Below are positions 1 through 64,000 of a DNA stretch of 64,000 nt, one piece after another. Source of the DNA: Roseateles sp. DAIF2. GTDB taxonomy: Bacteria; Pseudomonadota; Gammaproteobacteria; Burkholderiales; Burkholderiaceae_C. Positions within the stretch are counted from its first letter, which is position 1. Each line of letters opens with the position of its first letter. Both the position numbers and the translations under genes were made by a program. The stretch spans positions 3,658,001 to 3,722,000 of the forward strand of contig NZ_CP049919.1 of NCBI RefSeq assembly GCF_015624425.1, read 5' to 3'. The notes beneath the pieces are model-generated. The model did no database searches and was not told the DNA's origin. It saw only the letters and a list, made by a program, of their open reading frames with translations.

Positions 1-660
1 CTGCGCCAGCCGGATCTCGACCCGCTTCGCGAAGGCCGCCTCGAGCCAGCTCTGTAGCCGGCTGCGGCCCTGGCTCAGCACCAGGTCCTGGTAGTCGGCC
101 AGCAGCGCCGCATCGGCCAGCACCGCGGCATGGAAGCGCGCCATCAGCTCGGGCATCAGCTCGGCCTCGTCCTCCACCAGCTGCAGCTCGGGCGACAGAC
201 CCTGCGCCTCCAGCAGCTCCAGCGGCGCGGCGCGCAACAGCTGCGAAAACCAGGCGTGGAAGGTGCGGATCTCGACCAGGCGCCCACCCTGCAGCAGGCG
301 CTGCTGCAGGCCGGCCAGCGCCGGCTCCAGCGCCTGCGCCTCCCTGGCCGGCAGGCCGCGCTGCACCAGGGCCTCGACACGCTGCGCCGCATCGCCGCGG
401 GCGAACTCGTCCAGCCATTCGGACAGGCGCTCGCGCATCTCGCCGGCGGCCTTGCGGGTGAAGGTGATCGCGACGATCTCCTGCGGCTCGGCGCCCTCCA
501 GCAGCGCGCGCAGGATGCGCGACACCAGCATCCAGGTCTTGCCCGCGCCGGCGCAGGCCTCCACCACCACGCTGCGCCGCGGATCGCAGGCCAGCGCATA
601 AAAACGTTCGCGCGCCACCGGCGCACCATCCACCGTGTAGGCCGCCATCGCCTGGCTCAT
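1..660 (-). CDS. UvrD-family ATP-dependent helicase, N-terminal part (runs off the window)
   Basis: Only the first 220 codons lie in the window; the gene continues beyond base 1. The ATG ends at 660 and overlaps the TGA of the upstream nuclease gene by 4 bases, so the two are translationally coupled. Residues 34-42 (EACAGAGKT) are a Walker A loop of the UvrD/RecB/AddA type, followed by the motif Ia stretch AITFTRKAAGEM. The family unwinds DNA with ATP. Paired with a PD-(D/E)XK nuclease it probably forms an AddAB-like double-strand-break resection complex in the cytoplasm. Whether it carries its own C-terminal nuclease domain cannot be seen here, so I give no symbol. Confidence 0.9.
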   Translation of the reverse strand, partial: MSQAMAAYTVDGAPVARERFYALACDPRRSVVVEACAGAGKTWMLVSRILRALLEGAEPQEIVAITFTRKAAGEMRERLSEWLDEFARGDAAQRVEALVQRGLPAREAQALEPALAGLQQRLLQGGRLVEIRTFHAWFSQLLRAAPLELLEAQGLSPELQLVEDEAELMPELMARFHAAVLADAALLADYQDLVLSQGRSRLQSWLEAAFAKRVEIRLAQ

Positions 661-3344
661 AGCGCCACCGTCTCCCAATCATCGCGCCGGCACAGGCCGC
701 GCATCTCACAATAGGCGCAGGCCAAACCCTCACCCAGGGCCGGCAGCGGCGCGCCATCGGCCAGCGCCAGCAGGTCGCCGCGCAGTCCCTCTAGCAGCAG
801 CGCCGCGCTGCGCTCCACCTCGGCATGCTCGACCGCCGCGATGCCCTTGGCATCGTCCAGGGCCAGGTATTGCGCGGCCAGCTCGCCGCGCTCCTCGTCG
901 TCACGCATCAGCGCCGCGTAGACCGCCAGCTGCGTGTCCTCCAGCGGCTCGGCCACCTTGGCCTTCAGGCCGGCCAGGCTGCCGGTCTTGTAGTCGATCA
1001 GCCGCCGCGCCGCGGGCGCCTGGTCGACCCGATCTACTCGGTCGATACGGCCGCGCAGCAGCAGCGCGGCCAGGCGCGGCTCGGCCGCCCAGGGCCGCAC
1101 CTCGCGCGCCAGCTCGCCGTCGGCATAGGCCACACCGGCCGCCTCCTGCTCGCGCAGCCAGTCCAGGTAGCGCGGCGCGAAGCGCGCAAAGCTGGCCGAG
1201 AAGGGCAGGAACTCGGCCGGCGCCAGGCCCAGCGTGCGCATCTGCGTCTCGGCCGCCCGCTGCAGGCGCTGCGCGTCCGGCATCGGCTGCTCGGGCGCCA
1301 GACGCTCCTGATGGAACTGGTGCAGCACCGCATGCAGCCAGGTGCCGTAGTCGCGCTTGTCGGCCTCGCCCTCCAGCTCCTCCTGCTCGCGCAGGCCCAG
1401 CAGCACGCGGCCAAAGAACTGGTAGGGGCAGCGCCGCAGCGCATCGACCGCGCTGGCGCTCAAGGCCGCCGGCAGGCGCCCGCCGACCTGGGCCGCGGCG
1501 CGCCCGCCGGCCTGGGCCACCACCGGTCGGGCCACGCGGGCATCCTGCCAGGCGGCCAGCGGCGGCAGGCCCGCGGCCTGCAGCGCCAGTGCCAGCCGCT
1601 CCAGCAAGGGGCTGGCGGACAGCGGCTCGCTGCCATGGCGGGTGCAGCGCAGCAGGGTCAGGGCCGGCGCACGCAGGGTCTGGGCGAACTGCCAGGCCAG
1701 CGCATGGCGCTTCTCCTCCTGCCCCGGCAGGCCCAGGCGCCGCGCCAGCGCATCGCCCAGCAGGGCCGGCCCCGGCGGCACCGGTCCCAGGCTGGCGGCA
1801 TCGGCGCCGGGCAGCACGATCGCGCCGAAGGGCCGCAGCATCGCGCGCGCCAGCGGCGTGATCATCACCTGCACCGGGCCGCTGGCCGGCGGCACATATT
1901 GCGCGGCCTCCAGGGTGGCGTCGACCCAGGCGATGAAGTCGGCCTGGCTCAGCAGGGAGCGCTGCAGCACCGCCTCATGGGCCGAGTCCGGCCAGGGCTG
2001 GCGGCGCAGCCACAAGGCATCGAGCAGCTCCGGGCCGGCCGGCAGCTCTTCCAGCAGGGCCTGCAGGTTCAGACGCCGCAGCAGTACCTCGCGCAGGCGC
2101 TCCAGCCAGTCCGCCAGGCTCAGCGCGATGCCGGGCTGCAGCGGCGCCAGCACCTCCTGCGCCAGATGCCACAGCCGCGCGCTGGCGGGGGCCAGGCTGT
2201 CCGGCCGCAAGGCCTGCGGCCGCGACCAGCCGCGCGCGCGGCAGCGCGCTTCCAGCAGGGTCAGCGCGCCGTTGCCGCCGGCCCGCTCGCCCAGGCCCGC
2301 GGCCAGGCCGGTCTTCAGCCAGGCCAGCCATTCATCCAGCGAGGCTTCGCGGCGACTGGCGCGCAAGAGGGCCATCACCTGGGCGGCCGGCGGCGTCGTC
2401 GCCAGGGTCCAGCCGGTCTCGTCGGCGATCGAGATGCCGCGCCGCTCCAAGAGCGCACGCACGCGGCGCAGCAGCACCCGGTCCTGCGCGATCAGCGCCA
2501 CCGGCGCGCGGCCCTGGCTCAGATGTTCCAGCACCGCGGCGGCGCTGCATTGCGCCAGGTTCTCGAAGTCGCGGCACAACGCCTGTTCCAGCCGGCCCGG
2601 CGGCGCGCCCGCGGCGAAGGCCGCGTCCAGTTCCAGATCGGCCGACAGACGCAGGCTCGGCACCTCCGCCTGCTCGGCCCGGGCCAGCAGGGCCTCGGCC
2701 AGCGGATCCGGCCCGCCGCATTGCAGATGGATCCAGGCGCTGGGGCGCAGCTCGAACAGCGCGTCGGTGGCCGGGCGGCGCGGATCGGCGGCGGCCCATT
2801 CCAGCGCCACCAGGGCCAGCGCCCGCTCCAGACCGCCGGGGCCGGGCTGCAGCTGCAGGGCCTCGCGGCCGGCATCCCAGAAGGCCGCGCGGGCATCCGG
2901 CGATCGTTGGGCACCGGCGCGGGCGAAGGCATGCGCCGCCTCGACCAGGCGCTGCAGCGCCTGCTCGAAGGCGCGCGGGTCGCGCTCGCGCAACGCCTGG
3001 GCCCAGCTCTGGCCTTGCAGCAGGCCGCGCGCGGCCAGCGCGTCGATCGCGGCGTCGAAGCTGATCTGCTGCGCCTGCGGCAGCGGGCTCGGGCCCAGGG
3101 CCGAGGCCAGGCTGACGGTGGTCTCGATGCGCGGCTGCCAGGGCAGGTTCAGCTGCATCCAGGCGCGCCGCGCCGGCGCCAGATGCTGGGCGAAGGGCAG
3201 CAGCAGCACCGCATCGCGCGAGGCCAGGCCCCGCTCGCGCAGCCAGGCGTCGACGGTGGCGGCCAGGCGCAGCCAGAAGTCGGCGCTGCCATGATCCTTG
3301 TCAAGTGGGAATTGGTGAATGCTGTGCACCGCGGCCGCCGTCAA
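657..3344 (-). CDS. PD-(D/E)XK nuclease family protein, AddB-like
   Basis: An 895-residue protein with an inactive-helicase-like N-terminal half and a C-terminal nuclease. LIDYKTG followed by the EDTQLAVYAALM region gives the D...K and Q-Y elements of the PD-(D/E)XK fold. One Cys at about residue 638 (RCPYQFF) and three near the C-terminus (CAYC, then GLC) match the four-cysteine Fe-S staple of AddB-type nucleases. It probably acts with the downstream helicase in break resection. The start is uncertain: 3344 is a TTG, and a GTG at 3329 is an alternative; neither has a clear ribosome binding site. Confidence 0.85.
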   Translation of the reverse strand: MTAAAVHSIHQFPLDKDHGSADFWLRLAATVDAWLRERGLASRDAVLLLPFAQHLAPARRAWMQLNLPWQPRIETTVSLASALGPSPLPQAQQISFDAAIDALAARGLLQGQSWAQALRERDPRAFEQALQRLVEAAHAFARAGAQRSPDARAAFWDAGREALQLQPGPGGLERALALVALEWAAADPRRPATDALFELRPSAWIHLQCGGPDPLAEALLARAEQAEVPSLRLSADLELDAAFAAGAPPGRLEQALCRDFENLAQCSAAAVLEHLSQGRAPVALIAQDRVLLRRVRALLERRGISIADETGWTLATTPPAAQVMALLRASRREASLDEWLAWLKTGLAAGLGERAGGNGALTLLEARCRARGWSRPQALRPDSLAPASARLWHLAQEVLAPLQPGIALSLADWLERLREVLLRRLNLQALLEELPAGPELLDALWLRRQPWPDSAHEAVLQRSLLSQADFIAWVDATLEAAQYVPPASGPVQVMITPLARAMLRPFGAIVLPGADAASLGPVPPGPALLGDALARRLGLPGQEEKRHALAWQFAQTLRAPALTLLRCTRHGSEPLSASPLLERLALALQAAGLPPLAAWQDARVARPVVAQAGGRAAAQVGGRLPAALSASAVDALRRCPYQFFGRVLLGLREQEELEGEADKRDYGTWLHAVLHQFHQERLAPEQPMPDAQRLQRAAETQMRTLGLAPAEFLPFSASFARFAPRYLDWLREQEAAGVAYADGELAREVRPWAAEPRLAALLLRGRIDRVDRVDQAPAARRLIDYKTGSLAGLKAKVAEPLEDTQLAVYAALMRDDEERGELAAQYLALDDAKGIAAVEHAEVERSAALLLEGLRGDLLALADGAPLPALGEGLACAYCEMRGLCRRDDWETVAL

Positions 3345-3442
3345 TGACGGACTTGGAATATGGGGGTCGGGCCCGATGTGGGTCTTCAGGACCCCGCTCC
3401 CTCGGGATTCGGGGCTTTATGTCAGAATGATTGTGCCCTGTC

Positions 3443-3467
3443 GCCGGCTTATTCCTCACAAGCCGGC
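3443..3467 (+). promoter_or_regulatory. 5' UTR hairpin upstream of trxA
   Basis: GCCGGCTT (3443-3450) pairs perfectly with AAGCCGGC (3460-3467) around a 9-nt loop, ending 17 bases before the trxA start codon. It probably lies in the trxA leader, close to the AAGGA ribosome binding site. No run of T follows, so it does not look like a terminator. Its function is unknown. Confidence 0.35.
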
Positions 3468-3484
3468 CAGCCCAAGGACAAGCC

Positions 3485-3814
3485 ATGAGCAGCGAACTGA
3501 TCAAACATATTTCCGACGCGTCTTTCGAAGCCGACGTGATCCAGGCCGACAAGCCGGTCCTGGTGGACTACTGGGCCGACTGGTGCGGCCCCTGCAAGAT
3601 GATCGCCCCGATCCTTGACGAAGTCTCGGCCACCTATCAGGAGAAGCTGCAGATCGCCAAGATGAACGTGGACGAGAACCGCGAAGTGCCGGCCAAGTAC
3701 GGCATCCGCGGCATTCCGACCCTGATGCTGTTCAAGGGCGGCCAGCTCGCCGCCACCAAGGTGGGCGCACTCTCCAAAGCCCAGTTGACGGCCTTCCTGG
3801 ACGCTAACCTATAA
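3485..3814 (+). CDS. trxA: Thioredoxin 1
   Basis: A 109-residue cytoplasmic dithiol-disulfide oxidoreductase that reduces ribonucleotide reductase, PAPS reductase and other proteins, and is recycled by thioredoxin reductase. The WCGPCK active site and the cis-proline loop GIRGIPTL are intact. The open frame extends further upstream, but the ATG at 3485 is chosen because AAGGACA sits just before it and the length then matches the family. It stands immediately upstream of rho, a common betaproteobacterial arrangement. A candidate rho promoter overlaps its last codons. Confidence 0.97.
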
Positions 3815-3815
3815 T
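3785..3815 (+). promoter_or_regulatory. Candidate sigma-70 promoter for rho
   Basis: TTGACG (3785-3790) and a perfect TATAAT (3810-3815) are separated by 19 bases, slightly longer than ideal. The -10 overlaps the trxA stop codon, so the rho leader would be about 240 nt long. Seen by eye only. Confidence 0.4.
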
Positions 3816-3824
3816 CTCCCTCAC

Positions 3825-3865
3825 CTGCTCGCGGCTCTTGGGTTCCCGCCCGAGACCGCGAGCAG
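3825..3865 (+). terminator. Candidate hairpin between trxA and rho
   Basis: CTGCTCGCGG (3825-3834) is a perfect 10-base inverted repeat of CCGCGAGCAG (3856-3865) around a 21-nt loop. It lies just after the trxA stop. There is no T tract, so it may stabilise the trxA mRNA or act in the rho leader rather than terminate. The rest of the 3815-4064 gap holds no gene that I can support. Confidence 0.4.
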
Positions 3866-4064
3866 CAGACTGCCACCATGCCCGGCCCGGCTCACAGGGG
3901 TTTCGGCGCATGGACTCGGCGCCCAAGCTCCCGCCTTTTAGTTATGTTCTGGTCGCGCGCTGATCGATGACAGCCGTGCATCAGGGGCATCGGCAGCTTG
4001 CCGCCGAAGTGATGGTTCCCGACCCTTGGCAGGGTCTTGGACGCTACCCGAGGGTTTTGACCCC

Positions 4065-5327
4065 ATGCATCTTTCCGAACTGAAAGCGCTTCACGTCTCC
4101 GCCCTGATCAAGATGGGCGAGGAGCTGGAGATCGACAACGTCGCCCGCCTGCGCAAGCAGGAGCTGATGTTCGCGATCATGAAAAAGCGCGCCAAGGCCG
4201 GCGAACAGGTCTTTGGTGACGGCGTGCTGGAAGTGCTGCCGGACGGCTTCGGCTTCCTGCGCTCGCCCGAAGCCAGCTACATGGCGTCGACCGACGACAT
4301 CTATCTGAGCCCGAGCCAGATCCGCCGCTTCAACCTGCACACCGGCGACATGATCGAGGGCGAGGTGCGCGTGCCCAAGGACGGCGAGCGCTATTTCGCG
4401 CTCGTGAAGGTCGACCGCGTGAACGGCCTGACGCCCGAGGAGAGCAAGCACAAGATCATGTTCGAGAACCTGACGCCCTTGTTCCCCAAGGAGCAGTTCA
4501 AGCTCGAACGCGAGATCCGCAGCGAAGAGAACATCGTCGGGCGCATCATCGACCTGATCGCGCCGATCGGCAAAGGCCAGCGCGCCCTGCTGGTTGCCCA
4601 GCCGAAGACCGGCAAGACGATGATGATGCAGCAGCTCGCGCATGCCATCACCGCCAACCATCCCGAGGCGCACCTGATCGTGCTGCTGGTGGACGAGCGT
4701 CCGGAAGAAGTGACCGAGATGCTGCGCACCGTGCGCGGCGAGGTCATCAGCTCCACCTTCGACGAGCCGGCCGCCCGCCATGTGCAGGTGGCCGAGATGG
4801 TGATCGAGCGCGCCAAGCGCCTGGTCGAGCTGAAGAAGGACGTGGTGATCCTGCTGGACTCGATCACCCGCCTGGCCCGCGCCTACAACAACGTGCTGCC
4901 CAGCTCCGGCAAGGTGCTGACCGGCGGTGTCGACGCCAATGCGCTGCAGCGCCCCAAGCGCTTCTTCGGCGCGGCGCGCAATGTCGAGGAAGGCGGCTCG
5001 CTGACCATCATCGGCACCGCGCTGATCGACACCGGCTCGCGCATGGACGAGGTGATCTACGAGGAGTTCAAGGGCACCGGCAACTGCGAAATCCATCTGG
5101 ATCGCCGCATGGCCGAGAAGCGCGTCTACCCCTCGATCCTGATCAACAAGTCCGGCACCCGCCGCGAGGAGCTGCTGCTCAAGCCCGAGATCCTGCAAAA
5201 GAGCTGGATCCTGCGCAAGCTGCTCTACAACATGGACGAGATCGAGGCGATGGAGTTCATCCTCGACAAGATGAAGGCCAGCAAGAACAACCACGACTTC
5301 TTCGACATGATGAGGCGCGGTGGGTGA
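4065..5327 (+). CDS. rho: Transcription termination factor Rho
   Basis: A 420-residue hexameric RNA-dependent ATPase and helicase that terminates transcription. It has the N-terminal HLSELK helical domain, a cold-shock RNA-binding domain with DGFGFLRS (about 60-67), Walker A PKTGKT (about 180-185), the Walker B region [16 protein letters not shown], and the secondary-site motifs that follow. The ATG at 4065 gives the standard Rho length; an in-frame TTG further upstream would add a non-conserved extension. A structured element begins one base after its TGA and is followed by a strong intrinsic hairpin. Confidence 0.98.
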
Positions 5328-5396
5328 GTCGGGACCGAGCCAGGCGCCTGCGCGCCTGGCGACGCCCGACGAACGCCGGAGCGCGTCCCGCGCGCT
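5328..5396 (+). repeat. Two-hairpin 3' UTR RNA element, copy 1 (after rho)
   Basis: Starting at the first base after the rho stop: outer stem GTCGGG (5328-5333)/CCCGAC (5365-5370), asymmetric internal loop ACCGA/GACG, inner 9-bp stem GCCAGGCGC (5339-5347)/GCGCCTGGC (5352-5360) and loop CTGC. A GAACG linker (5371-5375) and a second hairpin AGCGCG-TCCCG-CGCGCT (5380-5396) follow. The same architecture with different stem sequences follows the glcG-like gene and efp. It precedes the intrinsic terminator. Function is unknown; I call it an RNA element because the paired positions vary together. Confidence 0.7.
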
Positions 5397-5423
5397 GCGG
5401 CCGGGTTGAGACTGCAGGTCTTC

Positions 5424-5465
5424 ACGAAGCCGCCGAAGCTCATGTTTCGGCGGCTTCGTCGTTTC
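5424..5465 (+). terminator. Intrinsic terminator after rho
   Basis: A perfect 14-bp stem, ACGAAGCCGCCGAA (5424-5437) with TTCGGCGGCTTCGT (5446-5459), an 8-nt loop, then CGTTTC. It closes the rho transcript before rpmE2. Confidence 0.8.
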
Positions 5466-5558
5466 AGGCTACAATCCACGTTTTTCCGCCGCCAGAAAGT
5501 GCGCGCGCATGGTGTGCGCGTGGCTCCCGGCATTGAACCCCACAGGCGAGAGGTTTCC

Positions 5559-5810
5559 ATGAAAGAAGGCATTCACCCCAACTACCGCGACGTCGTGTTC
5601 GTGGACCAGTCCAACGGCTTCCAGTTCGTGACGCGTTCGACCGTCCAGACCAAGGAAAGCATCGAAATCGACGGCAAGACCCTGCCGCTGGTGAAGCTGG
5701 AAACCACGAGCGAATCGCACCCGTTCTACACCGGCACGCAGAAGAGCGTGGACAACCTCGGCGGTCGCGTCGAGAAGTTCCGCAACAAGTTCGCTCACCT
5801 CAAGAAGTAA
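5559..5810 (+). CDS. rpmE2: 50S ribosomal protein L31 type B
   Basis: 83 residues starting [14 protein letters not shown], the usual L31 start. It lacks the zinc-binding CxxC pairs of type A L31, so it is the zinc-independent type B paralogue, which can replace the zinc form when zinc is short. GCGAGAGG upstream of the ATG at 5559 serves as ribosome binding site. It is a single gene, bounded by the rho terminator on the left and its own terminator on the right. A TACAAT at 5470-5475 could be its -10, but no convincing -35 was seen. Confidence 0.95.
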
Positions 5811-5858
5811 GCGGACGGGCTGTGCGCCCCGCGGGCGGCCCCGGCCGCCCACCTCAAC

Positions 5859-5887
5859 AAAAGGCAGCCTCGGCTGCCTTTTGTTTT
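5859..5887 (+). terminator. Intrinsic terminator after rpmE2
   Basis: AAAAGGCAGCC (5859-5869) and GGCTGCCTTTT (5872-5882) form a strong stem followed by GTTTTG. Confidence 0.85.
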
Positions 5888-5937
5888 GCCCGTCTTGCGG
5901 CATGATCCGGCCCACCGCATAAGAAGAATCCTCACGC

Positions 5938-7596
5938 GTGAACCTGCCCACCCCCGCCATCGTTCCCGAACGCGGCGCCCAGCGCCTGCCGCGCCTGGCT
6001 TTGCTGATGTTCTGCGCCGCCTATGTGCTCCCGGGCCTGTTCGGGCGCGATCCCTGGCGCAATGCGGACCTGACGGCCTTCGGCTACATGGCCAGCATGG
6101 CGCTGGGCCATGCGCCCTGGTGGCAGCCGGCGATCGCCGGCCTGCCGGCCGAGGGCGGCCTGCTGCCCTACTGGATCGGCGCGCTGGCGATCAAGGCCCT
6201 GCCCTTCCTCGACCCGGCGCTGGCCGCGCGCCTGCCCTTCGGCCTGGCGCTGGTGGGCGTGCTGGTGCTGGTCTGGTACAGCTGCTTCCACCTGGCTCGC
6301 ACCGATGCGGCCCAGCCGGTCGCCTTCGCCTTCGGCGGCGAGGCCCATGCGATCGACTATGCCCGCGCGCTGGCCGACGGCGCGCTGCTGGCCCTGGTGG
6401 CCTCGCTGGGCCTTTTGCTGCTGGGCCATGAGACGACGCCGGAGCTGATGCAGCTGCTGGCCTGCACCCTGTTCCTCTACGGCCTGGCCGCCGCGCCCTA
6501 CCGTGCGCTGAAATCGCGCGCGGCGGTGCTGCTGGCGCTGCCGGTGCTGGCCGCCAGCGGCGCGCCGGCGGTGGCGCTGGCGTTGGGCCTGGGCGGTGCG
6601 CTGCTGAGCCGCCAGTCGAGCTTCGATGCGGTACGCCGCCTGCTGCCCTGGGTGCTGACGGCCACGGTGCTGAGCGCGTTGAGCGCCTGGGCCTTCAAGG
6701 GCTGGGCCTGGCGCATCGGTTTCGACAGCTATCTGCAGGAGCCGCTGCGCGGCTTCAGCCTGCTGGCCTGGTTTTGCTGGCCGGCCTGGCCGCTGGCGCT
6801 GTGGACCCTGTGGCGCTGGCGCCGGCATTGGCAGCATCGCCATGTCAGCGTGCCGCTGCTGGGCGTCGCGGTGCCGCTGGCGACCGCCCTGCTGATGAAC
6901 GCCTCGGATCGCGCGCTGCTGCTCGCGCTGCCGGCGCTGGCGGTGCTAGCCAGCTTCGCGCTGCCGACCCTGAGGCGCGGCGTCGCCGCGGCGATGGACT
7001 GGTTCGCGGTGTTCTTCTTCAGCGCCGGCGCGCTGTTCATCTGGATCTACTACGCGGCGATGCAGCTGGGCTGGCCAGCCAAGGCGCTGGCCAATGTGCG
7101 CAAGCTGGCCCAGGGCTTCGAGCCCAGCTTCCACCCGCTGGCGCTGGCCGTCGCACTGCTCGGCACCGTGGCTTGGCTGGGCCTGGTGCGCTGGCGCACC
7201 GCGCGCCATCAGCATGCCTTGTGGAAGAGCCTGGTGCTGCCGGCCGGTGGCGTGGCCCTGGTCTGGCTGTTGGGCCTGAGCCTGTGGCTGCCGGTGCTGG
7301 ACTATGCGCGCAGCAACCGGCCGCTGGTCGAGCGGGTGCGGGTGCATCTGCCGGCCCAGCCGGACTGCCTGGCCGCGCCGGGCCAGCCGCTGTCGCTGCT
7401 GGCCGCGCTGGAATTCCAGGGCGGCTGGACGCTGGAGGCGCGCCAGCCGCTGACCAGCACGCGCTGCAGCTATGCGCTGCTGCAGAGCGAGCTGCAGGCC
7501 ACACCGCAGATCCCCGCCGGCTGGAGCCTCGTCGGCACCGCACGCCGACCGACCGACCGGACCCAGCAGTACCTGGTGCTGCGCCGCGCGGACTGA
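5938..7596 (+). CDS. Multi-pass membrane glycosyltransferase, GT39/ArnT-like
   Basis: A 552-residue protein that is mostly hydrophobic, with about ten or more membrane segments. An N-terminal GRDPWRNADLTAFGY stretch resembles the lipid-linked sugar transferase fold (ArnT/PMT superfamily), which carries acidic residues in the first periplasmic loop. The C-terminal 100 residues form a soluble periplasmic tail with paired cysteines. It probably transfers a sugar from a polyprenyl carrier to an envelope acceptor, but the substrate is not evident. The start is a GTG at 5938 with AGAAG upstream. It ends 9 bases from the convergent phoR. Confidence 0.65.
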   Translation: MNLPTPAIVPERGAQRLPRLALLMFCAAYVLPGLFGRDPWRNADLTAFGYMASMALGHAPWWQPAIAGLPAEGGLLPYWIGALAIKALPFLDPALAARLPFGLALVGVLVLVWYSCFHLARTDAAQPVAFAFGGEAHAIDYARALADGALLALVASLGLLLLGHETTPELMQLLACTLFLYGLAAAPYRALKSRAAVLLALPVLAASGAPAVALALGLGGALLSRQSSFDAVRRLLPWVLTATVLSALSAWAFKGWAWRIGFDSYLQEPLRGFSLLAWFCWPAWPLALWTLWRWRRHWQHRHVSVPLLGVAVPLATALLMNASDRALLLALPALAVLASFALPTLRRGVAAAMDWFAVFFFSAGALFIWIYYAAMQLGWPAKALANVRKLAQGFEPSFHPLALAVALLGTVAWLGLVRWRTARHQHALWKSLVLPAGGVALVWLLGLSLWLPVLDYARSNRPLVERVRVHLPAQPDCLAAPGQPLSLLAALEFQGGWTLEARQPLTSTRCSYALLQSELQATPQIPAGWSLVGTARRPTDRTQQYLVLRRAD

Positions 7597-7605
7597 GGAA
7601 GGGCC

Positions 7606-8985
7606 TCAGTCCCCGCCGCCGCTTTCGGGCATCGCCGCCTCGACGCCGACCTCGGCCTCGCCGTTGCGGCTGCGCACGCGCACCGCGGGCAGCAGCAGAC
7701 GGAACTTCGAGCCCTTGCCCGGCTCGCTCTGGATCTGCAGCTCGCCGCCATGGCGCTGCACCACATGCTTGACGATGGACAGGCCCAGGCCGGTGCCGCC
7801 GGTCTCGCGCGAGCGGCTGCCATCGACTCGGTAGAAGCGCTCGGTCAGGCGTGGCAGATGCTCGCGGGCGATGCCGGGGCCGGTGTCGCTGACGCTCAGC
7901 TCGCCGCCACCATCGCCCAGGGCACGCCAGCCGACCTCGATCTCGCCGCCATCCGGCGTGTAGCGCACCGCATTGGTCACCAGATTGGCCACCGCGCTGA
8001 GCAGCTCGGCCTCGATGCCGGCCAGCTCGACCTGGGTGTCCTGCTGCACGCGGATGCGGTGCCGGCCGGCCGACAAGGCCTGCCCATCGGAGCCGACGCG
8101 CAGCAGCAGCGCATCCAGCGCCACCCAGCGGTCCGGTGCCGGCCGCGGGCTGCCCTCCAGGGTCGCCAGGGTCAGCAGGTCCGAGACCAGGCTCAGCATG
8201 CGCTGGGTCTGCTGGTCCATCAGGGTCAGGACCCGCTTGCGCTCGGCCTCGGTCAGCGGCAGGCTGCTCATCGTCTCGATGAAGCCGGTCAGCACCGTCA
8301 GCGGCGTGCGGATCTCGTGCGAGACATTGGCGACGAAGTCGCGTCGCATGCTCTCCGCGCGCTCGCGCTCGGTCACGTCCAGGCTCAGCACCAGGCGCAT
8401 GCCCTCGCCATAGGCGCGCACGATCACCGACAGGGTGGCGCGCCCGCGCGCATTCGCCAGCAGCAGCGGCTCGGCGTACTGCCCCGCCTGCAGATAGCTG
8501 ACGAAGGCCGGGTAGCGGACCAGATTGGTGATGCGCTGGCGCAGGTCGCGGATCGGGTCGAGCGAGAAATGATCGCCAGCGACGCGGTTGCACCAGACGA
8601 TCTGGTCATGCTCATCCAGCATCAGCACGCCGTTCGGCGAGGCCTCGATCGCGGACAGGAACTGCTGCAGCTGCCCCTGCTCGCGCGCCAGCGCCTTGTC
8701 GCGCTCGCGAATCGCGCGCTCGATGCGGTAGCCCAGCTCGCCCCACAGGCCGCTGTCGCGCGGCGCCCCGCCCTGCTGGCTGCCGCGCAGCCATTGGATC
8801 AGGCGGTGGCCGCGCAGCGCATCGGCCAGCACCAGGGCACCGACGCCGCTGGCCGCGCCCAGCAGTTCGCCCAACATCGGGAGGCTGGACCAATTGCCGG
8901 CCCAACTGCCCACGAAGGTGCCCAGCGCGACCGCCAGAGCGGCGATCAGGAGGCGCGGCACCAGCCAGTTCAACGATTCAGCCAC
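7606..8985 (-). CDS. phoR: Phosphate regulon sensor histidine kinase PhoR
   Basis: 459 residues. Two N-terminal membrane helices (about 8-28 and 40-56) lead to a PAS domain (about 105-205), a HisKA domain with the phosphorylated His in VSHEIRTPL (His223), and an HATPase domain with the N box (NLVTNAVRYT), DTGPGI and GGTGLGLSI. PhoR senses phosphate sufficiency through the Pst transporter and PhoU, and phosphorylates PhoB when phosphate is limiting. The start is GTG at 8985, 26 bases after phoB, so the two are co-transcribed. It is the last gene of the pst-pho block. Confidence 0.95.
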   Translation of the reverse strand: MAESLNWLVPRLLIAALAVALGTFVGSWAGNWSSLPMLGELLGAASGVGALVLADALRGHRLIQWLRGSQQGGAPRDSGLWGELGYRIERAIRERDKALAREQGQLQQFLSAIEASPNGVLMLDEHDQIVWCNRVAGDHFSLDPIRDLRQRITNLVRYPAFVSYLQAGQYAEPLLLANARGRATLSVIVRAYGEGMRLVLSLDVTERERAESMRRDFVANVSHEIRTPLTVLTGFIETMSSLPLTEAERKRVLTLMDQQTQRMLSLVSDLLTLATLEGSPRPAPDRWVALDALLLRVGSDGQALSAGRHRIRVQQDTQVELAGIEAELLSAVANLVTNAVRYTPDGGEIEVGWRALGDGGGELSVSDTGPGIAREHLPRLTERFYRVDGSRSRETGGTGLGLSIVKHVVQRHGGELQIQSEPGKGSKFRLLLPAVRVRSRNGEAEVGVEAAMPESGGGD

Positions 8986-9011
8986 TCGCTCTAGAACCTC
9001 GGGTCAGGAAC

Positions 9012-9716
9012 TCAGGCCGACAGCGTGCTGGCCTGCTGCTGGGTCAGCCGGTAGCCGGCCCCACGCACCGTCTCGATCATGCGCGCGCACTGCACCCGCT
9101 CCAGCGCCTCGCGCAGGCGCTTCACATGCACGTCCACCGTGCGTTCCTCGATGAACACATGGTCGCCCCAGACCCGGTCCAGCAGCTGCGAGCGGCTGTG
9201 CACGCGTTCCGGATGGGTCATGAAGAAATGCAGCAGGCGGAACTCGGTCGGGCCCAGCTTGACCTCGACGCCCTCGCGGCTGACGCGGCGCGTGCCCGGA
9301 TCCAGGCTCAGGCCGCCGATCTCCACCACCGAGTCCAGCGCCTCGGGCGCCTTGCGGCGCAGCACCGCGCGGATGCGGGCCAGCAGCTCGTTGGTCGAGA
9401 AGGGCTTGGTCAGGTAGTCATCGGCGCCGGCGTCCAGGCCGGAGACCTTGTCGGTCTCGTCGGCGCGCGCGGTCAGCATGATGACCGGCAGCTCCTTGGT
9501 GCGCGGCTGGCTGCGCCATTGGCGCGCCAGCGCCAGGCCGGATTGGCCCGGCAGCATCCAGTCCAGCACCACCAGGTCCGGCAGCACGCGGTCCACTTCC
9601 AGCTGGGCCTGGTCCGAACTGCCGGCCAGGGTGACCTCGAAGCCGGCGTGGCGCAGATTGATGGAGATCAGCTCGGCGATCGCCGATTCGTCTTCCACCA
9701 CAAGAATTCGACTCAT
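9012..9716 (-). CDS. phoB: Phosphate regulon response regulator PhoB
   Basis: A 234-residue OmpR/PhoB-type regulator. The receiver domain has the acidic pair ED (9-10), phospho-acceptor Asp52 (VVLDWMLPG) and the conserved Lys in TKPF. The C-terminal winged helix (about 130-230) binds Pho boxes. A good AGGAG precedes the ATG at 9716. It lies after phoU and before phoR. Two Pho-box-like arrays at 14.4 kb are its likely targets. Confidence 0.97.
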   Translation of the reverse strand: MSRILVVEDESAIAELISINLRHAGFEVTLAGSSDQAQLEVDRVLPDLVVLDWMLPGQSGLALARQWRSQPRTKELPVIMLTARADETDKVSGLDAGADDYLTKPFSTNELLARIRAVLRRKAPEALDSVVEIGGLSLDPGTRRVSREGVEVKLGPTEFRLLHFFMTHPERVHSRSQLLDRVWGDHVFIEERTVDVHVKRLREALERVQCARMIETVRGAGYRLTQQQASTLSA

Positions 9717-9754
9717 TGTTTTGTACTCCTGTCGTTTTATGTGAGGCTCCGGCG

Positions 9755-9778
9755 GCCTCGCGGGCCTGGCCGCGAGGC
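9755..9778 (-). promoter_or_regulatory. Hairpin between phoU and phoB
   Basis: GCCTCGCGG (9755-9763) and CCGCGAGGC (9770-9778) form a perfect 9-bp stem with a 6-nt loop. No T tract follows on the minus strand. It probably tunes the relative levels of phoU and phoB mRNA rather than ending transcription. Confidence 0.4.
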
Positions 9779-9789
9779 GCGACCGCGGG

Positions 9790-10497
9790 CTACCTCACCA
9801 TGGTCTCGACGGCTTCCGGCGTGTTGTGACGCACGTCCGTGCCCTTGACCACATAGATGATGGCCTCGGCCAGGTTTTTGGCATGGTCGCCGACGCGTTC
9901 AATCGCCTTGGCGACGAACACCAGGTCGATCGAGGTGGAGATGGTGCGCGGATCTTCCATCATGTAGGTGATCAGCTTGCGCAGCAGGCCGTCGAACTCC
10001 TTGTCGATCGCGTCGTCCTGCTTCAGCACCTCCAGCGCCTTCTCGACGTCCAGGCGCGCGAACGCGTCCAGCGCCTTGCGCAGCTGGGCCACGGCCAGGT
10101 CGGCCTCGAAGCTGAGGTCAGACATCGGCAGGCGCAGCCGGGTCGACATGCCCGAGTTGATCAGGCGCTGCACGGTGCGCGCCACGCGCGAGGCCTCGTC
10201 GCCGACGCGCTCCAGATTCGCGATGCTCTTGGAGATCGCGATCAGCAGGCGCAGGTCGCGCGCGGTCGGCTGGCGGCGCGCGATGATGCTGTGCAGGTCG
10301 CGGTCGATCTCGACCTCCATCGCATTGACGCGCTCCTCGGTCTGCAGCACCACGGTGGCCTGCTCGCCGCTGAACTGCACCAGGGCCTCGACGGCCTGGG
10401 CCACCTGGGACTCGACCAGGCCGCCCATCTCCAGCACGCGGGTGGAAATGCCGCTCAGCTCGGCATCGAATTGGGTGGAAAGATGCTTGTCGCTCAT
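9790..10497 (-). CDS. phoU: Phosphate signalling protein PhoU
   Basis: 235 residues made of two PhoU helical-bundle repeats, with the metal-binding E/DxxxD signatures (ERVGDEASRVA and ERVGDHAKNLA). PhoU links the Pst transporter to PhoR and keeps the Pho regulon off when phosphate is ample. It lies 16 bases after pstB on the same strand. The first line, HLSTQFDAELSGI, is the standard PhoU start. Confidence 0.97.
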   Translation of the reverse strand: MSDKHLSTQFDAELSGISTRVLEMGGLVESQVAQAVEALVQFSGEQATVVLQTEERVNAMEVEIDRDLHSIIARRQPTARDLRLLIAISKSIANLERVGDEASRVARTVQRLINSGMSTRLRLPMSDLSFEADLAVAQLRKALDAFARLDVEKALEVLKQDDAIDKEFDGLLRKLITYMMEDPRTISTSIDLVFVAKAIERVGDHAKNLAEAIIYVVKGTDVRHNTPEAVETMVR

Positions 10498-10513
10498 GGT
10501 TTTCTCCCCGCGA

Positions 10514-11299
<786 letters not shown>

Positions 11300-11321
11300 T
11301 TTGATTGGCCCTTTTCTTTGC

Positions 11322-12185
11322 TTAATGCTTGTTCTTGAACAGCACGCGCGCCAGGATGTTCAGCAGCAGCACGCCGATGGTGATGATGAAGACGCCCGCC
11401 CAGGCCAGCTTCTGCCAGTTCTCGTAGGGGCTCATCGCGAATTTGAAGATCGTGACCGGCAGGCTCGCCATCGGCTCGCCCAGCGACGCGGTCCAGAACT
11501 GGTTCGACAGCGCGGTGAACAGCAGCGGCGCGGTCTCGCCCGAGATGCGGGCCAGGGCCAGCAGGATGCCGGTCAGCACGCCGGCGCGGGCCGACTTCAG
11601 GGTCACCGACAGGATCACCTTCCACTTCGGCGTGCCCAGGGCGTAGGCGGCCTCGCGCAGCGCGTTCGGGATCAGCGACAGCATGTTCTCGGTGGTGCGG
11701 ATCACCACCGGGATCACGATCAGCGCCAGCGCCAGGATGCCGGCGAAGCCCGAAAAACTCTTCATCTTCGCGACCACGACCGCGTAGATGAACAGGCCGA
11801 CCACGATCGACGGGGCCGACAGCAGGATGTCGTTGATGAAGCGCACCACGCTGCCCAGCCAGCTCTTCTGGCCGTACTCGGCCAGGTAGACGCCGGCCAG
11901 CACGCCGACCGGCGTGCCGATGAAGGTGGCCAGGCCGACCATCAGGGCCGAGCCGAAGATGGCGTTGGCCAGGCCGCCGGTCTCGGCCAGCGGCGGTGGG
12001 GTCATCTCGGTGAAGGTGGCCAGGCTCAGGCCGCCGATGCCCAGACGCACCGTCTCGAACAGGATCCAGAGCAGCCAGAACACGCCGAAGGCCATCGCGG
12101 CCAGCGACAGGCTCAGCGCGATCTGATTGACGCGCTTGCGCTTGGCATGCATCGCCACGCGCCTCGTATCCAGGGTGGTGCTCAT
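11322..12185 (-). CDS. pstA: Phosphate ABC transporter permease PstA
   Basis: A 287-residue inner-membrane permease with six predicted helices and the EAA loop ([17 protein letters not shown]) that contacts PstB. Its ATG overlaps the pstC stop codon by 4 bases (ATGA), indicating coupled translation. Confidence 0.97.
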
Positions 12186-13204
12186 GCGCGCGCTCCCTCG
12201 TTCTTCTTCAGACGGTTCAGCAGCACCTTGGAGCAGGCCAGCACCACGAAGGTGATGAAGAACAGCACCAGGCCCAGGTAGATCAGCGAGGCCTGGTGTA
12301 GGCCTTCGCCGGCTTCCGCGAACTCGTTGGCCAGCGCCGAGGTGATGCTGTTGGCCGCCTCGAACACCGACAGGGAGTTCAGCTGGTTCATATTGCCAAT
12401 CACGAAGGTGACCGCCATCGTCTCGCCCAGGGCGCGGCCCAGGCCCAGCATGATGCCGCCGACCACGCCGGTCTTGGTGTAGGGCAGCACCACCTTCCAG
12501 ACCACCTCCCAGGTGGTGGAGCCCAGGCCGTAGGCCGATTCCTTCAGCATCGGCGGCGTGACCTCGAACACGTCACGCATCACCGAGGCGATGAAGGGAA
12601 TGATCATGATGGCCAGGATGATGCCGGCCGACAGGATGCCGATGCCCACCGGCGGGCCCGACACCAGCGAACCCAGGAAGGGCACGCCGCCCAGCAGCGC
12701 CTGCAGCGGCTGCTGCACATAAGTGGCCAGGATGGGGCCGAACACCAGCAGGCCCCACATGCCGTAGACGATCGAGGGCACGGCCGCCAGCAGTTCCACC
12801 GCGATGCCCAGCGGGCGCTTCAGCCAGCCCGGGGCCAGTTCGGTCAGGAACAGCGCGATGCCGAAGCTCACCGGCACCGCGATCAGCAGCGCGATGAAGG
12901 AGGTCATCAGGGTGCCGTAGATCATCACCAGGCCGCCGAACTTCTCCTGCACCGGATCCCAGTCGCTGGTCCACAGAAAGGCGAGGCCGAAATGCTTGAT
13001 CGCCGGCGCCGCGCCGACCAGCAGCGAGATGATGATGCCGACCAGCAGGGCCAGGGTCAGCCAGGCCGCGCCATGGGCCAGGAAGGAGAACAGGGTGTCG
13101 GCCCAGGGGGCGACCTTGCGGCGCACCGGCGGGCCGCCCTGCGGTTGGGCGCGGCCGGCGGTGCGGTCCGGTTCGTAGTTGTTGGCGGGGAGTATTGCGG
13201 CCAC
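12182..13204 (-). CDS. pstC: Phosphate ABC transporter permease PstC
   Basis: 340 residues from a GTG at 13204, chosen because GAGGAG lies just upstream. The longer open frame would run through the pstS-pstC intergenic hairpin. An unstructured N-terminus of about 40 residues is followed by six membrane helices and the EAA-type loop ([16 protein letters not shown]). It forms the membrane channel with PstA. The first helix starts near [12 protein letters not shown]. Confidence 0.94.
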
Positions 13205-13241
13205 TGCGGGCTCCTCGGGATCGGGTCGCTGGATTCGACAA

Positions 13242-13274
13242 CAGCCCGGCAGACTGTGGGAGGCTGCCGGGCTG
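13242..13274 (-). promoter_or_regulatory. Intergenic hairpin between pstS and pstC
   Basis: CAGCCCGGCAG (13242-13252) and CTGCCGGGCTG (13264-13274) form a perfect 11-bp stem with an 11-nt loop. There is no T tract on the minus strand. In pst operons a structure here usually gives more binding protein than permease, by attenuation or 3'-end protection of pstS mRNA; that role is inferred. Confidence 0.65.
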
Positions 13275-13299
13275 CGGTTCGGGGTCGACGCTGGTCTTT

Positions 13300-14340
13300 T
13301 TACTTGTAGGCGATGGCCTTGCCGGCGCTGTCCTTCAGATTGTCCGCCCATTGCTTGCGGACCAGTTCCTTGACCGAGGCCGGCAGCGGCACATAGTCCA
13401 GGTCATCGGCCATCTTGTCGCCGGTGGCGTAGGCCCAGTCGAAGAACTTCAGCGAGGCGCTGGCAGCGGCCGGCTTCTCCTGCAGCTTGTGCATCATGAT
13501 GTAGGTCGCTGCGGTGATGGGCCAGCTGTCCTTGCCGGGTTGCTCGGTCAGGATCTGGTAGAAGCTCTTGGTCCAGTCGGCACCGGCGGCGGCGGCCTTG
13601 AAGGCGTCGTCGCTGGGCGAGACGAAGTTGCCGGCCAGGTTCTTCAGCAGCACATGGGACATCTTGTTCTGCTTGGCGTAGGCGTACTCGACATAGCCGA
13701 TCGAGTTCGGCAGGCGGGTCACGAAGGCCGACACGCCCTCATTACCCTTGCCGCCCGCGCCGGTCGGCCAGTTGACGGCCGTGCCTTCGCCGACCTTGGC
13801 CTTCCACTCGGGGTTGACCTTGGACAGATAGTTGGTGAAATTGAAGCTGGTGCCCGAACCGTCGGCGCGGCGCACCACGGCGATCGCGGCGTCCGGCAGC
13901 GCGACGCCGGGGTTCAGGCCGGTGATCGCGGCGTCGTTCCACTTGGTGATCTTGCCCAGGTAGATGTCGCCCAGTACCTGGCCGGTCATCTTGATCTGGC
14001 CCGGGGTGATGCCCTTGATGTTGACCACCGGCACCACGCCGCCGATCACGGTCGGGAACTGGATCAGGCCGTCCTTGGCCAGTTCGTCATCCTTCAGCGG
14101 CGCGTCCGAGGCGCCGAAGTCCACCGTCTTGGCCTTGATCTGGCGCATGCCGGCACCGGAGCCGACCGACTGGTAGTTGATGCGGGCGCCGGTGGCCTTG
14201 TTGTAGGCGTCGGCCCACTTGGCATAGACCGGAGCGGGGAAGGAGGCGCCGGCGCCGGTCACGTCCTGTGCCAGGGCCAGGGGAGCGGCGGCAACGCCGG
14301 CCGCGAGGACAAAACCCTTGCTCAGTTGCACGAAATTCAT
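13300..14340 (-). CDS. pstS: Phosphate-binding periplasmic protein PstS
   Basis: 346 residues with a Sec signal peptide cut near ALA-QD (residue 25). The conserved phosphate-binding stretches are present: [26 protein letters not shown] and [16 protein letters not shown]. It captures phosphate in the periplasm for PstCAB. It is the first gene of the operon and has a clear Pho box upstream. The hairpin after it separates it from pstC. Confidence 0.98.
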
Positions 14341-14378
14341 AGCAGCCCTATCGAAGTGCTTGGTTGACGATGGTCGCC

Positions 14379-14412
14379 ATCCTATGAATCGAATATGACA
14401 AGCCCGTGACTC
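14379..14412 (-). promoter_or_regulatory. Pho box and -10 of the pst operon
   Basis: On the minus strand GAGTCAC (14406-14412), a 4-base spacer and TTGTCAT (14395-14401) form two 7-base half-sites with an 11-base period, as in the consensus CTGTCAT-N4-CTGTCAT. TAGGAT (14379-14384) follows after 10 bases, the spacing used when PhoB replaces the -35 contact. Confidence 0.75.
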
Positions 14413-14443
14413 CCCAAGACATGGGTGCAGGCGGGCCTCGATA

Positions 14444-14488
14444 TTGTCATATTGAGTTCACTGCTTTGTCACATGGCCTGCCTAGAGT
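14444..14488 (+). promoter_or_regulatory. Divergent Pho-box array and -10 for the fasciclin lipoprotein
   Basis: Three 7-base units at an exact 11-base period: TTGTCAT (14444-14450), the weaker AGTTCAC (14455-14461) and TTGTCAC (14466-14472). TAGAGT (14483-14488) lies 10 bases downstream, the same geometry as at pstS on the other strand. It predicts PhoB-dependent expression of the downstream gene. Confidence 0.6.
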
Positions 14489-14529
14489 CGCTGCCCAGGG
14501 CCCCTGCCCTGGACCGGAGACCTCAGATC

Positions 14530-15015
14530 ATGATGAACCACACCACCCGCATCCTGGCCCTGGCGGCCATCGCCCTGGGCCTGGCCGCTTGCGCCAGCAC
14601 GCCCGCCCCGGCCCCGCTGGCCGACACCCTGGGCCGCGATCCGCAGCTTGCCACCTTCAATCGCCTGGTCGAGCAGGCCGGCCTGAAGGACAGTCTGCGC
14701 GGCGCCGGCCCGCTGACCGTGTTCGCGCCCAGCGACGAGGCCTTCAAGGCCGTGCCGGCCAAGACCATGGAAGCCCTGGCCAAGGACCCGGCCCAGCTGA
14801 AGGCCGTGCTGAACTATCACATCGTGGCCGCCAAGCTGGCCTCGGCCGAGGTCAAGAACGGCAACGTCAAGAGCCTGCAGGGCGGCGACCTGGCCCTCTC
14901 GAAGGCCGGCAGCTTCGTCACCGTCGAGGACGCGATGGTGCAGGGCTCGGACATTGCCGCGACCAATGGCGTGGCCCATGTGATCGACCGGGTGCTGATG
15001 CCGCCGAAGAAGTAA
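14530..15015 (+). CDS. Fasciclin (FAS1) domain lipoprotein
   Basis: 161 residues from the ATG at 14530 (GGAGA upstream). The signal peptide ends in the lipobox LAAC, so it is a lipoprotein. The rest is one FAS1 domain: FNRLVEQAGLKDSL, the H1 motif TVFAPSDEAF, an LNYHIV segment and a C-terminal NGVAHVIDRVLMP segment. FAS1 domains mediate adhesion or matrix contacts; the bacterial role is mostly undefined. Its promoter region carries a Pho-box array, which suggests phosphate-starvation expression together with the divergent pst operon. Confidence 0.9.
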   Translation: MMNHTTRILALAAIALGLAACASTPAPAPLADTLGRDPQLATFNRLVEQAGLKDSLRGAGPLTVFAPSDEAFKAVPAKTMEALAKDPAQLKAVLNYHIVAAKLASAEVKNGNVKSLQGGDLALSKAGSFVTVEDAMVQGSDIAATNGVAHVIDRVLMPPKK

Positions 15016-15054
15016 GCGAGCGGGCCGGCTCTACGGCTGCAACTACCAATGCAA

Positions 15055-15084
15055 AAAGGCCACCGGCTCGCGCCGGTGGCCTTT
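15055..15084. terminator. Bidirectional terminator between the FAS1 gene and glmM
   Basis: AAAGGCCACCGGC (15055-15067) and GCCGGTGGCCTTT (15072-15084) form a 13-bp stem with a 4-nt loop. An A run on the left and T run on the right let it serve both convergent genes. Confidence 0.85.
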
Positions 15085-15109
15085 GTCGTTACTGATGCTG
15101 AACGCCTGC

Positions 15110-16444
15110 TCAGGCCCGCACCGCGTCCACCAGGCGCTGCGCGCATTGCTGGGCCAGGGTTGCGTCGCTGGCCTCGACCATCACGCGCAGCAGCGGCTCG
15201 GTGCCGGAGGCGCGGATCAGCACCCGGCCCTTGCCGCCCAGGTCCGCCGTCACCTCGGCCTGTTCCTGCGCCAGGCGGGCATTGCCCTTCCAGTCCTGGC
15301 CCGGCTGCAGGCGCACATTGATCAGGGTCTGCGGGAACAGGTCCACGCCGGACAGCAGCTCGGACAGGCTCTTGCCGGTGCGGCAGATCGCCTGCAGCAC
15401 CAGCAGCGCGCTGACGATGCCGTCGCCGGTCGTGTGCTTGTCCAACGCCAGCAGATGGCCGGAGCCCTCGCCGCCGAGCTGCCAGCCGCGCGCGGCCAGT
15501 TCCTCCAGCACATAGCGGTCACCGACCTTGGCGCGCACGAAATCGACGTCGCGCGCCTTCAGCGCCAGCTCGACCGCCATATTGGTCATCAGGGTGCCGA
15601 CCGCGCCGGGTACACGCAGGCCCTGGTTCAGGCGGTCGGCCACCATCACATAGAGCAGCTCGTCGCCGTTGTAGAGGCGGCCCTGCGCATCGACCAGCAG
15701 CAGGCGGTCCGCATCGCCGTCCAGTGCCACGCCGTAGGCCGCGCCATGCTCCTTGACCGCGGCGATCAGCGCGGCCGGCGCGGTGGCGCCGACGCCGGCA
15801 TTGATGTTGAAACCGTCCGGCTTGCAGCCGATCGCGATCACCTCGGCGCCCAGCTCGTGGAACACGTCCGGCGCCACATGGTAGGCCGCGCCATGGGCCG
15901 CATCGACGACGATCTTCAGGCCGCGCAGCGACAGGTCGGAGCCGAAGCTGTTCTTGCAGAACTCGATATAGCGGCCGCGCGCATCCTCGATGCGGCGCGC
16001 CCGGCCCAGGCTGGCGGAGTCGACCCAGGAGGGCGACTCTTCCAGCGCCTGCTCCACCGCCAGCTCCCAGGCGTCGGGCAGCTTCTCGCCCTTGGAGGAG
16101 AAGAACTTGATGCCGTTGTCGGCAAAGGGGTTGTGCGAGGCGCTGATCACCACGCCCAGCTGCTGGCGCAGCGCGCGGGTCAGGTAGGCGACGCCGGGCG
16201 TCGGCAACGGGCCGGTCAGCAGCACATTGACGCCGGCCGAGGCGAAGCCGGCCTCCAGCGAAGATTCCAGCATATAGCCGGAGATGCGCGTGTCCTTGCC
16301 GATCAGCACGCTGGGGCGGCCGGAGGATTCCTTGCGCAACACGCGGCCGACCGCATGACCCAGACGCAGCATGAAGTCCGGCGTGATCGGCGCCTGGCCG
16401 ACGGTGCCGCGGATGCCATCGGTTCCGAAATAGGTACGGCTCAT
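15110..16444 (-). CDS. glmM: Phosphoglucosamine mutase
   Basis: A 444-residue enzyme that converts glucosamine-6-phosphate to glucosamine-1-phosphate on the path to UDP-GlcNAc for peptidoglycan and LPS. The catalytic phosphoserine loop ([12 protein letters not shown]), the metal site DGDADR and the sugar loop GEGSGH are intact, and the phosphate-binding loop ([12 protein letters not shown]) is near the C-terminus. It lies 22 bases after folP, the usual folP-glmM order. Confidence 0.98.
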
Positions 16445-16466
16445 TGCGAGCAGCCTCCGTTTGTTC

Positions 16467-17318
16467 TCAATGCGCCGTATTGTCCGTCAGGCCGGGACCA
16501 CCGGCCGCAGCCCAGACCTTCAGCGCGTCCACCGTTGCCGCGACATCGTGCACACGCAACACCCGCGCGCCCTGCGCGACCGCGGCCAACGCGGCCGCCA
16601 GGCTGGCCGGCAGGCGCTCGTCGACCGCGCGGCCGGTCAGTTCGCCCAGGCTGCGCTTGCGCGACCAGCCGACCAGCAGGGGGTAGCCGAGATCCAGCAG
16701 CTCGCGCTGGCGCCGCAGCAGGGCCCAATTCTGCTCGGCGGTCTTGGCAAAGCCATAGCCCGGATCCAGGGTGATGCGCGCCGCCGCGATACCGGCCGCG
16801 CGCGCCGCCGCGGCCCGCTCGGCCAGATGGGCCGCCACCTCGGGCACCAGGTCGCGATAGTCGGTCAGCCGCTGCATCGTGCCGGGCTCGCCGCGCATGT
16901 GCATCAGGCACACGCCGGTTTCGGCTTGCGCCGCCAGCAGTTCCAGCGCCCCCGGCGCCGTCAGCGCCTGCACATCGTTGACGATATCCACACCCAGGTC
17001 CAGCGCGTGGCGCATCACCTCGGTCCGGCGCGTGTCGACCGAGACCGGCACGCCCATGCTCAGCGCGGCGCGCAGCACCGGCGCGATGCGCTGCCATTCG
17101 GTCTCGGCATCGACCGGCGCGGAGCCGGGGCGGGTCGATTCGCCGCCGATGTCCAGAATGTCGACACCCTCGCCCAGCAGGCGCTCGCAATGGTCGATCG
17201 CGGCCGCGGCCTCGCCATGCCGGCCGCCGTCGGAGAAGGAGTCCGGCGTCGCATTGACGATGCCCATCACCCGCGGGCGGTCCAGGTCGATCGAGAAGCG
17301 CGTGGTCTGCCAATGCAT
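16467..17318 (-). CDS. folP: Dihydropteroate synthase
   Basis: 283 residues from the ATG at 17318. The longer frame reading back through the ftsH terminator is not used. The pterin and pABA site motifs are present: [15 protein letters not shown] and GGESTRPG, plus LDPGYGFAK and SRKRSLG. It condenses pABA with the pterin pyrophosphate in folate synthesis and is the sulfonamide target. It is likely co-transcribed with glmM. No strong ribosome binding site is visible. Confidence 0.96.
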
Positions 17319-17339
17319 GAGCGAACGAGCAAAAGGTAA

Positions 17340-17370
17340 AGAAATGAAAACGGGGCCTCGCGGCCCCGTT
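17340..17370 (-). terminator. Intrinsic terminator after ftsH
   Basis: On the minus strand AACGGGGCC and GGCCCCGTT arms (17362-17370 and 17349-17357) form a 9-bp stem with a 4-nt loop, followed by TTTTCATTTCTTT. It separates ftsH from folP. Confidence 0.85.
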
Positions 17371-17386
17371 GCAATCACCAGCAGAC

Positions 17387-19294
<1,908 letters not shown>

Positions 19295-19436
19295 CGCGAC
19301 TCCTTTGATTCCATTCAGCTGTGCCGCTCCAACGGCGGCACTTGCACGGCATATGGGGTTGATTCTATTGCAGTCAAGAGCCCGGACCGATTGGCTTTCC
19401 CATACTCGGTCATAGAGATTGCCAAGGCTTACCGAT

Positions 19437-20105
19437 TCACTTCAGGCCGATGCCGACCAGGAAGGTCTCCGAGGAGCGGTCCCGCGAGGCCTTGGGCTTG
19501 ATCGGCTTGACCTTCTTGAAGGCCCCCTTGAAGGCCTCCACCAGCTGGGTATAGCCGCTGCCGTGGAAGACCTTGGCCACCAGGGCGCCCTCCGGCTTCA
19601 GGTGCTGGCGGGAGAAATCGATCGCTAATTCCACCAGGCCGGCGATGCGCGCCGCGTCCGAGCTCTCGATGCCCGACAGATTGGGCGCCATGTCCGAAAC
19701 CACAAGGTCCACCGGCCGGCCGGCCAGCGCCGCCTCCAGCTGGTGCAGCACCGCCTCCTCCTGGAAGTCACCCTGGATGAACTGCACACCCTCGATCGGC
19801 TCGAATTCCAGCAGGTCCAGCGCGATGATGGTGCCGTTCAGCTCGCCCACCGCGGCGCCGCCGGTGCCCGCCGCCTTGGGCGCGAAGCGCCGCCGCAGGT
19901 ACTGGCTCCAGGCGCCGGGCGCGGCGCCCAGGTCCACCACCACCTGCCCCGGCTTGACCAGGCGCAGCTCCTCGTCGATTTCCTTCAACTTGTAGGCGGC
20001 GCGGGCGCGATAGCCCTCTTTCTGCGCCAGCTTCACATAGGGATCGCTGACATGGTCATGCAGCCATGCCTTGTTGACCTTCTTGCTTTTTGTCTGAATT
20101 TTCAT
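19437..20105 (-). CDS. rlmE: 23S rRNA (uridine-2'-O-)-methyltransferase
   Basis: 222 residues. It methylates U2552 in the A loop of 23S rRNA with [18 protein letters not shown] is the SAM motif. The K-D-K-E tetrad is covered by [31 protein letters not shown] and the RSSETFLV end. An insertion of about 12 residues after YLRRRF (rich in Ala and Gly) makes it longer than the E. coli enzyme. The ATG at 20105 is 20 bases from the divergent yhbY, the same gene pair as in E. coli. Confidence 0.97.
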
Positions 20106-20125
20106 CTTGCACGGATAATACGCAT

Positions 20126-20599
20126 ATGCCCGCAATTCAACTGACCCCTGCCCAGCGCAAGGAAAAACGTGCCGACGCCCATCACCTCGACCCCGTGGTG
20201 ATGGTCGGCGGCGACGGCCTGACCCCCGCCGTCACCAAGGAAATCGACGCCGCCCTGAAGGCCCATGGCCTGATCAAGGTGCGCGTGTTCTCGGACGACC
20301 GCGCCAACCGCGAGGGCATACTGCAGATCCTGGCCGACCAGCTCGACGCCGCCCCGATCCAGCACATCGGCAAGCTGCTGGTGCTGTGGCGTCCGATCCC
20401 CGAGAAGGAAAAGGCCGAGCGCGAGGATGCGCGCCCCGGCCCGCGCGTCGTCAAGATCGTCAAGTTCTCCAAGAACGGCAACGGCCGCCCGCAGATCAAG
20501 AAGCTCAATGTGCTGGGCAACCAGCGTGTCGCCCAGGGCGGCGAGATCAAGCGCGCCAAGAAGCGCCTGACCAGCGTCAAGAAGTCCGCGCGCGACTGA
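20126..20599 (+). CDS. yhbY: CRM-domain RNA-binding protein, YhbY family
   Basis: 157 residues. The first 95 are the CRM domain, with a degenerate GxxG loop (VGGDGLT) and the conserved start [20 protein letters not shown]. The remaining 60 form a Lys/Arg-rich tail absent from the 97-residue E. coli protein. YhbY associates with pre-50S ribosomal particles. Divergent from rlmE, which supports a joint role in 50S assembly. It ends 6 bases from the convergent DUF4149 gene. Confidence 0.93.
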
Positions 20600-20605
20600 A
20601 CTGGC

Positions 20606-21034
20606 TCAGGGCTTGGCGCTGCTGCGCCAGGCCAGCGCCAGCACCAGCAGGATCTTGAGGCCGAAGAAGGCGAACGAGATCGCATGCAGGGCGCCGAAAG
20701 ACAGGCCGCCCTGCCCCGCCTTCGCCGCCGCCAGCATCGGCTGCAGCGCGTAGTAGCCCGCCACCGTGCAGAACATGGCGCCGGCCGGCAGCAGGAAATC
20801 CAGCGAGAAGGCCTTGCCGCCCAGATCGCGCGTCAGGCGCCGGGCCATCAGCATCAGGATCAACGCCAGCGCCAGGCTGGTGTTGGCCTCCAGCGCGAAC
20901 AGGCGCGCCACATAGGCGCCGGCCTGCGCACGCTCCAGCACCGCAAAGGCATTGGGTGCCGCCGCGAAGGCCACACAAAGCAGAAAGCCGCCCCACAGGG
21001 CGGCCAGCAGCAGGCGCAGCCTCGCCATCATCAT
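20606..21034 (-). CDS. DUF4149 membrane protein
   Basis: 142 residues with four predicted membrane helices; the N-terminal one looks like an uncleaved signal. Its size and topology match DUF4149 proteins often found beside greA in betaproteobacteria. The ATG follows two bases after the greA stop, so the pair is co-transcribed. Biochemical function is unknown. Confidence 0.75.
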   Translation of the reverse strand: MMMARLRLLLAALWGGFLLCVAFAAAPNAFAVLERAQAGAYVARLFALEANTSLALALILMLMARRLTRDLGGKAFSLDFLLPAGAMFCTVAGYYALQPMLAAAKAGQGGLSFGALHAISFAFFGLKILLVLALAWRSSAKP

Positions 21035-21036
21035 CG

Positions 21037-21513
21037 TCAGACGTAACGGACTTCGACGATCTCGTAGCGCTTGATGCCGCCCGGAGCCTGCACCTCGGCC
21101 ACATCACCGGCTTCCTTGCCGATCAACGCGCGCGCGATCGGCGAGCTGATCGAGATCAGGCCCAGCTTCAGGTCGGCCTCGTCGTCGCCGACGATCTGGT
21201 AGGTCACCTCGTTGCCGCTGGCTTCCTCCTCCAGGTCGACCGTGGTGCCGAACACCACCCTGCCGCCAGCATCCAGCGCGCTCGGGTCGATCACCTGGGC
21301 GGTCGAGAGCTTGCTCTCGATCTCCAGGATGCGGCCCTCGATGAAGCCCTGCTTGTCCTTGGCCGCGTCGTACTCGGCATTCTCGGACAGGTCGCCCTGG
21401 GCGCGAGCCTCGGCGATGGCATTGATCACCGCATGGCGCTCGACCGTCTTCAGTCGATGCAGTTCTTCCTTCAGCTTTTCGGCGCCGCGCTTGGTCAGTG
21501 GAATCGTGGCCAT
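21037..21513 (-). CDS. greA: Transcription elongation factor GreA
   Basis: 158 residues. The N-terminal coiled coil carries the acidic tip (LSENAEYDAAKDKQ), which reaches into the RNA polymerase secondary channel and stimulates cleavage of backtracked RNA. The C-terminal FKBP-like domain ends in EVRYV. It lies after carB, separated by a hairpin. Confidence 0.98.
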   Translation of the reverse strand: MATIPLTKRGAEKLKEELHRLKTVERHAVINAIAEARAQGDLSENAEYDAAKDKQGFIEGRILEIESKLSTAQVIDPSALDAGGRVVFGTTVDLEEEASGNEVTYQIVGDDEADLKLGLISISSPIARALIGKEAGDVAEVQAPGGIKRYEIVEVRYV

Positions 21514-21548
21514 GATGGTCTTGCTCTACAAATCTCTCACTCAAAATG

Positions 21549-21590
21549 AATCCGCCGCCGCCCAGGGTCAGCCCTGAGCCGCGGCGGATT
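21549..21590 (-). terminator. Hairpin between carB and greA
   Basis: AATCCGCCGC (21549-21558) and GCGGCGGATT (21581-21590) form a 10-bp stem. On the minus strand it is followed by TTCATTTTG. It is probably a terminator or attenuator for carAB. Confidence 0.55.
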
Positions 21591-21605
21591 GCGTTGCAGC
21601 GCAGT

Positions 21606-24872
<3,267 letters not shown>

Positions 24873-24886
24873 GTCTTCTTACTCCA

Positions 24887-26047
<1,161 letters not shown>

Positions 26048-26178
26048 GGGAAACTCCGTTTATTGTGCGCGCGCCCAGCTCTGCTCCGTGACACGACCTG
26101 GGGTCGCTGAAGCCTGAGTCCGGTGGGGGAAACGGGTGGAGTTTCGCTAGGAGCGGTGGGTTGCGGGTAAACCTGCTG

Positions 26179-26184
26179 AGTATA
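26179..26184 (-). promoter_or_regulatory. Possible -10 element of carAB
   Basis: TATACT on the minus strand, about 130 bases before the carA GTG. No convincing -35 was found 16-18 bases upstream, so this is only a hint. Confidence 0.3.
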
Positions 26185-26261
26185 ACCGCCCGAGGGTTAC
26201 CACCGGGGTTCTTTGCGCAAAAAAGAGTGAGTCGCCGGCGGCGGCTAGTCGTTGCACCCGG

Positions 26262-26334
26262 CCAGACCGCGCGGGACGCGGCCTGGCCTTCGCCGGGCGT
26301 CGGACAAGGCGCAGGCCTTGTCCTTGGTCCTGGC
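26262..26334 (-). repeat. Two-hairpin 3' UTR RNA element, copy 2 (after the glcG-like gene)
   Basis: Read on the minus strand from the first base after the stop: outer arm GCCAGG (26334-26329), ACCAA, inner arm GGACAAGGC (26323-26315), loop CTGC, GCCTTGTCC (26310-26302), GACG, outer arm CCCGGC (26297-26292; 5 of 6 pairs) and GAAGG. A second hairpin follows: CCAGGCCGCG-TCCCG-CGCGGTCTGG (26286-26262), 10 bp with one G-U. Loops CTGC and TCCCG are identical to the rho copy, but the stems differ. Confidence 0.7.
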
Positions 26335-26739
26335 TCAGCCCAAGGCCGCGATGCCGGCGCGGGCGATCTGGGCGTCTTCGCTGGACTTGACGCCGCTGAC
26401 GCCGACCGCGCCGACGCAGACGCCGTCGACCAGCACCGGCACGCCGCCTTCCAGCAGGCCGTTCAGGCCGGGCGCGCTCAGGAAGGACACGCGGCCCTGG
26501 TTGATCATGTCCTCGTAGATCTTCGACTCGCGGCGACCCAGCGCGGCGGTGTGCGCCTTGGCCGGCGCGATCTGCGCGGAGATCGGGGCGGCGCCGTCCA
26601 GGCGCTGCAGCCACAACAGATGGCCGCCGTCGTCGACGATGGCGATGCTGACGGCCCAGCCGTGGCTGGTGGCCTCGGCTTCGGCAGCGGCGGCGATGCG
26701 CTTGACGTCATCCAGGGTCAGGTAGGCTTTTTGTTTCAT
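26335..26739 (-). CDS. GlcG/HbpS-family heme-binding-like protein
   Basis: 134 residues from the ATG at 26739 (MKQKAYLTLDDVKRI). The family forms octamers of a profilin-like fold; some members bind heme or sense redox, and glcG lies in glycolate operons. Here there is no glc gene nearby and no signal peptide, so the role is open. The conserved VSIAIVDDGGHLLWLQRLDGA and GGVPVLVDGVCVGAVGVSG blocks are intact. It is divergent from the Bax inhibitor-1 gene, with a large palindrome between them, and its 3' UTR holds a structured repeat. Confidence 0.85.
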   Translation of the reverse strand: MKQKAYLTLDDVKRIAAAAEAEATSHGWAVSIAIVDDGGHLLWLQRLDGAAPISAQIAPAKAHTAALGRRESKIYEDMINQGRVSFLSAPGLNGLLEGGVPVLVDGVCVGAVGVSGVKSSEDAQIARAGIAALG

Positions 26740-26830
26740 GGTGAGATCGCTTGAAAATGACGGTAACAGCCCCACTTTAGCCTCTGCGGACTGGCGGATT
26801 GCCCCATATCCAGGCAAAACTGTCCGTACA

Positions 26831-26881
26831 GGGCCTGCTAGCGCTACGGCAGCGGCCTACTGCCGTAGCGCTAGCAGGCCC
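26831..26881. promoter_or_regulatory. Perfect 22-bp palindrome between glcG-like and BI-1 genes
   Basis: Arms 26831-26852 (begins GGGCCTGCTAGCGC) and 26860-26881 are exact reverse complements with a 7-base centre. TAGAAT (26882-26887) follows immediately and may be the -10 of the Bax inhibitor-1 gene, so the palindrome overlaps the place where a -35 would lie. No T tract follows on either strand. An operator, a cruciform or a leader hairpin are all possible. Confidence 0.7.
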
Positions 26882-26940
26882 TAGAATGCTCGCACGGGCG
26901 GCGGCCGTTTCGGCAAGCACCCAACCTGATGGAGGAACTG

Positions 26941-27636
26941 ATGAACGAAAGCCTGCAAACCCAATACGGCGGTGCCTATGGCTCCGGCCTGACGGTTGAC
27001 CGCCAGCGCGTGCTGCGCAACACCTACTGGCTGTTGGCCCTGTCGATGGTGCCTACCGTGCTCGGCGCCTGGCTGGGTGTGGCCACCGGCATCATGGCCT
27101 CGATGGGCATGGGCATGAGCATGATCGTGTTCTTCGTCGGCGCCTTCGGCCTGATGTTCCTGGTCGAGAAGACCAAGAACAGCAGCACCGGCGTGATTGC
27201 CCTGCTCGCCTTCACCTTCTTCATGGGCCTGATGCTGTCGCGCCTGATCGGCGCGATCCTGGGCTTCAAGAACGGTGCCAGCCTGATCATGATGGCCTTC
27301 GGCGGCACCGGCGCGATCTTCTTCGCGATGGCCAGCCTGGCCACCGTGATCAAGCGTGACCTGTCCAGCATGGGCAAGTTCCTGTTCGTCGGCGCCATCA
27401 TCCTGCTGGTGGCCGGCATCGCGAACGTGTTCCTGCAGTCCTCGGCCCTGATGCTGACCATCATGGTGCTGGCGATGGCCGTGTTCTCCGCCTTCATGCT
27501 GTACGACATCAAGCGCGTGCTGGACGGCGGCGAGACCAACTACATCAGCGCCACCCTGGCGATCTACCTGGACATCTACAACGTGTTCCAGAGCCTGCTG
27601 TCGCTGCTGGGCATCTTTGGCGGAGAAAGGGACTAA
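26941..27636 (+). CDS. Bax inhibitor-1/YccA family membrane protein (paralogue 1)
   Basis: 231 residues from the ATG at 26941, chosen because GGAGGA lies 6 bases upstream; an in-frame ATG 12 bases earlier would overlap that site. Seven predicted membrane helices and the C-terminal family signature around YDIKRVLDGGETNYISATL. YccA-type members interact with FtsH; others are pH-gated calcium leak channels. Which applies here is unknown. A second family member lies at 59.8-60.5 kb. Confidence 0.93.
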   Translation: MNESLQTQYGGAYGSGLTVDRQRVLRNTYWLLALSMVPTVLGAWLGVATGIMASMGMGMSMIVFFVGAFGLMFLVEKTKNSSTGVIALLAFTFFMGLMLSRLIGAILGFKNGASLIMMAFGGTGAIFFAMASLATVIKRDLSSMGKFLFVGAIILLVAGIANVFLQSSALMLTIMVLAMAVFSAFMLYDIKRVLDGGETNYISATLAIYLDIYNVFQSLLSLLGIFGGERD

Positions 27637-27740
27637 CACCCCCTACCGGCTGCGCCGGCCCCCTCAAGGGGGCGAGCATGACGGCCCGGCAAAGCCGGAT
27701 CCGCACGCTCCGCGCGATGAAGCGCCGGCTGCGCGGCGCA
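27637..27740 (+). repeat. Hairpin-rich intergenic stretch, probable dispersed repeat
   Basis: Immediately after the BI-1 stop there are four small GC stems in a row: CCGGC-TGC-GCCGG type, GCCCCCT-CA-AGGGGGC, CCGGC-AAA-GCCGG and GCGCCG...CGGCGC. The composition resembles intergenic repeats common in Burkholderiales genomes. No second full copy occurs in this window, so the repeat status is inferred. Confidence 0.4.
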
Positions 27741-27743
27741 TAA

Positions 27744-27769
27744 GAGAAAGGGCCTTACGGCCCTTTCTT
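27744..27769. terminator. Bidirectional terminator between BI-1 gene and rlmD
   Basis: AGAAAGGGCC (27745-27754) and GGCCCTTTCT (27759-27768) form a 10-bp stem with a 4-nt loop between convergent genes. T-rich sequence follows on both strands. Confidence 0.85.
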
Positions 27770-27774
27770 CATTT

Positions 27775-29142
27775 TCAGCGCTCGAACACCGCGATGCTCT
27801 CTACATGCGCCGTGTGCGGGAACATGTTCACCGCGCTGGCCGCGGTGCAGCGGTAGCCGGCCACATTGACCAGCAGGCCCGCGTCGCGTGCCAGGGTGGC
27901 CGGATTGCAGGACACATAAACGATGCGCTTTGGCGGCGTCCAGCCCGGCGCCAGCTCGGGGTTCTCGGCAATGTCGGCCACGGCCTTGGCCAGCGCGAAG
28001 GCCCCCTCGCGCGGCGGGTCGACCAGCCATTTGTCGGCCACGCCATCGGCCGCCAGCAGCTCCGGCGTCATCTCGAACAGATTGCGCGCGACGAAGCGCG
28101 TCGTCGCATCCAGCCCGTTGCGCTTGGCGTTCTCGCGCGAGCGCTGCACCAGGGCCTCGCTGCCCTCGATGCCTAGCACCTCGCGCGCCTGCGTCGCCAG
28201 CGGCAGGGTGAAGTTGCCCAGGCCGCAGAACCAGTCGATCACCCGCTCATGCTTTTGCACCTGCAGCAGGCGCAGCGCGCGCCCGACCAGCACCGTGTTG
28301 ATGTGCGGATTCACCTGGGTGAAGTCGGTCGGCTTGAAGGGCATCACGACGCCGAATTCGGGCAGCGTGTAGGCCAGTTCCGGCCCGCCCTCGTCCAGCA
28401 GCTGCACGGTATCCGGCCCCTTGGGCTGCAGCCACCATTGCACGCCCGGATAGAACTGCGCGAACTCGCGCAACTTGGCCTTGTCCTCGTCCGGCAGCGG
28501 GTTCAGATGGCGCAGCACCAGTGCGATCACGGTGCCGCTGCCGTTGTCGCCCATCGCCAGCTCGATCTGCGGCAGACGGTCCCGCTCGGCCATGCTGGCG
28601 ATCAACAGGCGCAGCGGCATCAGCAGGTCGCTGACGGACTTCGGCACCACCTTGCAGACCTGCATGTCGGCCACATAGCGGCTCTTGCGCTCGTGGAAGC
28701 CGATCAGCACCACGCCCTTCTTCGCCACATAGCGCACCGAGAAGCGCGCGCGATAGCGGTAGCCCCAGGTCGGACCCTCGATCGGGCGCAACAGGGTCTC
28801 GGGCTTGACCTTGCCAAGGTGCCAGAGGTTGTCCTCGACCACGCGCTGCTTCACCGCCACCTGGGCGCCGGCATGCAGATGCTGCATCTTGCAGCCGCCG
28901 CAGGCGCCGGCATGCAGGCCGAAATGCGGGCAGCCGGGCGTCACGCGCTGCGAGCTCTCGCGGCGCAGCGCCACCAGCGCGCCCTGCTCCCAGTTGTTCT
29001 TCTTGCGGCCGACTGTGACCTGCACCTCTTCACCGGGCAGCGCCCCATCGATGAAAACGACCTTGCCTTCGCTGTTGTGGGCCACGCCCTGGGCTTCCAG
29101 GTCGAGCGACTCGACCTTCAGCCATTCGTTCTGTTGCGTCAT
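27775..29142 (-). CDS. rlmD: 23S rRNA (uracil(1939)-C(5))-methyltransferase
   Basis: 455 residues from the ATG at 29142; a TTG ten codons upstream is less likely. An N-terminal TRAM domain is followed by a four-Cys Fe-S cluster (CPHFG...CGGC and the Cys of MQVCKVV) and a SAM fold with [13 protein letters not shown]. The catalytic Cys is in [12 protein letters not shown], and VDPPREG is the base-positioning loop. It acts in ribosome maturation. It is convergent with the BI-1 gene and downstream of rpoS. Confidence 0.95.
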
Positions 29143-29179
29143 GGGCCGGATTATGTCTTCGGCCGCGGACAAGCCCGCT

Positions 29180-29200
29180 TGACTTCGCTTCGCGAAGTCA
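29180..29200 (-). terminator. Hairpin between rpoS and rlmD
   Basis: TGACTTCGC (29180-29188) and GCGAAGTCA (29192-29200) form a 9-bp stem with a TTC loop. There is no T tract, so termination is uncertain; it could also be an intergenic repeat. Confidence 0.35.
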
Positions 29201-29230
29201 GCCTACGACGCAGCCTTCGGCTGTCCCAGC

Positions 29231-30292
29231 TTAAAAGATGGCGTCGCGGCTGATGCCATGCCGCATCATATTGCGCTTGAGCTTGTTCAGCGCCTCGATC
29301 TGGATCTGGCGAATGCGCTCGCGCGTCAGACCCAGGCGGATCGCCAGCACGTCCAGGGTCTCGGGCTCGCGGTCGGCCAGGCCATAGCGGCCCGCCAGCA
29401 CCTCGCGCTCGCGCTCGTTCAGCGAGGCGAGGCCATGGGCCAACAGGGCCTCCAGTTCATGACTCAGGCGCAGCCCCATCGGATCGACGGCCTGCTCGTC
29501 GGCCACCAGGTCCATCATCGACTCGCCGCCCTCGCCGTTGCGGTCGACCGGCGAATCCAGCGAGCTGGGCAGCTCGGCATAGGCCAGCAGCTCGGCCACA
29601 TGGGCCAGCGGCTGGTTCAACTGGGCGGCGATGTCCTCGGCGCGCACCACGGCCTCCTGGCCGTCCTGGCTGCGCAGCGCCTCCAGCGCGCGGCGCGCCT
29701 TCAGCACCTGGTTGAGCTCGCGCACGATATGCACCGGCAGCCGCACCAGGCGCGCCTGATGCATCAGCGCACGCTCGATGCTCTGGCGGATCCACCAGCT
29801 GGCATAGGTCGAGAAACGGAAGCCGCGCTCGGGCTCGAACTTGCCGATCGCATGCATCAGGCCGAGATTGCCCTCCTCGATCAGGTCGCTCATCGGCAGG
29901 CCGCGGCCGAGGTAGTTCTTCGCGATGCTGACCACCAGGCGCAGGTTGTGCTCGATCATCGCCTGGCGCGCGGCGAACTCGCCGGCGCGGGCGCGCACCG
30001 CGGTGTCGTATTCCTGCTGGGGCGTCAGCAGCGGGGTGCGACGGATGTCGCGCAGATAGGCCTGCAGCGCATTGCCGAGATCGACATCGGCGGCCGGGGC
30101 GCCTGCACTGCCATTGCTGCGCAAGGCGCTGGCATCGTCATCCTCATCGTCGGCCGCGGGTGGCGCGGCGGCGGAGGCGTTCAGTTCGTCGGCACTGCGC
30201 ATCGCCTCCAGATCCGGCACCAGCAGCGGCGCGGGCGGCACGAAGGAGGAGACATGGTGGGGCGATGGAGACAAAGAAGAAGACGGCTTCAT
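29231..30292 (-). CDS. rpoS: RNA polymerase sigma factor RpoS
   Basis: 353 residues. After an acidic, low-complexity N-terminus (about 1-70) come region 1.2 ([20 protein letters not shown]), region 2 ([52 protein letters not shown]), region 3 and region 4.2 with the helix-turn-helix [17 protein letters not shown]. It directs general stress and stationary-phase transcription. It ends the surE-pcm-nlpD-rpoS block, 27 bases after nlpD. As elsewhere, an rpoS promoter may lie inside nlpD. Confidence 0.97.
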
Positions 30293-30319
30293 GATCCCTG
30301 CGCATCGCCCCCATGCTGG

Positions 30320-31219
30320 CTAACGAGATGGCAGCAACCGCGCCGGATCGATGGGCTTGCCCTGCTTGCGCACCTCGAAGTGGAGTTTCACCTGGTCGGC
30401 GTCGCTGGAGCCCATCTCGGCAATCTTCTGTCCCTTGCGCACCGCCTGGTCTTCCTTGACCAGCAAGGTCTGGTTGTGCGCGTAGGCCGTCAGATAGGTT
30501 GCGTTGTGCTTGATGATGACCAGATTGCCGTAGCCGCGCAAGCCCGAACCTGCGTAAACCACGCGGCCATCGGCGGCGGCCAGCACCGGATCACCGGCCT
30601 TGCCGCCAAAGGACAGGCCCTTGTTCTTGACCTCGTCGAAACCGGCCGTCACCGAGCCACCGGTGGGCCAGCCCCAGGGCAGGTCGTCGTCGCCATTGGC
30701 GGCCGCGGTGGGGGCCGGCGGCGCGGTCACCGGGGCCGAGGCGGCCGGCGATTGCGGCGCGGAGGCGCCGGTGGCGGGCGTGCCGGGCTTGCTGTCCAGC
30801 GGACGGCTCTCGACCTTGGCCGAGGCGACCGGACGCGCATTGACCGCGCCGGCATCGACGCCAGGCGTCACCACACGCAAGACCTGACCCACCTCGATGC
30901 GGTTGGCGTTCTCCAGCTCGTTCCACTTCACCAGGTCGCGCCAGTTCTGGCCGTTGTCCAGCGCGATGCGGATCAGCGTATCGCCCTGCTTGACGGTGTA
31001 GTAGCCGGGCTTGCCGGCGTTCTCGGCGCCGGGCAGCGGCTTCACCTCGGGCGCGGCGGGCGTGCTCGAAGCCGGCGCGGGCGTCGCGGGACGGGTCTGC
31101 GCGCCGACCGGCCGGTCCTCGACCGGCGCCTTGTGTTTGGGCGAGGCGCAGCCCACCACCAGGGCGGCGAGAGCGAGCGAGGCCAGGCTCGCGGAGATCC
31201 GGTTCAGGTTGTTTTGCAT
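30320..31219 (-). CDS. nlpD: Murein hydrolase activator NlpD (LysM-LytM lipoprotein)
   Basis: 299 residues. A lipoprotein signal with lipobox VVGC is followed by a LysM domain (about 73-117, YTVKQGDTLIRIA), an Ala/Pro/Thr-rich linker and a LytM/M23 domain (about 180-296). The first zinc ligands are missing (NKGLSF in place of HxGxD) and the first His of the HxH pair is Leu-flanked KLHFE. It is therefore a degenerate LytM that activates amidases, not a peptidase, as in E. coli NlpD. It acts in the periplasm during cell separation. Confidence 0.93.
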   Translation of the reverse strand: MQNNLNRISASLASLALAALVVGCASPKHKAPVEDRPVGAQTRPATPAPASSTPAAPEVKPLPGAENAGKPGYYTVKQGDTLIRIALDNGQNWRDLVKWNELENANRIEVGQVLRVVTPGVDAGAVNARPVASAKVESRPLDSKPGTPATGASAPQSPAASAPVTAPPAPTAAANGDDDLPWGWPTGGSVTAGFDEVKNKGLSFGGKAGDPVLAAADGRVVYAGSGLRGYGNLVIIKHNATYLTAYAHNQTLLVKEDQAVRKGQKIAEMGSSDADQVKLHFEVRKQGKPIDPARLLPSR

Positions 31220-31256
31220 GCTTGAGGAAGCGTTGCCAGGCGCCAGGGGCGCGGAA

Positions 31257-32093
31257 TCACAGGACGCCCGATTTTAGGGGCACGAAAAGCACGGGCTCAT
31301 GAAGCGTCCGGACCAGGCGCGAAACGCCCGCCTCCACCAGGTGATCGACGACCACCAGCACCTGGCTGCGCCCACCCGGCGCGAGCATCGGCGCGACCAG
31401 CCGGCCGCCCGGCGCCAGCTGGGCCAGCCAGGCCTCGGGCAGGTCCTCGCCGCCGGCCGCCGCGATGATCGCATCAAAAGGCCCGGCGCCGGCATGACCG
31501 AGCCGCCCGTCGCCATAGATCAGGCGCACCCGGCCGCCCAGGCGCAGCGCCTCCAGGTTGGCGCGCGCCTTCTCGTGCAGCGGCTTCAGCCGTTCGATGC
31601 TGAGCACCTGGCGCGCCAGGCAGGCCAGCACCGCGGCCTGGTAGCCGCAGCCGGTGCCGATCTCGAGCACGCGACCGAGCTGCCCCTGCGCGCGCGCGTT
31701 CGCGCCGGCCATCAGCAGCTCGATCATCCGCCCCACCACCGAGGGTTTGGAGATGGTCTGGCCATGCCCGATCGGCAGGCTGGTGTCCTCATAGGCCTGG
31801 ATCGCCAGCGCGGTGTCGACGAACTCATGCCGCGGCACCGCCGCCAGCGCCTGCACCACGCGCTCGTCCTTCAGGCCCTCGCGCTGCAGGCGCTGCACCA
31901 TGCGCAGGCGCACGCCGGCCGAGTCCATGCCCAGGCCGCTGGGCGCTGCCTGGCGCGCCGCATCCTGCGCGGCCTGCTGCAAGTGGCGCTGCGGGCGCAG
32001 CAGCTCGCGCGGCTGCGCCTTGGCCGCCGGCTGCGGGCTCAGCTTGTCCAGCGGCAGCGGGAAACGCCGGCGCGGCGCCTCGCCAGTGCTCAT
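31257..32093 (-). CDS. pcm: Protein-L-isoaspartate O-methyltransferase
   Basis: 278 residues. It repairs isoaspartyl damage in proteins with SAM. The core starts near [28 protein letters not shown], with SAM motif [15 protein letters not shown] and GDGRLG. About 55 extra N-terminal residues, rich in Ala, Gln and Arg, precede it. Its ATG overlaps the surE stop by 4 bases. A second, diverged member of the family is at 63.3-64.0 kb. Confidence 0.95.
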
Positions 32094-32839
32094 GTGGGCA
32101 GGCCCAGGCGCTGACGCCAGGCCGGCATGCCAGCATGGTCGCTGAGGTCCACCTGCAGTGGCGTGATCGACACCATGCCGTTGGCGGTGGCGTGGAAATC
32201 GGTGCCTTCGCCCGCCTCGCGCGCATCGCCGGCCGGGCCGATCCAGTAGATCGTCTCGCCGCGCGGGTTGGTCTGGCGGATCACCGCCTCGCTGGCATGG
32301 CGCCGGCCCAGGCGCGTGATGCGGCGCGGCAGCGTGGCCGCGTCGGGCCGGTTCGGCATGTTGACGTTCAGCAGGAAGGCATGGCCGAGGCCGCCGGCCA
32401 GCACCTGTTCGATGATCGCGCGCGCGGCCTGCGCCGCGGCCTCGAGCTCGACCCAGCCCTTCTCGACCTGCGAGAAGGCGATCGAGGGGATGCCGAACAG
32501 GAAGCCTTCGGTGGCCGCCGCGACGGTGCCCGAATAGAGCGTGTCGTCGCCCATATTGGCGCCGTTGTTGATGCCCGAGATCACCAGGTCGGGCCGGTAG
32601 TCCAGCAGGCCGGTCAGCGCCACATGCACGCAGTCCGAGGGCGTGCCGTTGACATAGCGGTAGCCGTTGGCCGCGGTGAAGACCGACAACGGGCGGCTCA
32701 GGGTCAGCGCATTGGAGGTGCCGCTGGCATTCTGCTCGGGGGCAATCACGTCGATCTGGCCCAGCCCCTCGCAGGCCTTCACCAGGGCCGCCAGGCCCGG
32801 TGCCAGATAACCATCGTCATTCGCAATCAGGATACGCAT
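32090..32839 (-). CDS. surE: 5'/3'-nucleotidase SurE
   Basis: 249 residues from the ATG at 32839 ([12 protein letters not shown]), the standard SurE start; the longer frame upstream is not used. The metal-binding DD pair (residues 8-9), the SGTSNALTL loop and [22 protein letters not shown] are intact. It dephosphorylates nucleoside monophosphates under stress. It leads the surE-pcm-nlpD-rpoS operon and is divergent from the oxidoreductase gene. Confidence 0.97.
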
Positions 32840-32933
32840 GGCCGGCATTGTAGGCAGCACGTCACCTCGGCGACCCCTCATCAACCCGCGTCTGCCTATC
32901 ATGGCCCGCAGTCCATTCCGAGGAGCGAACAAG

Positions 32934-33911
32934 ATGCAAGCCTGGCTGTGCGAGAACCCCGTCGGCGTCGAGGCGCTGAGCTGGAAGGCGCTGCCGACGC
33001 CCGAGCCCGGACCGGGCCAGATCCGCGTCGCGATCCGGGCCGCCAGCCTGAACTTCCCGGACCTGCTGATCGTGCAGGGCAAGTACCAGATCAAGCCGCC
33101 GACGCCCTTCGTACCCGGCGCCGAGTTCGCCGGCGTGGTCGAGGCGGTGGGCGATGGCGTCTCTCATCTGCGGCCGGGCGATGCGGTCGCCGCCTTCGCC
33201 GGCACCGGCGGCTTCGCCAGCCATGCGGTGATCCCGGCCGCGCAGGCCCTGCCGCTGCCGCCGGGCTTCGCCTTCGAGGATGCCGCCGCCTTCATCTGCA
33301 CCTATGCGACCAGCCACCATGCGCTGCTGGACCGCGCCGCGCTGCAGCCGGGCGAGACCGTGCTGGTGCTGGGCGCGGCCGGCGGCGTCGGCACGGCCGC
33401 GATCCAGATCGCCAAGGCGACCGGCGCGCGCGTGGTCGCCGCCACCTCGTCCGATGAGAAGAACGAGCGCTGCCTCGCGCTCGGCGCCGATGCCGCGATC
33501 AACTACGGCCGCGGCCAGCTGCGCGAGGCCCTGAAGACCCTGACCGAGGGCAAGGGGCCGGACGTCATCTACGACCCGGTCGGCGGCGAGCTGAGCGAGG
33601 CCGCCTTCCGCTCGATCGCCTGGCGCGGCCGGCATCTGGTGGTCGGCTTCGCGCAGGGGCAGATCCCGGCGCTGCCGCTGAACCTGGCGCTGCTGAAGGG
33701 CGCAGCGCTGGTCGGCGTGTTCTGGGGCGAGTTCGCCAAGCGCGAGCCGCGCCGCAATGCCGAGATGCTCGCGCAGCTGGCCGCCTGGTATGCCCAGGGC
33801 AAGATCAGGCCGGTGCTGGATCGCGTGCTGCCGCTGGCGGAACTGCCCGCGGCCTTCGCGCACATGAGCAGTCGCCAGGTGGTGGGCAAGGTGGTGTTGA
33901 CGACCGGCTGA
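32934..33911 (+). CDS. NADPH:quinone oxidoreductase family protein (MDR, zinc-free)
   Basis: 325 residues from the ATG at 32934, with GAGGAG upstream. Medium-chain dehydrogenase fold: N-terminal GroES-like domain ([32 protein letters not shown]) and Rossmann domain with [17 protein letters not shown]. It lacks the structural-zinc cysteines, as in quinone oxidoreductase (Qor) and enoyl-reductase-like members. The physiological substrate is not evident. It stands alone between the rpoS block and the response regulator. Confidence 0.9.
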
Positions 33912-34024
33912 GCCCGCCCCGGGGCGCTCTGCGCAACATCTGGCTACGCATGCCCTACTTTCGCGGGGCATTCGGCGTGCCCGTTGTACGCTAGGATGAG
34001 CCGCTGCGCGGAGCCCCTCACACC

Positions 34025-34780
34025 ATGGCCGTCAAAGTACTGATCATCGAAGACAACCCGGTTGCCCGAAGCTTTCTCTGCCGAGTCGTGCGGGAGAGCT
34101 TCAGCGACGCGATGGAGATCACCGAGGCCGGCGATCTGGAAGGCGCCCGCCGGCATGTGGCCCGCCTCGGCCACGAGAGCCCCGAGCAGGGCTTCAAGCT
34201 GATCCTGGTGGACCTGGAACTGCCCGACGGCAATGGCATGGAATTCCTGGCCGAGCTGGCCGGCTCGCCCGCCGTCAAGGTGGTCACCACCCTCTATTCC
34301 GACGACGACCATCTGTTCCCCGCGCTGCAATGCGGCGCCGACGGCTACCTGCTGAAGGAGGACCGCTTCGAGGTGCTGGTGGAGGAGCTGCAGCGCATCG
34401 TGCGCGGCCAGCCGCCGCTGTCGCCCGCGATCGCGCGCCGCCTGCTCTCGCATTTCCGCCCCGGCTCCTCCGGCGACAGCGGGCCGATGAGCCTCTCCGG
34501 CGGCCTGAACTCCGGCTTCAGCCCGCTCTCGTCCAGCGCCAGCGGCCATGCCGGCCGCGGTGTCGTGCTGGACCCGCCGCCCGAATGGGAACGCCTGACC
34601 CCGCGCGAGAACGAAGTGCTGACCTATCTGAGCAAGGGCTTCACGATCAAGGAGATCGCGAACCTGATGGGCATCAAGTGGTTCACCGTCAACGACCACA
34701 TCAAGTCGATCTACAAGAAGCTCAATGTCTCGAGCCGCGCCGAGGCCGCGGTGCTGGCCAGCAAGCAGGGCCTGGTCTGA
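34025..34780 (+). CDS. LuxR/NarL-type response regulator, host gene of the integrated element
   Basis: 251 residues. The receiver domain has ED (9-10), phospho-acceptor Asp63 (LVDLELPDG), Thr and Lys111 (YLLKED). A Ser/Gly-rich linker leads to a GerE-type helix-turn-helix (about 190-251). No kinase gene is adjacent, so it is an orphan regulator. From codon 211 to the stop the DNA is identical to 44312-44437: an element recombined into this 3' end and replaced it with its own copy, leaving the protein intact. Its native terminator is now displaced 9.7 kb away. Confidence 0.93.
   Translation: MAVKVLIIEDNPVARSFLCRVVRESFSDAMEITEAGDLEGARRHVARLGHESPEQGFKLILVDLELPDGNGMEFLAELAGSPAVKVVTTLYSDDDHLFPALQCGADGYLLKEDRFEVLVEELQRIVRGQPPLSPAIARRLLSHFRPGSSGDSGPMSLSGGLNSGFSPLSSSASGHAGRGVVLDPPPEWERLTPRENEVLTYLSKGFTIKEIANLMGIKWFTVNDHIKSIYKKLNVSSRAEAAVLASKQGLV
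34655..34780 (+). repeat. Left attachment repeat (126 bp) within the regulator gene
   Basis: Identical over 126 bases to 44312-44437, beginning ATCGCGAACCTGATGG and ending with the regulator's TGA. The flanking bases differ on both sides. It encodes the second half of the HTH and the C-terminus. The crossover site lies somewhere inside it. Confidence 0.95.
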
Positions 34781-34828
34781 TTCCCGTTTAGGGGCAACGA
34801 TATAGCTCCGCTTCGACCTCTCGATTTC

Positions 34829-34945
34829 TGTGCCACCAATGTCTGCCTCGGATGAGGCGGAACGGATTGAAACACAGCCTTTAGGGGCCTGCAAGGGGCC
34901 TTTCGTGGCGCGGATTTGGCACAAGATTGGCACAGATTTGGCACA
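34829..34945 (+). repeat. Left-end integrase arm-type sites
   Basis: TTGGCACA occurs three times at an exact 11-base period (34916, 34927 and 34938). Nearer the end, TGTGCCACCAATGT (34829-34842) is the exact reverse complement of 44224-44237 at the right end. Placement inside both ends and helical spacing fit integrase arm-binding sites. The 34781-34976 stretch otherwise holds no gene. Confidence 0.65.
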
Positions 34946-34976
34946 CGAATCCGGCCGGTCAACAACCCTTCAGTCC

Positions 34977-35924
34977 TTACTTGTCAGCAGGCGCCGGATC
35001 GTCGAGGGTCACCTCTATGTCGGCGTTATACGCCTTGGCGATCAAGTCCAACACGCGCCGATCGAATTCGGGACGGACCAGCCTAGAGAGTTGTGCACCG
35101 ACCGAGGTCAGGCGCAGTGCGAAAAATTCAAGTGCATTGGACTTGTGACGTTGAGTCAGTCGGAACCTTCCACCAGGAAAGACAAGAACCATTGACATCG
35201 CCTCGGCTTCAGCCTTGCCATTCCACATTGCAGCGTAAGGCATTGCGCCATCAACATCATGGAGCAGTCCCGCTTCTTGAAGCGCATACAGCGTTGAATG
35301 TGGCAGCCCTATTGGCTTAAGCCAATCGACCGCTTCGAATCCTCGTCTAGGCGTTTGCAGGATATGTCCCTTTGCGTCCACACATATGCTGCAAAGCGTC
35401 TGAAATGCATGTGCGTCATCCTTGGTCAAGCTCGCCATCACGGAAAGAGCCCGAAGGGAATACGACCCAGGCTGTTCGACCTCACCAGCGAGGACTCGCG
35501 CGAATAACAACTGCATTTCAGCATCTGACACATCCGCACCGAAGCGAAACAGAGCGCGACACCAATCGTCAGCAACAGGACTATCGGACGCTGTCGAAGG
35601 GCCATTTTCAATTGCGAGCTCGGCAATCGCTTCAATGTTCTGCTGGCGCTGTAGTTCGGACTGAATGAGGCGCTCTCGGGTTCGGCGAGCGAGTTGTTCA
35701 TCTGCATCTGCCAACGCAATCTTGGCTTCGATAGCTGACGCAACCTGAGCCCTCGCCTTGGCTTCCTCGACCTCAATGGCAGCCACGCCTAGCACCTTCG
35801 CTTCGTAGGCTTTGGCGTCAGCCTCGTTTCGAATGGCGCGTGGCCGGTACAGCGTACCGACACCCCTTACTACCGCGTCAATCAACTTCTCAGCAGGCTT
35901 GCCGAGACCAGTCAAATCTTCCAC
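34977..35924 (-). CDS. DUF2806 domain protein
   Basis: 315 residues from a GTG at 35924, chosen because GGGAGG lies just upstream and the family typically starts at EDLTGLGKPAEKLID; the open frame extends 90 codons further but is not conserved. The N-terminal half is a helical, Glu/Ala-rich segment (about 55-115). RQQNIEAIAELA, WCRALFRFGADVSDAEMQLLFARVLAGEVEQPGSYS and the helices after it match the DUF2806 pattern. Such proteins are scattered on mobile islands; no function is established. It is transcribed alone, towards the left end of the element. Confidence 0.75.
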   Translation of the reverse strand: MEDLTGLGKPAEKLIDAVVRGVGTLYRPRAIRNEADAKAYEAKVLGVAAIEVEEAKARAQVASAIEAKIALADADEQLARRTRERLIQSELQRQQNIEAIAELAIENGPSTASDSPVADDWCRALFRFGADVSDAEMQLLFARVLAGEVEQPGSYSLRALSVMASLTKDDAHAFQTLCSICVDAKGHILQTPRRGFEAVDWLKPIGLPHSTLYALQEAGLLHDVDGAMPYAAMWNGKAEAEAMSMVLVFPGGRFRLTQRHKSNALEFFALRLTSVGAQLSRLVRPEFDRRVLDLIAKAYNADIEVTLDDPAPADK

Positions 35925-36134
35925 GTCTTGCCTCCCTTGCGCCTGAACACCATGCAATCCGCGACGCTTCCCGGATCGTCTGTCTAGCGGCGACTCGCGC
36001 GCGATGTTTTGCCTCGAATTTTCCTGCGGGTTCTGGACAAGCCCAAAGCGCAATTTACCCCCGTGCCCCCTCGTTTCCCAACGAGATGACCTAGCTGCGC
36101 GGCGCTCCCGGACGTATGCCCATATCACCGGATC

Positions 36135-36173
36135 GTTCCATTCTCGGAACGGTTCCACACGCGGGACGGTCCG
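36135..36173. promoter_or_regulatory. Cluster of short inverted repeats, possible operator
   Basis: GTTCC at 36135, GGAAC at 36146 and GTTCC at 36152 make two overlapping palindromes (GTTCC-N6-GGAAC and GGAAC-G-GTTCC). A related GGAC-G-GTCC lies at about 36164-36172. The site is in the 35925-36320 gap between the divergent DUF2806 gene and the rightward genes. I see no other gene in that gap. Confidence 0.4.
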
Positions 36174-36320
36174 TTCTACGGCAGCCGCAGACAATGATAC
36201 AGCGCCCCGTCTGCCCAGGAATCTCCGGGCTTCCGCGCAACGTCAGGACTCGCGAAAGTCTCTCCCGTCAGCCCTCCCGAGAGGAGCCCTCTGTCTGGCC
36301 ACAGCGGCAAGGAGCGAATC

Positions 36321-36506
36321 ATGAGAATGAAGCTTGACGACTGGAGTCTATGGGACGACTTCGTGGGTCGCATCGTGGTTCGTGCTGACCGCATGGTCAG
36401 GTACATTGGCGAGTTGCCCGGCCGTGCATCCCCAGCCGCAGACATTGCTCGGCCGGGCTGTCTGGCGGCGCTATCGTCCGCGCCGGGCGGTCTGGATCGA
36501 CTCTGA
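36321..36506 (+). CDS. Small hypothetical ORF, possibly frameshifted
   Basis: 61 residues, starting MRMKLDDWSLWDDFVGR, behind a strong AAGGAG at 6 bases. It stops at 36506, but a second frame running to 36573 encodes a more protein-like end (AVWRRYRPRRAVWIDSDGFI...). The true product may join the two, through a sequencing error, a mutation or programmed frameshifting. No recognisable domain. Confidence 0.35.
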   Translation: MRMKLDDWSLWDDFVGRIVVRADRMVRYIGELPGRASPAADIARPGCLAALSSAPGGLDRL

Positions 36507-36605
36507 CGGCTTCATCATTCGCATGAGCCGCGTGGAGTTGCAAACCGACCGCTTGACGAAGCACACGGCATAACCGAGCGCCAGCCCGCAAAGACCAGCA
36601 CACCG

Positions 36606-37130
36606 GTGGCGCAACTGGAGACGTTCAAAGCCACCGCCTTTACACGCGCTGCTGCGCTGGTGAGGTTGCATGGCCACATGGACAGTCTCATGTGGCTCTG
36701 GCTGGCCGGAGAGTTCTGGGCGACCACCGAGGGCGGCAAGCGCGAGCTAGTGGGCCTGCTGCGAACCTACGACGACTGGCGACCGATGATGCGGCGCCAT
36801 GAGGCCCGGACGTGGCAAGACCTGCCGGAATGGCTTCCGGCTTGGCGAGGCTACGACGCGGGTTTCAATGAAGACGGCCTGGCGTACACGATGGACCGAG
36901 AAATGGCCCGCGCGTGTCCCTTCGTGGCGCGCTATCGGATGGCCGGTCTGATGCTTGTCCTGCACTGCGTCTGGATCAGCAAGGAGGACTGCATCATCAA
37001 GATGGACCAAGGGCGGACTGAGGTGCTTGCCCGCATCGTGAACGAGAGCAACGGGGTAGCTCTGGACCTGAGCGTGTCACCGGGCGCCTTCGCGGGCATT
37101 CCGCGCTTGCCGGCGACTGTGGCGGTCTGA
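36606..37130 (+). CDS. Hypothetical protein of the element
   Basis: 174 residues from a GTG at 36606; no good ribosome binding site is visible, and an internal ATG near 36678 is possible. It is rich in Trp and Arg in its middle (TYDDWRPMMRRHEARTWQDLPEWLPAWRGYDAGF) and looks like a soluble cytoplasmic protein. I do not recognise a domain. It converges on the serine recombinase gene. Confidence 0.5.
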   Translation: MAQLETFKATAFTRAAALVRLHGHMDSLMWLWLAGEFWATTEGGKRELVGLLRTYDDWRPMMRRHEARTWQDLPEWLPAWRGYDAGFNEDGLAYTMDREMARACPFVARYRMAGLMLVLHCVWISKEDCIIKMDQGRTEVLARIVNESNGVALDLSVSPGAFAGIPRLPATVAV

Positions 37131-37170
37131 ATCAGTGCCGAGGTGCGTAGGACCGCGAGGCCCTGCGGCT

Positions 37171-37824
37171 TCAGCCTTCGGCGCCCTTCGTGTCCCGCAG
37201 CTTGACCGCGCGCAGGATGGTCGAGCGGCTGGCGCCGGTCAATTCCTGCACCTGGTTCCAGGTCTTGCCTGCGCCGAGCAGTGCAACGATGTTCTCGTGC
37301 CGCTTCTGGTCCACTTGGCGGCCCCTATACAGCCCCTGGGTCTGAGCCTTCGCAATGCCCTCCGCCTGACGGCGGCGGCGGTCGGTGTAGTCCTTGCGGG
37401 CCATCACGGCCAGCATGTCCAGCAGCATCGCGTTGACGGCCTGAAGGATCAGCTCTGTGGGGTCGGCCTCCTGGCCCGCCCGACGTGCCGGCGAGGCCCG
37501 CATGGCCCCGTGGCTGGTCGGCAGGTCCAAGGCAACCACCCTGACACCCTTGGCCTTGATGGCATCCTTCAGGGCCTCCCAATCGTCCACGCTAAGGCGC
37601 GACAGGCGGTCCACTTGCTCCACCAGCAGCACGTCGCCGGGATGGCAGTCAGCCAACAACCGGAACAGCTCAGGCCGGTGCAGCTTCGCCCCTGACTCGT
37701 TCTCCGCATACCAAGAAGCCACCACGCGGCCATGCCCTGCGGCGAATTGCGCCAGTGGCTGGCGGGCGCGCAGGGCGTCTTGGTCTTCAGTGCTGGCACG
37801 CAGGTAGGCGCGGACGTGCGACAT
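37171..37824 (-). CDS. Serine recombinase (resolvase/invertase family)
   Basis: 217 residues. The catalytic domain has Arg9 and nucleophile Ser11 (YLRAST), and the arginines of LLVEQVDRLSR (73, 76). Helix E contains MLLDMLAVMARKDYTDRRRRQAEGI. A C-terminal helix-turn-helix (WNQVQELTGASRSTILRAVKL) binds DNA. The size matches small resolvases or invertases rather than large integrases. An array of repeats upstream may be its res site. In an element that already has a tyrosine integrase, it may resolve multimers or invert a segment. Confidence 0.88.
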   Translation of the reverse strand: MSHVRAYLRASTEDQDALRARQPLAQFAAGHGRVVASWYAENESGAKLHRPELFRLLADCHPGDVLLVEQVDRLSRLSVDDWEALKDAIKAKGVRVVALDLPTSHGAMRASPARRAGQEADPTELILQAVNAMLLDMLAVMARKDYTDRRRRQAEGIAKAQTQGLYRGRQVDQKRHENIVALLGAGKTWNQVQELTGASRSTILRAVKLRDTKGAEG

Positions 37825-37837
37825 GCGGAACCCATTC

Positions 37838-37907
37838 AGTTTCGTTTAACTGGTTCGCATTATGCAAGTTTCGTTTGAGTAAATCAATTACGGAAACGGA
37901 ACCAGTT
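37838..37907. promoter_or_regulatory. Repeat array upstream of the serine recombinase (candidate res site)
   Basis: AGTTTCGTTT occurs at 37838-37847 and again at 37867-37876, a 29-base step. AACTGGTTC (37848-37856) is inverted as GAACCAGTT (37899-37907). This local AT-rich patch lies directly before the recombinase ATG, where resolvases usually bind. The remaining bases to 38007 show no gene. Confidence 0.45.
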
Positions 37908-38007
37908 TGGCGCCCCTGGGAAGCTGCGCTGGCTGGTGTCGTCAAGGCATACCGAAAGCGAACCGAAAGGCAGCCACTGTTGCTACGAGCGCCCGCTTGC
38001 TTCTCAG

Positions 38008-38556
38008 CTATGCCCCGGGCTCCCAGCCACAAGCACAGCGCCTTCCCAAGAGGTGCATCCAGGGTTGCCCGCATAGCCCGAGGCGCAGAGCTGGTCGCTC
38101 AGTACCGGATGACGGAACGCACACTCGCCCCTCGCCTTCCATTTCGGCTTGGAATCGTTCATCCACATCCATGCTCGCGAGGAACTCATCCAGTTTCCGC
38201 ATGACAACCGGATTGATTGGTGGGTCTTCCACACCCGGTCGAGGCTGCGCCATCTGCTCGGCCAGTCGCTGCTTGGCCGCTACCCGCGTCTTCCGCGTAC
38301 CGCGCTTCACCGGCACATAGCCTCGCCCCTGCTCCATACGTCGCGCCTGGAGGGCTTCGAACAGGCCCGGCTCTTCCTTGATGTACTTCAGCAACGTCCC
38401 TCGGCTGATGCCGTACTTCTTGGCCGTCGCCGCCAGGTTGACAGGCCCAACGGGACTGCGCAGTTCGGTCATCAAGTTGAGCCAGCCCCTCCCAGTAAGG
38501 GCAACCATGGAGCCAGCCGGCCGACCTGGCCGCTTCGATTTCGGTTCACTCGCCAT
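38008..38556 (-). CDS. Putative DNA-binding protein with AT-hook-like N-terminus
   Basis: 182 residues from the ATG at 38556. The N-terminus SKRPGRPAGS resembles an AT hook. The region NLAATAKKYGISRGTLLKYIKEEPGLF looks like a helix-turn-helix. The last 40 residues are Cys/Trp-rich and may be poorly conserved. It may be a small regulator of the element; it is on the same strand as the recombinase and upstream of it. Confidence 0.5.
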   Translation of the reverse strand: MASEPKSKRPGRPAGSMVALTGRGWLNLMTELRSPVGPVNLAATAKKYGISRGTLLKYIKEEPGLFEALQARRMEQGRGYVPVKRGTRKTRVAAKQRLAEQMAQPRPGVEDPPINPVVMRKLDEFLASMDVDERFQAEMEGEGRVCVPSSGTERPALRLGLCGQPWMHLLGRRCACGWEPGA

Positions 38557-38894
38557 GCGGTCAGTGTACGGAATTAATTGAACACTTTCGCGTGACACCC
38601 AACACGCCGCCAGCCCACACTAACACTGGGAAAACGGCCGACTCCGCATCTTCAGGCGCGACACGCGCTGAACCTGTATATGAAGACCCACTTTGTCCTG
38701 CCGAGGTACTGAACACTTTCACGGACTCGCCAATCAGCGGAAGACCCCATGAACACTGGGCTCTCCCGTCACGCCCCATGCAAAACCCTCCCCTTCAGCA
38801 CCTATTACTAGAGAAGGCGGGACTGCGCGATTGCGCATCCGCGTCCTCGACGCCCCACCAGCAACCCCAACCGACAAGGAGATTCCGAAACGCG

Positions 38895-39548
38895 ATGACC
38901 CCCACCGACACGCAGCAGGGTGCAAGCCGTGACCCCGCTCCGCCGCGGTTCCTGCCCTGTCAGCCCATAGCGCACCTCCAGGCCACCTGCACTGGCCGCA
39001 CTTCGCCCACCGCCGCCGACCTCGAATCCTTCGACGTTGACGCCTTCCTTGCAAGCCTGCCTTCCTGGAGGGACTACTGCGAGCAACCATCCCGGGACTC
39101 CGACCGCAGCATCCGAGGCAGTGCTGGCCGGCGACTGCGAGACGGCCTATCCGCACGGGTGTCTGACGAGTTGCTCCGAGAGATTGCCAGCGACACCTTC
39201 GGGGCCGTCCGCTGCTCGCAAAAGTACCTGAATGCCATGCGCGTCGTCCTGGGCAACCAGGCTCACGCCGAGCAGTTCGGTTACCTGCTTGAGATGAATA
39301 CGAGGACCAGCTTCGCTACCGAGAAGGTCATGCGGACCATCCTCGGGCAGATGGACCAGGCCGGCGTCACCTTTAAGAAGCAGGCCGTCCTGGGCCAAGG
39401 CCGTGTGCAGGCCGTGCACTGCTACCGCCGCCGACCCGCCAACGTCGACCCCGCTGCACTGCTGAATGCCCTGTATCGGCGGACAGAGAGCGAAAACAGT
39501 GACTGGTGCGCATCCCCAACCATTCCCGCGTATGAGGTTCCGTACTGA
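38895..39548 (+). CDS. Hypothetical protein of the element
   Basis: 217 residues from the ATG at 38895 (AAGGAG upstream, somewhat far); the frame is open from 38592, but that part is compositionally unlike coding sequence. The N-terminal 60 residues are Pro/Thr-rich and the rest is helical (VSDELLREIASDTFGAVRCSQKYLNAMRVVLGNQ). No known domain recognised. The 39549-39839 gap that follows shows no gene. Confidence 0.45.
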   Translation: MTPTDTQQGASRDPAPPRFLPCQPIAHLQATCTGRTSPTAADLESFDVDAFLASLPSWRDYCEQPSRDSDRSIRGSAGRRLRDGLSARVSDELLREIASDTFGAVRCSQKYLNAMRVVLGNQAHAEQFGYLLEMNTRTSFATEKVMRTILGQMDQAGVTFKKQAVLGQGRVQAVHCYRRRPANVDPAALLNALYRRTESENSDWCASPTIPAYEVPY

Positions 39549-39839
39549 CCAGCCGCCTTAAGGGCGCAGTACCTAGAGGGTTCCATCCTTGTGGCGACTT
39601 ACTACGCAGCCACACCGGCACCGCCATCGAACGAGCCTCTTCGAGGTTCAGGCCCCGTTGACCCCTGAAGGGCAACCAGTGGCACGGCCGAATGCTTCCG
39701 CGCCTGTGCGTGCGGGGGGATGCGGTCTGTTTCCGGGTCATCAGGCCATCGGCCGACCTCACTCCCATCCCTTTGCAACCACGTTCAGCCAGCCCCACAC
39801 GGGGAACTCGGCTGAATCACCCCTACCCACTCCATTCCT

Positions 39840-40505
39840 ATGACACACCACTGCACCGTTCCCCACTGCGACCAGCCCACCTCTGGGCGGTCGAACAAGT
39901 GCAACGCCCACCGCCTGGCCCTTCGTCGCCACGGGCATCCGCTTCAGACCGGCATCAAGGTCACCGAGTTCGGCCCCTACCGGGACACCATCCGGCGCCT
40001 CTGGCGGGCCAACGATGCGTCTCCACTCTGGGAGGTCGTGAAGGCCCGTTGGGGCCGCTGCCTGGGCCATGCGCAGGCCATCCTCGGCGACTACGCCCGC
40101 GGGGTCGCTTGCAACCGGCACGAGGTCCAGGCTGCCGATGAGCTGCTGCGCCTGGACAGCAACGTCCCTTTCGAGGATCTCGCCTCAACTGCGCTGGCGC
40201 TGTACGTCTACGCCGCCGACCAGCCGTATCGCTTTAAGAGCGACGATGCCTTCCGCTTTCAGGTCGTGCGCAAGGTCCGCGGCCTGGACGACCTCGCCAT
40301 CGGCAAGACCTGGAACAACAAGCGCCGGTCGATGCGCAGCGTGTACCGGGACCTTCCCCCACGCGCAGTTCTCCGCCTACATGCCTACCTTGGGGCCGTC
40401 TTTGGCGAGGCCGGCATGCTGCTGCGGGATCACGCGAAGTCACGGCCGAAGCTGGAGGCCACGGAGGCCCGCACGATGGCCGATGCCGTGAGGTCGCTGC
40501 GATGA
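39840..40505 (+). CDS. Hypothetical protein with N-terminal zinc-finger-like motif
   Basis: 221 residues. The start MTHHCTVPHC followed by KCNAH gives a C-x4-C-x11-C-x2-H pattern that could hold zinc. The remainder is helical and basic, rich in Arg and Leu. The ATGA overlap with the next gene shows coupled translation. Not recognised as a known family; HNH-type phage proteins sometimes start this way, but no HNH residues follow. Confidence 0.55.
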   Translation: MTHHCTVPHCDQPTSGRSNKCNAHRLALRRHGHPLQTGIKVTEFGPYRDTIRRLWRANDASPLWEVVKARWGRCLGHAQAILGDYARGVACNRHEVQAADELLRLDSNVPFEDLASTALALYVYAADQPYRFKSDDAFRFQVVRKVRGLDDLAIGKTWNNKRRSMRSVYRDLPPRAVLRLHAYLGAVFGEAGMLLRDHAKSRPKLEATEARTMADAVRSLR

Positions 40506-40921
40506 GCGGTACTAGGCGCAATCGCTGGGACCCGGAGGTCCCCTGGGAGGTCCCGCGAGACCTGCGCTGGCCCCTACCCGCTGGTATGCAGTGGGCGGCG
40601 GCGGGCCGCTGCCTGCGCCTCGGACCCGCAACGCCCGCACAGGTCATCCGACCGGAGGACTGGGGCGATGCGGTCGCCGGCCGCGTCCAGGCTGTCGCGC
40701 TGGTCTCGGCCATCCACGCACACGCGCTCTGCATCGGTCACCTGCCCTCAGGCTACGCCATCTACACCCGGCGCCCTGCGCTGGTCCACATGAGCCTCGG
40801 GGATCACCTCACCGTCCGCGTGGCCAAGTCCCGCGCGGGAGAGCTTTGGGCCGCCCCCTTGGCGCGCGTGGTCGGGCCACCGCAGCCACCAGCCGCACCA
40901 GGCAACCAACCTACCTACTGA
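40502..40921 (+). CDS. Hypothetical protein coupled to the zinc-finger-like protein
   Basis: 139 residues; its ATG overlaps the preceding stop codon by 4 bases. It is rich in Pro, Trp and Arg at the N-terminus ([19 protein letters not shown]). A compact central region may be a small beta fold. No known domain. It lies 7 bases before the RNase HI gene, so the three probably form one operon. Confidence 0.5.
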
Positions 40922-40928
40922 ACTGACC

Positions 40929-41378
40929 ATGACCACCAACATGACTGAAAAGCCACCCGTCACCATCTACACAGACGGCGCCTGCAAGGGCAACCCCGGC
41001 CCGGGTGGCTGGGGCGTCTACATGCACAACGGCACGAAGGCCAAAGAGCTGTGGGGAGGGGAGGCTGCGACCACGAACAACCGCATGGAGTTGATGGCGG
41101 CCATCAAGGCGCTGGAGTTCTTTCCCACACGGCGCCGGCTGACCATCCATTCAGACAGCAAGCTCCTCATTTCAGGGATGACTGAATGGCTTCCCGGCTG
41201 GGTCGCTAGGGGATGGAAGAAGGCGAAGGGCGACACCGTCGAAAACCTAGCCCTTTGGCAGCGGCTGTACACACTTGCAGCGCAGCATGACGTGTCTTGG
41301 CGCTGGGTCAAGGGGCACGCAGGGGACCCTGGGAATGAGCGCGCAGACACGCTGGCAAACCTGGGTGTAGCGCGCTAG
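40929..41378 (+). CDS. rnhA: Ribonuclease HI carried by the element
   Basis: 149 residues with the complete catalytic set: Asp16 ([16 protein letters not shown]), Glu54 (NRMEL), Asp76 (HSDSK), the flexible-loop His130 (KGHAG) and Asp140 (NERAD). It cleaves RNA in RNA-DNA hybrids. It lies 7 bases after an unknown gene and 49 bases before the HipA-like kinase. A chromosomal copy is expected elsewhere, so this is probably an extra one used in the element's own replication or in stress or defence. Confidence 0.92.
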
Positions 41379-41427
41379 CACCGAAGGCATAATCGGCCGC
41401 ACAAGACCAGCACGGCAAGGGGGGTGA

Positions 41428-42174
41428 ATGCAGCTTCAGACCGCAACGGTGATTGCCGGATCGGAGACTCCAGCCGGAGATGGGCAGTTCGGAGCTATGC
41501 GCTGCGTCATTACCCTGCCTGATGGAAGTCGGCGCGCAGCAGTCATTAAACGCGGACCTGTTGGAGAAATTGCCGCAGAGGCGTTTGGCGCGCTCGTGCT
41601 GGCCGCTTGGGGACTTCCCGTTCCTGAACCATTTCTCATCGACGAGGCGACGGGCCCCGCGTTCGCCACCGCTGACGTTGGATACCCTAATCTCAAAAAG
41701 AGGCTCGGCCTGGACTCGCTCCCTGATGGACCTGCCAAAGCTGCTGCCCTACAGATTGCGGTGCAGCTCGCCGTCCAACTGCCGAGCACTCCTCTTGCTG
41801 TGGTGGCTGATGAAGCCATCAACAACCGCGATAGGAATCTGGGAAACATCCTCTGGGACGGGCAATCAGAAGCGTGGATTGACCACGCGCTCGCGCTCGG
41901 CGAGCACCCAGAAGGCTATCCAGATAGAAACAAGCTCGCCGAAATGGCATGCATGGCCGGGGACCACGACCGCGTGAGCCGAGCAGCAGTGGGCCAAGCC
42001 TTGGCCGTCAGCGCCTCTCCGTTGGTACCGGCAAACGATGCGATGCCAACCGCACTGCAAGGAAGAAACCACGCCGCGTATGTCGCGGCACGCCTCAACA
42101 ACTTAGCCGCTCGTGTACTGGATCGGTTTCCGAAGCCAGCGGACCTTTTGACCAATGCAAATCAGCCAGCCTGA
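41428..42174 (+). CDS. HipA-like kinase (HipA_2 type)
   Basis: 248 residues behind AAGGGGGGTGA. Kinase-like motifs: Lys41 (AAVIKRG), the helix EIAAEAFGALVLAAWGLPVPEP, and the catalytic loop with Asp135 and Asn140 (INNRDRNLGNILWDG), then Asp152 (WIDHALALGEH), corresponding to the DFG Asp. The protein is about half the size of HipA, and no HipB-type antitoxin precedes it, so it is not a classical HipBA pair. The next gene overlaps its end by 20 bases. The substrate is unknown; HipA relatives phosphorylate proteins. Confidence 0.75.
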   Translation: MQLQTATVIAGSETPAGDGQFGAMRCVITLPDGSRRAAVIKRGPVGEIAAEAFGALVLAAWGLPVPEPFLIDEATGPAFATADVGYPNLKKRLGLDSLPDGPAKAAALQIAVQLAVQLPSTPLAVVADEAINNRDRNLGNILWDGQSEAWIDHALALGEHPEGYPDRNKLAEMACMAGDHDRVSRAAVGQALAVSASPLVPANDAMPTALQGRNHAAYVAARLNNLAARVLDRFPKPADLLTNANQPA

Positions 42175-43009
42175 GCTTACAAAGGCGCCTCCGCGCTGTG
42201 CGTGGAGACCGCTGTTCTGGGAGCCCGTTGCCGGCACTGGCGAACGGCTCATGATTGGATTGATCCACAACTTCGGAGGAGAAGTCGGTGCAGCTCGGCT
42301 TATTCGCGACGATGTTCTAGAAGGGCTCTATGGCAAAGCAGCAGAAGGCGTGCAACGGCTTTTAGAGCATGCCCTCAAGACGTACGTTGCTGCCGCTCAA
42401 GCCAGCACAATTGGTGATGTTGGCATCAGCATGATGGGCCTGCATCCCGGCGAACTGAAGGAGACCGAGGTCAAGTCCCTAACCGAGCTACTTCATGTCG
42501 CGGCACTGCTATACAGCAGCCTCGCCAGTGTCGACAAATTGGACGAGCTGGAAGAGACTGATGCACCTCAACAGGAAGACGTGAACCGACGATTCAGTAC
42601 GGAGGTCCGTGGGGGCGTAGGTGCCTTGAGGCCCGACTTGCTGATGTACTTTGGCAAAGGCGGGCGGCTAGTCCCTGGAGGCCAAATCGTTAGATTCGGG
42701 TACTTCAGCCCCAAAGCCGTCTTGCACTTCACGGTCCTCAATGCCGTAAGACAGCCAGCAGGTGTCCGTGACGCACGTGCACGCCTGTTTGAGCTACAAC
42801 GCGCCCGCGACGTTGCAGGAATAGGAAGCGCAGCGCTCATCGCTGCCGTGCCCCGCGATGACGACCCTACCCTCGGGCCCAAGCAGCGTGAACAGCTAAA
42901 AATCAATCGGGCAGAAATCGAAAACGAGGCGGACGCAGTGTCCATGAAGTGGTTTGCGGTCTCTGCCGTCCCGGAAGCTGTCGCACGCGTCATTGATGTG
43001 GTGACTTGA
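42155..43009 (+). CDS. Unknown partner of the HipA-like kinase
   Basis: 284 residues, starting inside the last codons of the kinase gene, which indicates coupled expression. The N-terminus (WRPLFWEPVAGTGERLMIGLIHNFGG) vaguely resembles the start of DUF3037 proteins, which often accompany HipA_2 kinases, but I would not assign it. The rest is mixed helix and strand, with a conserved-looking GGRLVPGGQIVRFGYFSPK stretch. An ATG at 42251 is a possible shorter start. The kinase and this gene form the last cargo pair before the integrase. Confidence 0.5.
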   Translation: MQISQPELTKAPPRCAWRPLFWEPVAGTGERLMIGLIHNFGGEVGAARLIRDDVLEGLYGKAAEGVQRLLEHALKTYVAAAQASTIGDVGISMMGLHPGELKETEVKSLTELLHVAALLYSSLASVDKLDELEETDAPQQEDVNRRFSTEVRGGVGALRPDLLMYFGKGGRLVPGGQIVRFGYFSPKAVLHFTVLNAVRQPAGVRDARARLFELQRARDVAGIGSAALIAAVPRDDDPTLGPKQREQLKINRAEIENEADAVSMKWFAVSAVPEAVARVIDVVT

Positions 43010-43094
43010 AGCGGCTGCTCTTGCTTGACCGACCGTAGCCCTTTTCGACCGGCCAAGGGCACTACCAAACAGCAACGACAGCTCGTCGCAGCTC

Positions 43095-44192
43095 CTACAG
43101 CTCAGATCGGCCTAGTTCCTCACTACAGCCCGGAAGCACCAAGGACGCAAGGCGCTGCGCGAGTTGTGAGGCCGAGAGATGGGTGTACCGACTCAGCATA
43201 GACAAGCTCTTGTGGCCCGTTATGGCCTGGAGTTGCTGAACGCCGAGTTGCCCGGACGAGGCCCAAAACGTCGCGGCCGTGTGTCGCAACGCATGCAGCG
43301 GCAAGTCCACCGCGAAGGACTCGTCAGGCTCAATCCCCTCAGTCTTGCAATCGTCTTCGTACATTGCTCGCGCCCGCTTCACCGTGGCAATGAATCGGAT
43401 GCTGACGTACACCGCCGAGTTCAGCGGAAGCAACTGCGCATCGTCTTCCTTCGGCGCCAGCACCAGCAGACGGCGTAGCGCCTCGACCGAAACCGGGCAC
43501 AACGGGACATCACGAGCGCTGCCGTTCTTGGTCACGCTGAGGTGCGCCACCCGGGCCTCAAGGTCCACGTCGCAACGCCGCAGGCCGAACAGTTCGCCTC
43601 GCCTCATAGCACTGCGCGCAAGCAGCACGATAGCGGGCCTAATCCACACCGCCTTGCTACGGTCGGCTGCGGCCAGCAGGTAGCGCATTTCGTCGTCCGA
43701 CACCACTCGGGTCCTCGCAGGCGCCGGCTTCGGCCACACGATTAGGCTGGTAGGGTTGCGGTCGAGCCACTGTCGCTGCTTCACCGCATAGGTGAACACG
43801 CAAGACAACAGCGTGATGTCCTTGCGGACGGTCCCCGCACTCAGGCCGCGCTCCAGGAGGCCATCGCGCCATGTAGCCAGGTCATGCGGGGTAACGTGGT
43901 CGATGGCCTTGGTGGCCCACGGGAGTGCCTCGTAGGCGTCCCAATGCCGTTCGTAGTACGGCGCCCCACGCAGCTTCGCCCCAACGGTCTTACGGTACTC
44001 CTGGACTGCTTCCCGGAGGGTCGGTGCAGGCGCTTTCTCGGGCACCCATAGGCCCGCTTCAAGCTCCGCCTGAGTCTTGCGCCCCCAGCGCTCCGCATCG
44101 CTGCGCCGCTGAAACGTCTTGGAGACCGCCGGGGCGCCCTGGACGCGGACGCGCGCGAGGAATCTCCCTCCCCGTTCGACGATTGATGCCAT
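43095..44192 (-). CDS. int: Tyrosine site-specific integrase
   Basis: 365 residues. An N-terminal AP2-like arm-binding domain (SIVERGGRFLARVRVQGAPAVSKTFQRRSDAERW) and a SAM-like core-binding domain (about 57-150) lead to the catalytic domain: Arg197 (AMRRGEL), Lys222, His300 and Arg303 (LHALRHT), His327 (GHKS) and Tyr336 (RYTHLS). It faces left from the right repeat, as in elements whose attP adjoins int. A hairpin upstream may hide its ribosome binding site. It uses the 3' end of a response regulator gene, not a tRNA. Confidence 0.95.
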   Translation of the reverse strand: MASIVERGGRFLARVRVQGAPAVSKTFQRRSDAERWGRKTQAELEAGLWVPEKAPAPTLREAVQEYRKTVGAKLRGAPYYERHWDAYEALPWATKAIDHVTPHDLATWRDGLLERGLSAGTVRKDITLLSCVFTYAVKQRQWLDRNPTSLIVWPKPAPARTRVVSDDEMRYLLAAADRSKAVWIRPAIVLLARSAMRRGELFGLRRCDVDLEARVAHLSVTKNGSARDVPLCPVSVEALRRLLVLAPKEDDAQLLPLNSAVYVSIRFIATVKRARAMYEDDCKTEGIEPDESFAVDLPLHALRHTAATFWASSGQLGVQQLQAITGHKSLSMLSRYTHLSASQLAQRLASLVLPGCSEELGRSEL

Positions 44193-44193
44193 G

Positions 44194-44230
44194 CCAATGT
44201 TCCTTCTCGATCAAGTCGTTGGAACATTGG
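44194..44230 (-). promoter_or_regulatory. Hairpin that covers the int ribosome binding site
   Basis: CCAATGTTCC (44194-44203) and GGAACATTGG (44221-44230) are exact reverse complements with a 17-base loop, directly before the int ATG (44192). In the minus-strand transcript the arm next to the ATG contains AAGGAAC, so folding would sequester the ribosome binding site. The right arm also overlaps the arm-type site ACATTGGTGGCACA (44224-44237). Confidence 0.55.
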
Positions 44231-44311
44231 TGGCACAAGCGCCAAAAACAGCCTTCTGCGGTCAATTTCCGGGCGCCATCGATGCCGCCAAGCTGTTGAT
44301 TCCAAACAAGA

Positions 44312-44437
44312 ATCGCGAACCTGATGGGCATCAAGTGGTTCACCGTCAACGACCACATCAAGTCGATCTACAAGAAGCTCAATGTCTCGAGCCGCGCCGA
44401 GGCCGCGGTGCTGGCCAGCAAGCAGGGCCTGGTCTGA
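44312..44437 (+). repeat. Right attachment repeat: displaced original 3' end of the regulator gene
   Basis: Identical over 126 bases to 34655-34780. It encodes the last 41 codons of the response regulator, but without the rest of the gene, so it is a remnant. The native downstream sequence and terminator follow it. Confidence 0.95.
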
Positions 44438-44463
44438 GACCCTGACGCTAAATCTCGCCCAAC

Positions 44464-44497
44464 AAGGCCCGCCGCGATCGCTCGCCGCGGGCCTTTT
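44464..44497 (+). terminator. Displaced native terminator of the response regulator
   Basis: AAGGCCCGC (44464-44472) and GCGGGCCTT (44487-44495) with TTTT after. It lies 26 bases after the duplicated regulator stop. Before integration it would have ended the regulator transcript. Confidence 0.7.
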
Positions 44498-44568
44498 GCT
44501 TGGGGCGTACGTTGGGCCCGGGCGCTTTATGCTGGGCAGGCCTTGCCACCCACCACGGAGCGCCTGCC

Positions 44569-44841
44569 ATGCCCTCTTTTGCATTCACCACCACCCTCGT
44601 CACCAAGCTAGCCGCTGCCGGCGCCGGCCTCGCCCTGCTAGCAGCCGCCGGCGCCTGGCTGCTGCGCCCGGCGCCCGCGCAGGCACAGCCGGCTCCGCTG
44701 GGAGCCCCGGCGGCCTGCCAATGCACGGTCAGCGAGCTGAAGATCGGCGGCTCGAGCTATGCGCCGATCTCGAACTGTCAATGCGGCGCCCTGCAATGCG
44801 TCGCCTACGGCAGCAACCAGCTGCAATGCCTGCGCCCTTGA
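44569..44841 (+). CDS. Small secreted or membrane-anchored Cys-rich hypothetical protein
   Basis: 90 residues from the ATG at 44569 (GGAG 8 bases upstream). A hydrophobic segment (about 12-32) followed by AQAQ could be a signal peptide or an anchor. The C-terminal 42 residues hold six cysteines, in two CQC pairs plus two more, suggesting disulfides or metal binding in the periplasm. No family recognised. It lies just outside the element and is closed by a strong terminator. Confidence 0.6.
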   Translation: MPSFAFTTTLVTKLAAAGAGLALLAAAGAWLLRPAPAQAQPAPLGAPAACQCTVSELKIGGSSYAPISNCQCGALQCVAYGSNQLQCLRP

Positions 44842-44877
44842 GAACACCGCAACGCCAAACTCAAGCAAGCCAAAAAG

Positions 44878-44913
44878 GAAAAGGGCCGGTGTCTTTCGAC
44901 ACCGGCCCTTTAT
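44878..44913. terminator. Bidirectional terminator between the Cys-rich gene and tRNA-His
   Basis: AAAGGGCCGGTGTC (44880-44893) and GACACCGGCCCTTT (44898-44911) form a 14-bp stem with a TTTC loop. It serves the convergent tRNA-His as well. Confidence 0.85.
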
Positions 44914-44917
44914 GTTT

Positions 44918-44994
44918 TGGGGTGGCTAATGGGACTCGAACCCACGACAACCAGAATCACAATCTGGGACTCTACCAACTGAGCTATAGCCACC
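44918..44994 (-). tRNA. tRNA-His (GTG)
   Basis: A 77-base gene with the CCA end encoded (44918-44920). It has the extra 5' G(-1) typical of tRNA-His (GGTGGCTA), a D arm with AGCTCAGTTGGTAGAG, anticodon GTG in the loop TTGTGAT, and the T arm GGGTTCGAGTCCC. Confidence 0.97.
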
Positions 44995-45006
44995 GCAGAG
45001 CCTATG

Positions 45007-45034
45007 ATTATAAACAGAATTTAAGCGCTGCAAA
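45007..45034 (-). promoter_or_regulatory. Promoter of tRNA-His
   Basis: On the minus strand TTTGCA (45029-45034), 16 bases, then TATAAT (45007-45012), with the tRNA 5' end 12 bases further on. The -35 overlaps an inverted repeat (TTTAAGCGC at 45020-45028 with GCGCTTAAA at 45051-45059) in the ppiD-tRNA gap. Confidence 0.6.
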
Positions 45035-45093
45035 GAGATTTCTGCAATTTGCGCTTAAAAAGTTCTGCCTACCCTCTCGGCCACGCGCGCCGA

Positions 45094-47007
45094 TCAGGGC
45101 GCGACGCCCGATGCCGCCGCGCTGGCGGGCGCGGTGATCTTGGTCTTGTAATGCGTCTTCAGTGCGTTGTAGTAGGCCATCGACTCGGCCGCGGCCCAGG
45201 CCTGGGCGTACTGCTGGGTCGCACGCGCCTCGTCGATCACGGCCGGATCGCGCGGCAGCAGCTTGTTGATGCGGGCCACGACATACAGGCCTTCGCCGCT
45301 GTCGACGCCGACATAGGACGGCAGCTTCGCGACATCGGCGCGCAGCAGCTCGTTCAGCACCTTGGGCGGCAGATTGGCTGGCTTGGCGCGCGACACCACC
45401 AGCGGCGCCTCCAGGCCCGCGGCGTCGCCGCTCTTCTGCAGCGCGGCCAGGCGCTCCTTGCCCTGCTTGATGGCGGCCTCGCCGGCGAGCTTTTGCATCA
45501 GCTGGGCGCGCACCTGCGCCTTCACGTCGGCCAGGGCCGGCAGGCGGCTCGGGTTGTGCTGCACGACGCGGGCGGACGCGATCTGGTTGGGGCTGGTCTC
45601 GACCGCCTCGGTGTTGCGCTTGTTGCGCAGCGCGTCGTTGCCGAACACCGCCTCCAGCAGCTTGGCCGAGGCCAGCGGGCCGGTCGCGCCGGGTGCGGCC
45701 TGGCGCTGCACGACGGCGGTCTGGATCGTCAGCTTGAGCTTGTCGGCGGCCGGCTTCAGGCTGTCGGACTGCTCGTAGACCATATTGCTGAACTGCTCGG
45801 CGGCCTCGGAGTAGCGCTTCTGGGCCAGCTGCTTGCGCACCTCCTGATCCAGCTCGGCGCGCACCGCGTCGAAGCTCTTCTTTTCGCCGCCGCGCACGCC
45901 GGTCAGTTGGATGATGTGATAGCCGAAGTCGGACTCGACCACATTGCTGATCTCGCCCTGCTTCAGCGCATAGGCCGCGTCCTCGAAGGGCTTGACCATC
46001 GCGCCGCGCGGGAAGAAGTCCAGGTCGCCGCCGCGGGTGGCCGAGCCTTCGTCCTGCGAGTTCTTCTTGGCCAGCTCGGCGAAGCCGGCCGGGTTCTTGC
46101 GCGCCTCGGCCAGCAGCTCGTCGGCGCGGGCCTTGGCCTTGCTCTTGTCGGCGGCCGGCGCGTCCTTGTCGGCCTTGATCAGGATATGGCTGGCGCGGCG
46201 CTCCTCGGCGACCGTGTAGCGCGACTGGTTTTCCTCGTAGTACTTCTTCAGGTCCTCGTCGCTGACCGTGACGCCGCCCTTCAGCGACTCCAGGTCCAGC
46301 ACCAGGTACTCGATCTGCGCGGTCTCGGGCAGCTGGAAGCGCGCGCTGTTGGCGGGCTCCTTGTAGAAGGCCTCGACCTCCGCATCGCTCGGGTTCACCT
46401 GGGCCAGGAAGTTCTTGGCATCGAAGACCTGCAGCTGCAACTCGCGCTGCTGCAGCAGCGCGTCGAAGGCGGCCGCGGCGTTGGCCTTGCTGGCCACCGC
46501 GGTGCCGGCCACGCCCAGCATCACCTGGCGCAGGGTCAGGTCTTGCCGCAGGCGCTGCGCGAACATCTCCGAGCTCATGCCCTGGGCCTGCAGCATGTTC
46601 TTGTTGACGGTGCCGTCCGGGTTGCGCAGGAAGGCGAACTGCGGATCGGCGCGGAACAGCTGCTGCAGTCGCTCGTCGCTGATCGTCAGGTGCTGGCCGT
46701 TGGCGGCGGCGAGCATCACGCGCTCGCGCACCAGCTGGTCCAGGGCCTCGCGCTTCACCTCCGGCGAGTCCAGCAGCTTGGCATCCAGGTTCGGCATCTG
46801 CGAGCGCATGCGCTCCACCTGGTTGCGATGCGCGGCATCCCACTCGGCCTGGGTGATCTTGCGGCCGTCGACCGTGGCCACACCCTTGTTGCTGCCATCG
46901 ATGAAACTGCTGTAGCCCTCGACGCCGACCAGCACGAAGGCGGGCAGGATCAGGATCAGCAGGATGAGCTGGAACAGGCGATTGTGCTTGCGAACGAAAT
47001 CAAACAT
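45094..47007 (-). CDS. ppiD: Periplasmic folding chaperone PpiD (SurA/parvulin-type)
   Basis: 637 residues from the ATG at 47007 ([11 protein letters not shown]), the usual PpiD start, with GAGG upstream. One N-terminal membrane anchor (about 12-32) is followed by a SurA_N-like domain, a parvulin PPIase domain (about 250-355, [11 protein letters not shown]...[15 protein letters not shown]) and a C-terminal helical domain. It assists proteins leaving the Sec translocon. It follows the HU gene and tRNA-Val, similar to the hupB-ppiD order in E. coli. Confidence 0.95.
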
Positions 47008-47062
47008 CGAGAACCTCAGATGGGGCCGCGACGCGCCGGACGGCGCCGCGCTCAAACACGAC

Positions 47063-47087
47063 AAAGGCGAACTCGCGGTTCGCCTTT
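47063..47087 (-). terminator. Terminator after tRNA-Val
   Basis: AAAGGCGAAC (47063-47072) and GTTCGCCTTT (47078-47087) form a 10-bp stem with a 5-nt loop. On the minus strand T-rich sequence follows (TTTGTCGTGTTT). Confidence 0.75.
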
Positions 47088-47111
47088 GCGTGCTGGCATT
47101 CTAGCCAGGTA

Positions 47112-47187
47112 TGGTGGGTGCTAACGGGCTCGAACCGCTGACCTACTCCGTGTAAGGGAGCCGCTCTACCAACTGAGCTAAGCACCC
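47112..47187 (-). tRNA. tRNA-Val (TAC)
   Basis: A 76-base gene with encoded CCA (47112-47114). The acceptor GGGTGCT pairs with AGCACCC, the anticodon loop is CTTACAC with anticodon TAC, and the T arm is GCGGTTCGAGCCCGT. It lies 28 bases after the HU gene and is probably co-transcribed with it. Confidence 0.97.
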
Positions 47188-47215
47188 GGTCGAAACCGGT
47201 AGGAAGACGCAAGCC

Positions 47216-47488
47216 TTAGTTGACCGCGTCCTTGAGCGCCTTGCCGGGGCGGAACTTCGGCACCTTGGCGGCCTTGATCTTGATCGTGTCGCCGGTGCGG
47301 GGGTTGCGGCCGCTGCGAGCCGCGCGCTTGCTGACGCTGAACGTTCCGAAACCCACCAGGGACACGCTGCCACTCTTCTTCAGCGTCGTCTTGACGCCGC
47401 CAATCAGCGCCTCCAGCGCACGCCCGGCGGCGGCCTTGGAAATATCGGCCTGCTTGGCGATGTGCTCGATCAGTTCGGACTTGTTCAC
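47216..47488 (-). CDS. hupB: DNA-binding protein HU
   Basis: 90 residues from a GTG at 47488 behind GAGGGGG. The helical dimerisation body ([28 protein letters not shown]) and the beta arm with [14 protein letters not shown] carrying the intercalating Pro are intact. It is an abundant nucleoid protein that bends DNA. The subtype (HU-beta) is inferred from position upstream of tRNA-Val and ppiD. Confidence 0.95.
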
Positions 47489-47667
47489 AAATAACCCCCT
47501 CAAAAGGATTTGGAGATGGCTCGCTTGGCGTTCCGCGCCGTGATGGCATTGGGCTCGGGGAAGCGGATTCTAGACGTATTCGCAGCGCCCGCTGAGCAGG
47601 GACAAGTCCCGATACAAAGACGGGGCTCGCCGGTCGCCCGCGCCGGGCGATTTCAACCCCCGTCGCT

Positions 47668-48552
47668 TCATGCGCGCCGCACCACCCAGAACACGCCCAG
47701 CGCGCTGAGCCCCATGCCGCACCAGGCCAGCGGCCCAACCGGCTCGCCGAACAGCAGCCAGGCCAGCAGCGCCGCACAGGGCGGGGTCAGGTACATCAGG
47801 CTGGTCACGCGCGTCGCCGCGCCGCGCTGCAAGAGCAGGTAGAGCAGCGAGCTGCCGCCCAGGGTCAGCACCAGCACCGACCAGGCCAGCGCGAGCATCA
47901 GGTCGCGGTGCCAGACCATGGGCTCATGCTCCAGCCCCCAGGCCAGCGGCGCGCTCAGCAGGGTCGCGGCCAGCAGCTGGATCAGCAGCGCGCTGCGCGC
48001 ATCGCAGGGCTTGACGAAGCGCTTCTGATACAGCGCGCCGACCGTGATCGCCGCCAGCGCGGCGCAGGCCAGCGCCAGATTCGCCGCGTTCAACCCGCCC
48101 GCGCCGAGCTTGCCGCCGACCACCAGCACCAGCCCGGCAAAGCCCAGCAGCAAGCCCCACCATTGCAGGCCGCGCAGCGGCTCGCCGCGCTTGTTCAGCC
48201 ACAGCGCGGTCAGCAGCGGCTGCAGCCCGGCGATCAGGGCCATCGTGCCGGCGCCCATGCCCTGCTTGACCGCGGCCCAGCCGCCGATCAGATAGAGCGC
48301 ATGGGTGGTGAAGCCCAGCACCGCCAGATGCAGCCATTGGCGCGGCTCGGTCGGCCAGGCGGCGCCGGCCAGCCAGACCCAGAGGCCGAAGCAGGCGCTG
48401 GAGATCGCGAAGCGCAGGGCCAGGAAGCCGATCGGCGGCGCATGCGGCATGCCCAGCCGGGCCGCCACGAAACCGGTGCACCAGATCGCGACGAACAGCG
48501 CCGGCATCAGCGCCACCCAGCGCGCCGGCGCCGCACCGGCGGGCGCGCTCAC
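47668..48552 (-). CDS. EamA/DMT family transporter
   Basis: 294 residues from a GTG at 48552 that overlaps the pgsA stop (GTGA). Ten predicted membrane helices in two EamA repeats (first near VAIWCTGFVAARLGM, second near LACAALAAITVGALYQKRFVK). It probably exports or imports a small metabolite; the substrate cannot be told. Coupled to pgsA by overlap, probably without functional meaning. Confidence 0.85.
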   Translation of the reverse strand: MSAPAGAAPARWVALMPALFVAIWCTGFVAARLGMPHAPPIGFLALRFAISSACFGLWVWLAGAAWPTEPRQWLHLAVLGFTTHALYLIGGWAAVKQGMGAGTMALIAGLQPLLTALWLNKRGEPLRGLQWWGLLLGFAGLVLVVGGKLGAGGLNAANLALACAALAAITVGALYQKRFVKPCDARSALLIQLLAATLLSAPLAWGLEHEPMVWHRDLMLALAWSVLVLTLGGSSLLYLLLQRGAATRVTSLMYLTPPCAALLAWLLFGEPVGPLAWCGMGLSALGVFWVVRRA

Positions 48553-49115
48553 TTGGCCTTGGCGCGGATCTCGGGCAGCGCTTTCTGCAGGTAGTACACC
48601 ATCGACCAGATGGTCAGCACCACCGCCGCGTACAGCAGCCAGGTGCCCCACAGCCGGGTGTCGATCAGGCCGAACAGGCGGCCGTCGAACAGCAGGAAGG
48701 GAATCGCCACCATCTGTGCGGTGGTCTTCAGCTTGCCGACCATGTGCACCGCGACGCTGCGCGAGGCGCCGATCTGCGCCATCCATTCACGCAGCGCCGA
48801 GATCGCGATCTCGCGTCCGACGATCACGAAGGCCACCAGCGCATTGACCCGCCCCAGCTCCAGCAGCACCAGCAGCGCCGCGCAGACCAGGAACTTGTCG
48901 GCCACCGGATCGAGGAAGGCGCCGAAGGAGGAGGTCTGGTTCAGCTTGCGCGCCAGATAGCCGTCCAGCCAGTCGGTCAGCGCCACCAGGATGAACAGCA
49001 CGGTGGCGAACAGATTCTGATGCGCCGGCGCCAGTTCCAGATAGAACACCCCGACGATCAGCGGAATCGCGACGATGCGGGCCCAGGTCAGCAGGGTTGG
49101 CAGGGTGAAAAACAT
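48549..49115 (-). CDS. pgsA: CDP-diacylglycerol-glycerol-3-phosphate 3-phosphatidyltransferase
   Basis: 188 residues. The CDP-alcohol phosphotransferase signature DG-x2-AR-x8-G-x3-D-x3-D is present in DWLDGYLARKLNQTSSFGAF and the DPVADK that follows. Five or so membrane helices. It makes phosphatidylglycerol-phosphate, the precursor of phosphatidylglycerol and cardiolipin. It is downstream of uvrC, a common neighbourhood in proteobacteria. Confidence 0.95.
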   Translation of the reverse strand: MFFTLPTLLTWARIVAIPLIVGVFYLELAPAHQNLFATVLFILVALTDWLDGYLARKLNQTSSFGAFLDPVADKFLVCAALLVLLELGRVNALVAFVIVGREIAISALREWMAQIGASRSVAVHMVGKLKTTAQMVAIPFLLFDGRLFGLIDTRLWGTWLLYAAVVLTIWSMVYYLQKALPEIRAKAK

Positions 49116-49190
49116 GCGGGCATTGTGCCCGAGCCTGGAGCCTCTCCAGGCGATGTCGCTTTCATGCCAACGCCGGTGTGGCGCCCGGCC

Positions 49191-49730
49191 TCACTGGTCC
49201 AGCGTGCGCGGCTTGAAATGGCGCTGGTCGTTGAACAGGAAGGTCTCGCTGAACTTCCAGGGCTTGGGCATGCGCGACACATCGCCGAAGGGCGCGGCGC
49301 GGTGCAACGCGTCGATCGCCAGCTGCACCGTGTCGCGCGCCTGGCCGGGGTAGCGCAGCACATGGATGTGCTTGATGCTGCCGTTGGCATGCAGCTCGAC
49401 CTCCAGCACCGGAATCGCCAGCAGCGGCTCCGGCACCTCGCCCAGATAGACCCGGCCCGGGTTGGCCGCGACCAGGCGCTCGGCCGCCTGCACCCGCAGC
49501 TCCAGCGCATTGCGCACCGGCCGCGGTGGCCCCAGCTTGGGCTGCGCCGGCTCGGGCGCCGGCGCGCCGGGTCGCGCCCCCTCGCCGGAGGGCTGGGTCG
49601 GGCTGGGCGCGGGCTGGGCCGTCGGCCCCTGCGCGCCGGGGCGCGGCACCGAACAGCCGGCCAGCGCCGCCAGGGCGCCGAGGCTGAGCCAGGTGGCCAG
49701 GCGGCCGAGGGTGGTCTCGAAACGGGTCAC
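49191..49730 (-). CDS. Lipoprotein with a TonB-C-like C-terminal domain
   Basis: 179 residues from a GTG at 49730. The signal peptide ends in the lipobox LAGC. A Pro/Ala/Gly-rich linker (about 28-72) leads to a C-terminal region (VEVELHANGSIKHIHVLRYPG...FSETFLFNDQRHFKP) whose shape resembles a TonB C-terminal domain. A role in envelope function is likely, but no partner is evident. It lies between uvrC and pgsA, on the same strand. Confidence 0.65.
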   Translation of the reverse strand: MTRFETTLGRLATWLSLGALAALAGCSVPRPGAQGPTAQPAPSPTQPSGEGARPGAPAPEPAQPKLGPPRPVRNALELRVQAAERLVAANPGRVYLGEVPEPLLAIPVLEVELHANGSIKHIHVLRYPGQARDTVQLAIDALHRAAPFGDVSRMPKPWKFSETFLFNDQRHFKPRTLDQ

Positions 49731-49775
49731 GGGGATCTTCTTTCCTGAGTCTCAAACATTCTTCATGCGCGCCGC

Positions 49776-51836
49776 TCAGTGCAGCGCGCGGTAAATTTCT
49801 TCAGCCAGCTCGCGCGAGATGCCCTTGACGCTGCACAACTCATCAACGCTGGCGGCGGCCACGCCGCGGACACCACCGAAGCGCTGCAGCAGCTGGGCGC
49901 GCTTCTTCGGCCCGACGCCCGGCACATCCTCCAGCCTGGAGCCGCCGGTGCGGGCCGAGGCGCGCTTGGCGCGCATGCCGGTGATCGCGAAGCGGTGCGC
50001 CTCGTCGCGGATCTGCGCCACCAGCATCAGCGCGGCCGAGTCGCGGCCGAGATAGACCTTCTCGCGCCCGTCGGCGAACACCAGCTCCTCCAGGCCGACC
50101 TTGCGGCCCTCGCCCTTCTCGACGCCGACGATCAGCGACAGGTCCAGGCCCAGCTCCTCGAACACCTCGCGCGCCATCGCGACCTGGCCCTTGCCGCCGT
50201 CCACCAGCACCAGATCCGGCAGCCGGCCGGTGCCGAGCTGCGCCGCCTCGGCCAGCTTGCTGTAGCGGCGCGTCAGCACCTGGCGCATCGCCGCATAGTC
50301 GTCGCCGCCGGTGATGCCCTCGATGTTGTAGCGCCGGTACTGGCTGCTCTGCATCTGATGCCCTTCGAACACCACGCAGGAGGCCATCGTCGCCTCGCCG
50401 GCCGTGTGGCTGATGTCGAAACACTCGACGCGGAAAGCATCCGGCTCGGCCACGCTGAGGTCCAGCGCGTCCAAGAGCGCCTGGGTGCGGGCCTGCTGCG
50501 AGCCCTCCTCGGACAGCAGACGCGCCAGCGCCAGCTCGGCCCCCTTGACGCACATCTCCTGCCAGATGCGACGCTGGCCGCGCGGCTGGGCCTGGGTCGT
50601 GATCTTGTAGCCGGCCTGGGCGGTCAGCGCCTCGGCCAGGCCCTCGTCGACCGGCTCGCTGACGACGATCAGCGAGGGCACCTGCGCATCCAGGTAATGC
50701 TGGGCCATGAAAGCCTCCAGCACCTGGCGCTCGGGCGAGCTGCGCGGTGCCTCAGCGCCCTCATCACCCTCATTGCCCTCGTCCTCCACATCGGCCAGCC
50801 GCACCGCGGTGGCCTCCTCCACATGCTTGGGGAAGTAGGCGCGGTCGCCCAGATGCCGGCCGCCGCGCACCATCGCCAGGTTGACGCAGGCGCGGCCGCC
50901 CTGCACCTTGACGGCCAGGATGTCGACATCGCGGTCGCGCCCGGTGGCGCTGTTCTCGTCCACCGCCTGCTGCTGCAGCACCTTGGCCAGCGACTGGATC
51001 TGGTTGCGCACCTCGGCCGCCAACTCGTACTCGAACTTCTCGGCATGCGACATCATCAGCGCCTGCAGGCCATCCATCACCTCCTGGGTCTCGCCCAGCA
51101 GGAAGCGTTCGGCATTGCTGACATCGCGCCGGTATTCCTCGGTCTGCCCCTCGGGCACGCAGGGGCCGGAGCAGCGCCGGATCTGGTACAGCAGGCAGGG
51201 CCGGCTGCGGTTGTTGAAGACCGTGTCCTCGCAGGTGCGCAGGCGGAACACCTTCTGGATCAGCTGGATCGACTCCTTCACCGCCCAGGCGCTCGGGAAG
51301 GGGCCGAAGTAGCGGTGCCGCTTGTCGACCGCGCCGCGGTAGTAGCTGACCCGCGGCCAGGCATGGCCCGAGAGGCGCAGATAGGGATAGCTCTTGTCGT
51401 CGCGGAACAGGATGTTGAACTTGGGGTTCAACGCCTTGATCAGGTTGTTCTCCAGCAGCAGGGCCTCGGCCTCGGTGCGCACCACCGTGGTCTCGAGCCG
51501 CGCGATGCGCGCCACCATCAGGCCGATGCGGGTGCCGCCATGGTCCTTCTGGAAATAGCTGGAGACGCGCTTCTTCAGGCTTTTGGCCTTGCCGACATAC
51601 AGCACCTGGTCCTGCGCGTCGAAGTAGCGGTAGACGCCCGGCAGCCCCGGCAGCGCCGCCACCTCGGCCAGCAGTTTGTCACGCACCGCGCGCGCCGCCG
51701 CCTCCACCTCGGCCACGCGCTGCGCCTCGGCCGCCTCGATCTGCGCGCGCTCCTCGGCCCATTGGGCTTGCTGCTGGGCGCCGAGTTGCGCGGTGTCGGT
51801 CGGATCGGTGGCGGGCGGAACGCTGCTGGCTTGCAT
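49776..51836 (-). CDS. uvrC: Excinuclease ABC subunit C
   Basis: 686 residues from the ATG at 51836; the frame upstream is antisense to earP and is rejected. An Ala/Glu/Gln-rich N-terminal extension of about 45 residues precedes the GIY-YIG domain ([30 protein letters not shown]) that makes the 3' cut. A Cys-rich segment, a UvrB-binding segment, the RNase H-like domain for the 5' cut ([11 protein letters not shown] and [10 protein letters not shown]) and a C-terminal HhH pair follow. It acts in nucleotide excision repair. An acidic insert ([14 protein letters not shown]) is unusual. Confidence 0.97.
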
Positions 51837-51869
51837 GGGGCGGGATTGTGCCGCCAGATAATTCATCGG

Positions 51870-52940
51870 ATGACAGTAGTGAAGCAGCAGACCTGGGACC
51901 TGTTCTGCCGGGTGATCGACAACCATGGCGACCTCGGCGTGTGCTGGCGCCTGGCGCGCCAGCTGGCCACGGCGGGCCTGGCCGTGCGGCTGTGGGTGGA
52001 TGATGCCGCCGCCCTGGCCTGGATGGCGCCGGGCGGCGCGCCGCAAGGTATCGAGGTGTTGCCCTGGGAGGCCGCGAACAACGCCGCGGACTGCGGCGAG
52101 GTCGTGATCGAGGCCTTCGGCTGCGAGCTGCCCGAGCCCTTCATCGCCCGCATGGCCGCGCGCCAGCCCGCGCCGGCCTGGATCAATCTGGAATACCTGA
52201 GCGCCGAGGACTATGTCGAGCGCAGCCATGGCCTAGCCTCGCCGCAGTTCAGCGGCCCGGGCCGCGGGCTGAAGAAGTTCTTCTTCTACCCCGGCTTCAC
52301 GCCGCGCACCGGCGGGCTGCTGCGCGAGCCGGGGCTGATCGAGGCGGCCGAGGCCTTGGACGCGCCGGCCTGGCTGCGCGCCCAGGGCATCACCCCCCGC
52401 CCCGCCGAGCGCCTGGTCAGCCTGTTTGCCTATGCCAATGCGGCCCTGCCGCGGCTGCTCGAGGCGCTGGGCGAGCGCCCCACCCTGCTGCTGGCCTGCC
52501 CCGGCGCGGCCCAGCAGGCGCTGTCGGACCTGCCGCTGCCGCCGGCGCTGCGCTGGCAGCCCCTGCCCTACCTGAGCCAGGACGACTACGACCGGCTGCT
52601 GTGGGCCTGCGAGCTGAACTTCGTGCGCGGCGAGGATTCCTTCGTGCGCGCCCAATGGGCCGGCCGGCCCTTCGTCTGGCAGATCTACCCGCAGCATGAC
52701 GGCGCCCATGGCCCGAAGCTGGAGGCCTTCATGGACCGCTGGCTGGCCGGCGCCGAGCCGGCGCTGGCGGCGGCCTCGCGGCGCCTGTGGCGGGCCTGGA
52801 ACGGCCTGGCGGAGGGCGGAGAAATCGTCCTGCCGGACGCCGCCGCGGCCGCGATCCAGGCCCGTGCCTGGCGTGTGCAGTTGGCAGGGGAAGCCGATCT
52901 GCTGGCGCAGCTGCGGCATTTCATCGCCAAAAACGGCTAG
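51870..52940 (+). CDS. earP: EF-P arginine rhamnosyltransferase EarP
   Basis: 356 residues. It transfers rhamnose from dTDP-rhamnose to Arg32 of EF-P. The family start [24 protein letters not shown] carries the conserved Asn-His-Gly-Asp segment, and the C-terminal half has [27 protein letters not shown], which holds the catalytic Asp and Glu. The start at 51870 has a weak ribosome binding site; a GTG at 51879 is an alternative. The substrate gene efp follows 124 bases downstream, and that EF-P has Arg at position 32. Confidence 0.96.
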
Positions 52941-53064
52941 AATGACGGGCTTTGCCGCGCCGGGTAAATTTGACCGTTAGGTATACAGGGACAGGGCGCG
53001 CGCTAGGGTCTTTATCGCATGCGGGGCATGCGGACCCCACCATCCCACCAGACTCGGAACCTCT

Positions 53065-53619
53065 ATGAAGATCGCTCAAGAAATCCGCGCCGGCAACGTG
53101 ATCATGCAGGGCAAGGACCCGATGGTCGTGCTGAAGACCGAATACAGCCGCGGCGGCCGCGGCGCGGCGACCGTGCGCATGAAGATGAAGAACCTGCTGA
53201 ACGGCGCAGGTACGGAAACCGTCTTCAAGGCCGACGACAAGATGGACCAGATCATTCTGGACAAGAAGGCCTGCACCTACACCTACTTCGCCGACCCAAT
53301 GTATGTGTTCATGGACACCGAGTACAACCAGTACGAGGTCGAGTCCGAGAACATGGGTGACGCCCTGTCCTACCTGGAAGACAGCATGCCCGTGGAAGTG
53401 ACCTTCTACGACGGCAAGGCCATCTCGGTCGAACTGCCCACCAGCGTGGTGCGCGAGATCGAAACCGAGCCGGCCGTCAAGGGCGACACCTCGGGCAAGG
53501 TCATGAAGCCCGCCCGCCTGAAGGGCACCGGCTTCGAGATCCCCGTGCCGCTGTTCGTCGAAAACGGCGACAAGATCGAAATCGATACCCGTACGCACGA
53601 GTACCGCAAGCGCGTCTGA
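53065..53619 (+). CDS. efp: Elongation factor P
   Basis: 184 residues in the usual three beta-barrel domains. The modification site is Arg32 in SRGGRGAA, the form rhamnosylated by EarP, rather than the Lys that EpmA modifies. It relieves ribosome stalling at polyproline. It follows earP, and a structured RNA element begins at the base after its stop, before the intrinsic terminator. Confidence 0.98.
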
Positions 53620-53690
53620 GTTCGGACCGAGGACAAGCCCAATGGCTTGTCCGACGCCGAACGAAGGACTGCCGCCATGCAGGGCGGCAG
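53620..53690 (+). repeat. Two-hairpin 3' UTR RNA element, copy 3 (after efp)
   Basis: From the first base after the efp stop: outer stem GTTCGG (53620-53625)/CCGAAC (53657-53662), internal loop ACCGA/GACG, inner stem GGACAAGCC (53631-53639)/GGCTTGTCC (53644-53652), loop CAAT, linker GAAGG, then a second hairpin CTGCCGCC (53669-53676)/GGCGGCAG (53683-53690). Same plan as the copies after rho and the glcG-like gene. Confidence 0.7.
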
Positions 53691-53716
53691 GCATAAGCCC
53701 TCCGGCTTGACCCACG

Positions 53717-53745
53717 AAAAAGGCACCCTCGGGTGCCTTTTGTCA
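53717..53745. terminator. Bidirectional terminator between efp and the acetolactate synthase gene
   Basis: AAAAGGCACCC (53718-53728) and GGGTGCCTTTT (53731-53741) form an 11-bp stem with a minimal loop between convergent genes. Confidence 0.85.
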
Positions 53746-53747
53746 TT

Positions 53748-55502
53748 TCAGGCCGGCCGGTAGTCGTAGCGCCGCCCTGCCCCGAGCCAGATCTCGCTGT
53801 GCGCGGCGCCGGCCGGCATCATCGGAAAACAGTTCTCCTCGGCCGCGACCACCACATCCAGGAAGAACGGCCCCTCACTATCCAGGCACTCCGCCAACGC
53901 GCCCTCCAGCTCCTCGCGCCGCTCGACCCGACGCGAAGCCCAGCCGAAGGCACGCGCCAGCGCAACAAAGTCCGGCAGTGCCTCGGTGTAGCTGTGACTG
54001 AGCCGGTTGCCGTGGATCAGCTGCTGCCATTGCCGCACCATGCCCATACGGCCGTTGTTGCACAGCACCAGCTTGACCGGCGTGCGGTGCTGGGCCGCGG
54101 TGGACAGCTCCTGGATGTTCATCAGCACCGAGGCATCGCCGCTGACGCAGACGACCAGGGCCTCGGGATGCGCGATCTGGGCGCCGATCGCCGCCGGCAG
54201 GCCATAGCCCATCGTGCCCGCCCCGCCCGAGCTGAGCCAGCGGCCCGGCCGGCGCTGGCGCAGATGCTGGGCGGCCCACATCTGGTGCTGGCCCACATCG
54301 GTGGCGGCGATCGCGTCGCGGCCGGCCAGGCGCACGTCCAGCGCCCGCAGCAGGACCTGCGGCAGGATCACGTCGGCCCGGTCCTCGAAATCCAGCGAGC
54401 GTGCGGCGCGCCAGCCCTCGATGCGCGCCCACCAGGCCTCCAGATCCTGGCCGCCGCGCCAGCCGCGCAGCAGCGCGCGCAGGCTGGCACCGCAGTCGCC
54501 CGGCAGGCCCACCGCGGTCGCCACCACCTTGCCGATCGAGCGCGGATCGATGTCGAGATGGATCACCTGGGCCGAGGGGCAGAAGCCGTCCAGCCGACCG
54601 GTCACCCGGTCGTCGAAGCGCGCGCCGACGCAGACCACCAGGTCCGCCTCATGCATCGCCAGGTTCGCCTCCAGGCTGCCATGCATGCCCAGCATGCCCA
54701 GGAACAGCGGATCGTCGGCCGGATAGGCGCCCAGGCCCATCAGGGTCAGGGTGCAGGGCGCGCCGCAGGCCCGCAGCAAGCGCGCGAAATCGGCACAGGC
54801 CGCCGGCCCGGCATTGATCAGCCCGCCGCCGCCGTAGAACACCGGCCGCCGCGCCGCGGCCAGCAGGGCCAGCGCGGCCGCCACCCGCTCGGCCGGCGGC
54901 TCGATCGCCGCGCGCGGCTGCGCCGCGGGCGGCGCCCAGGGCTCAGCCAGCGGCGCCAGCTGCACATCCTTCGGGAAGTCCAGCAGCACCGGCCCGGGCC
55001 GGCCCTCGGCGGCGCGGCGATGCGCCTCGGCCAGGCGCGGCGCAACCTCGGCCACCGCGCGCACCTGCACATTCCATTTGGTCACCGGCTTCGAGATGCC
55101 CAGCGCATCGCATTCCTGGAAGGCGTCGGTGCCGATCGCCGTGGTCGCCACCTGGCCGCTGATGCACAGCACCGGGATCGAGTCGCACAGCGCGTCGAGC
55201 AGGCCGGTGGTGGTGTTGCTCATGCCCGGGCCCGAGGTGACGAAGACCACGCCGACCTTGCCGGTCGTGCGTGCATAGCCCTGGGCCGCATGCACGGCCG
55301 CCTGCTCGTGGCGCACCAGCACGTGGCGCAGGCGCGGCTCGGCGTACAGCGCGTCGTAGAGCGGCAGCACCGCGCCGCCGGGATAGCCGAACACGGTGTC
55401 CACGCCCAGCGCCAGCAGGGTCGCGATCAGGGCCTCGGCGCCGTTGCGGGGTTGCCGGGCGGGAGGAAGGTCCAGGAGCTGCGGTTCGGCGAATGCGTTC
55501 AT
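53748..55502 (-). CDS. Acetolactate synthase large subunit, stand-alone
   Basis: 584 residues from the ATG at 55502. A TPP-dependent enzyme of the IlvB/IlvG type: N-terminal Pyr domain with the catalytic Glu in VLVRHEQAAVHAAQGYAR, a central FAD-like domain, and the C-terminal PP domain with GDASVLMNIQELSTA-type TPP-Mg motif and NNGRMGMVRQWQ. It would make 2-acetolactate or acetohydroxybutyrate for branched-chain amino acids. No small regulatory subunit gene is next to it. It is divergent from an Lrp-family regulator that probably controls it. Confidence 0.88.
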   Translation of the reverse strand: MNAFAEPQLLDLPPARQPRNGAEALIATLLALGVDTVFGYPGGAVLPLYDALYAEPRLRHVLVRHEQAAVHAAQGYARTTGKVGVVFVTSGPGMSNTTTGLLDALCDSIPVLCISGQVATTAIGTDAFQECDALGISKPVTKWNVQVRAVAEVAPRLAEAHRRAAEGRPGPVLLDFPKDVQLAPLAEPWAPPAAQPRAAIEPPAERVAAALALLAAARRPVFYGGGGLINAGPAACADFARLLRACGAPCTLTLMGLGAYPADDPLFLGMLGMHGSLEANLAMHEADLVVCVGARFDDRVTGRLDGFCPSAQVIHLDIDPRSIGKVVATAVGLPGDCGASLRALLRGWRGGQDLEAWWARIEGWRAARSLDFEDRADVILPQVLLRALDVRLAGRDAIAATDVGQHQMWAAQHLRQRRPGRWLSSGGAGTMGYGLPAAIGAQIAHPEALVVCVSGDASVLMNIQELSTAAQHRTPVKLVLCNNGRMGMVRQWQQLIHGNRLSHSYTEALPDFVALARAFGWASRRVERREELEGALAECLDSEGPFFLDVVVAAEENCFPMMPAGAAHSEIWLGAGRRYDYRPA

Positions 55503-55601
55503 GCCGACACTGTGCCCAAGGCCGCGCAGCAAAGGCTGCCGAATTTCCCAGAGTTTTTCTAGAACCCGGAAAATTCTTCTGCAAATCTAGAATATCGCCG
55601 C

Positions 55602-56063
55602 ATGAAGCTCGACAAATTCGATCTCGCGATCCTGGAGGCGCTGCAGCAGGACGCGCGCATCAGCCTGCAGGCGCTCAGCGAGCAGGTGGGCCTGACCAGT
55701 TCGCCCTGCTGGACCCGCATCAAGCGCATGGAGGAAGCGGGGGTGATCGAGGGCTACTCGGTGCGCGTCAACGCCGCCAAGATCGGCCTGGCCGACACGG
55801 TGATCGTGCAGGTCACGCTGAACGACCATTCGGACCAGGCCCTGTTCGAGTTCGGCCGTGCGCTGGAGCAGATCCCCGAGGTGCTGGAGGCCTTCCTGGT
55901 GTCGGGCGACTACGACTACTACGTGCGCATCGCGGTGGCCGACACGCGCGACTACGAGCGACTGCTGCGCGAGCGGCTCTACAAGATCCCCGGCATCCGC
56001 CACAGCAAGAGCAGCTTCGTGCTGCGCCAGCTCAAGCAGAGCCAGCTGCCGCTGCGGCGCTGA
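55602..56063 (+). CDS. Lrp/AsnC-family regulator (beside acetolactate synthase)
   Basis: 153 residues: winged HTH (about 5-60, FDLAILEALQQDARISLQAL...LTSSPCWTRIKRMEEAGVI) and a RAM/AsnC ligand domain (about 68-150). The S-P-C-W-x-R recognition helix is typical of the family. Two TCTAGAA copies (55558-55564 and 55586-55592) lie in the 99-base gap to the divergent acetolactate synthase and may be its sites. The likely effector is a branched-chain amino acid (inference). Confidence 0.92.
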   Translation: MKLDKFDLAILEALQQDARISLQALSEQVGLTSSPCWTRIKRMEEAGVIEGYSVRVNAAKIGLADTVIVQVTLNDHSDQALFEFGRALEQIPEVLEAFLVSGDYDYYVRIAVADTRDYERLLRERLYKIPGIRHSKSSFVLRQLKQSQLPLRR

Positions 56064-56090
56064 GCGGCGTGATCGGCCTTGAGCCGCGGC

Positions 56091-56402
56091 TCAGTGCAGC
56101 GCCGGGCGGGAGGCCTTCTTGGCCTTGATCTTGCCGCCCTTCTTGGCGGCCAGGGCGCCCTTCTTGCCCGACTTCTTGCCGCTGGCGGCGGTCTTCTTGG
56201 CACCGGCCTTCTTGGCCTTCTTGGCGGCGGCCTTCTTCTTGGTCGCCACGGCCTTGGGCTGCTGCTTGAGCACCTGGCCATCGGCGGTCTCGGTCCAGCT
56301 CTGCGGCGCCGCCGGCTGCTGCGCGGCGGCCGTGTCGGCCAGGCCCAGGGACAGCAGGCCCGACAGGGCCAGGATCGTCAGCAGGTTCTTCTTGATGATC
56401 AT
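56091..56402 (-). CDS. Secreted Lys/Ala-rich, histone H1-like protein
   Basis: 103 residues. A signal peptide (MIIKKNLLTILALSGLLSLG, ending near AAAQ) is followed by a short Pro/Gln stretch with SWTETADGQVLKQ. The C-terminal 55 residues consist almost only of Lys, Ala and Gly in AKK repeats, very basic. It would be a periplasmic polycation. The repeats resemble histone H1-like tails in cytoplasmic bacterial proteins, but the signal peptide places it outside. Function is unknown. Confidence 0.65.
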   Translation of the reverse strand: MIIKKNLLTILALSGLLSLGLADTAAAQQPAAPQSWTETADGQVLKQQPKAVATKKKAAAKKAKKAGAKKTAASGKKSGKKGALAAKKGGKIKAKKASRPALH

Positions 56403-56474
56403 GTGAGTTTTCTTTCTTCCTTATGCCGCCCGTTCTATGCGGGCGATGGTGGCTGCGGATTCTAGGCCGCGGCC

Positions 56475-57329
56475 CTATTCAAAGCGGCCTTCGCGCAGCC
56501 ATTTGGTCGCCACCCATTTCTCGCCGGCCAGCACCGGCGAACCGCCATGCAGGCTGCGCGTCACCGGATGCGGGCGCTCATAGGCGAAGTACACCGCATT
56601 GCCCTTGATCGGCCCCACCTCCAGGCCCACGTCCGGGAAGATCGTGCCGCCGCCGCCATCGGGCGTGTTGAGGTACATCACCAGGGTCGCGACGCGCTGG
56701 CCGCCGCGCTTCAGGATCGCCGGCGTGCTGGCGTGGCGGGTATCGAAATAGTCGTAATGCGGCAGGTACTCGGCGCCGGGCCGGTAGCGCAGGATCTGCA
56801 GGCCCTCGCCATGGTCCACCGGCCAGCCCAGCAGCGCGCCGATGCGCGCCTCGATGCGGGCGCAGATCTCGTTCTCGCCGCGTTCGAAGAACATGCCCTC
56901 GCTGGTGCGCGCGGCATTGACCTCGCTGCCATCGTTGGCCGCCGCCACCGTCTCCGAGCGCGCCAGCCGGCTCGCCGCGGCGGCGCGCAGCGCATCGCAT
57001 TCGGCCTCCGACAGCAGATTGCCGAACACCACCAGCTGCGGGCTCTTCAGTGTCAGCAAGACCTGGACCCGATGCCCGTCGACCGTCAGCACCGAGGGCG
57101 CGCCAGCCAGGTCCGGCTGCGGCACACGCACCGGCGCCGGCAGGCCCTCGGCCGCGGCATGCTCGTGCAGATAGCCCTGCAGGGTCTGCTCCAGTGCCTG
57201 CACCGCGATGGCCTCGTCCCAGCCGCTGCCGCGCATCGCCTGCAGCACCTGCTCCGGCGCAACGCCGGCGCGGGCCTGCTCGAGGATCCACTGCCGCAGT
57301 TCGGGGGTGATGGTCTGGGTGGCACTCAT
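56475..57329 (-). CDS. 2-oxoglutarate/Fe(II) dioxygenase, prolyl 4-hydroxylase-like
   Basis: 284 residues. An N-terminal helical part (about 1-80) is followed by a P4Hc double-stranded beta-helix domain. The iron ligands are His and Asp in LPHYDYFD, and the distal His in SLHGGSPVLAGEKW, where the Lys binds 2-oxoglutarate. RTSEGMFFERGEN is characteristic of bacterial prolyl hydroxylase homologues. The substrate could be a protein or peptide Pro. No obvious operon partner. Confidence 0.85.
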   Translation of the reverse strand: MSATQTITPELRQWILEQARAGVAPEQVLQAMRGSGWDEAIAVQALEQTLQGYLHEHAAAEGLPAPVRVPQPDLAGAPSVLTVDGHRVQVLLTLKSPQLVVFGNLLSEAECDALRAAAASRLARSETVAAANDGSEVNAARTSEGMFFERGENEICARIEARIGALLGWPVDHGEGLQILRYRPGAEYLPHYDYFDTRHASTPAILKRGGQRVATLVMYLNTPDGGGGTIFPDVGLEVGPIKGNAVYFAYERPHPVTRSLHGGSPVLAGEKWVATKWLREGRFE

Positions 57330-57356
57330 GAGGCGCGATTTTGCCCTCTACCCCAA

Positions 57357-58139
57357 CTAGGCCAGGCGGCGCCGGAACAACAGCCGCTCCGGCGTCGACA
57401 GCGCCGGCTCGTAGGCATAGCCGTCGACCTTGAAGTCCAGCAGGCCCTCGGGCCGGTCCACCTTGTGCTCGATGCAGTAGCGTGCCATCAGGCCTCGCGC
57501 GCGCTTGGCGAAGAAGCTGATGATCTTGTACTGGCCGTTCTTCCAATCCTCGAACTGGCATTCCAGCACGCGCGGCTGCAGCGCCTTGCGATCGGCCGCG
57601 CGGAAATATTCCTGCGAGGCCAGGTTGACGATCACCGGCACGCGCTGCTCGGCGATGCGGCGGTTCAAATGCTCGGCCAGCTCGTCGCCCCAGAACTCGT
57701 ACAGGCTCTTGCCGCGCTTGGTGGCCAGCCGCGTGCCCATCTCCAGCCGGTAGGGCTGCAGCCGGTCCAGCGGGCGCAGCACGCCGTACAGACCCGACAG
57801 GATCGCCAGATGCTGCTGCGCCCATTGCAGCTGTTCCAGGTCCAGGCTCGCCGCCTGCAGGCCCTCGTAGACATCGCCGTTGAAGGCCAGCACCGCCGGG
57901 CGGCTGTTGGCCTCGGTGGACTGTGGCTGCCAGGCGCGGTAGCGCTCGACATTCAAGGTGGACAGCGCTTCCGAGAGGTCCATCAGCTCGGCGATCGCCG
58001 CCGGGCTCTTGGTCTTCAGCACCTTGATCAGCTCGGCCGAACGCGGCAGGAACTGCGGCTCGGTGGCCATCCCGGCGACGGCGGCCGGCACGGGGGTTTC
58101 ATAGTCGAGGGACTTGGCGGGCGACAACAGATAGAGCAT
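57357..58139 (-). CDS. yaaA: Peroxide stress protein YaaA
   Basis: 260 residues matching the UPF0246/YaaA family, starting MLYLLSPAKSLDYE with the conserved SPAKSL. LAFNGDVYEGLQA, LSGLYGVLRPLDRLQPYRLEMG and FFAKRARGLMARY are also family hallmarks. YaaA limits DNA damage from peroxide by reducing free iron. It stands alone between the 2OG oxygenase and a transporter gene. Confidence 0.93.
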   Translation of the reverse strand: MLYLLSPAKSLDYETPVPAAVAGMATEPQFLPRSAELIKVLKTKSPAAIAELMDLSEALSTLNVERYRAWQPQSTEANSRPAVLAFNGDVYEGLQAASLDLEQLQWAQQHLAILSGLYGVLRPLDRLQPYRLEMGTRLATKRGKSLYEFWGDELAEHLNRRIAEQRVPVIVNLASQEYFRAADRKALQPRVLECQFEDWKNGQYKIISFFAKRARGLMARYCIEHKVDRPEGLLDFKVDGYAYEPALSTPERLLFRRRLA

Positions 58140-58181
58140 GGGGCGGAATTGTGCCCGTGCTCGCCCTGCCCTCGCGCGGGG

Positions 58182-59081
58182 TCAGGTCTTGCTGCGGCCG
58201 AGCAGCAGCAGGACCACGCCGCCCAAGACAACCAGAGCCGCCAGCCATTCATAGCCGCTGATGTGCTCGCCAGCGATCACCACGCCCAGCAGCATCGCGA
58301 TCACGGGGTTCACGAAGCTGTAGCTGGAGGCGAGCCCGGCCGAGGCCTCCGCCAGCAGCACCATATAGGCATTGAAGGCGATCAGCGAACCGAACACCAC
58401 CAGATAGACCCAGGCCAGCACGGCCTCGCTGCGCAGCGGGGTCTGCACCGACTCGCCGCTCATGAGGCTCAGGCCCATCAGCACCACGCCACCGGCCAGC
58501 ATCTCGCTGGCGAAGCCCATCGGGCCCGGCGCCAGCTGGAAGTAGCGCTGCGACAGCACGCTGCCCAGCGCCCAGCAGGCACAGGCGGTGGTGATCGCCA
58601 CCAGGCCGGTCGGCGAGGCGCCGAAGCCCTGCCCCTGGGTCAGCATCAGCACGCCGGCCAGACCCAGCGCGATGCCCAGCAGCTCGAGCCGGCTCGGGAT
58701 CACCTTCCAGATCAGGTTCAGCGCCGCGATCATCAGCGGCATCACCGCGATGAAGGCAACGACAAGACCCGACCCCACGGTCTGCTCGGCGGTCGCGGTG
58801 CCGCCCATGCCGCCGCCCAGCATCAGCGCGCCGACCACCAGCGCGTTGACCCATTGCCGCGCGGCCGGCCAGGGCGTGCCCTTGACCCAGCGCATCCAGG
58901 CCGCCAGCAGCAGGCCGGCCGCCAGGAAGCGCGTACCCATCTGGAAAAAGGGCGGGAAGCTCAGCAGCGCGTACTTGATCGCCAGGTAGGTGCTGCCCCA
59001 GACCAGCCAGGTGGCGGCCAGGCAGGCGATCACGCGCGGGCTCAACCCGGTCTGGGTGGGAGTGATGGTGGTGCCGCTCAT
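58182..59081 (-). CDS. EamA/DMT family transporter, YedA-like
   Basis: 299 residues from the ATG at 59081 (a TTG three codons upstream is less likely). Ten membrane helices in two EamA repeats, with WGSTYLAIKYALLSFPPFFQMGTRF near the start as in YedA-type exporters. It is divergent from an Lrp-family regulator, so it is probably an amino acid or metabolite exporter under that regulator's control. Confidence 0.85.
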   Translation of the reverse strand: MSGTTITPTQTGLSPRVIACLAATWLVWGSTYLAIKYALLSFPPFFQMGTRFLAAGLLLAAWMRWVKGTPWPAARQWVNALVVGALMLGGGMGGTATAEQTVGSGLVVAFIAVMPLMIAALNLIWKVIPSRLELLGIALGLAGVLMLTQGQGFGASPTGLVAITTACACWALGSVLSQRYFQLAPGPMGFASEMLAGGVVLMGLSLMSGESVQTPLRSEAVLAWVYLVVFGSLIAFNAYMVLLAEASAGLASSYSFVNPVIAMLLGVVIAGEHISGYEWLAALVVLGGVVLLLLGRSKT

Positions 59082-59121
59082 GGCCGTCAATGCTAGGCAG
59101 GGAGGCCGCCGGCTTGAATAT

Positions 59122-59140
59122 GCATTTCAAGATTAAATGC
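59122..59140. promoter_or_regulatory. Candidate operator between the YedA-like and Lrp genes
   Basis: GCATTT (59122-59127) and AAATGC (59135-59140) form a perfect inverted repeat with a 7-base, AT-rich centre, typical of Lrp/AsnC sites. It lies in the 109-base divergent gap, directly before a TTGACC (59141-59146). Confidence 0.5.
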
Positions 59141-59190
59141 TTGACCCACCTTAAACTTGCAGGAGATTTCGCCACATCGCCTGCAAAGTC

Positions 59191-59721
59191 ATGAGCAATA
59201 CCGAGCTGGACCTCCATGACCACCGCATCCTGGCCGAGCTGCAGGCGGACGCCCGGCTCTCGATGGCCGAGCTGGGCCGGCGGGTGCACCTGAGCCAGCC
59301 GGCCGTCACCGAGCGGGTGCGCAAGCTGGAGGAATCGGGCGTGATCCGCGGCTACCGCGCGATCGTCGACTGCGCGCCGCTGGGCTATGCGATCCGCGCA
59401 GTGGTCCGCGTCGGCCGCGCCGACGAGCCGCGCATGCTGCGCGCGCTGGAGGCCAGCCCGGAGGTGCTGAACGCCTACAACATCACCGGCGAGGACAGCT
59501 GGCTGTTCGAGATCGCGGTGCGCGACGTCGCGCACCTGGAACTGGTGCTGCAGCGCTTCTGCGCGCTGGCCCAGACCTCCACCGCCATCGTGCTGAAGGT
59601 GCTGCGCCAGCATGCGCCGCTGCGCCCGGCCGCCGCGCTGGCAACAGAGCCGATGGCGGCGCCCCAAGAAAAAACGCCGGCCACCGCGGTTAAGCGGCGC
59701 CGGCGTGGCTCATTGACTTGA
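59191..59721 (+). CDS. Lrp/AsnC-family regulator (beside YedA-like transporter)
   Basis: 176 residues: HTH (about 8-62, ADARLSMAELGRRVHLSQPAVTERVRKLEESGVI) and a RAM domain. A basic tail (KRRRRGSLT) after about residue 155 is encoded by DNA that also forms the terminator of the convergent Bax inhibitor-1 gene, so the tail may be a by-product. It likely controls the divergent exporter. Confidence 0.9.
   Translation: MSNTELDLHDHRILAELQADARLSMAELGRRVHLSQPAVTERVRKLEESGVIRGYRAIVDCAPLGYAIRAVVRVGRADEPRMLRALEASPEVLNAYNITGEDSWLFEIAVRDVAHLELVLQRFCALAQTSTAIVLKVLRQHAPLRPAAALATEPMAAPQEKTPATAVKRRRRGSLT
59668..59706 (-). terminator. Terminator of the second Bax inhibitor-1 gene, inside the Lrp coding end
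   Basis: On the minus strand ACGCCGGC (59699-59706 complement) pairs with GCCGGCGT (59674-59681 complement), followed by a T run at 59668-59673. It overlaps the last codons of the convergent lrp-like gene. Confidence 0.65.
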
Positions 59722-59779
59722 ATCGCTTCAGGCCGTCAGCCCAAGACTCAGGGAGTCCTCACATAACTGGTAGTCCTGC

Positions 59780-60484
59780 TTACTCGTTGCTGCTGCCGAA
59801 ACCGAACAGGCTCAACAGCGCGGAGAACAGGTTGAAGATCGACACGAACAGGCCCACGGTGGCCAGGATGTAGTTGGTCTCGCCGCCGTGCACGATGCGG
59901 CTGGTCTCCATCAGGATCAGGCCGCTGGACAGCAGCACCACCAGACCCGAGACGGCCAGCGACAGCGCGGGCAGCTGGAAGAACATCGCGGCCAGGCCCA
60001 TCAGCAGCGCGATCACCATGCCGGCAAACAGGAAGCCGCCCATGAAGCTGAAATCACGCTTGCTGGTCAGCACCCAGGCCGACAGCGCGAAGAAGGTCGC
60101 GGCCGTCGTGCCCAGCGCCAGGGTCACGACCTGCACGCCGCCGCTCATCGCCAGGTAATGGCTGATCAGCGGGCCCATCGTGTAGCCCATGAAACCGGTC
60201 AGGCCGAACACCGACAGCAGACCCCAGCCGCTGTTGGCCAGCTTGTGGGTCAGGAACAGCAGGCCGAAATAGCCGCCCAGGGTCAGCAGGATGCCCGGAC
60301 GCGGCAGACCCAGCGCCGCGCTGCCGCCGGCGACGACGGCGGCCCACAGCAGGGTCATGCCCAGCAGCGCATAGGTATTGCGCAGCACGCGGTGCGTGGC
60401 AAGCAGGCTGGTGTCGCGGCGACCCATGCCCTGCTGCGGCAGGACGGCCACGCTGACATTGGAAGGATCACGCGGGGAATTCAT
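59780..60484 (-). CDS. Bax inhibitor-1/YccA family membrane protein (paralogue 2)
   Basis: 234 residues with seven predicted membrane helices and the C-terminal signature ETSRIVHGGETNYILATV. It diverges from the paralogue at 26.9 kb over most of its length, so it is not a recent duplicate. Its DNA terminator lies in the convergent lrp-like gene. YccA-type members are FtsH partners; a similar role is possible. Confidence 0.93.
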   Translation of the reverse strand: MNSPRDPSNVSVAVLPQQGMGRRDTSLLATHRVLRNTYALLGMTLLWAAVVAGGSAALGLPRPGILLTLGGYFGLLFLTHKLANSGWGLLSVFGLTGFMGYTMGPLISHYLAMSGGVQVVTLALGTTAATFFALSAWVLTSKRDFSFMGGFLFAGMVIALLMGLAAMFFQLPALSLAVSGLVVLLSSGLILMETSRIVHGGETNYILATVGLFVSIFNLFSALLSLFGFGSSNE

Positions 60485-60599
60485 CAGGGAAATCCTTTGG
60501 TAGGAAGTACAGGCCTGTAATTTAGGCAGACCGATACTTCGCGTAAATTCGATTTTTCAGTCTCATCGTTTCGATAAAATCGAATCAGGAGATCCCGCG

Positions 60600-61496
60600 A
60601 TGAACTTCAAGCACCTGCATTACTTCTGGGTCACGGCCAAGGCCGGCGGCATCGTGCGCGCCGGCGAGCAGCTCAACACCACACCGCAGACCCTGTCCAG
60701 CCAGATCAAGCTGCTGGAGGAGCGGCTCGGCCGCAAGCTGTTCCGCAAGGCCGGCCGGCGCCTGGAGCTGACCGACGAGGGCCGCCTGGCGCTGAGCTTC
60801 GCCGACCAGATCTTCGCGCTCGGCCAGGACCTGGAAAGCCAGCTGCGCCAGGCCCGCGCCGGCAAGCGCCAGGTCGAGCTGCGCGTCGGCGTGGCCGATT
60901 CGGTCTCCAAGCAGGTGGCCTACCGGCTGCTGGAGCCGGCGCTCGACGTCGAGGAGGATCTGCACCTGTCCTGCCACGAGGGCAAGTTCCAGGATCTGCT
61001 GGGCCAGCTGGCGGTGCACCGGCTGGATTTGGTGCTGGCCGACGAGCCGCTGCCGCGCAAGGTCAGCGTCAAGGCCTTCAACCATGCGCTGGGTTCCAGC
61101 ACCCTGAGCTTCTTCGCCGCGCCGGCGCTGCGCAAGAAGCTCAAGGGCCGCTTCCCCGATTGCCTGAACGATGCGCCGCTGCTGATCCAGGGCGCGGCCG
61201 CGGCGATCCGGCCGCAGCTGGAGGCCTGGCTGACCCGCCATGGCCTGCATCCGCAGGTGCTGGCCGAGTTCGACGACGGCGCGTTGATGAACGCCTTCGG
61301 CCGCCAGGGCCGCGGCGTCTTCACCGCGCCCTCGGTGCTGGAGGAGGAGACCTGCGCGCAGTACGGCGTCGAGGCGCTGGGCCGCAGCGAGGAGCTGGTC
61401 GAGGAGTTCTACGCGATCTCGGTGGAACGCCGCATCACGCATCCCGGCGTCGCCGCGATCACCGAAGCCGCGCGCGGCCGGCTGTTCGGTCGCTGA
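60600..61496 (+). CDS. nhaR: LysR-family transcriptional activator NhaR
   Basis: 298 residues. The N-terminal HTH begins MNFKHLHYFWVTAKAGGIVRAGEQLNTTPQTLSSQIKLLEE, which is characteristic of NhaR. The rest is the LysR effector domain. NhaR activates the Na+/H+ antiporter nhaA in response to sodium. No nhaA gene is adjacent, so its targets lie elsewhere. It is divergent from the Bax inhibitor-1 gene. Confidence 0.9.
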   Translation: MNFKHLHYFWVTAKAGGIVRAGEQLNTTPQTLSSQIKLLEERLGRKLFRKAGRRLELTDEGRLALSFADQIFALGQDLESQLRQARAGKRQVELRVGVADSVSKQVAYRLLEPALDVEEDLHLSCHEGKFQDLLGQLAVHRLDLVLADEPLPRKVSVKAFNHALGSSTLSFFAAPALRKKLKGRFPDCLNDAPLLIQGAAAAIRPQLEAWLTRHGLHPQVLAEFDDGALMNAFGRQGRGVFTAPSVLEEETCAQYGVEALGRSEELVEEFYAISVERRITHPGVAAITEAARGRLFGR

Positions 61497-61509
61497 TCCC
61501 CCAGAAGGA

Positions 61510-61535
61510 AAAAACCCGCCGGAGCGGCGGGTTTG
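61510..61535. terminator. Bidirectional terminator between nhaR and tolC
   Basis: AAACCCGCC (61512-61520) and GGCGGGTTT (61526-61534) with a 5-nt loop. On the minus strand it is followed by a T run, so it mainly ends the tolC transcript. Confidence 0.85.
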
Positions 61536-61556
61536 CGGTCGAGGACGGTACTGCGC

Positions 61557-62960
61557 CTACTTAGCCAGCAGCTGGTTCACCGCCGCCACATCCTCGGGCT
61601 TCAGCTGGCCGGAGGCCTGGCGCAGGCGCAGGCCGGTCAGCACCGTGTCGTAGCGGGCCTTGGCCAGGTCGCGCTGGGTGGTGTAGAGCTGGGTCTGGGC
61701 ATTCAGCACGTCCAGGTTGACGCGCACGCCGACCTTGTAGCCCAGCTGGGTCGCTTCCAGCGCCAGCTTGCTGGAGGTCTCCGCGGCCTCGTAGGCCTTC
61801 ACCTGGGCCTGCAGCGACTGCACGCCGAGGAAGGCCCGGCGGGTGTTCTCGGCCACGCTGCGGCGCGCAAACTCGAGGTCGTTGCGCGACTTCTCTTCCA
61901 GCACCAGGGTTTCCTTGATGCGGTTCTGGTTGTAGCCACCGGTGTAGAGCGGCAGGTTCATCTGCACGCCCACCGTGCCGGCCGTCGTGGTGCCGGGCAG
62001 CTGGGCGCCGGAGCCGCGCACATTGTTGACGCCCAGGGTGCCGGTCAGGTCCACGGTCACGCCGTTGGCGGCGCGCGCCTTGCCGGTTTCCAGCTGGGCC
62101 ACTTCCAGGCCCAGGCGCGCCTTGCGCACCGCCGGGTGCAGCTCATCGGCCTGGGTCACCCAGGGCTCGACATTCAGCGGCGCAATCGCCGGCAGCGCCA
62201 CCGGCACCGCCAGCGGCCGCGGCTCGACGCCGAGTCGGCCGACGATCTGATCCAGGGTCACGCGCTTGACGCGCAGATCGTTCTCGGCGGCCAGCTCCTG
62301 CGCGCCGGCCAGATCGAAGCGGGCCTGCGCCTCGCGCGCATCGGTGATGGTCGTGGTGCCAACCTCGAAATTGCGCTTGGCCGAGGCCAGCTGTTCCGAG
62401 ATCGCGGCCTTGTTGGCCTTGGCAGTGGTCAGCACATCGCCCGCGGCCAGCACGTCGAAATAGGCCTGCGAGACACGCACGATCAGGTCCTGCTCGGCCG
62501 TCTCCAGATCGGCCTGGGCCACGCTCAAGGAGCGCTGCGCCTGCTCGATCGTCAAGGAGTTGGCACGGTTGTAGAGCGCGTACTTGGCGTTCAGCCCGCT
62601 TTGCCAGGTGGTGGTGCCGACGCGGTCACCGGTGACCTGCACGCGCTGGCCGTTCGGGGCCGTGGCGTGGCTGGTCGGCGGGTCGGACTGCTGATGCGTG
62701 CCGCTCACGCCCAGGCCCAGGGTCGGCCGCGCCAACGCATTGGCCTGCTCGGCCTTGTACTGCGCCGACTCGGCCAGCGCGCGCGCCGCCAGGTAGGTGG
62801 CGTCATAGGCGCGGGCGGCGTCGTAGAGCTCCGCCAGGCTTTGCGCCTGCGCGCCGCCGGCCAGACCGGCCAGCAGCAGCCCGAGGGCCAGGGGAAGACG
62901 ACGGCCGAGGCGCGCACGGGCGGGGTTCCGGGTCGTCGTCTTCTTGTGATCAGCGGGCAT
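61557..62960 (-). CDS. tolC: TolC-family outer membrane efflux protein
   Basis: 467 residues with an N-terminal signal peptide (about 15-40, ending AQA-QS). The two-repeat TolC helical hairpins are seen from the first (SLAELYDAARAYDATYLAARAL) to the last (TTQRDLAKARYDTVLTGLRLRQASGQL). As a trimer it forms the outer membrane duct of tripartite efflux and type I secretion systems. It follows the rhodanese and PCMT-like genes on the same strand. Confidence 0.92.
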   Translation of the reverse strand: MPADHKKTTTRNPARARLGRRLPLALGLLLAGLAGGAQAQSLAELYDAARAYDATYLAARALAESAQYKAEQANALARPTLGLGVSGTHQQSDPPTSHATAPNGQRVQVTGDRVGTTTWQSGLNAKYALYNRANSLTIEQAQRSLSVAQADLETAEQDLIVRVSQAYFDVLAAGDVLTTAKANKAAISEQLASAKRNFEVGTTTITDAREAQARFDLAGAQELAAENDLRVKRVTLDQIVGRLGVEPRPLAVPVALPAIAPLNVEPWVTQADELHPAVRKARLGLEVAQLETGKARAANGVTVDLTGTLGVNNVRGSGAQLPGTTTAGTVGVQMNLPLYTGGYNQNRIKETLVLEEKSRNDLEFARRSVAENTRRAFLGVQSLQAQVKAYEAAETSSKLALEATQLGYKVGVRVNLDVLNAQTQLYTTQRDLAKARYDTVLTGLRLRQASGQLKPEDVAAVNQLLAK

Positions 62961-62997
62961 GAGTCTTCCTTGCTTGAGCGGTTTCTTGGACGGTTTA

Positions 62998-63327
62998 TCA
63001 GTAGCGGGGCACCGAGGGGTCGACCTCCAGGGACCAGGCGTCGATGCCGCCGGCGAGGTTATAGACCGACTCGAAGCCCTGACGCTCCAGAAATGCGACG
63101 ACCTGCAGACTTCGCATGCCGTGATGGCAATAAACCACGATGGGCTGCGCCGGATCCAGCTCGCCGGCGCGGGCCGGGATCTGGCCCATCGGGATCAGGC
63201 GCTGCTCGCCCGCCGTGCGGATGCTGGCGGTCTGGGCCTCCCAGGGCTCGCGCACGTCCAGCAGCAGCGGCGGCCGGGCCTCGCTCAGTAGGGCCAAGAC
63301 CTCGGCGACGGCAAGCTGGCGCGGCAT
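62998..63327 (-). CDS. Rhodanese-like domain protein
   Basis: 109 residues, a single rhodanese domain with the active-site Cys in VVYCHHGMRSLQV and the DVREPWE motif. It could carry persulfide sulfur. It lies 13 bases after the PCMT-like gene and 37 bases before tolC, a conserved trio in betaproteobacteria. Confidence 0.9.
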   Translation of the reverse strand: MPRQLAVAEVLALLSEARPPLLLDVREPWEAQTASIRTAGEQRLIPMGQIPARAGELDPAQPIVVYCHHGMRSLQVVAFLERQGFESVYNLAGGIDAWSLEVDPSVPRY

Positions 63328-63340
63328 CGGCGGCGCCGGC

Positions 63341-63991
63341 TCAGAAGGAGAAGCTGGAGGGCTCGCCGAAGCCGGCCAGGCGCGGCGCCACGGTGTCGAA
63401 CAGCTCCACCGAGGGGAAATCGTTGCCGACGCGGGTGAACAGGGTCGCGCGCATCACCGGCTGCTCGCCGACGATGGCCGCCAGGCGGCCGCCCGGCTTG
63501 AGCTGGTCCAGCAGTGCGCGCGGCACCGCACAGACCGAGCCCGACAGCAGGATCACGTCGAACGGGGCTTCGGACGCCAGGCCCTGCGCGCCGTCCTGGT
63601 TCAGCACCTTGGCGTTCAGCACGCCGGCGCGCTTCAGGTTCTCAGCCGCCTGCTTGGCCAGCTCGGGCTGGGTCTCCAGGCTGATCACGCTCTGGGCCTT
63701 GTGGCCCAGCAGCGCGGCCATATAGCCGGCGCCGGTGCCAATCTCCAGCACCTTCTCGTGGCGGGCCACCTTCAGCTCCTGCAGCAGGCGCGCCTCGACG
63801 CGCGGCGCCAGCATGCTCTGGCCATGGCCCAGCGGGATTTCGGTGTCCATGAAGGCCAGGCTCTTGTGGGCGGCGGGCACGAAGTCCTCACGCTTGACCA
63901 GGGCCAGCAGGGACAGCACGCCCTGATCCAGCACGTCCCAGGGACGGATCTGCTGTTCGATCATGTTGAAGCGGGCTTGTTCGAGGTTCAT
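63341..63991 (-). CDS. Protein-L-isoaspartate O-methyltransferase family protein (PCMT-like)
   Basis: 216 residues with a SAM-binding Rossmann domain (VLEIGTGAGYMAALL). It is related to Pcm (IEQQIRPWDVLDQGVLSLL start and PLGHGQSML), but diverged from the true pcm at 31-32 kb. Such PCMT-like genes stand directly before a rhodanese and tolC in many betaproteobacteria. Whether it repairs isoaspartate is unproven. Confidence 0.88.
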   Translation of the reverse strand: MNLEQARFNMIEQQIRPWDVLDQGVLSLLALVKREDFVPAAHKSLAFMDTEIPLGHGQSMLAPRVEARLLQELKVARHEKVLEIGTGAGYMAALLGHKAQSVISLETQPELAKQAAENLKRAGVLNAKVLNQDGAQGLASEAPFDVILLSGSVCAVPRALLDQLKPGGRLAAIVGEQPVMRATLFTRVGNDFPSVELFDTVAPRLAGFGEPSSFSF

Positions 63992-64000
63992 GGTGAGGCA

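What the first reader, a model, noticed from the sequence alone, without database searches (positions are those of the whole stretch)
5328..5396. Covarying two-hairpin RNA element at the first base after the stop codon in three unrelated transcripts
Copies follow rho (5328-5396), the glcG-like gene (26334-26262, minus) and efp (53620-53690). All have, in order: 6-nt outer arm, ACCRA, 9-nt inner arm, 4-nt loop, 9-nt inner arm, GACG, 6-nt outer arm, GAASG, then a second hairpin. The stem sequences are different in each copy but remain complementary, which is covariation. Offset to the stop is zero in all three, and each lies before a canonical terminator. Loop CTGC and the second-hairpin loop TCCCG are shared by copies 1 and 2. 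It looks like an undescribed structured RNA or a structured mobile repeat that has settled in 3' UTRs. I do not recognise it as an Rfam family. A role in mRNA stability, translation of the stop region or protein binding are all open.
Basis: seen in the sequence. Interest (0 to 1): 0.85.

Follow-up and report, generated by a model that had tools for sequence, protein, structure and literature searches.

The report
Mobile hairpin repeat at stop codons
In Roseateles-like bacteria a small two-hairpin repeat sits exactly at the stop codons of ordinary genes, in at least one case brought its own stop codon with it, and its hairpins stay paired even as their letters change; the RNA-family library searched holds no match for it.

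Summary
Confirmed and extended. The three window copies (after rho, a GlcG/HbpS-like gene and efp) belong to a real family of about 75 nt: TGA, P1 (6 bp), ACCRA, P2 (9 bp), 4-nt loop, GACG, P1', GAAGG, P3 (8-9 bp), GGC(A). The own genome gives 10 model matches; 50 of 299 same-family genomes, own included, have it. No Rfam family matches. Stems covary (44 sequences: 95.4% of cells paired, 285 double changes). In 13 non-overlapping pairs of copies at the same gene end in different species, 19 base pairs changed on both sides and stayed Watson-Crick, about 1 expected. Of 153 locus-heading core copies, 116 sit flush on a coding-like stop. Efp carries it only here among 31 genomes: relatives read C-TAA, this genome C-[TGA...GGCA]-TAA, so it went in between last codon and stop. 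Diverged copies in other genera lie in other repeats. Best reading: a REP-like mobile repeat landing at C^TRA and then kept as a sense-strand 3'-UTR hairpin. No mobilising enzyme was found; no molecular role is shown.

The parts
5325..5327 (+). TGA: rho stop codon and 5' head of element copy 1 (preceded by G here, not the usual C)
5328..5370 (+). copy 1 hairpin 1: P1 5328-5333/5365-5370, ACCGA 5334-5338, P2 5339-5347/5352-5360, loop CTGC 5348-5351, GACG 5361-5364
   Evidence: 71.6 bits with model R1
5371..5401 (+). copy 1 linker GAACG and hairpin 2 (P3, loop TCCCG)
26335..26337 (-). TGA: stop codon of the HbpS/GlcG-like gene and head of copy 2
26292..26334 (-). copy 2 hairpin 1 (ACCAA variant; one A.C mismatch in P1; loop CTGC)
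   Evidence: 70.6 bits with R1; 74.5 bits with R2
26260..26291 (-). copy 2 linker GAAGG and hairpin 2 (loop TCCCG)
53617..53619 (+). TGA: efp stop codon, read as supplied by copy 3
53620..53662 (+). copy 3 hairpin 1 (P1, ACCGA, P2, loop CAAT, GACG)
   Evidence: 69.5 bits with R1; 84.5 bits with R2
53663..53693 (+). copy 3 linker GAAGG, hairpin 2 (53669-53690, loop ATGCAG) and right end GGCA
53694..53696 (+). TAA, read as the displaced original efp stop codon (relatives G001 and G002 read cgcgtc TAA at the gene end)
   Evidence: inference from the comparison

Best explanation
A short REP-like mobile repeat of the Roseateles/Pelomonas/Paucibacter/Inhella group. The unit is about 75-77 nt, reads TGA-G... 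to ...GGC(A) and forms two hairpins. It inserts just 3' of a C, mostly a C that ends a gene's last codon, so the incoming TGA becomes the stop codon, the protein is unchanged and the old stop is pushed to the right end (read from the efp comparison; inferred elsewhere). Units can repeat head to tail. Once in place the sense-strand hairpins are kept paired by compensatory change. Inferred role: a stable, stop-flush 3'-UTR structure that blocks 3' exonucleases and/or slows ribosomes at the stop, as reported for E. coli REPs within 15 nt of a stop. The insertion enzyme is unknown; a single-strand (HUH/IS200-like) mechanism is a guess from the hairpins and the lack of a target duplication.
For: Structure: (95.4% of 1056 cells paired; slid versions 32-39%). 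Stop link: 116 of 153 locus-heading core copies on coding-like stops, against 453 of 6283 CTGA sites in the L052-L143 loci and window, element sites included; C before the stop in 80 of 85 against 54% of 442 ordinary stops. Insertion: efp element in 1 of 31 genomes with displaced TAA, glcG-like element in 1 of 22 genomes, read by eye; empty and filled copies of a host repeat in G118 differ by TGAG...GGC after a C (3 empty, 6 filled). TGA belongs to the unit: rho of G048 reads TAG then TGA-element. Maintenance: 23 double Watson-Crick changes against about 1.1 expected in 18 same-site comparisons; 19 against about 1 in 13 non-overlapping gene-end pairs; 86 against about 7 in all 31 same-site pairs. 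Sense strand: single-defect helices hold 25 G.U against 9 A.C, p 0.009; P1 and P2 alone 20 against 7, p 0.019. Stop-near REPs reported to stall ribosomes: PMC12306157 passages.
Against: No transposase is tied to it: 29 loci around Y1-transposase matches had no R2 match below E 0.4, though only 8 of the 29 come from genomes in which the element was found, and G015 and G023 were not searched. Recent copying is weak: 5.5% of 255 within-genome pairs against 1.5% of 5047 between-genome pairs reach 90% identity. The all-defect G.U:A.C count is 35:20, p 0.058. Double changes outnumber one-sided ones (23 against 13), which template switching inside palindromes would also give. 23 locus-heading copies have a stop triplet without a coding-like frame and 13 have none; that scan also missed the diverged copies of G118, G115 and G215 (20 fetched loci), of which most in G118 lie in another repeat. 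The window's rho copy has G before the TGA. Some loci lost the element (remnants in G001 and G002 rho). No expression data.
Confidence: 0.58

Rival explanations
1. Purely selfish single-strand DNA repeat. Its hairpins matter only for being moved (by a RAYT or other HUH enzyme); stop-flush copies survive because they leave the protein intact. Stem pairing is kept by template switching inside palindromes, not by RNA selection.
For: Lineage-specific insertion, insertion into another repeat without duplication, tandem arrays, decay by deletion, double changes more frequent than one-sided ones. Two Y1-transposase matches exist in the own genome.
Against: One-sided changes are more often G.U than mismatch (9 against 4; 5 against 3; small numbers), and G.U exceeds A.C; no enzyme is linked to it in the loci examined.
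Confidence: 0.31
2. Vertically inherited cis-regulatory RNA that does not move: a structured 3' UTR element working at the stop codon.
For: Copies at the same gene across genera, for example rho and several others, with compensatory change; constant helix lengths and invariant unpaired motifs (partly by selection of the copies).
Against: efp and glcG-like copies are unique to this genome among 31 and 22 read; copy sets differ within one genus; G118 copies sit in another repeat.
Confidence: 0.08
3. Ordinary intrinsic terminators or chance hairpins.
For: GC-rich hairpins after stop codons.
Against: No T-run: 0 of 84 copies have 4 or more T in the 8 nt after position 73; conserved unpaired motifs; covariation.
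Confidence: 0.01

Closest known systems
REP sequences (GTAG-tagged) moved by RAYTs
   Same: Short palindromic repeats, mostly downstream of genes; GTAG REPs are reported often to give the TAG stop to the flanking gene (PMC3733652, section 15); stop-near REPs are reported to reduce translation (PMC12306157 passages).
CGTC-tagged REPs (dRS3-like)
   Same: Read on the other strand, GACG plus P2 is CGTC followed by a 9-bp stem with a 4-nt loop; no linked transposase (PMC3733652 passages).
   Different: Stem does not begin with AT, tail is TYGGT not CCA, and it is one half of a larger two-hairpin unit.
PATE/IS200-IS605-derived palindromic elements (recalled)
   Same: Hairpins near the ends, insertion 3' of a short motif, no target duplication seen.
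   Different: No Y1 gene linked; target motif C^(TRA) not proven.
attC sites of integron cassettes (recalled)
   Same: Folded repeat directly after a stop codon.
   Different: No conserved R'/R'' boxes in the P1 arms (A3); the carrying genes named here are chromosomal housekeeping genes, not cassettes.

Membership tests
Rfam 15 families | Score at or above a family's gathering threshold | tested here: not met
   Window: only two tRNAs; copy 1 region at E up to 10: no match reached half its threshold; 11 loci with copies: one tRNA only
GTAG REP / RAYT system | GTAG head at the hairpin | tested here: not met
   Head is CTGA in most copies
GTAG REP / RAYT system | RAYT gene flanked by copies | tested here: not met
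   29 loci around PF01797 matches from 24 genomes (8 loci in genomes carrying the element): no R2 match below E 0.4; a stricter scan of 9 of them found none
GTAG REP / RAYT system | Mostly downstream of genes | tested here: met
   116 of 153 core copies on coding-like stops; convergent neighbours enriched, p 0.013
CGTC REP | CGTC tag, 8-9 bp stem, 4-5 nt loop | tested here: met
   Reverse complement of P2 plus GACG; GACG was part of the search pattern
CGTC REP | Stem starting AT and CCA-like tail | tested here: not met
   First P2 pair is G-C in 44 of 44; tail TYGGT (both partly set by the search pattern)
IS200/IS605-derived repeat | Insertion without target duplication 3' of a fixed short motif | tested here: inconclusive
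   efp and G118 sites fit C^ with no duplication; few clean sites
IS200/IS605-derived repeat | Moved by a Y1 (HUH) transposase | not testable with these tools
   Needs a transposition assay
Intrinsic terminator | U-run after the hairpin | tested here: not met
   0 of 84 copies
attC (definition recalled) | Conserved GTTRRRY/RYYYAAC boxes | tested here: not met
   P1 arms vary freely at their outer positions

The most novel reading that the evidence does not exclude
A mobile element specialised for stop codons: its target is C^TRA at the end of genes, it replaces the stop with its own UGA and so inserts into genes without changing the protein, and the host then keeps its two hairpins as a 3'-UTR control RNA acting on the terminating ribosome or on mRNA decay.
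Probability: 0.3. Interest if true: 0.8.

Novelty: new variant of a known kind. Interest (0 to 1): 0.6.

Why it matters
It offers a defined repeat whose insertion point coincides to the base with translation stops and whose structure is kept by compensatory change at the same gene end across species. That makes the old question of whether REP-like repeats are junk, selfish or useful directly testable gene by gene, including rho and efp, two genes central to transcription and translation.

Tried and rejected
Terminator reading: rejected, no T-run. Rfam family: none. RAYT-flanked REP: no copies near the Y1 loci examined. Phage contigs: one exact pattern gave 0 stretches in viral contigs. The first motif-only pattern in the own genome gave 17 matches against 28 for the pattern read backwards, so the pattern alone proves nothing; 8 of the 17 had a hairpin by eye. 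Stop codon as the sole definition of the site: rejected, because CTGA is kept where no gene appears to end. A G.U/A.C count of 51:30 used a scan that credits G.U pairs and was replaced by the motif-picked set. A same-site count of 41 double changes in 20 comparisons included array followers and was replaced; because its 18 comparisons share some loci and two are not at gene ends, 13 non-overlapping gene-end pairs were counted too. One search used pairs with upstream identity of 72% or more and hairpin-1 identity from 0.75 to below 1; one search also gives all 31 pairs without the second cut.

Rows dropped: L014 left out of A2 (no outer stem). Before A3, 14 loci were set aside (3 chance matches L056, L121, L133; 11 with irregular P1 or P3: L086, L093, L136, L079, L108, L143, L099, L126, L117, L138, L096); of 97 copies extracted, 71 were non-redundant, 47 of those 73 nt long, and A3 used 44 (three with a shorter P2 left out). 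So the 95.4% is for regular copies. Motif columns are conserved partly because the search pattern asked for them.

Literature: the searches listed no paper whose title or abstract start describes such an element in these bacteria; the library lacks most subscription papers. Papers seen: PMC3733652 abstract, passages and section 15; PMC2817692, PMC12306157 and PMC12320835 passages; the others search listings only. Odds changed on checking: best explanation 0.62 to 0.58, selfish rival 0.27 to 0.31 and novel case 0.33 to 0.30, because the scan missed the diverged copies and double changes outnumber one-sided ones.

Full report
What is there. The three window copies were read and folded. Each begins on the base after a TGA and has a 6-bp outer stem P1, an internal loop ACCRA/GACG, a 9-bp stem P2 with a 4-nt loop, a GAAGG-type linker and a second hairpin P3. 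A pattern written from these copies is found 3 times in the window against 0.27 expected. The upstream genes are rho, an HbpS/GlcG-like gene and efp.

The family. A covariance model of hairpin 1 built from 7 copies, leaving the stop codon out (R1), found 10 places in the own 6.01-Mb genome at E up to 1 (the tenth, E 0.0026, lacks the outer stem) and matches in 7 of 40 genomes, own included. An exact pattern scan of genome contigs gave 92 stretches with 99 matches; 3 are chance matches in unrelated phyla and 96 I take as real by inspection. By record title these are Roseateles, Pelomonas, Paucibacter, Inhella, Methylibium and unnamed Burkholderiales or Comamonadaceae, plus one contig labelled Methylotenera. 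A full two-hairpin model (R2, 44 regular copies of 73 nt) matched 50 of 299 genomes of the same family, own included, in 29 of 141 genera, at E up to 1e-5 (at most 16 candidates were scored per genome, so copy numbers are lower bounds). Rfam holds no match.

Covariation. In the 44-sequence alignment 95.4% of 1056 cells pair, 20 of 24 pairs change on both sides somewhere (shuffles 16.0, 1 of 500 as high), and 285 cells change on both sides against 81 in shuffles; structures slid by 1-3 columns pair 32-39% of cells. Because copies at different genes could be independent palindromes, I compared copies at the same site in different species, P1 and P2 only, array followers dropped. In 18 comparisons 23 pairs changed on both sides and stayed Watson-Crick where about 1.1 are expected, with 9 one-sided G.U changes, 4 mismatches and 1 other double change. 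In 13 non-overlapping gene-end pairs the figures are 19 against about 1, with 5 G.U, 3 mismatches and 1 other; in all 31 same-site pairs without an identity cut, 86 against about 7, with 12 G.U, 6 mismatches and 5 other. Among helices with one defect, in copies picked by unpaired motifs only, G.U outnumbers A.C 25 to 9, p 0.009 (P1 and P2 alone 20 to 7, p 0.019); over all defects it is 35 to 20, p 0.058. This points to pairing in the sense strand as a single strand, RNA or ssDNA, rather than a double-stranded palindrome. That double changes outnumber one-sided ones leaves room for template switching.

Link to stop codons. Of 99 pattern matches, 80 have TGA and 5 TAA directly before; the base before that is C in 80 of the 85, against C before 54% of 442 ordinary stops. 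In a wider structural scan of fetched loci, 153 of 176 copies head their locus: 116 sit on a coding-like stop, 23 on a stop triplet without coding-like frame, 13 on no stop triplet and 1 too near an edge. Coding-like is a test of open frame and codon-position GC. Among the 13, three have TGA one base off, some follow another copy and one is probably false; among the 23, some are probably real gene ends (for example rho of G048). Only 453 of 6283 CTGA sites are coding-like stops. CTGA or CTAA is kept in 21 of the 23, so the head belongs to the element or its target. The scan did not pick up the diverged copies in G118, G115 and G215 (20 fetched loci); those in G118 mostly lie in another repeat and those read in G115 in long intergenic blocks. 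So the stop link is a property of the core variant.

How it got there. Rho orthologs end in the same residues, apart from small changes, with or without the element; besides the own genome, R2 matches follow rho in 5 of the 29 fetched orthologs (G252, G128, G048, G249, G166), and by eye remnants remain in G001, G002 and G144 (one of the 29 was not read, motif not found). In G048 rho stops with TAG and the element's TGA follows directly. Efp carries the element only in the own genome among 31 read by eye; G001 and G002 read cgcgtc-TAA, while the own genome reads cgcgtc-TGA...GGCA-TAAG. The simplest reading is insertion of TGA...GGCA between the last sense base and the stop. The glcG-like copy is also unique among the 22 genomes read (23 of 24 genomes matched, 21 of them read, plus own). 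Joined gene ends compared in sister genomes show turnover: at one gene (purL by recall of its C-terminus) the element is intact in G001, a remnant in G002 and absent in G000. In G118 the unit sits inside another palindromic repeat; comparing 6 filled with 3 empty copies, the insert is TGAG...GGC after a C with no duplication. Tandem copies have spacings of about 76-91 nt. In 90 single copies at coding-like stops, 54 have a TGA or TAA directly or one base after the GGC end; this fits a displaced stop but also the start of a decayed second unit.

What it probably does. Copies are followed by convergent genes more often than other CTRA stops (42 convergent, 36 same-strand, 31 unclear; background 64, 112, 50; p 0.013), which fits transcript ends. 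They are not terminators (0 of 84 with a T-run). E. coli REPs within 15 nt of a stop are reported to stall ribosomes and lower translation (PMC12306157 passages; the primary paper, Liang, Rudd and Deutscher 2015, is recalled and was not seen). A flush hairpin would be expected to do the same and to shield the 3' end. That step is inference.

What it is not. It fails the head and RAYT tests of GTAG REPs and the stem-start and tail features of CGTC REPs, though its P2 half resembles the latter. I file it as a new variant of the REP-like kind, not as a member of either family.

Limits. No expression data, no strain-level polymorphism and no mobilising enzyme; of the 29 Y1 loci searched only 8 come from genomes in which the element was found. 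Within-genome similarity gives only a weak sign of recent copying (5.5% of 255 within-genome pairs at 90% identity or more, 1.5% of 5047 between-genome pairs). Gene names other than rho, efp, the HbpS/GlcG-like gene and the integrase-family gene of L018 are recalled from C-terminal sequence.

Noticed in passing
L213-L223 (genome G118): Another dispersed palindromic repeat (AAGGAAAC...GTTTCCTTGACCCCC...GGGGG) is a host site for near-identical copies of the element.
   Followed up: partly
L241 1340-2240, L242, L243 (genome G249): Copies lie beside a repeat reading GCGCAGCAAAGAAATGCGGGG, with CTGAG kept though no gene appears to end there.
   Followed up: no
L225 1440-2240, L226 950-1670, L228 860-1660 (genome G115): Long intergenic blocks built of nested palindromes, with diverged element-like units facing outwards about 370-450 bp apart.
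   Followed up: no
L079 1741-1840 and L108: Copies next to what looks like an inverted duplicate of a tRNA 3' end, without a stop codon before them.
   Followed up: no
L167 and L175 (own genome, C1:1297208-1297534 and C1:5017579-5017899): Two Y1-transposase (RAYT-like) matches in the own genome, with no good element match within 1.5 kb.
   Followed up: partly
L058 (contig labelled Methylotenera sp.): Element and gene end nearly identical to Roseateles puraquae L124; possibly a mis-binned contig.
   Followed up: no
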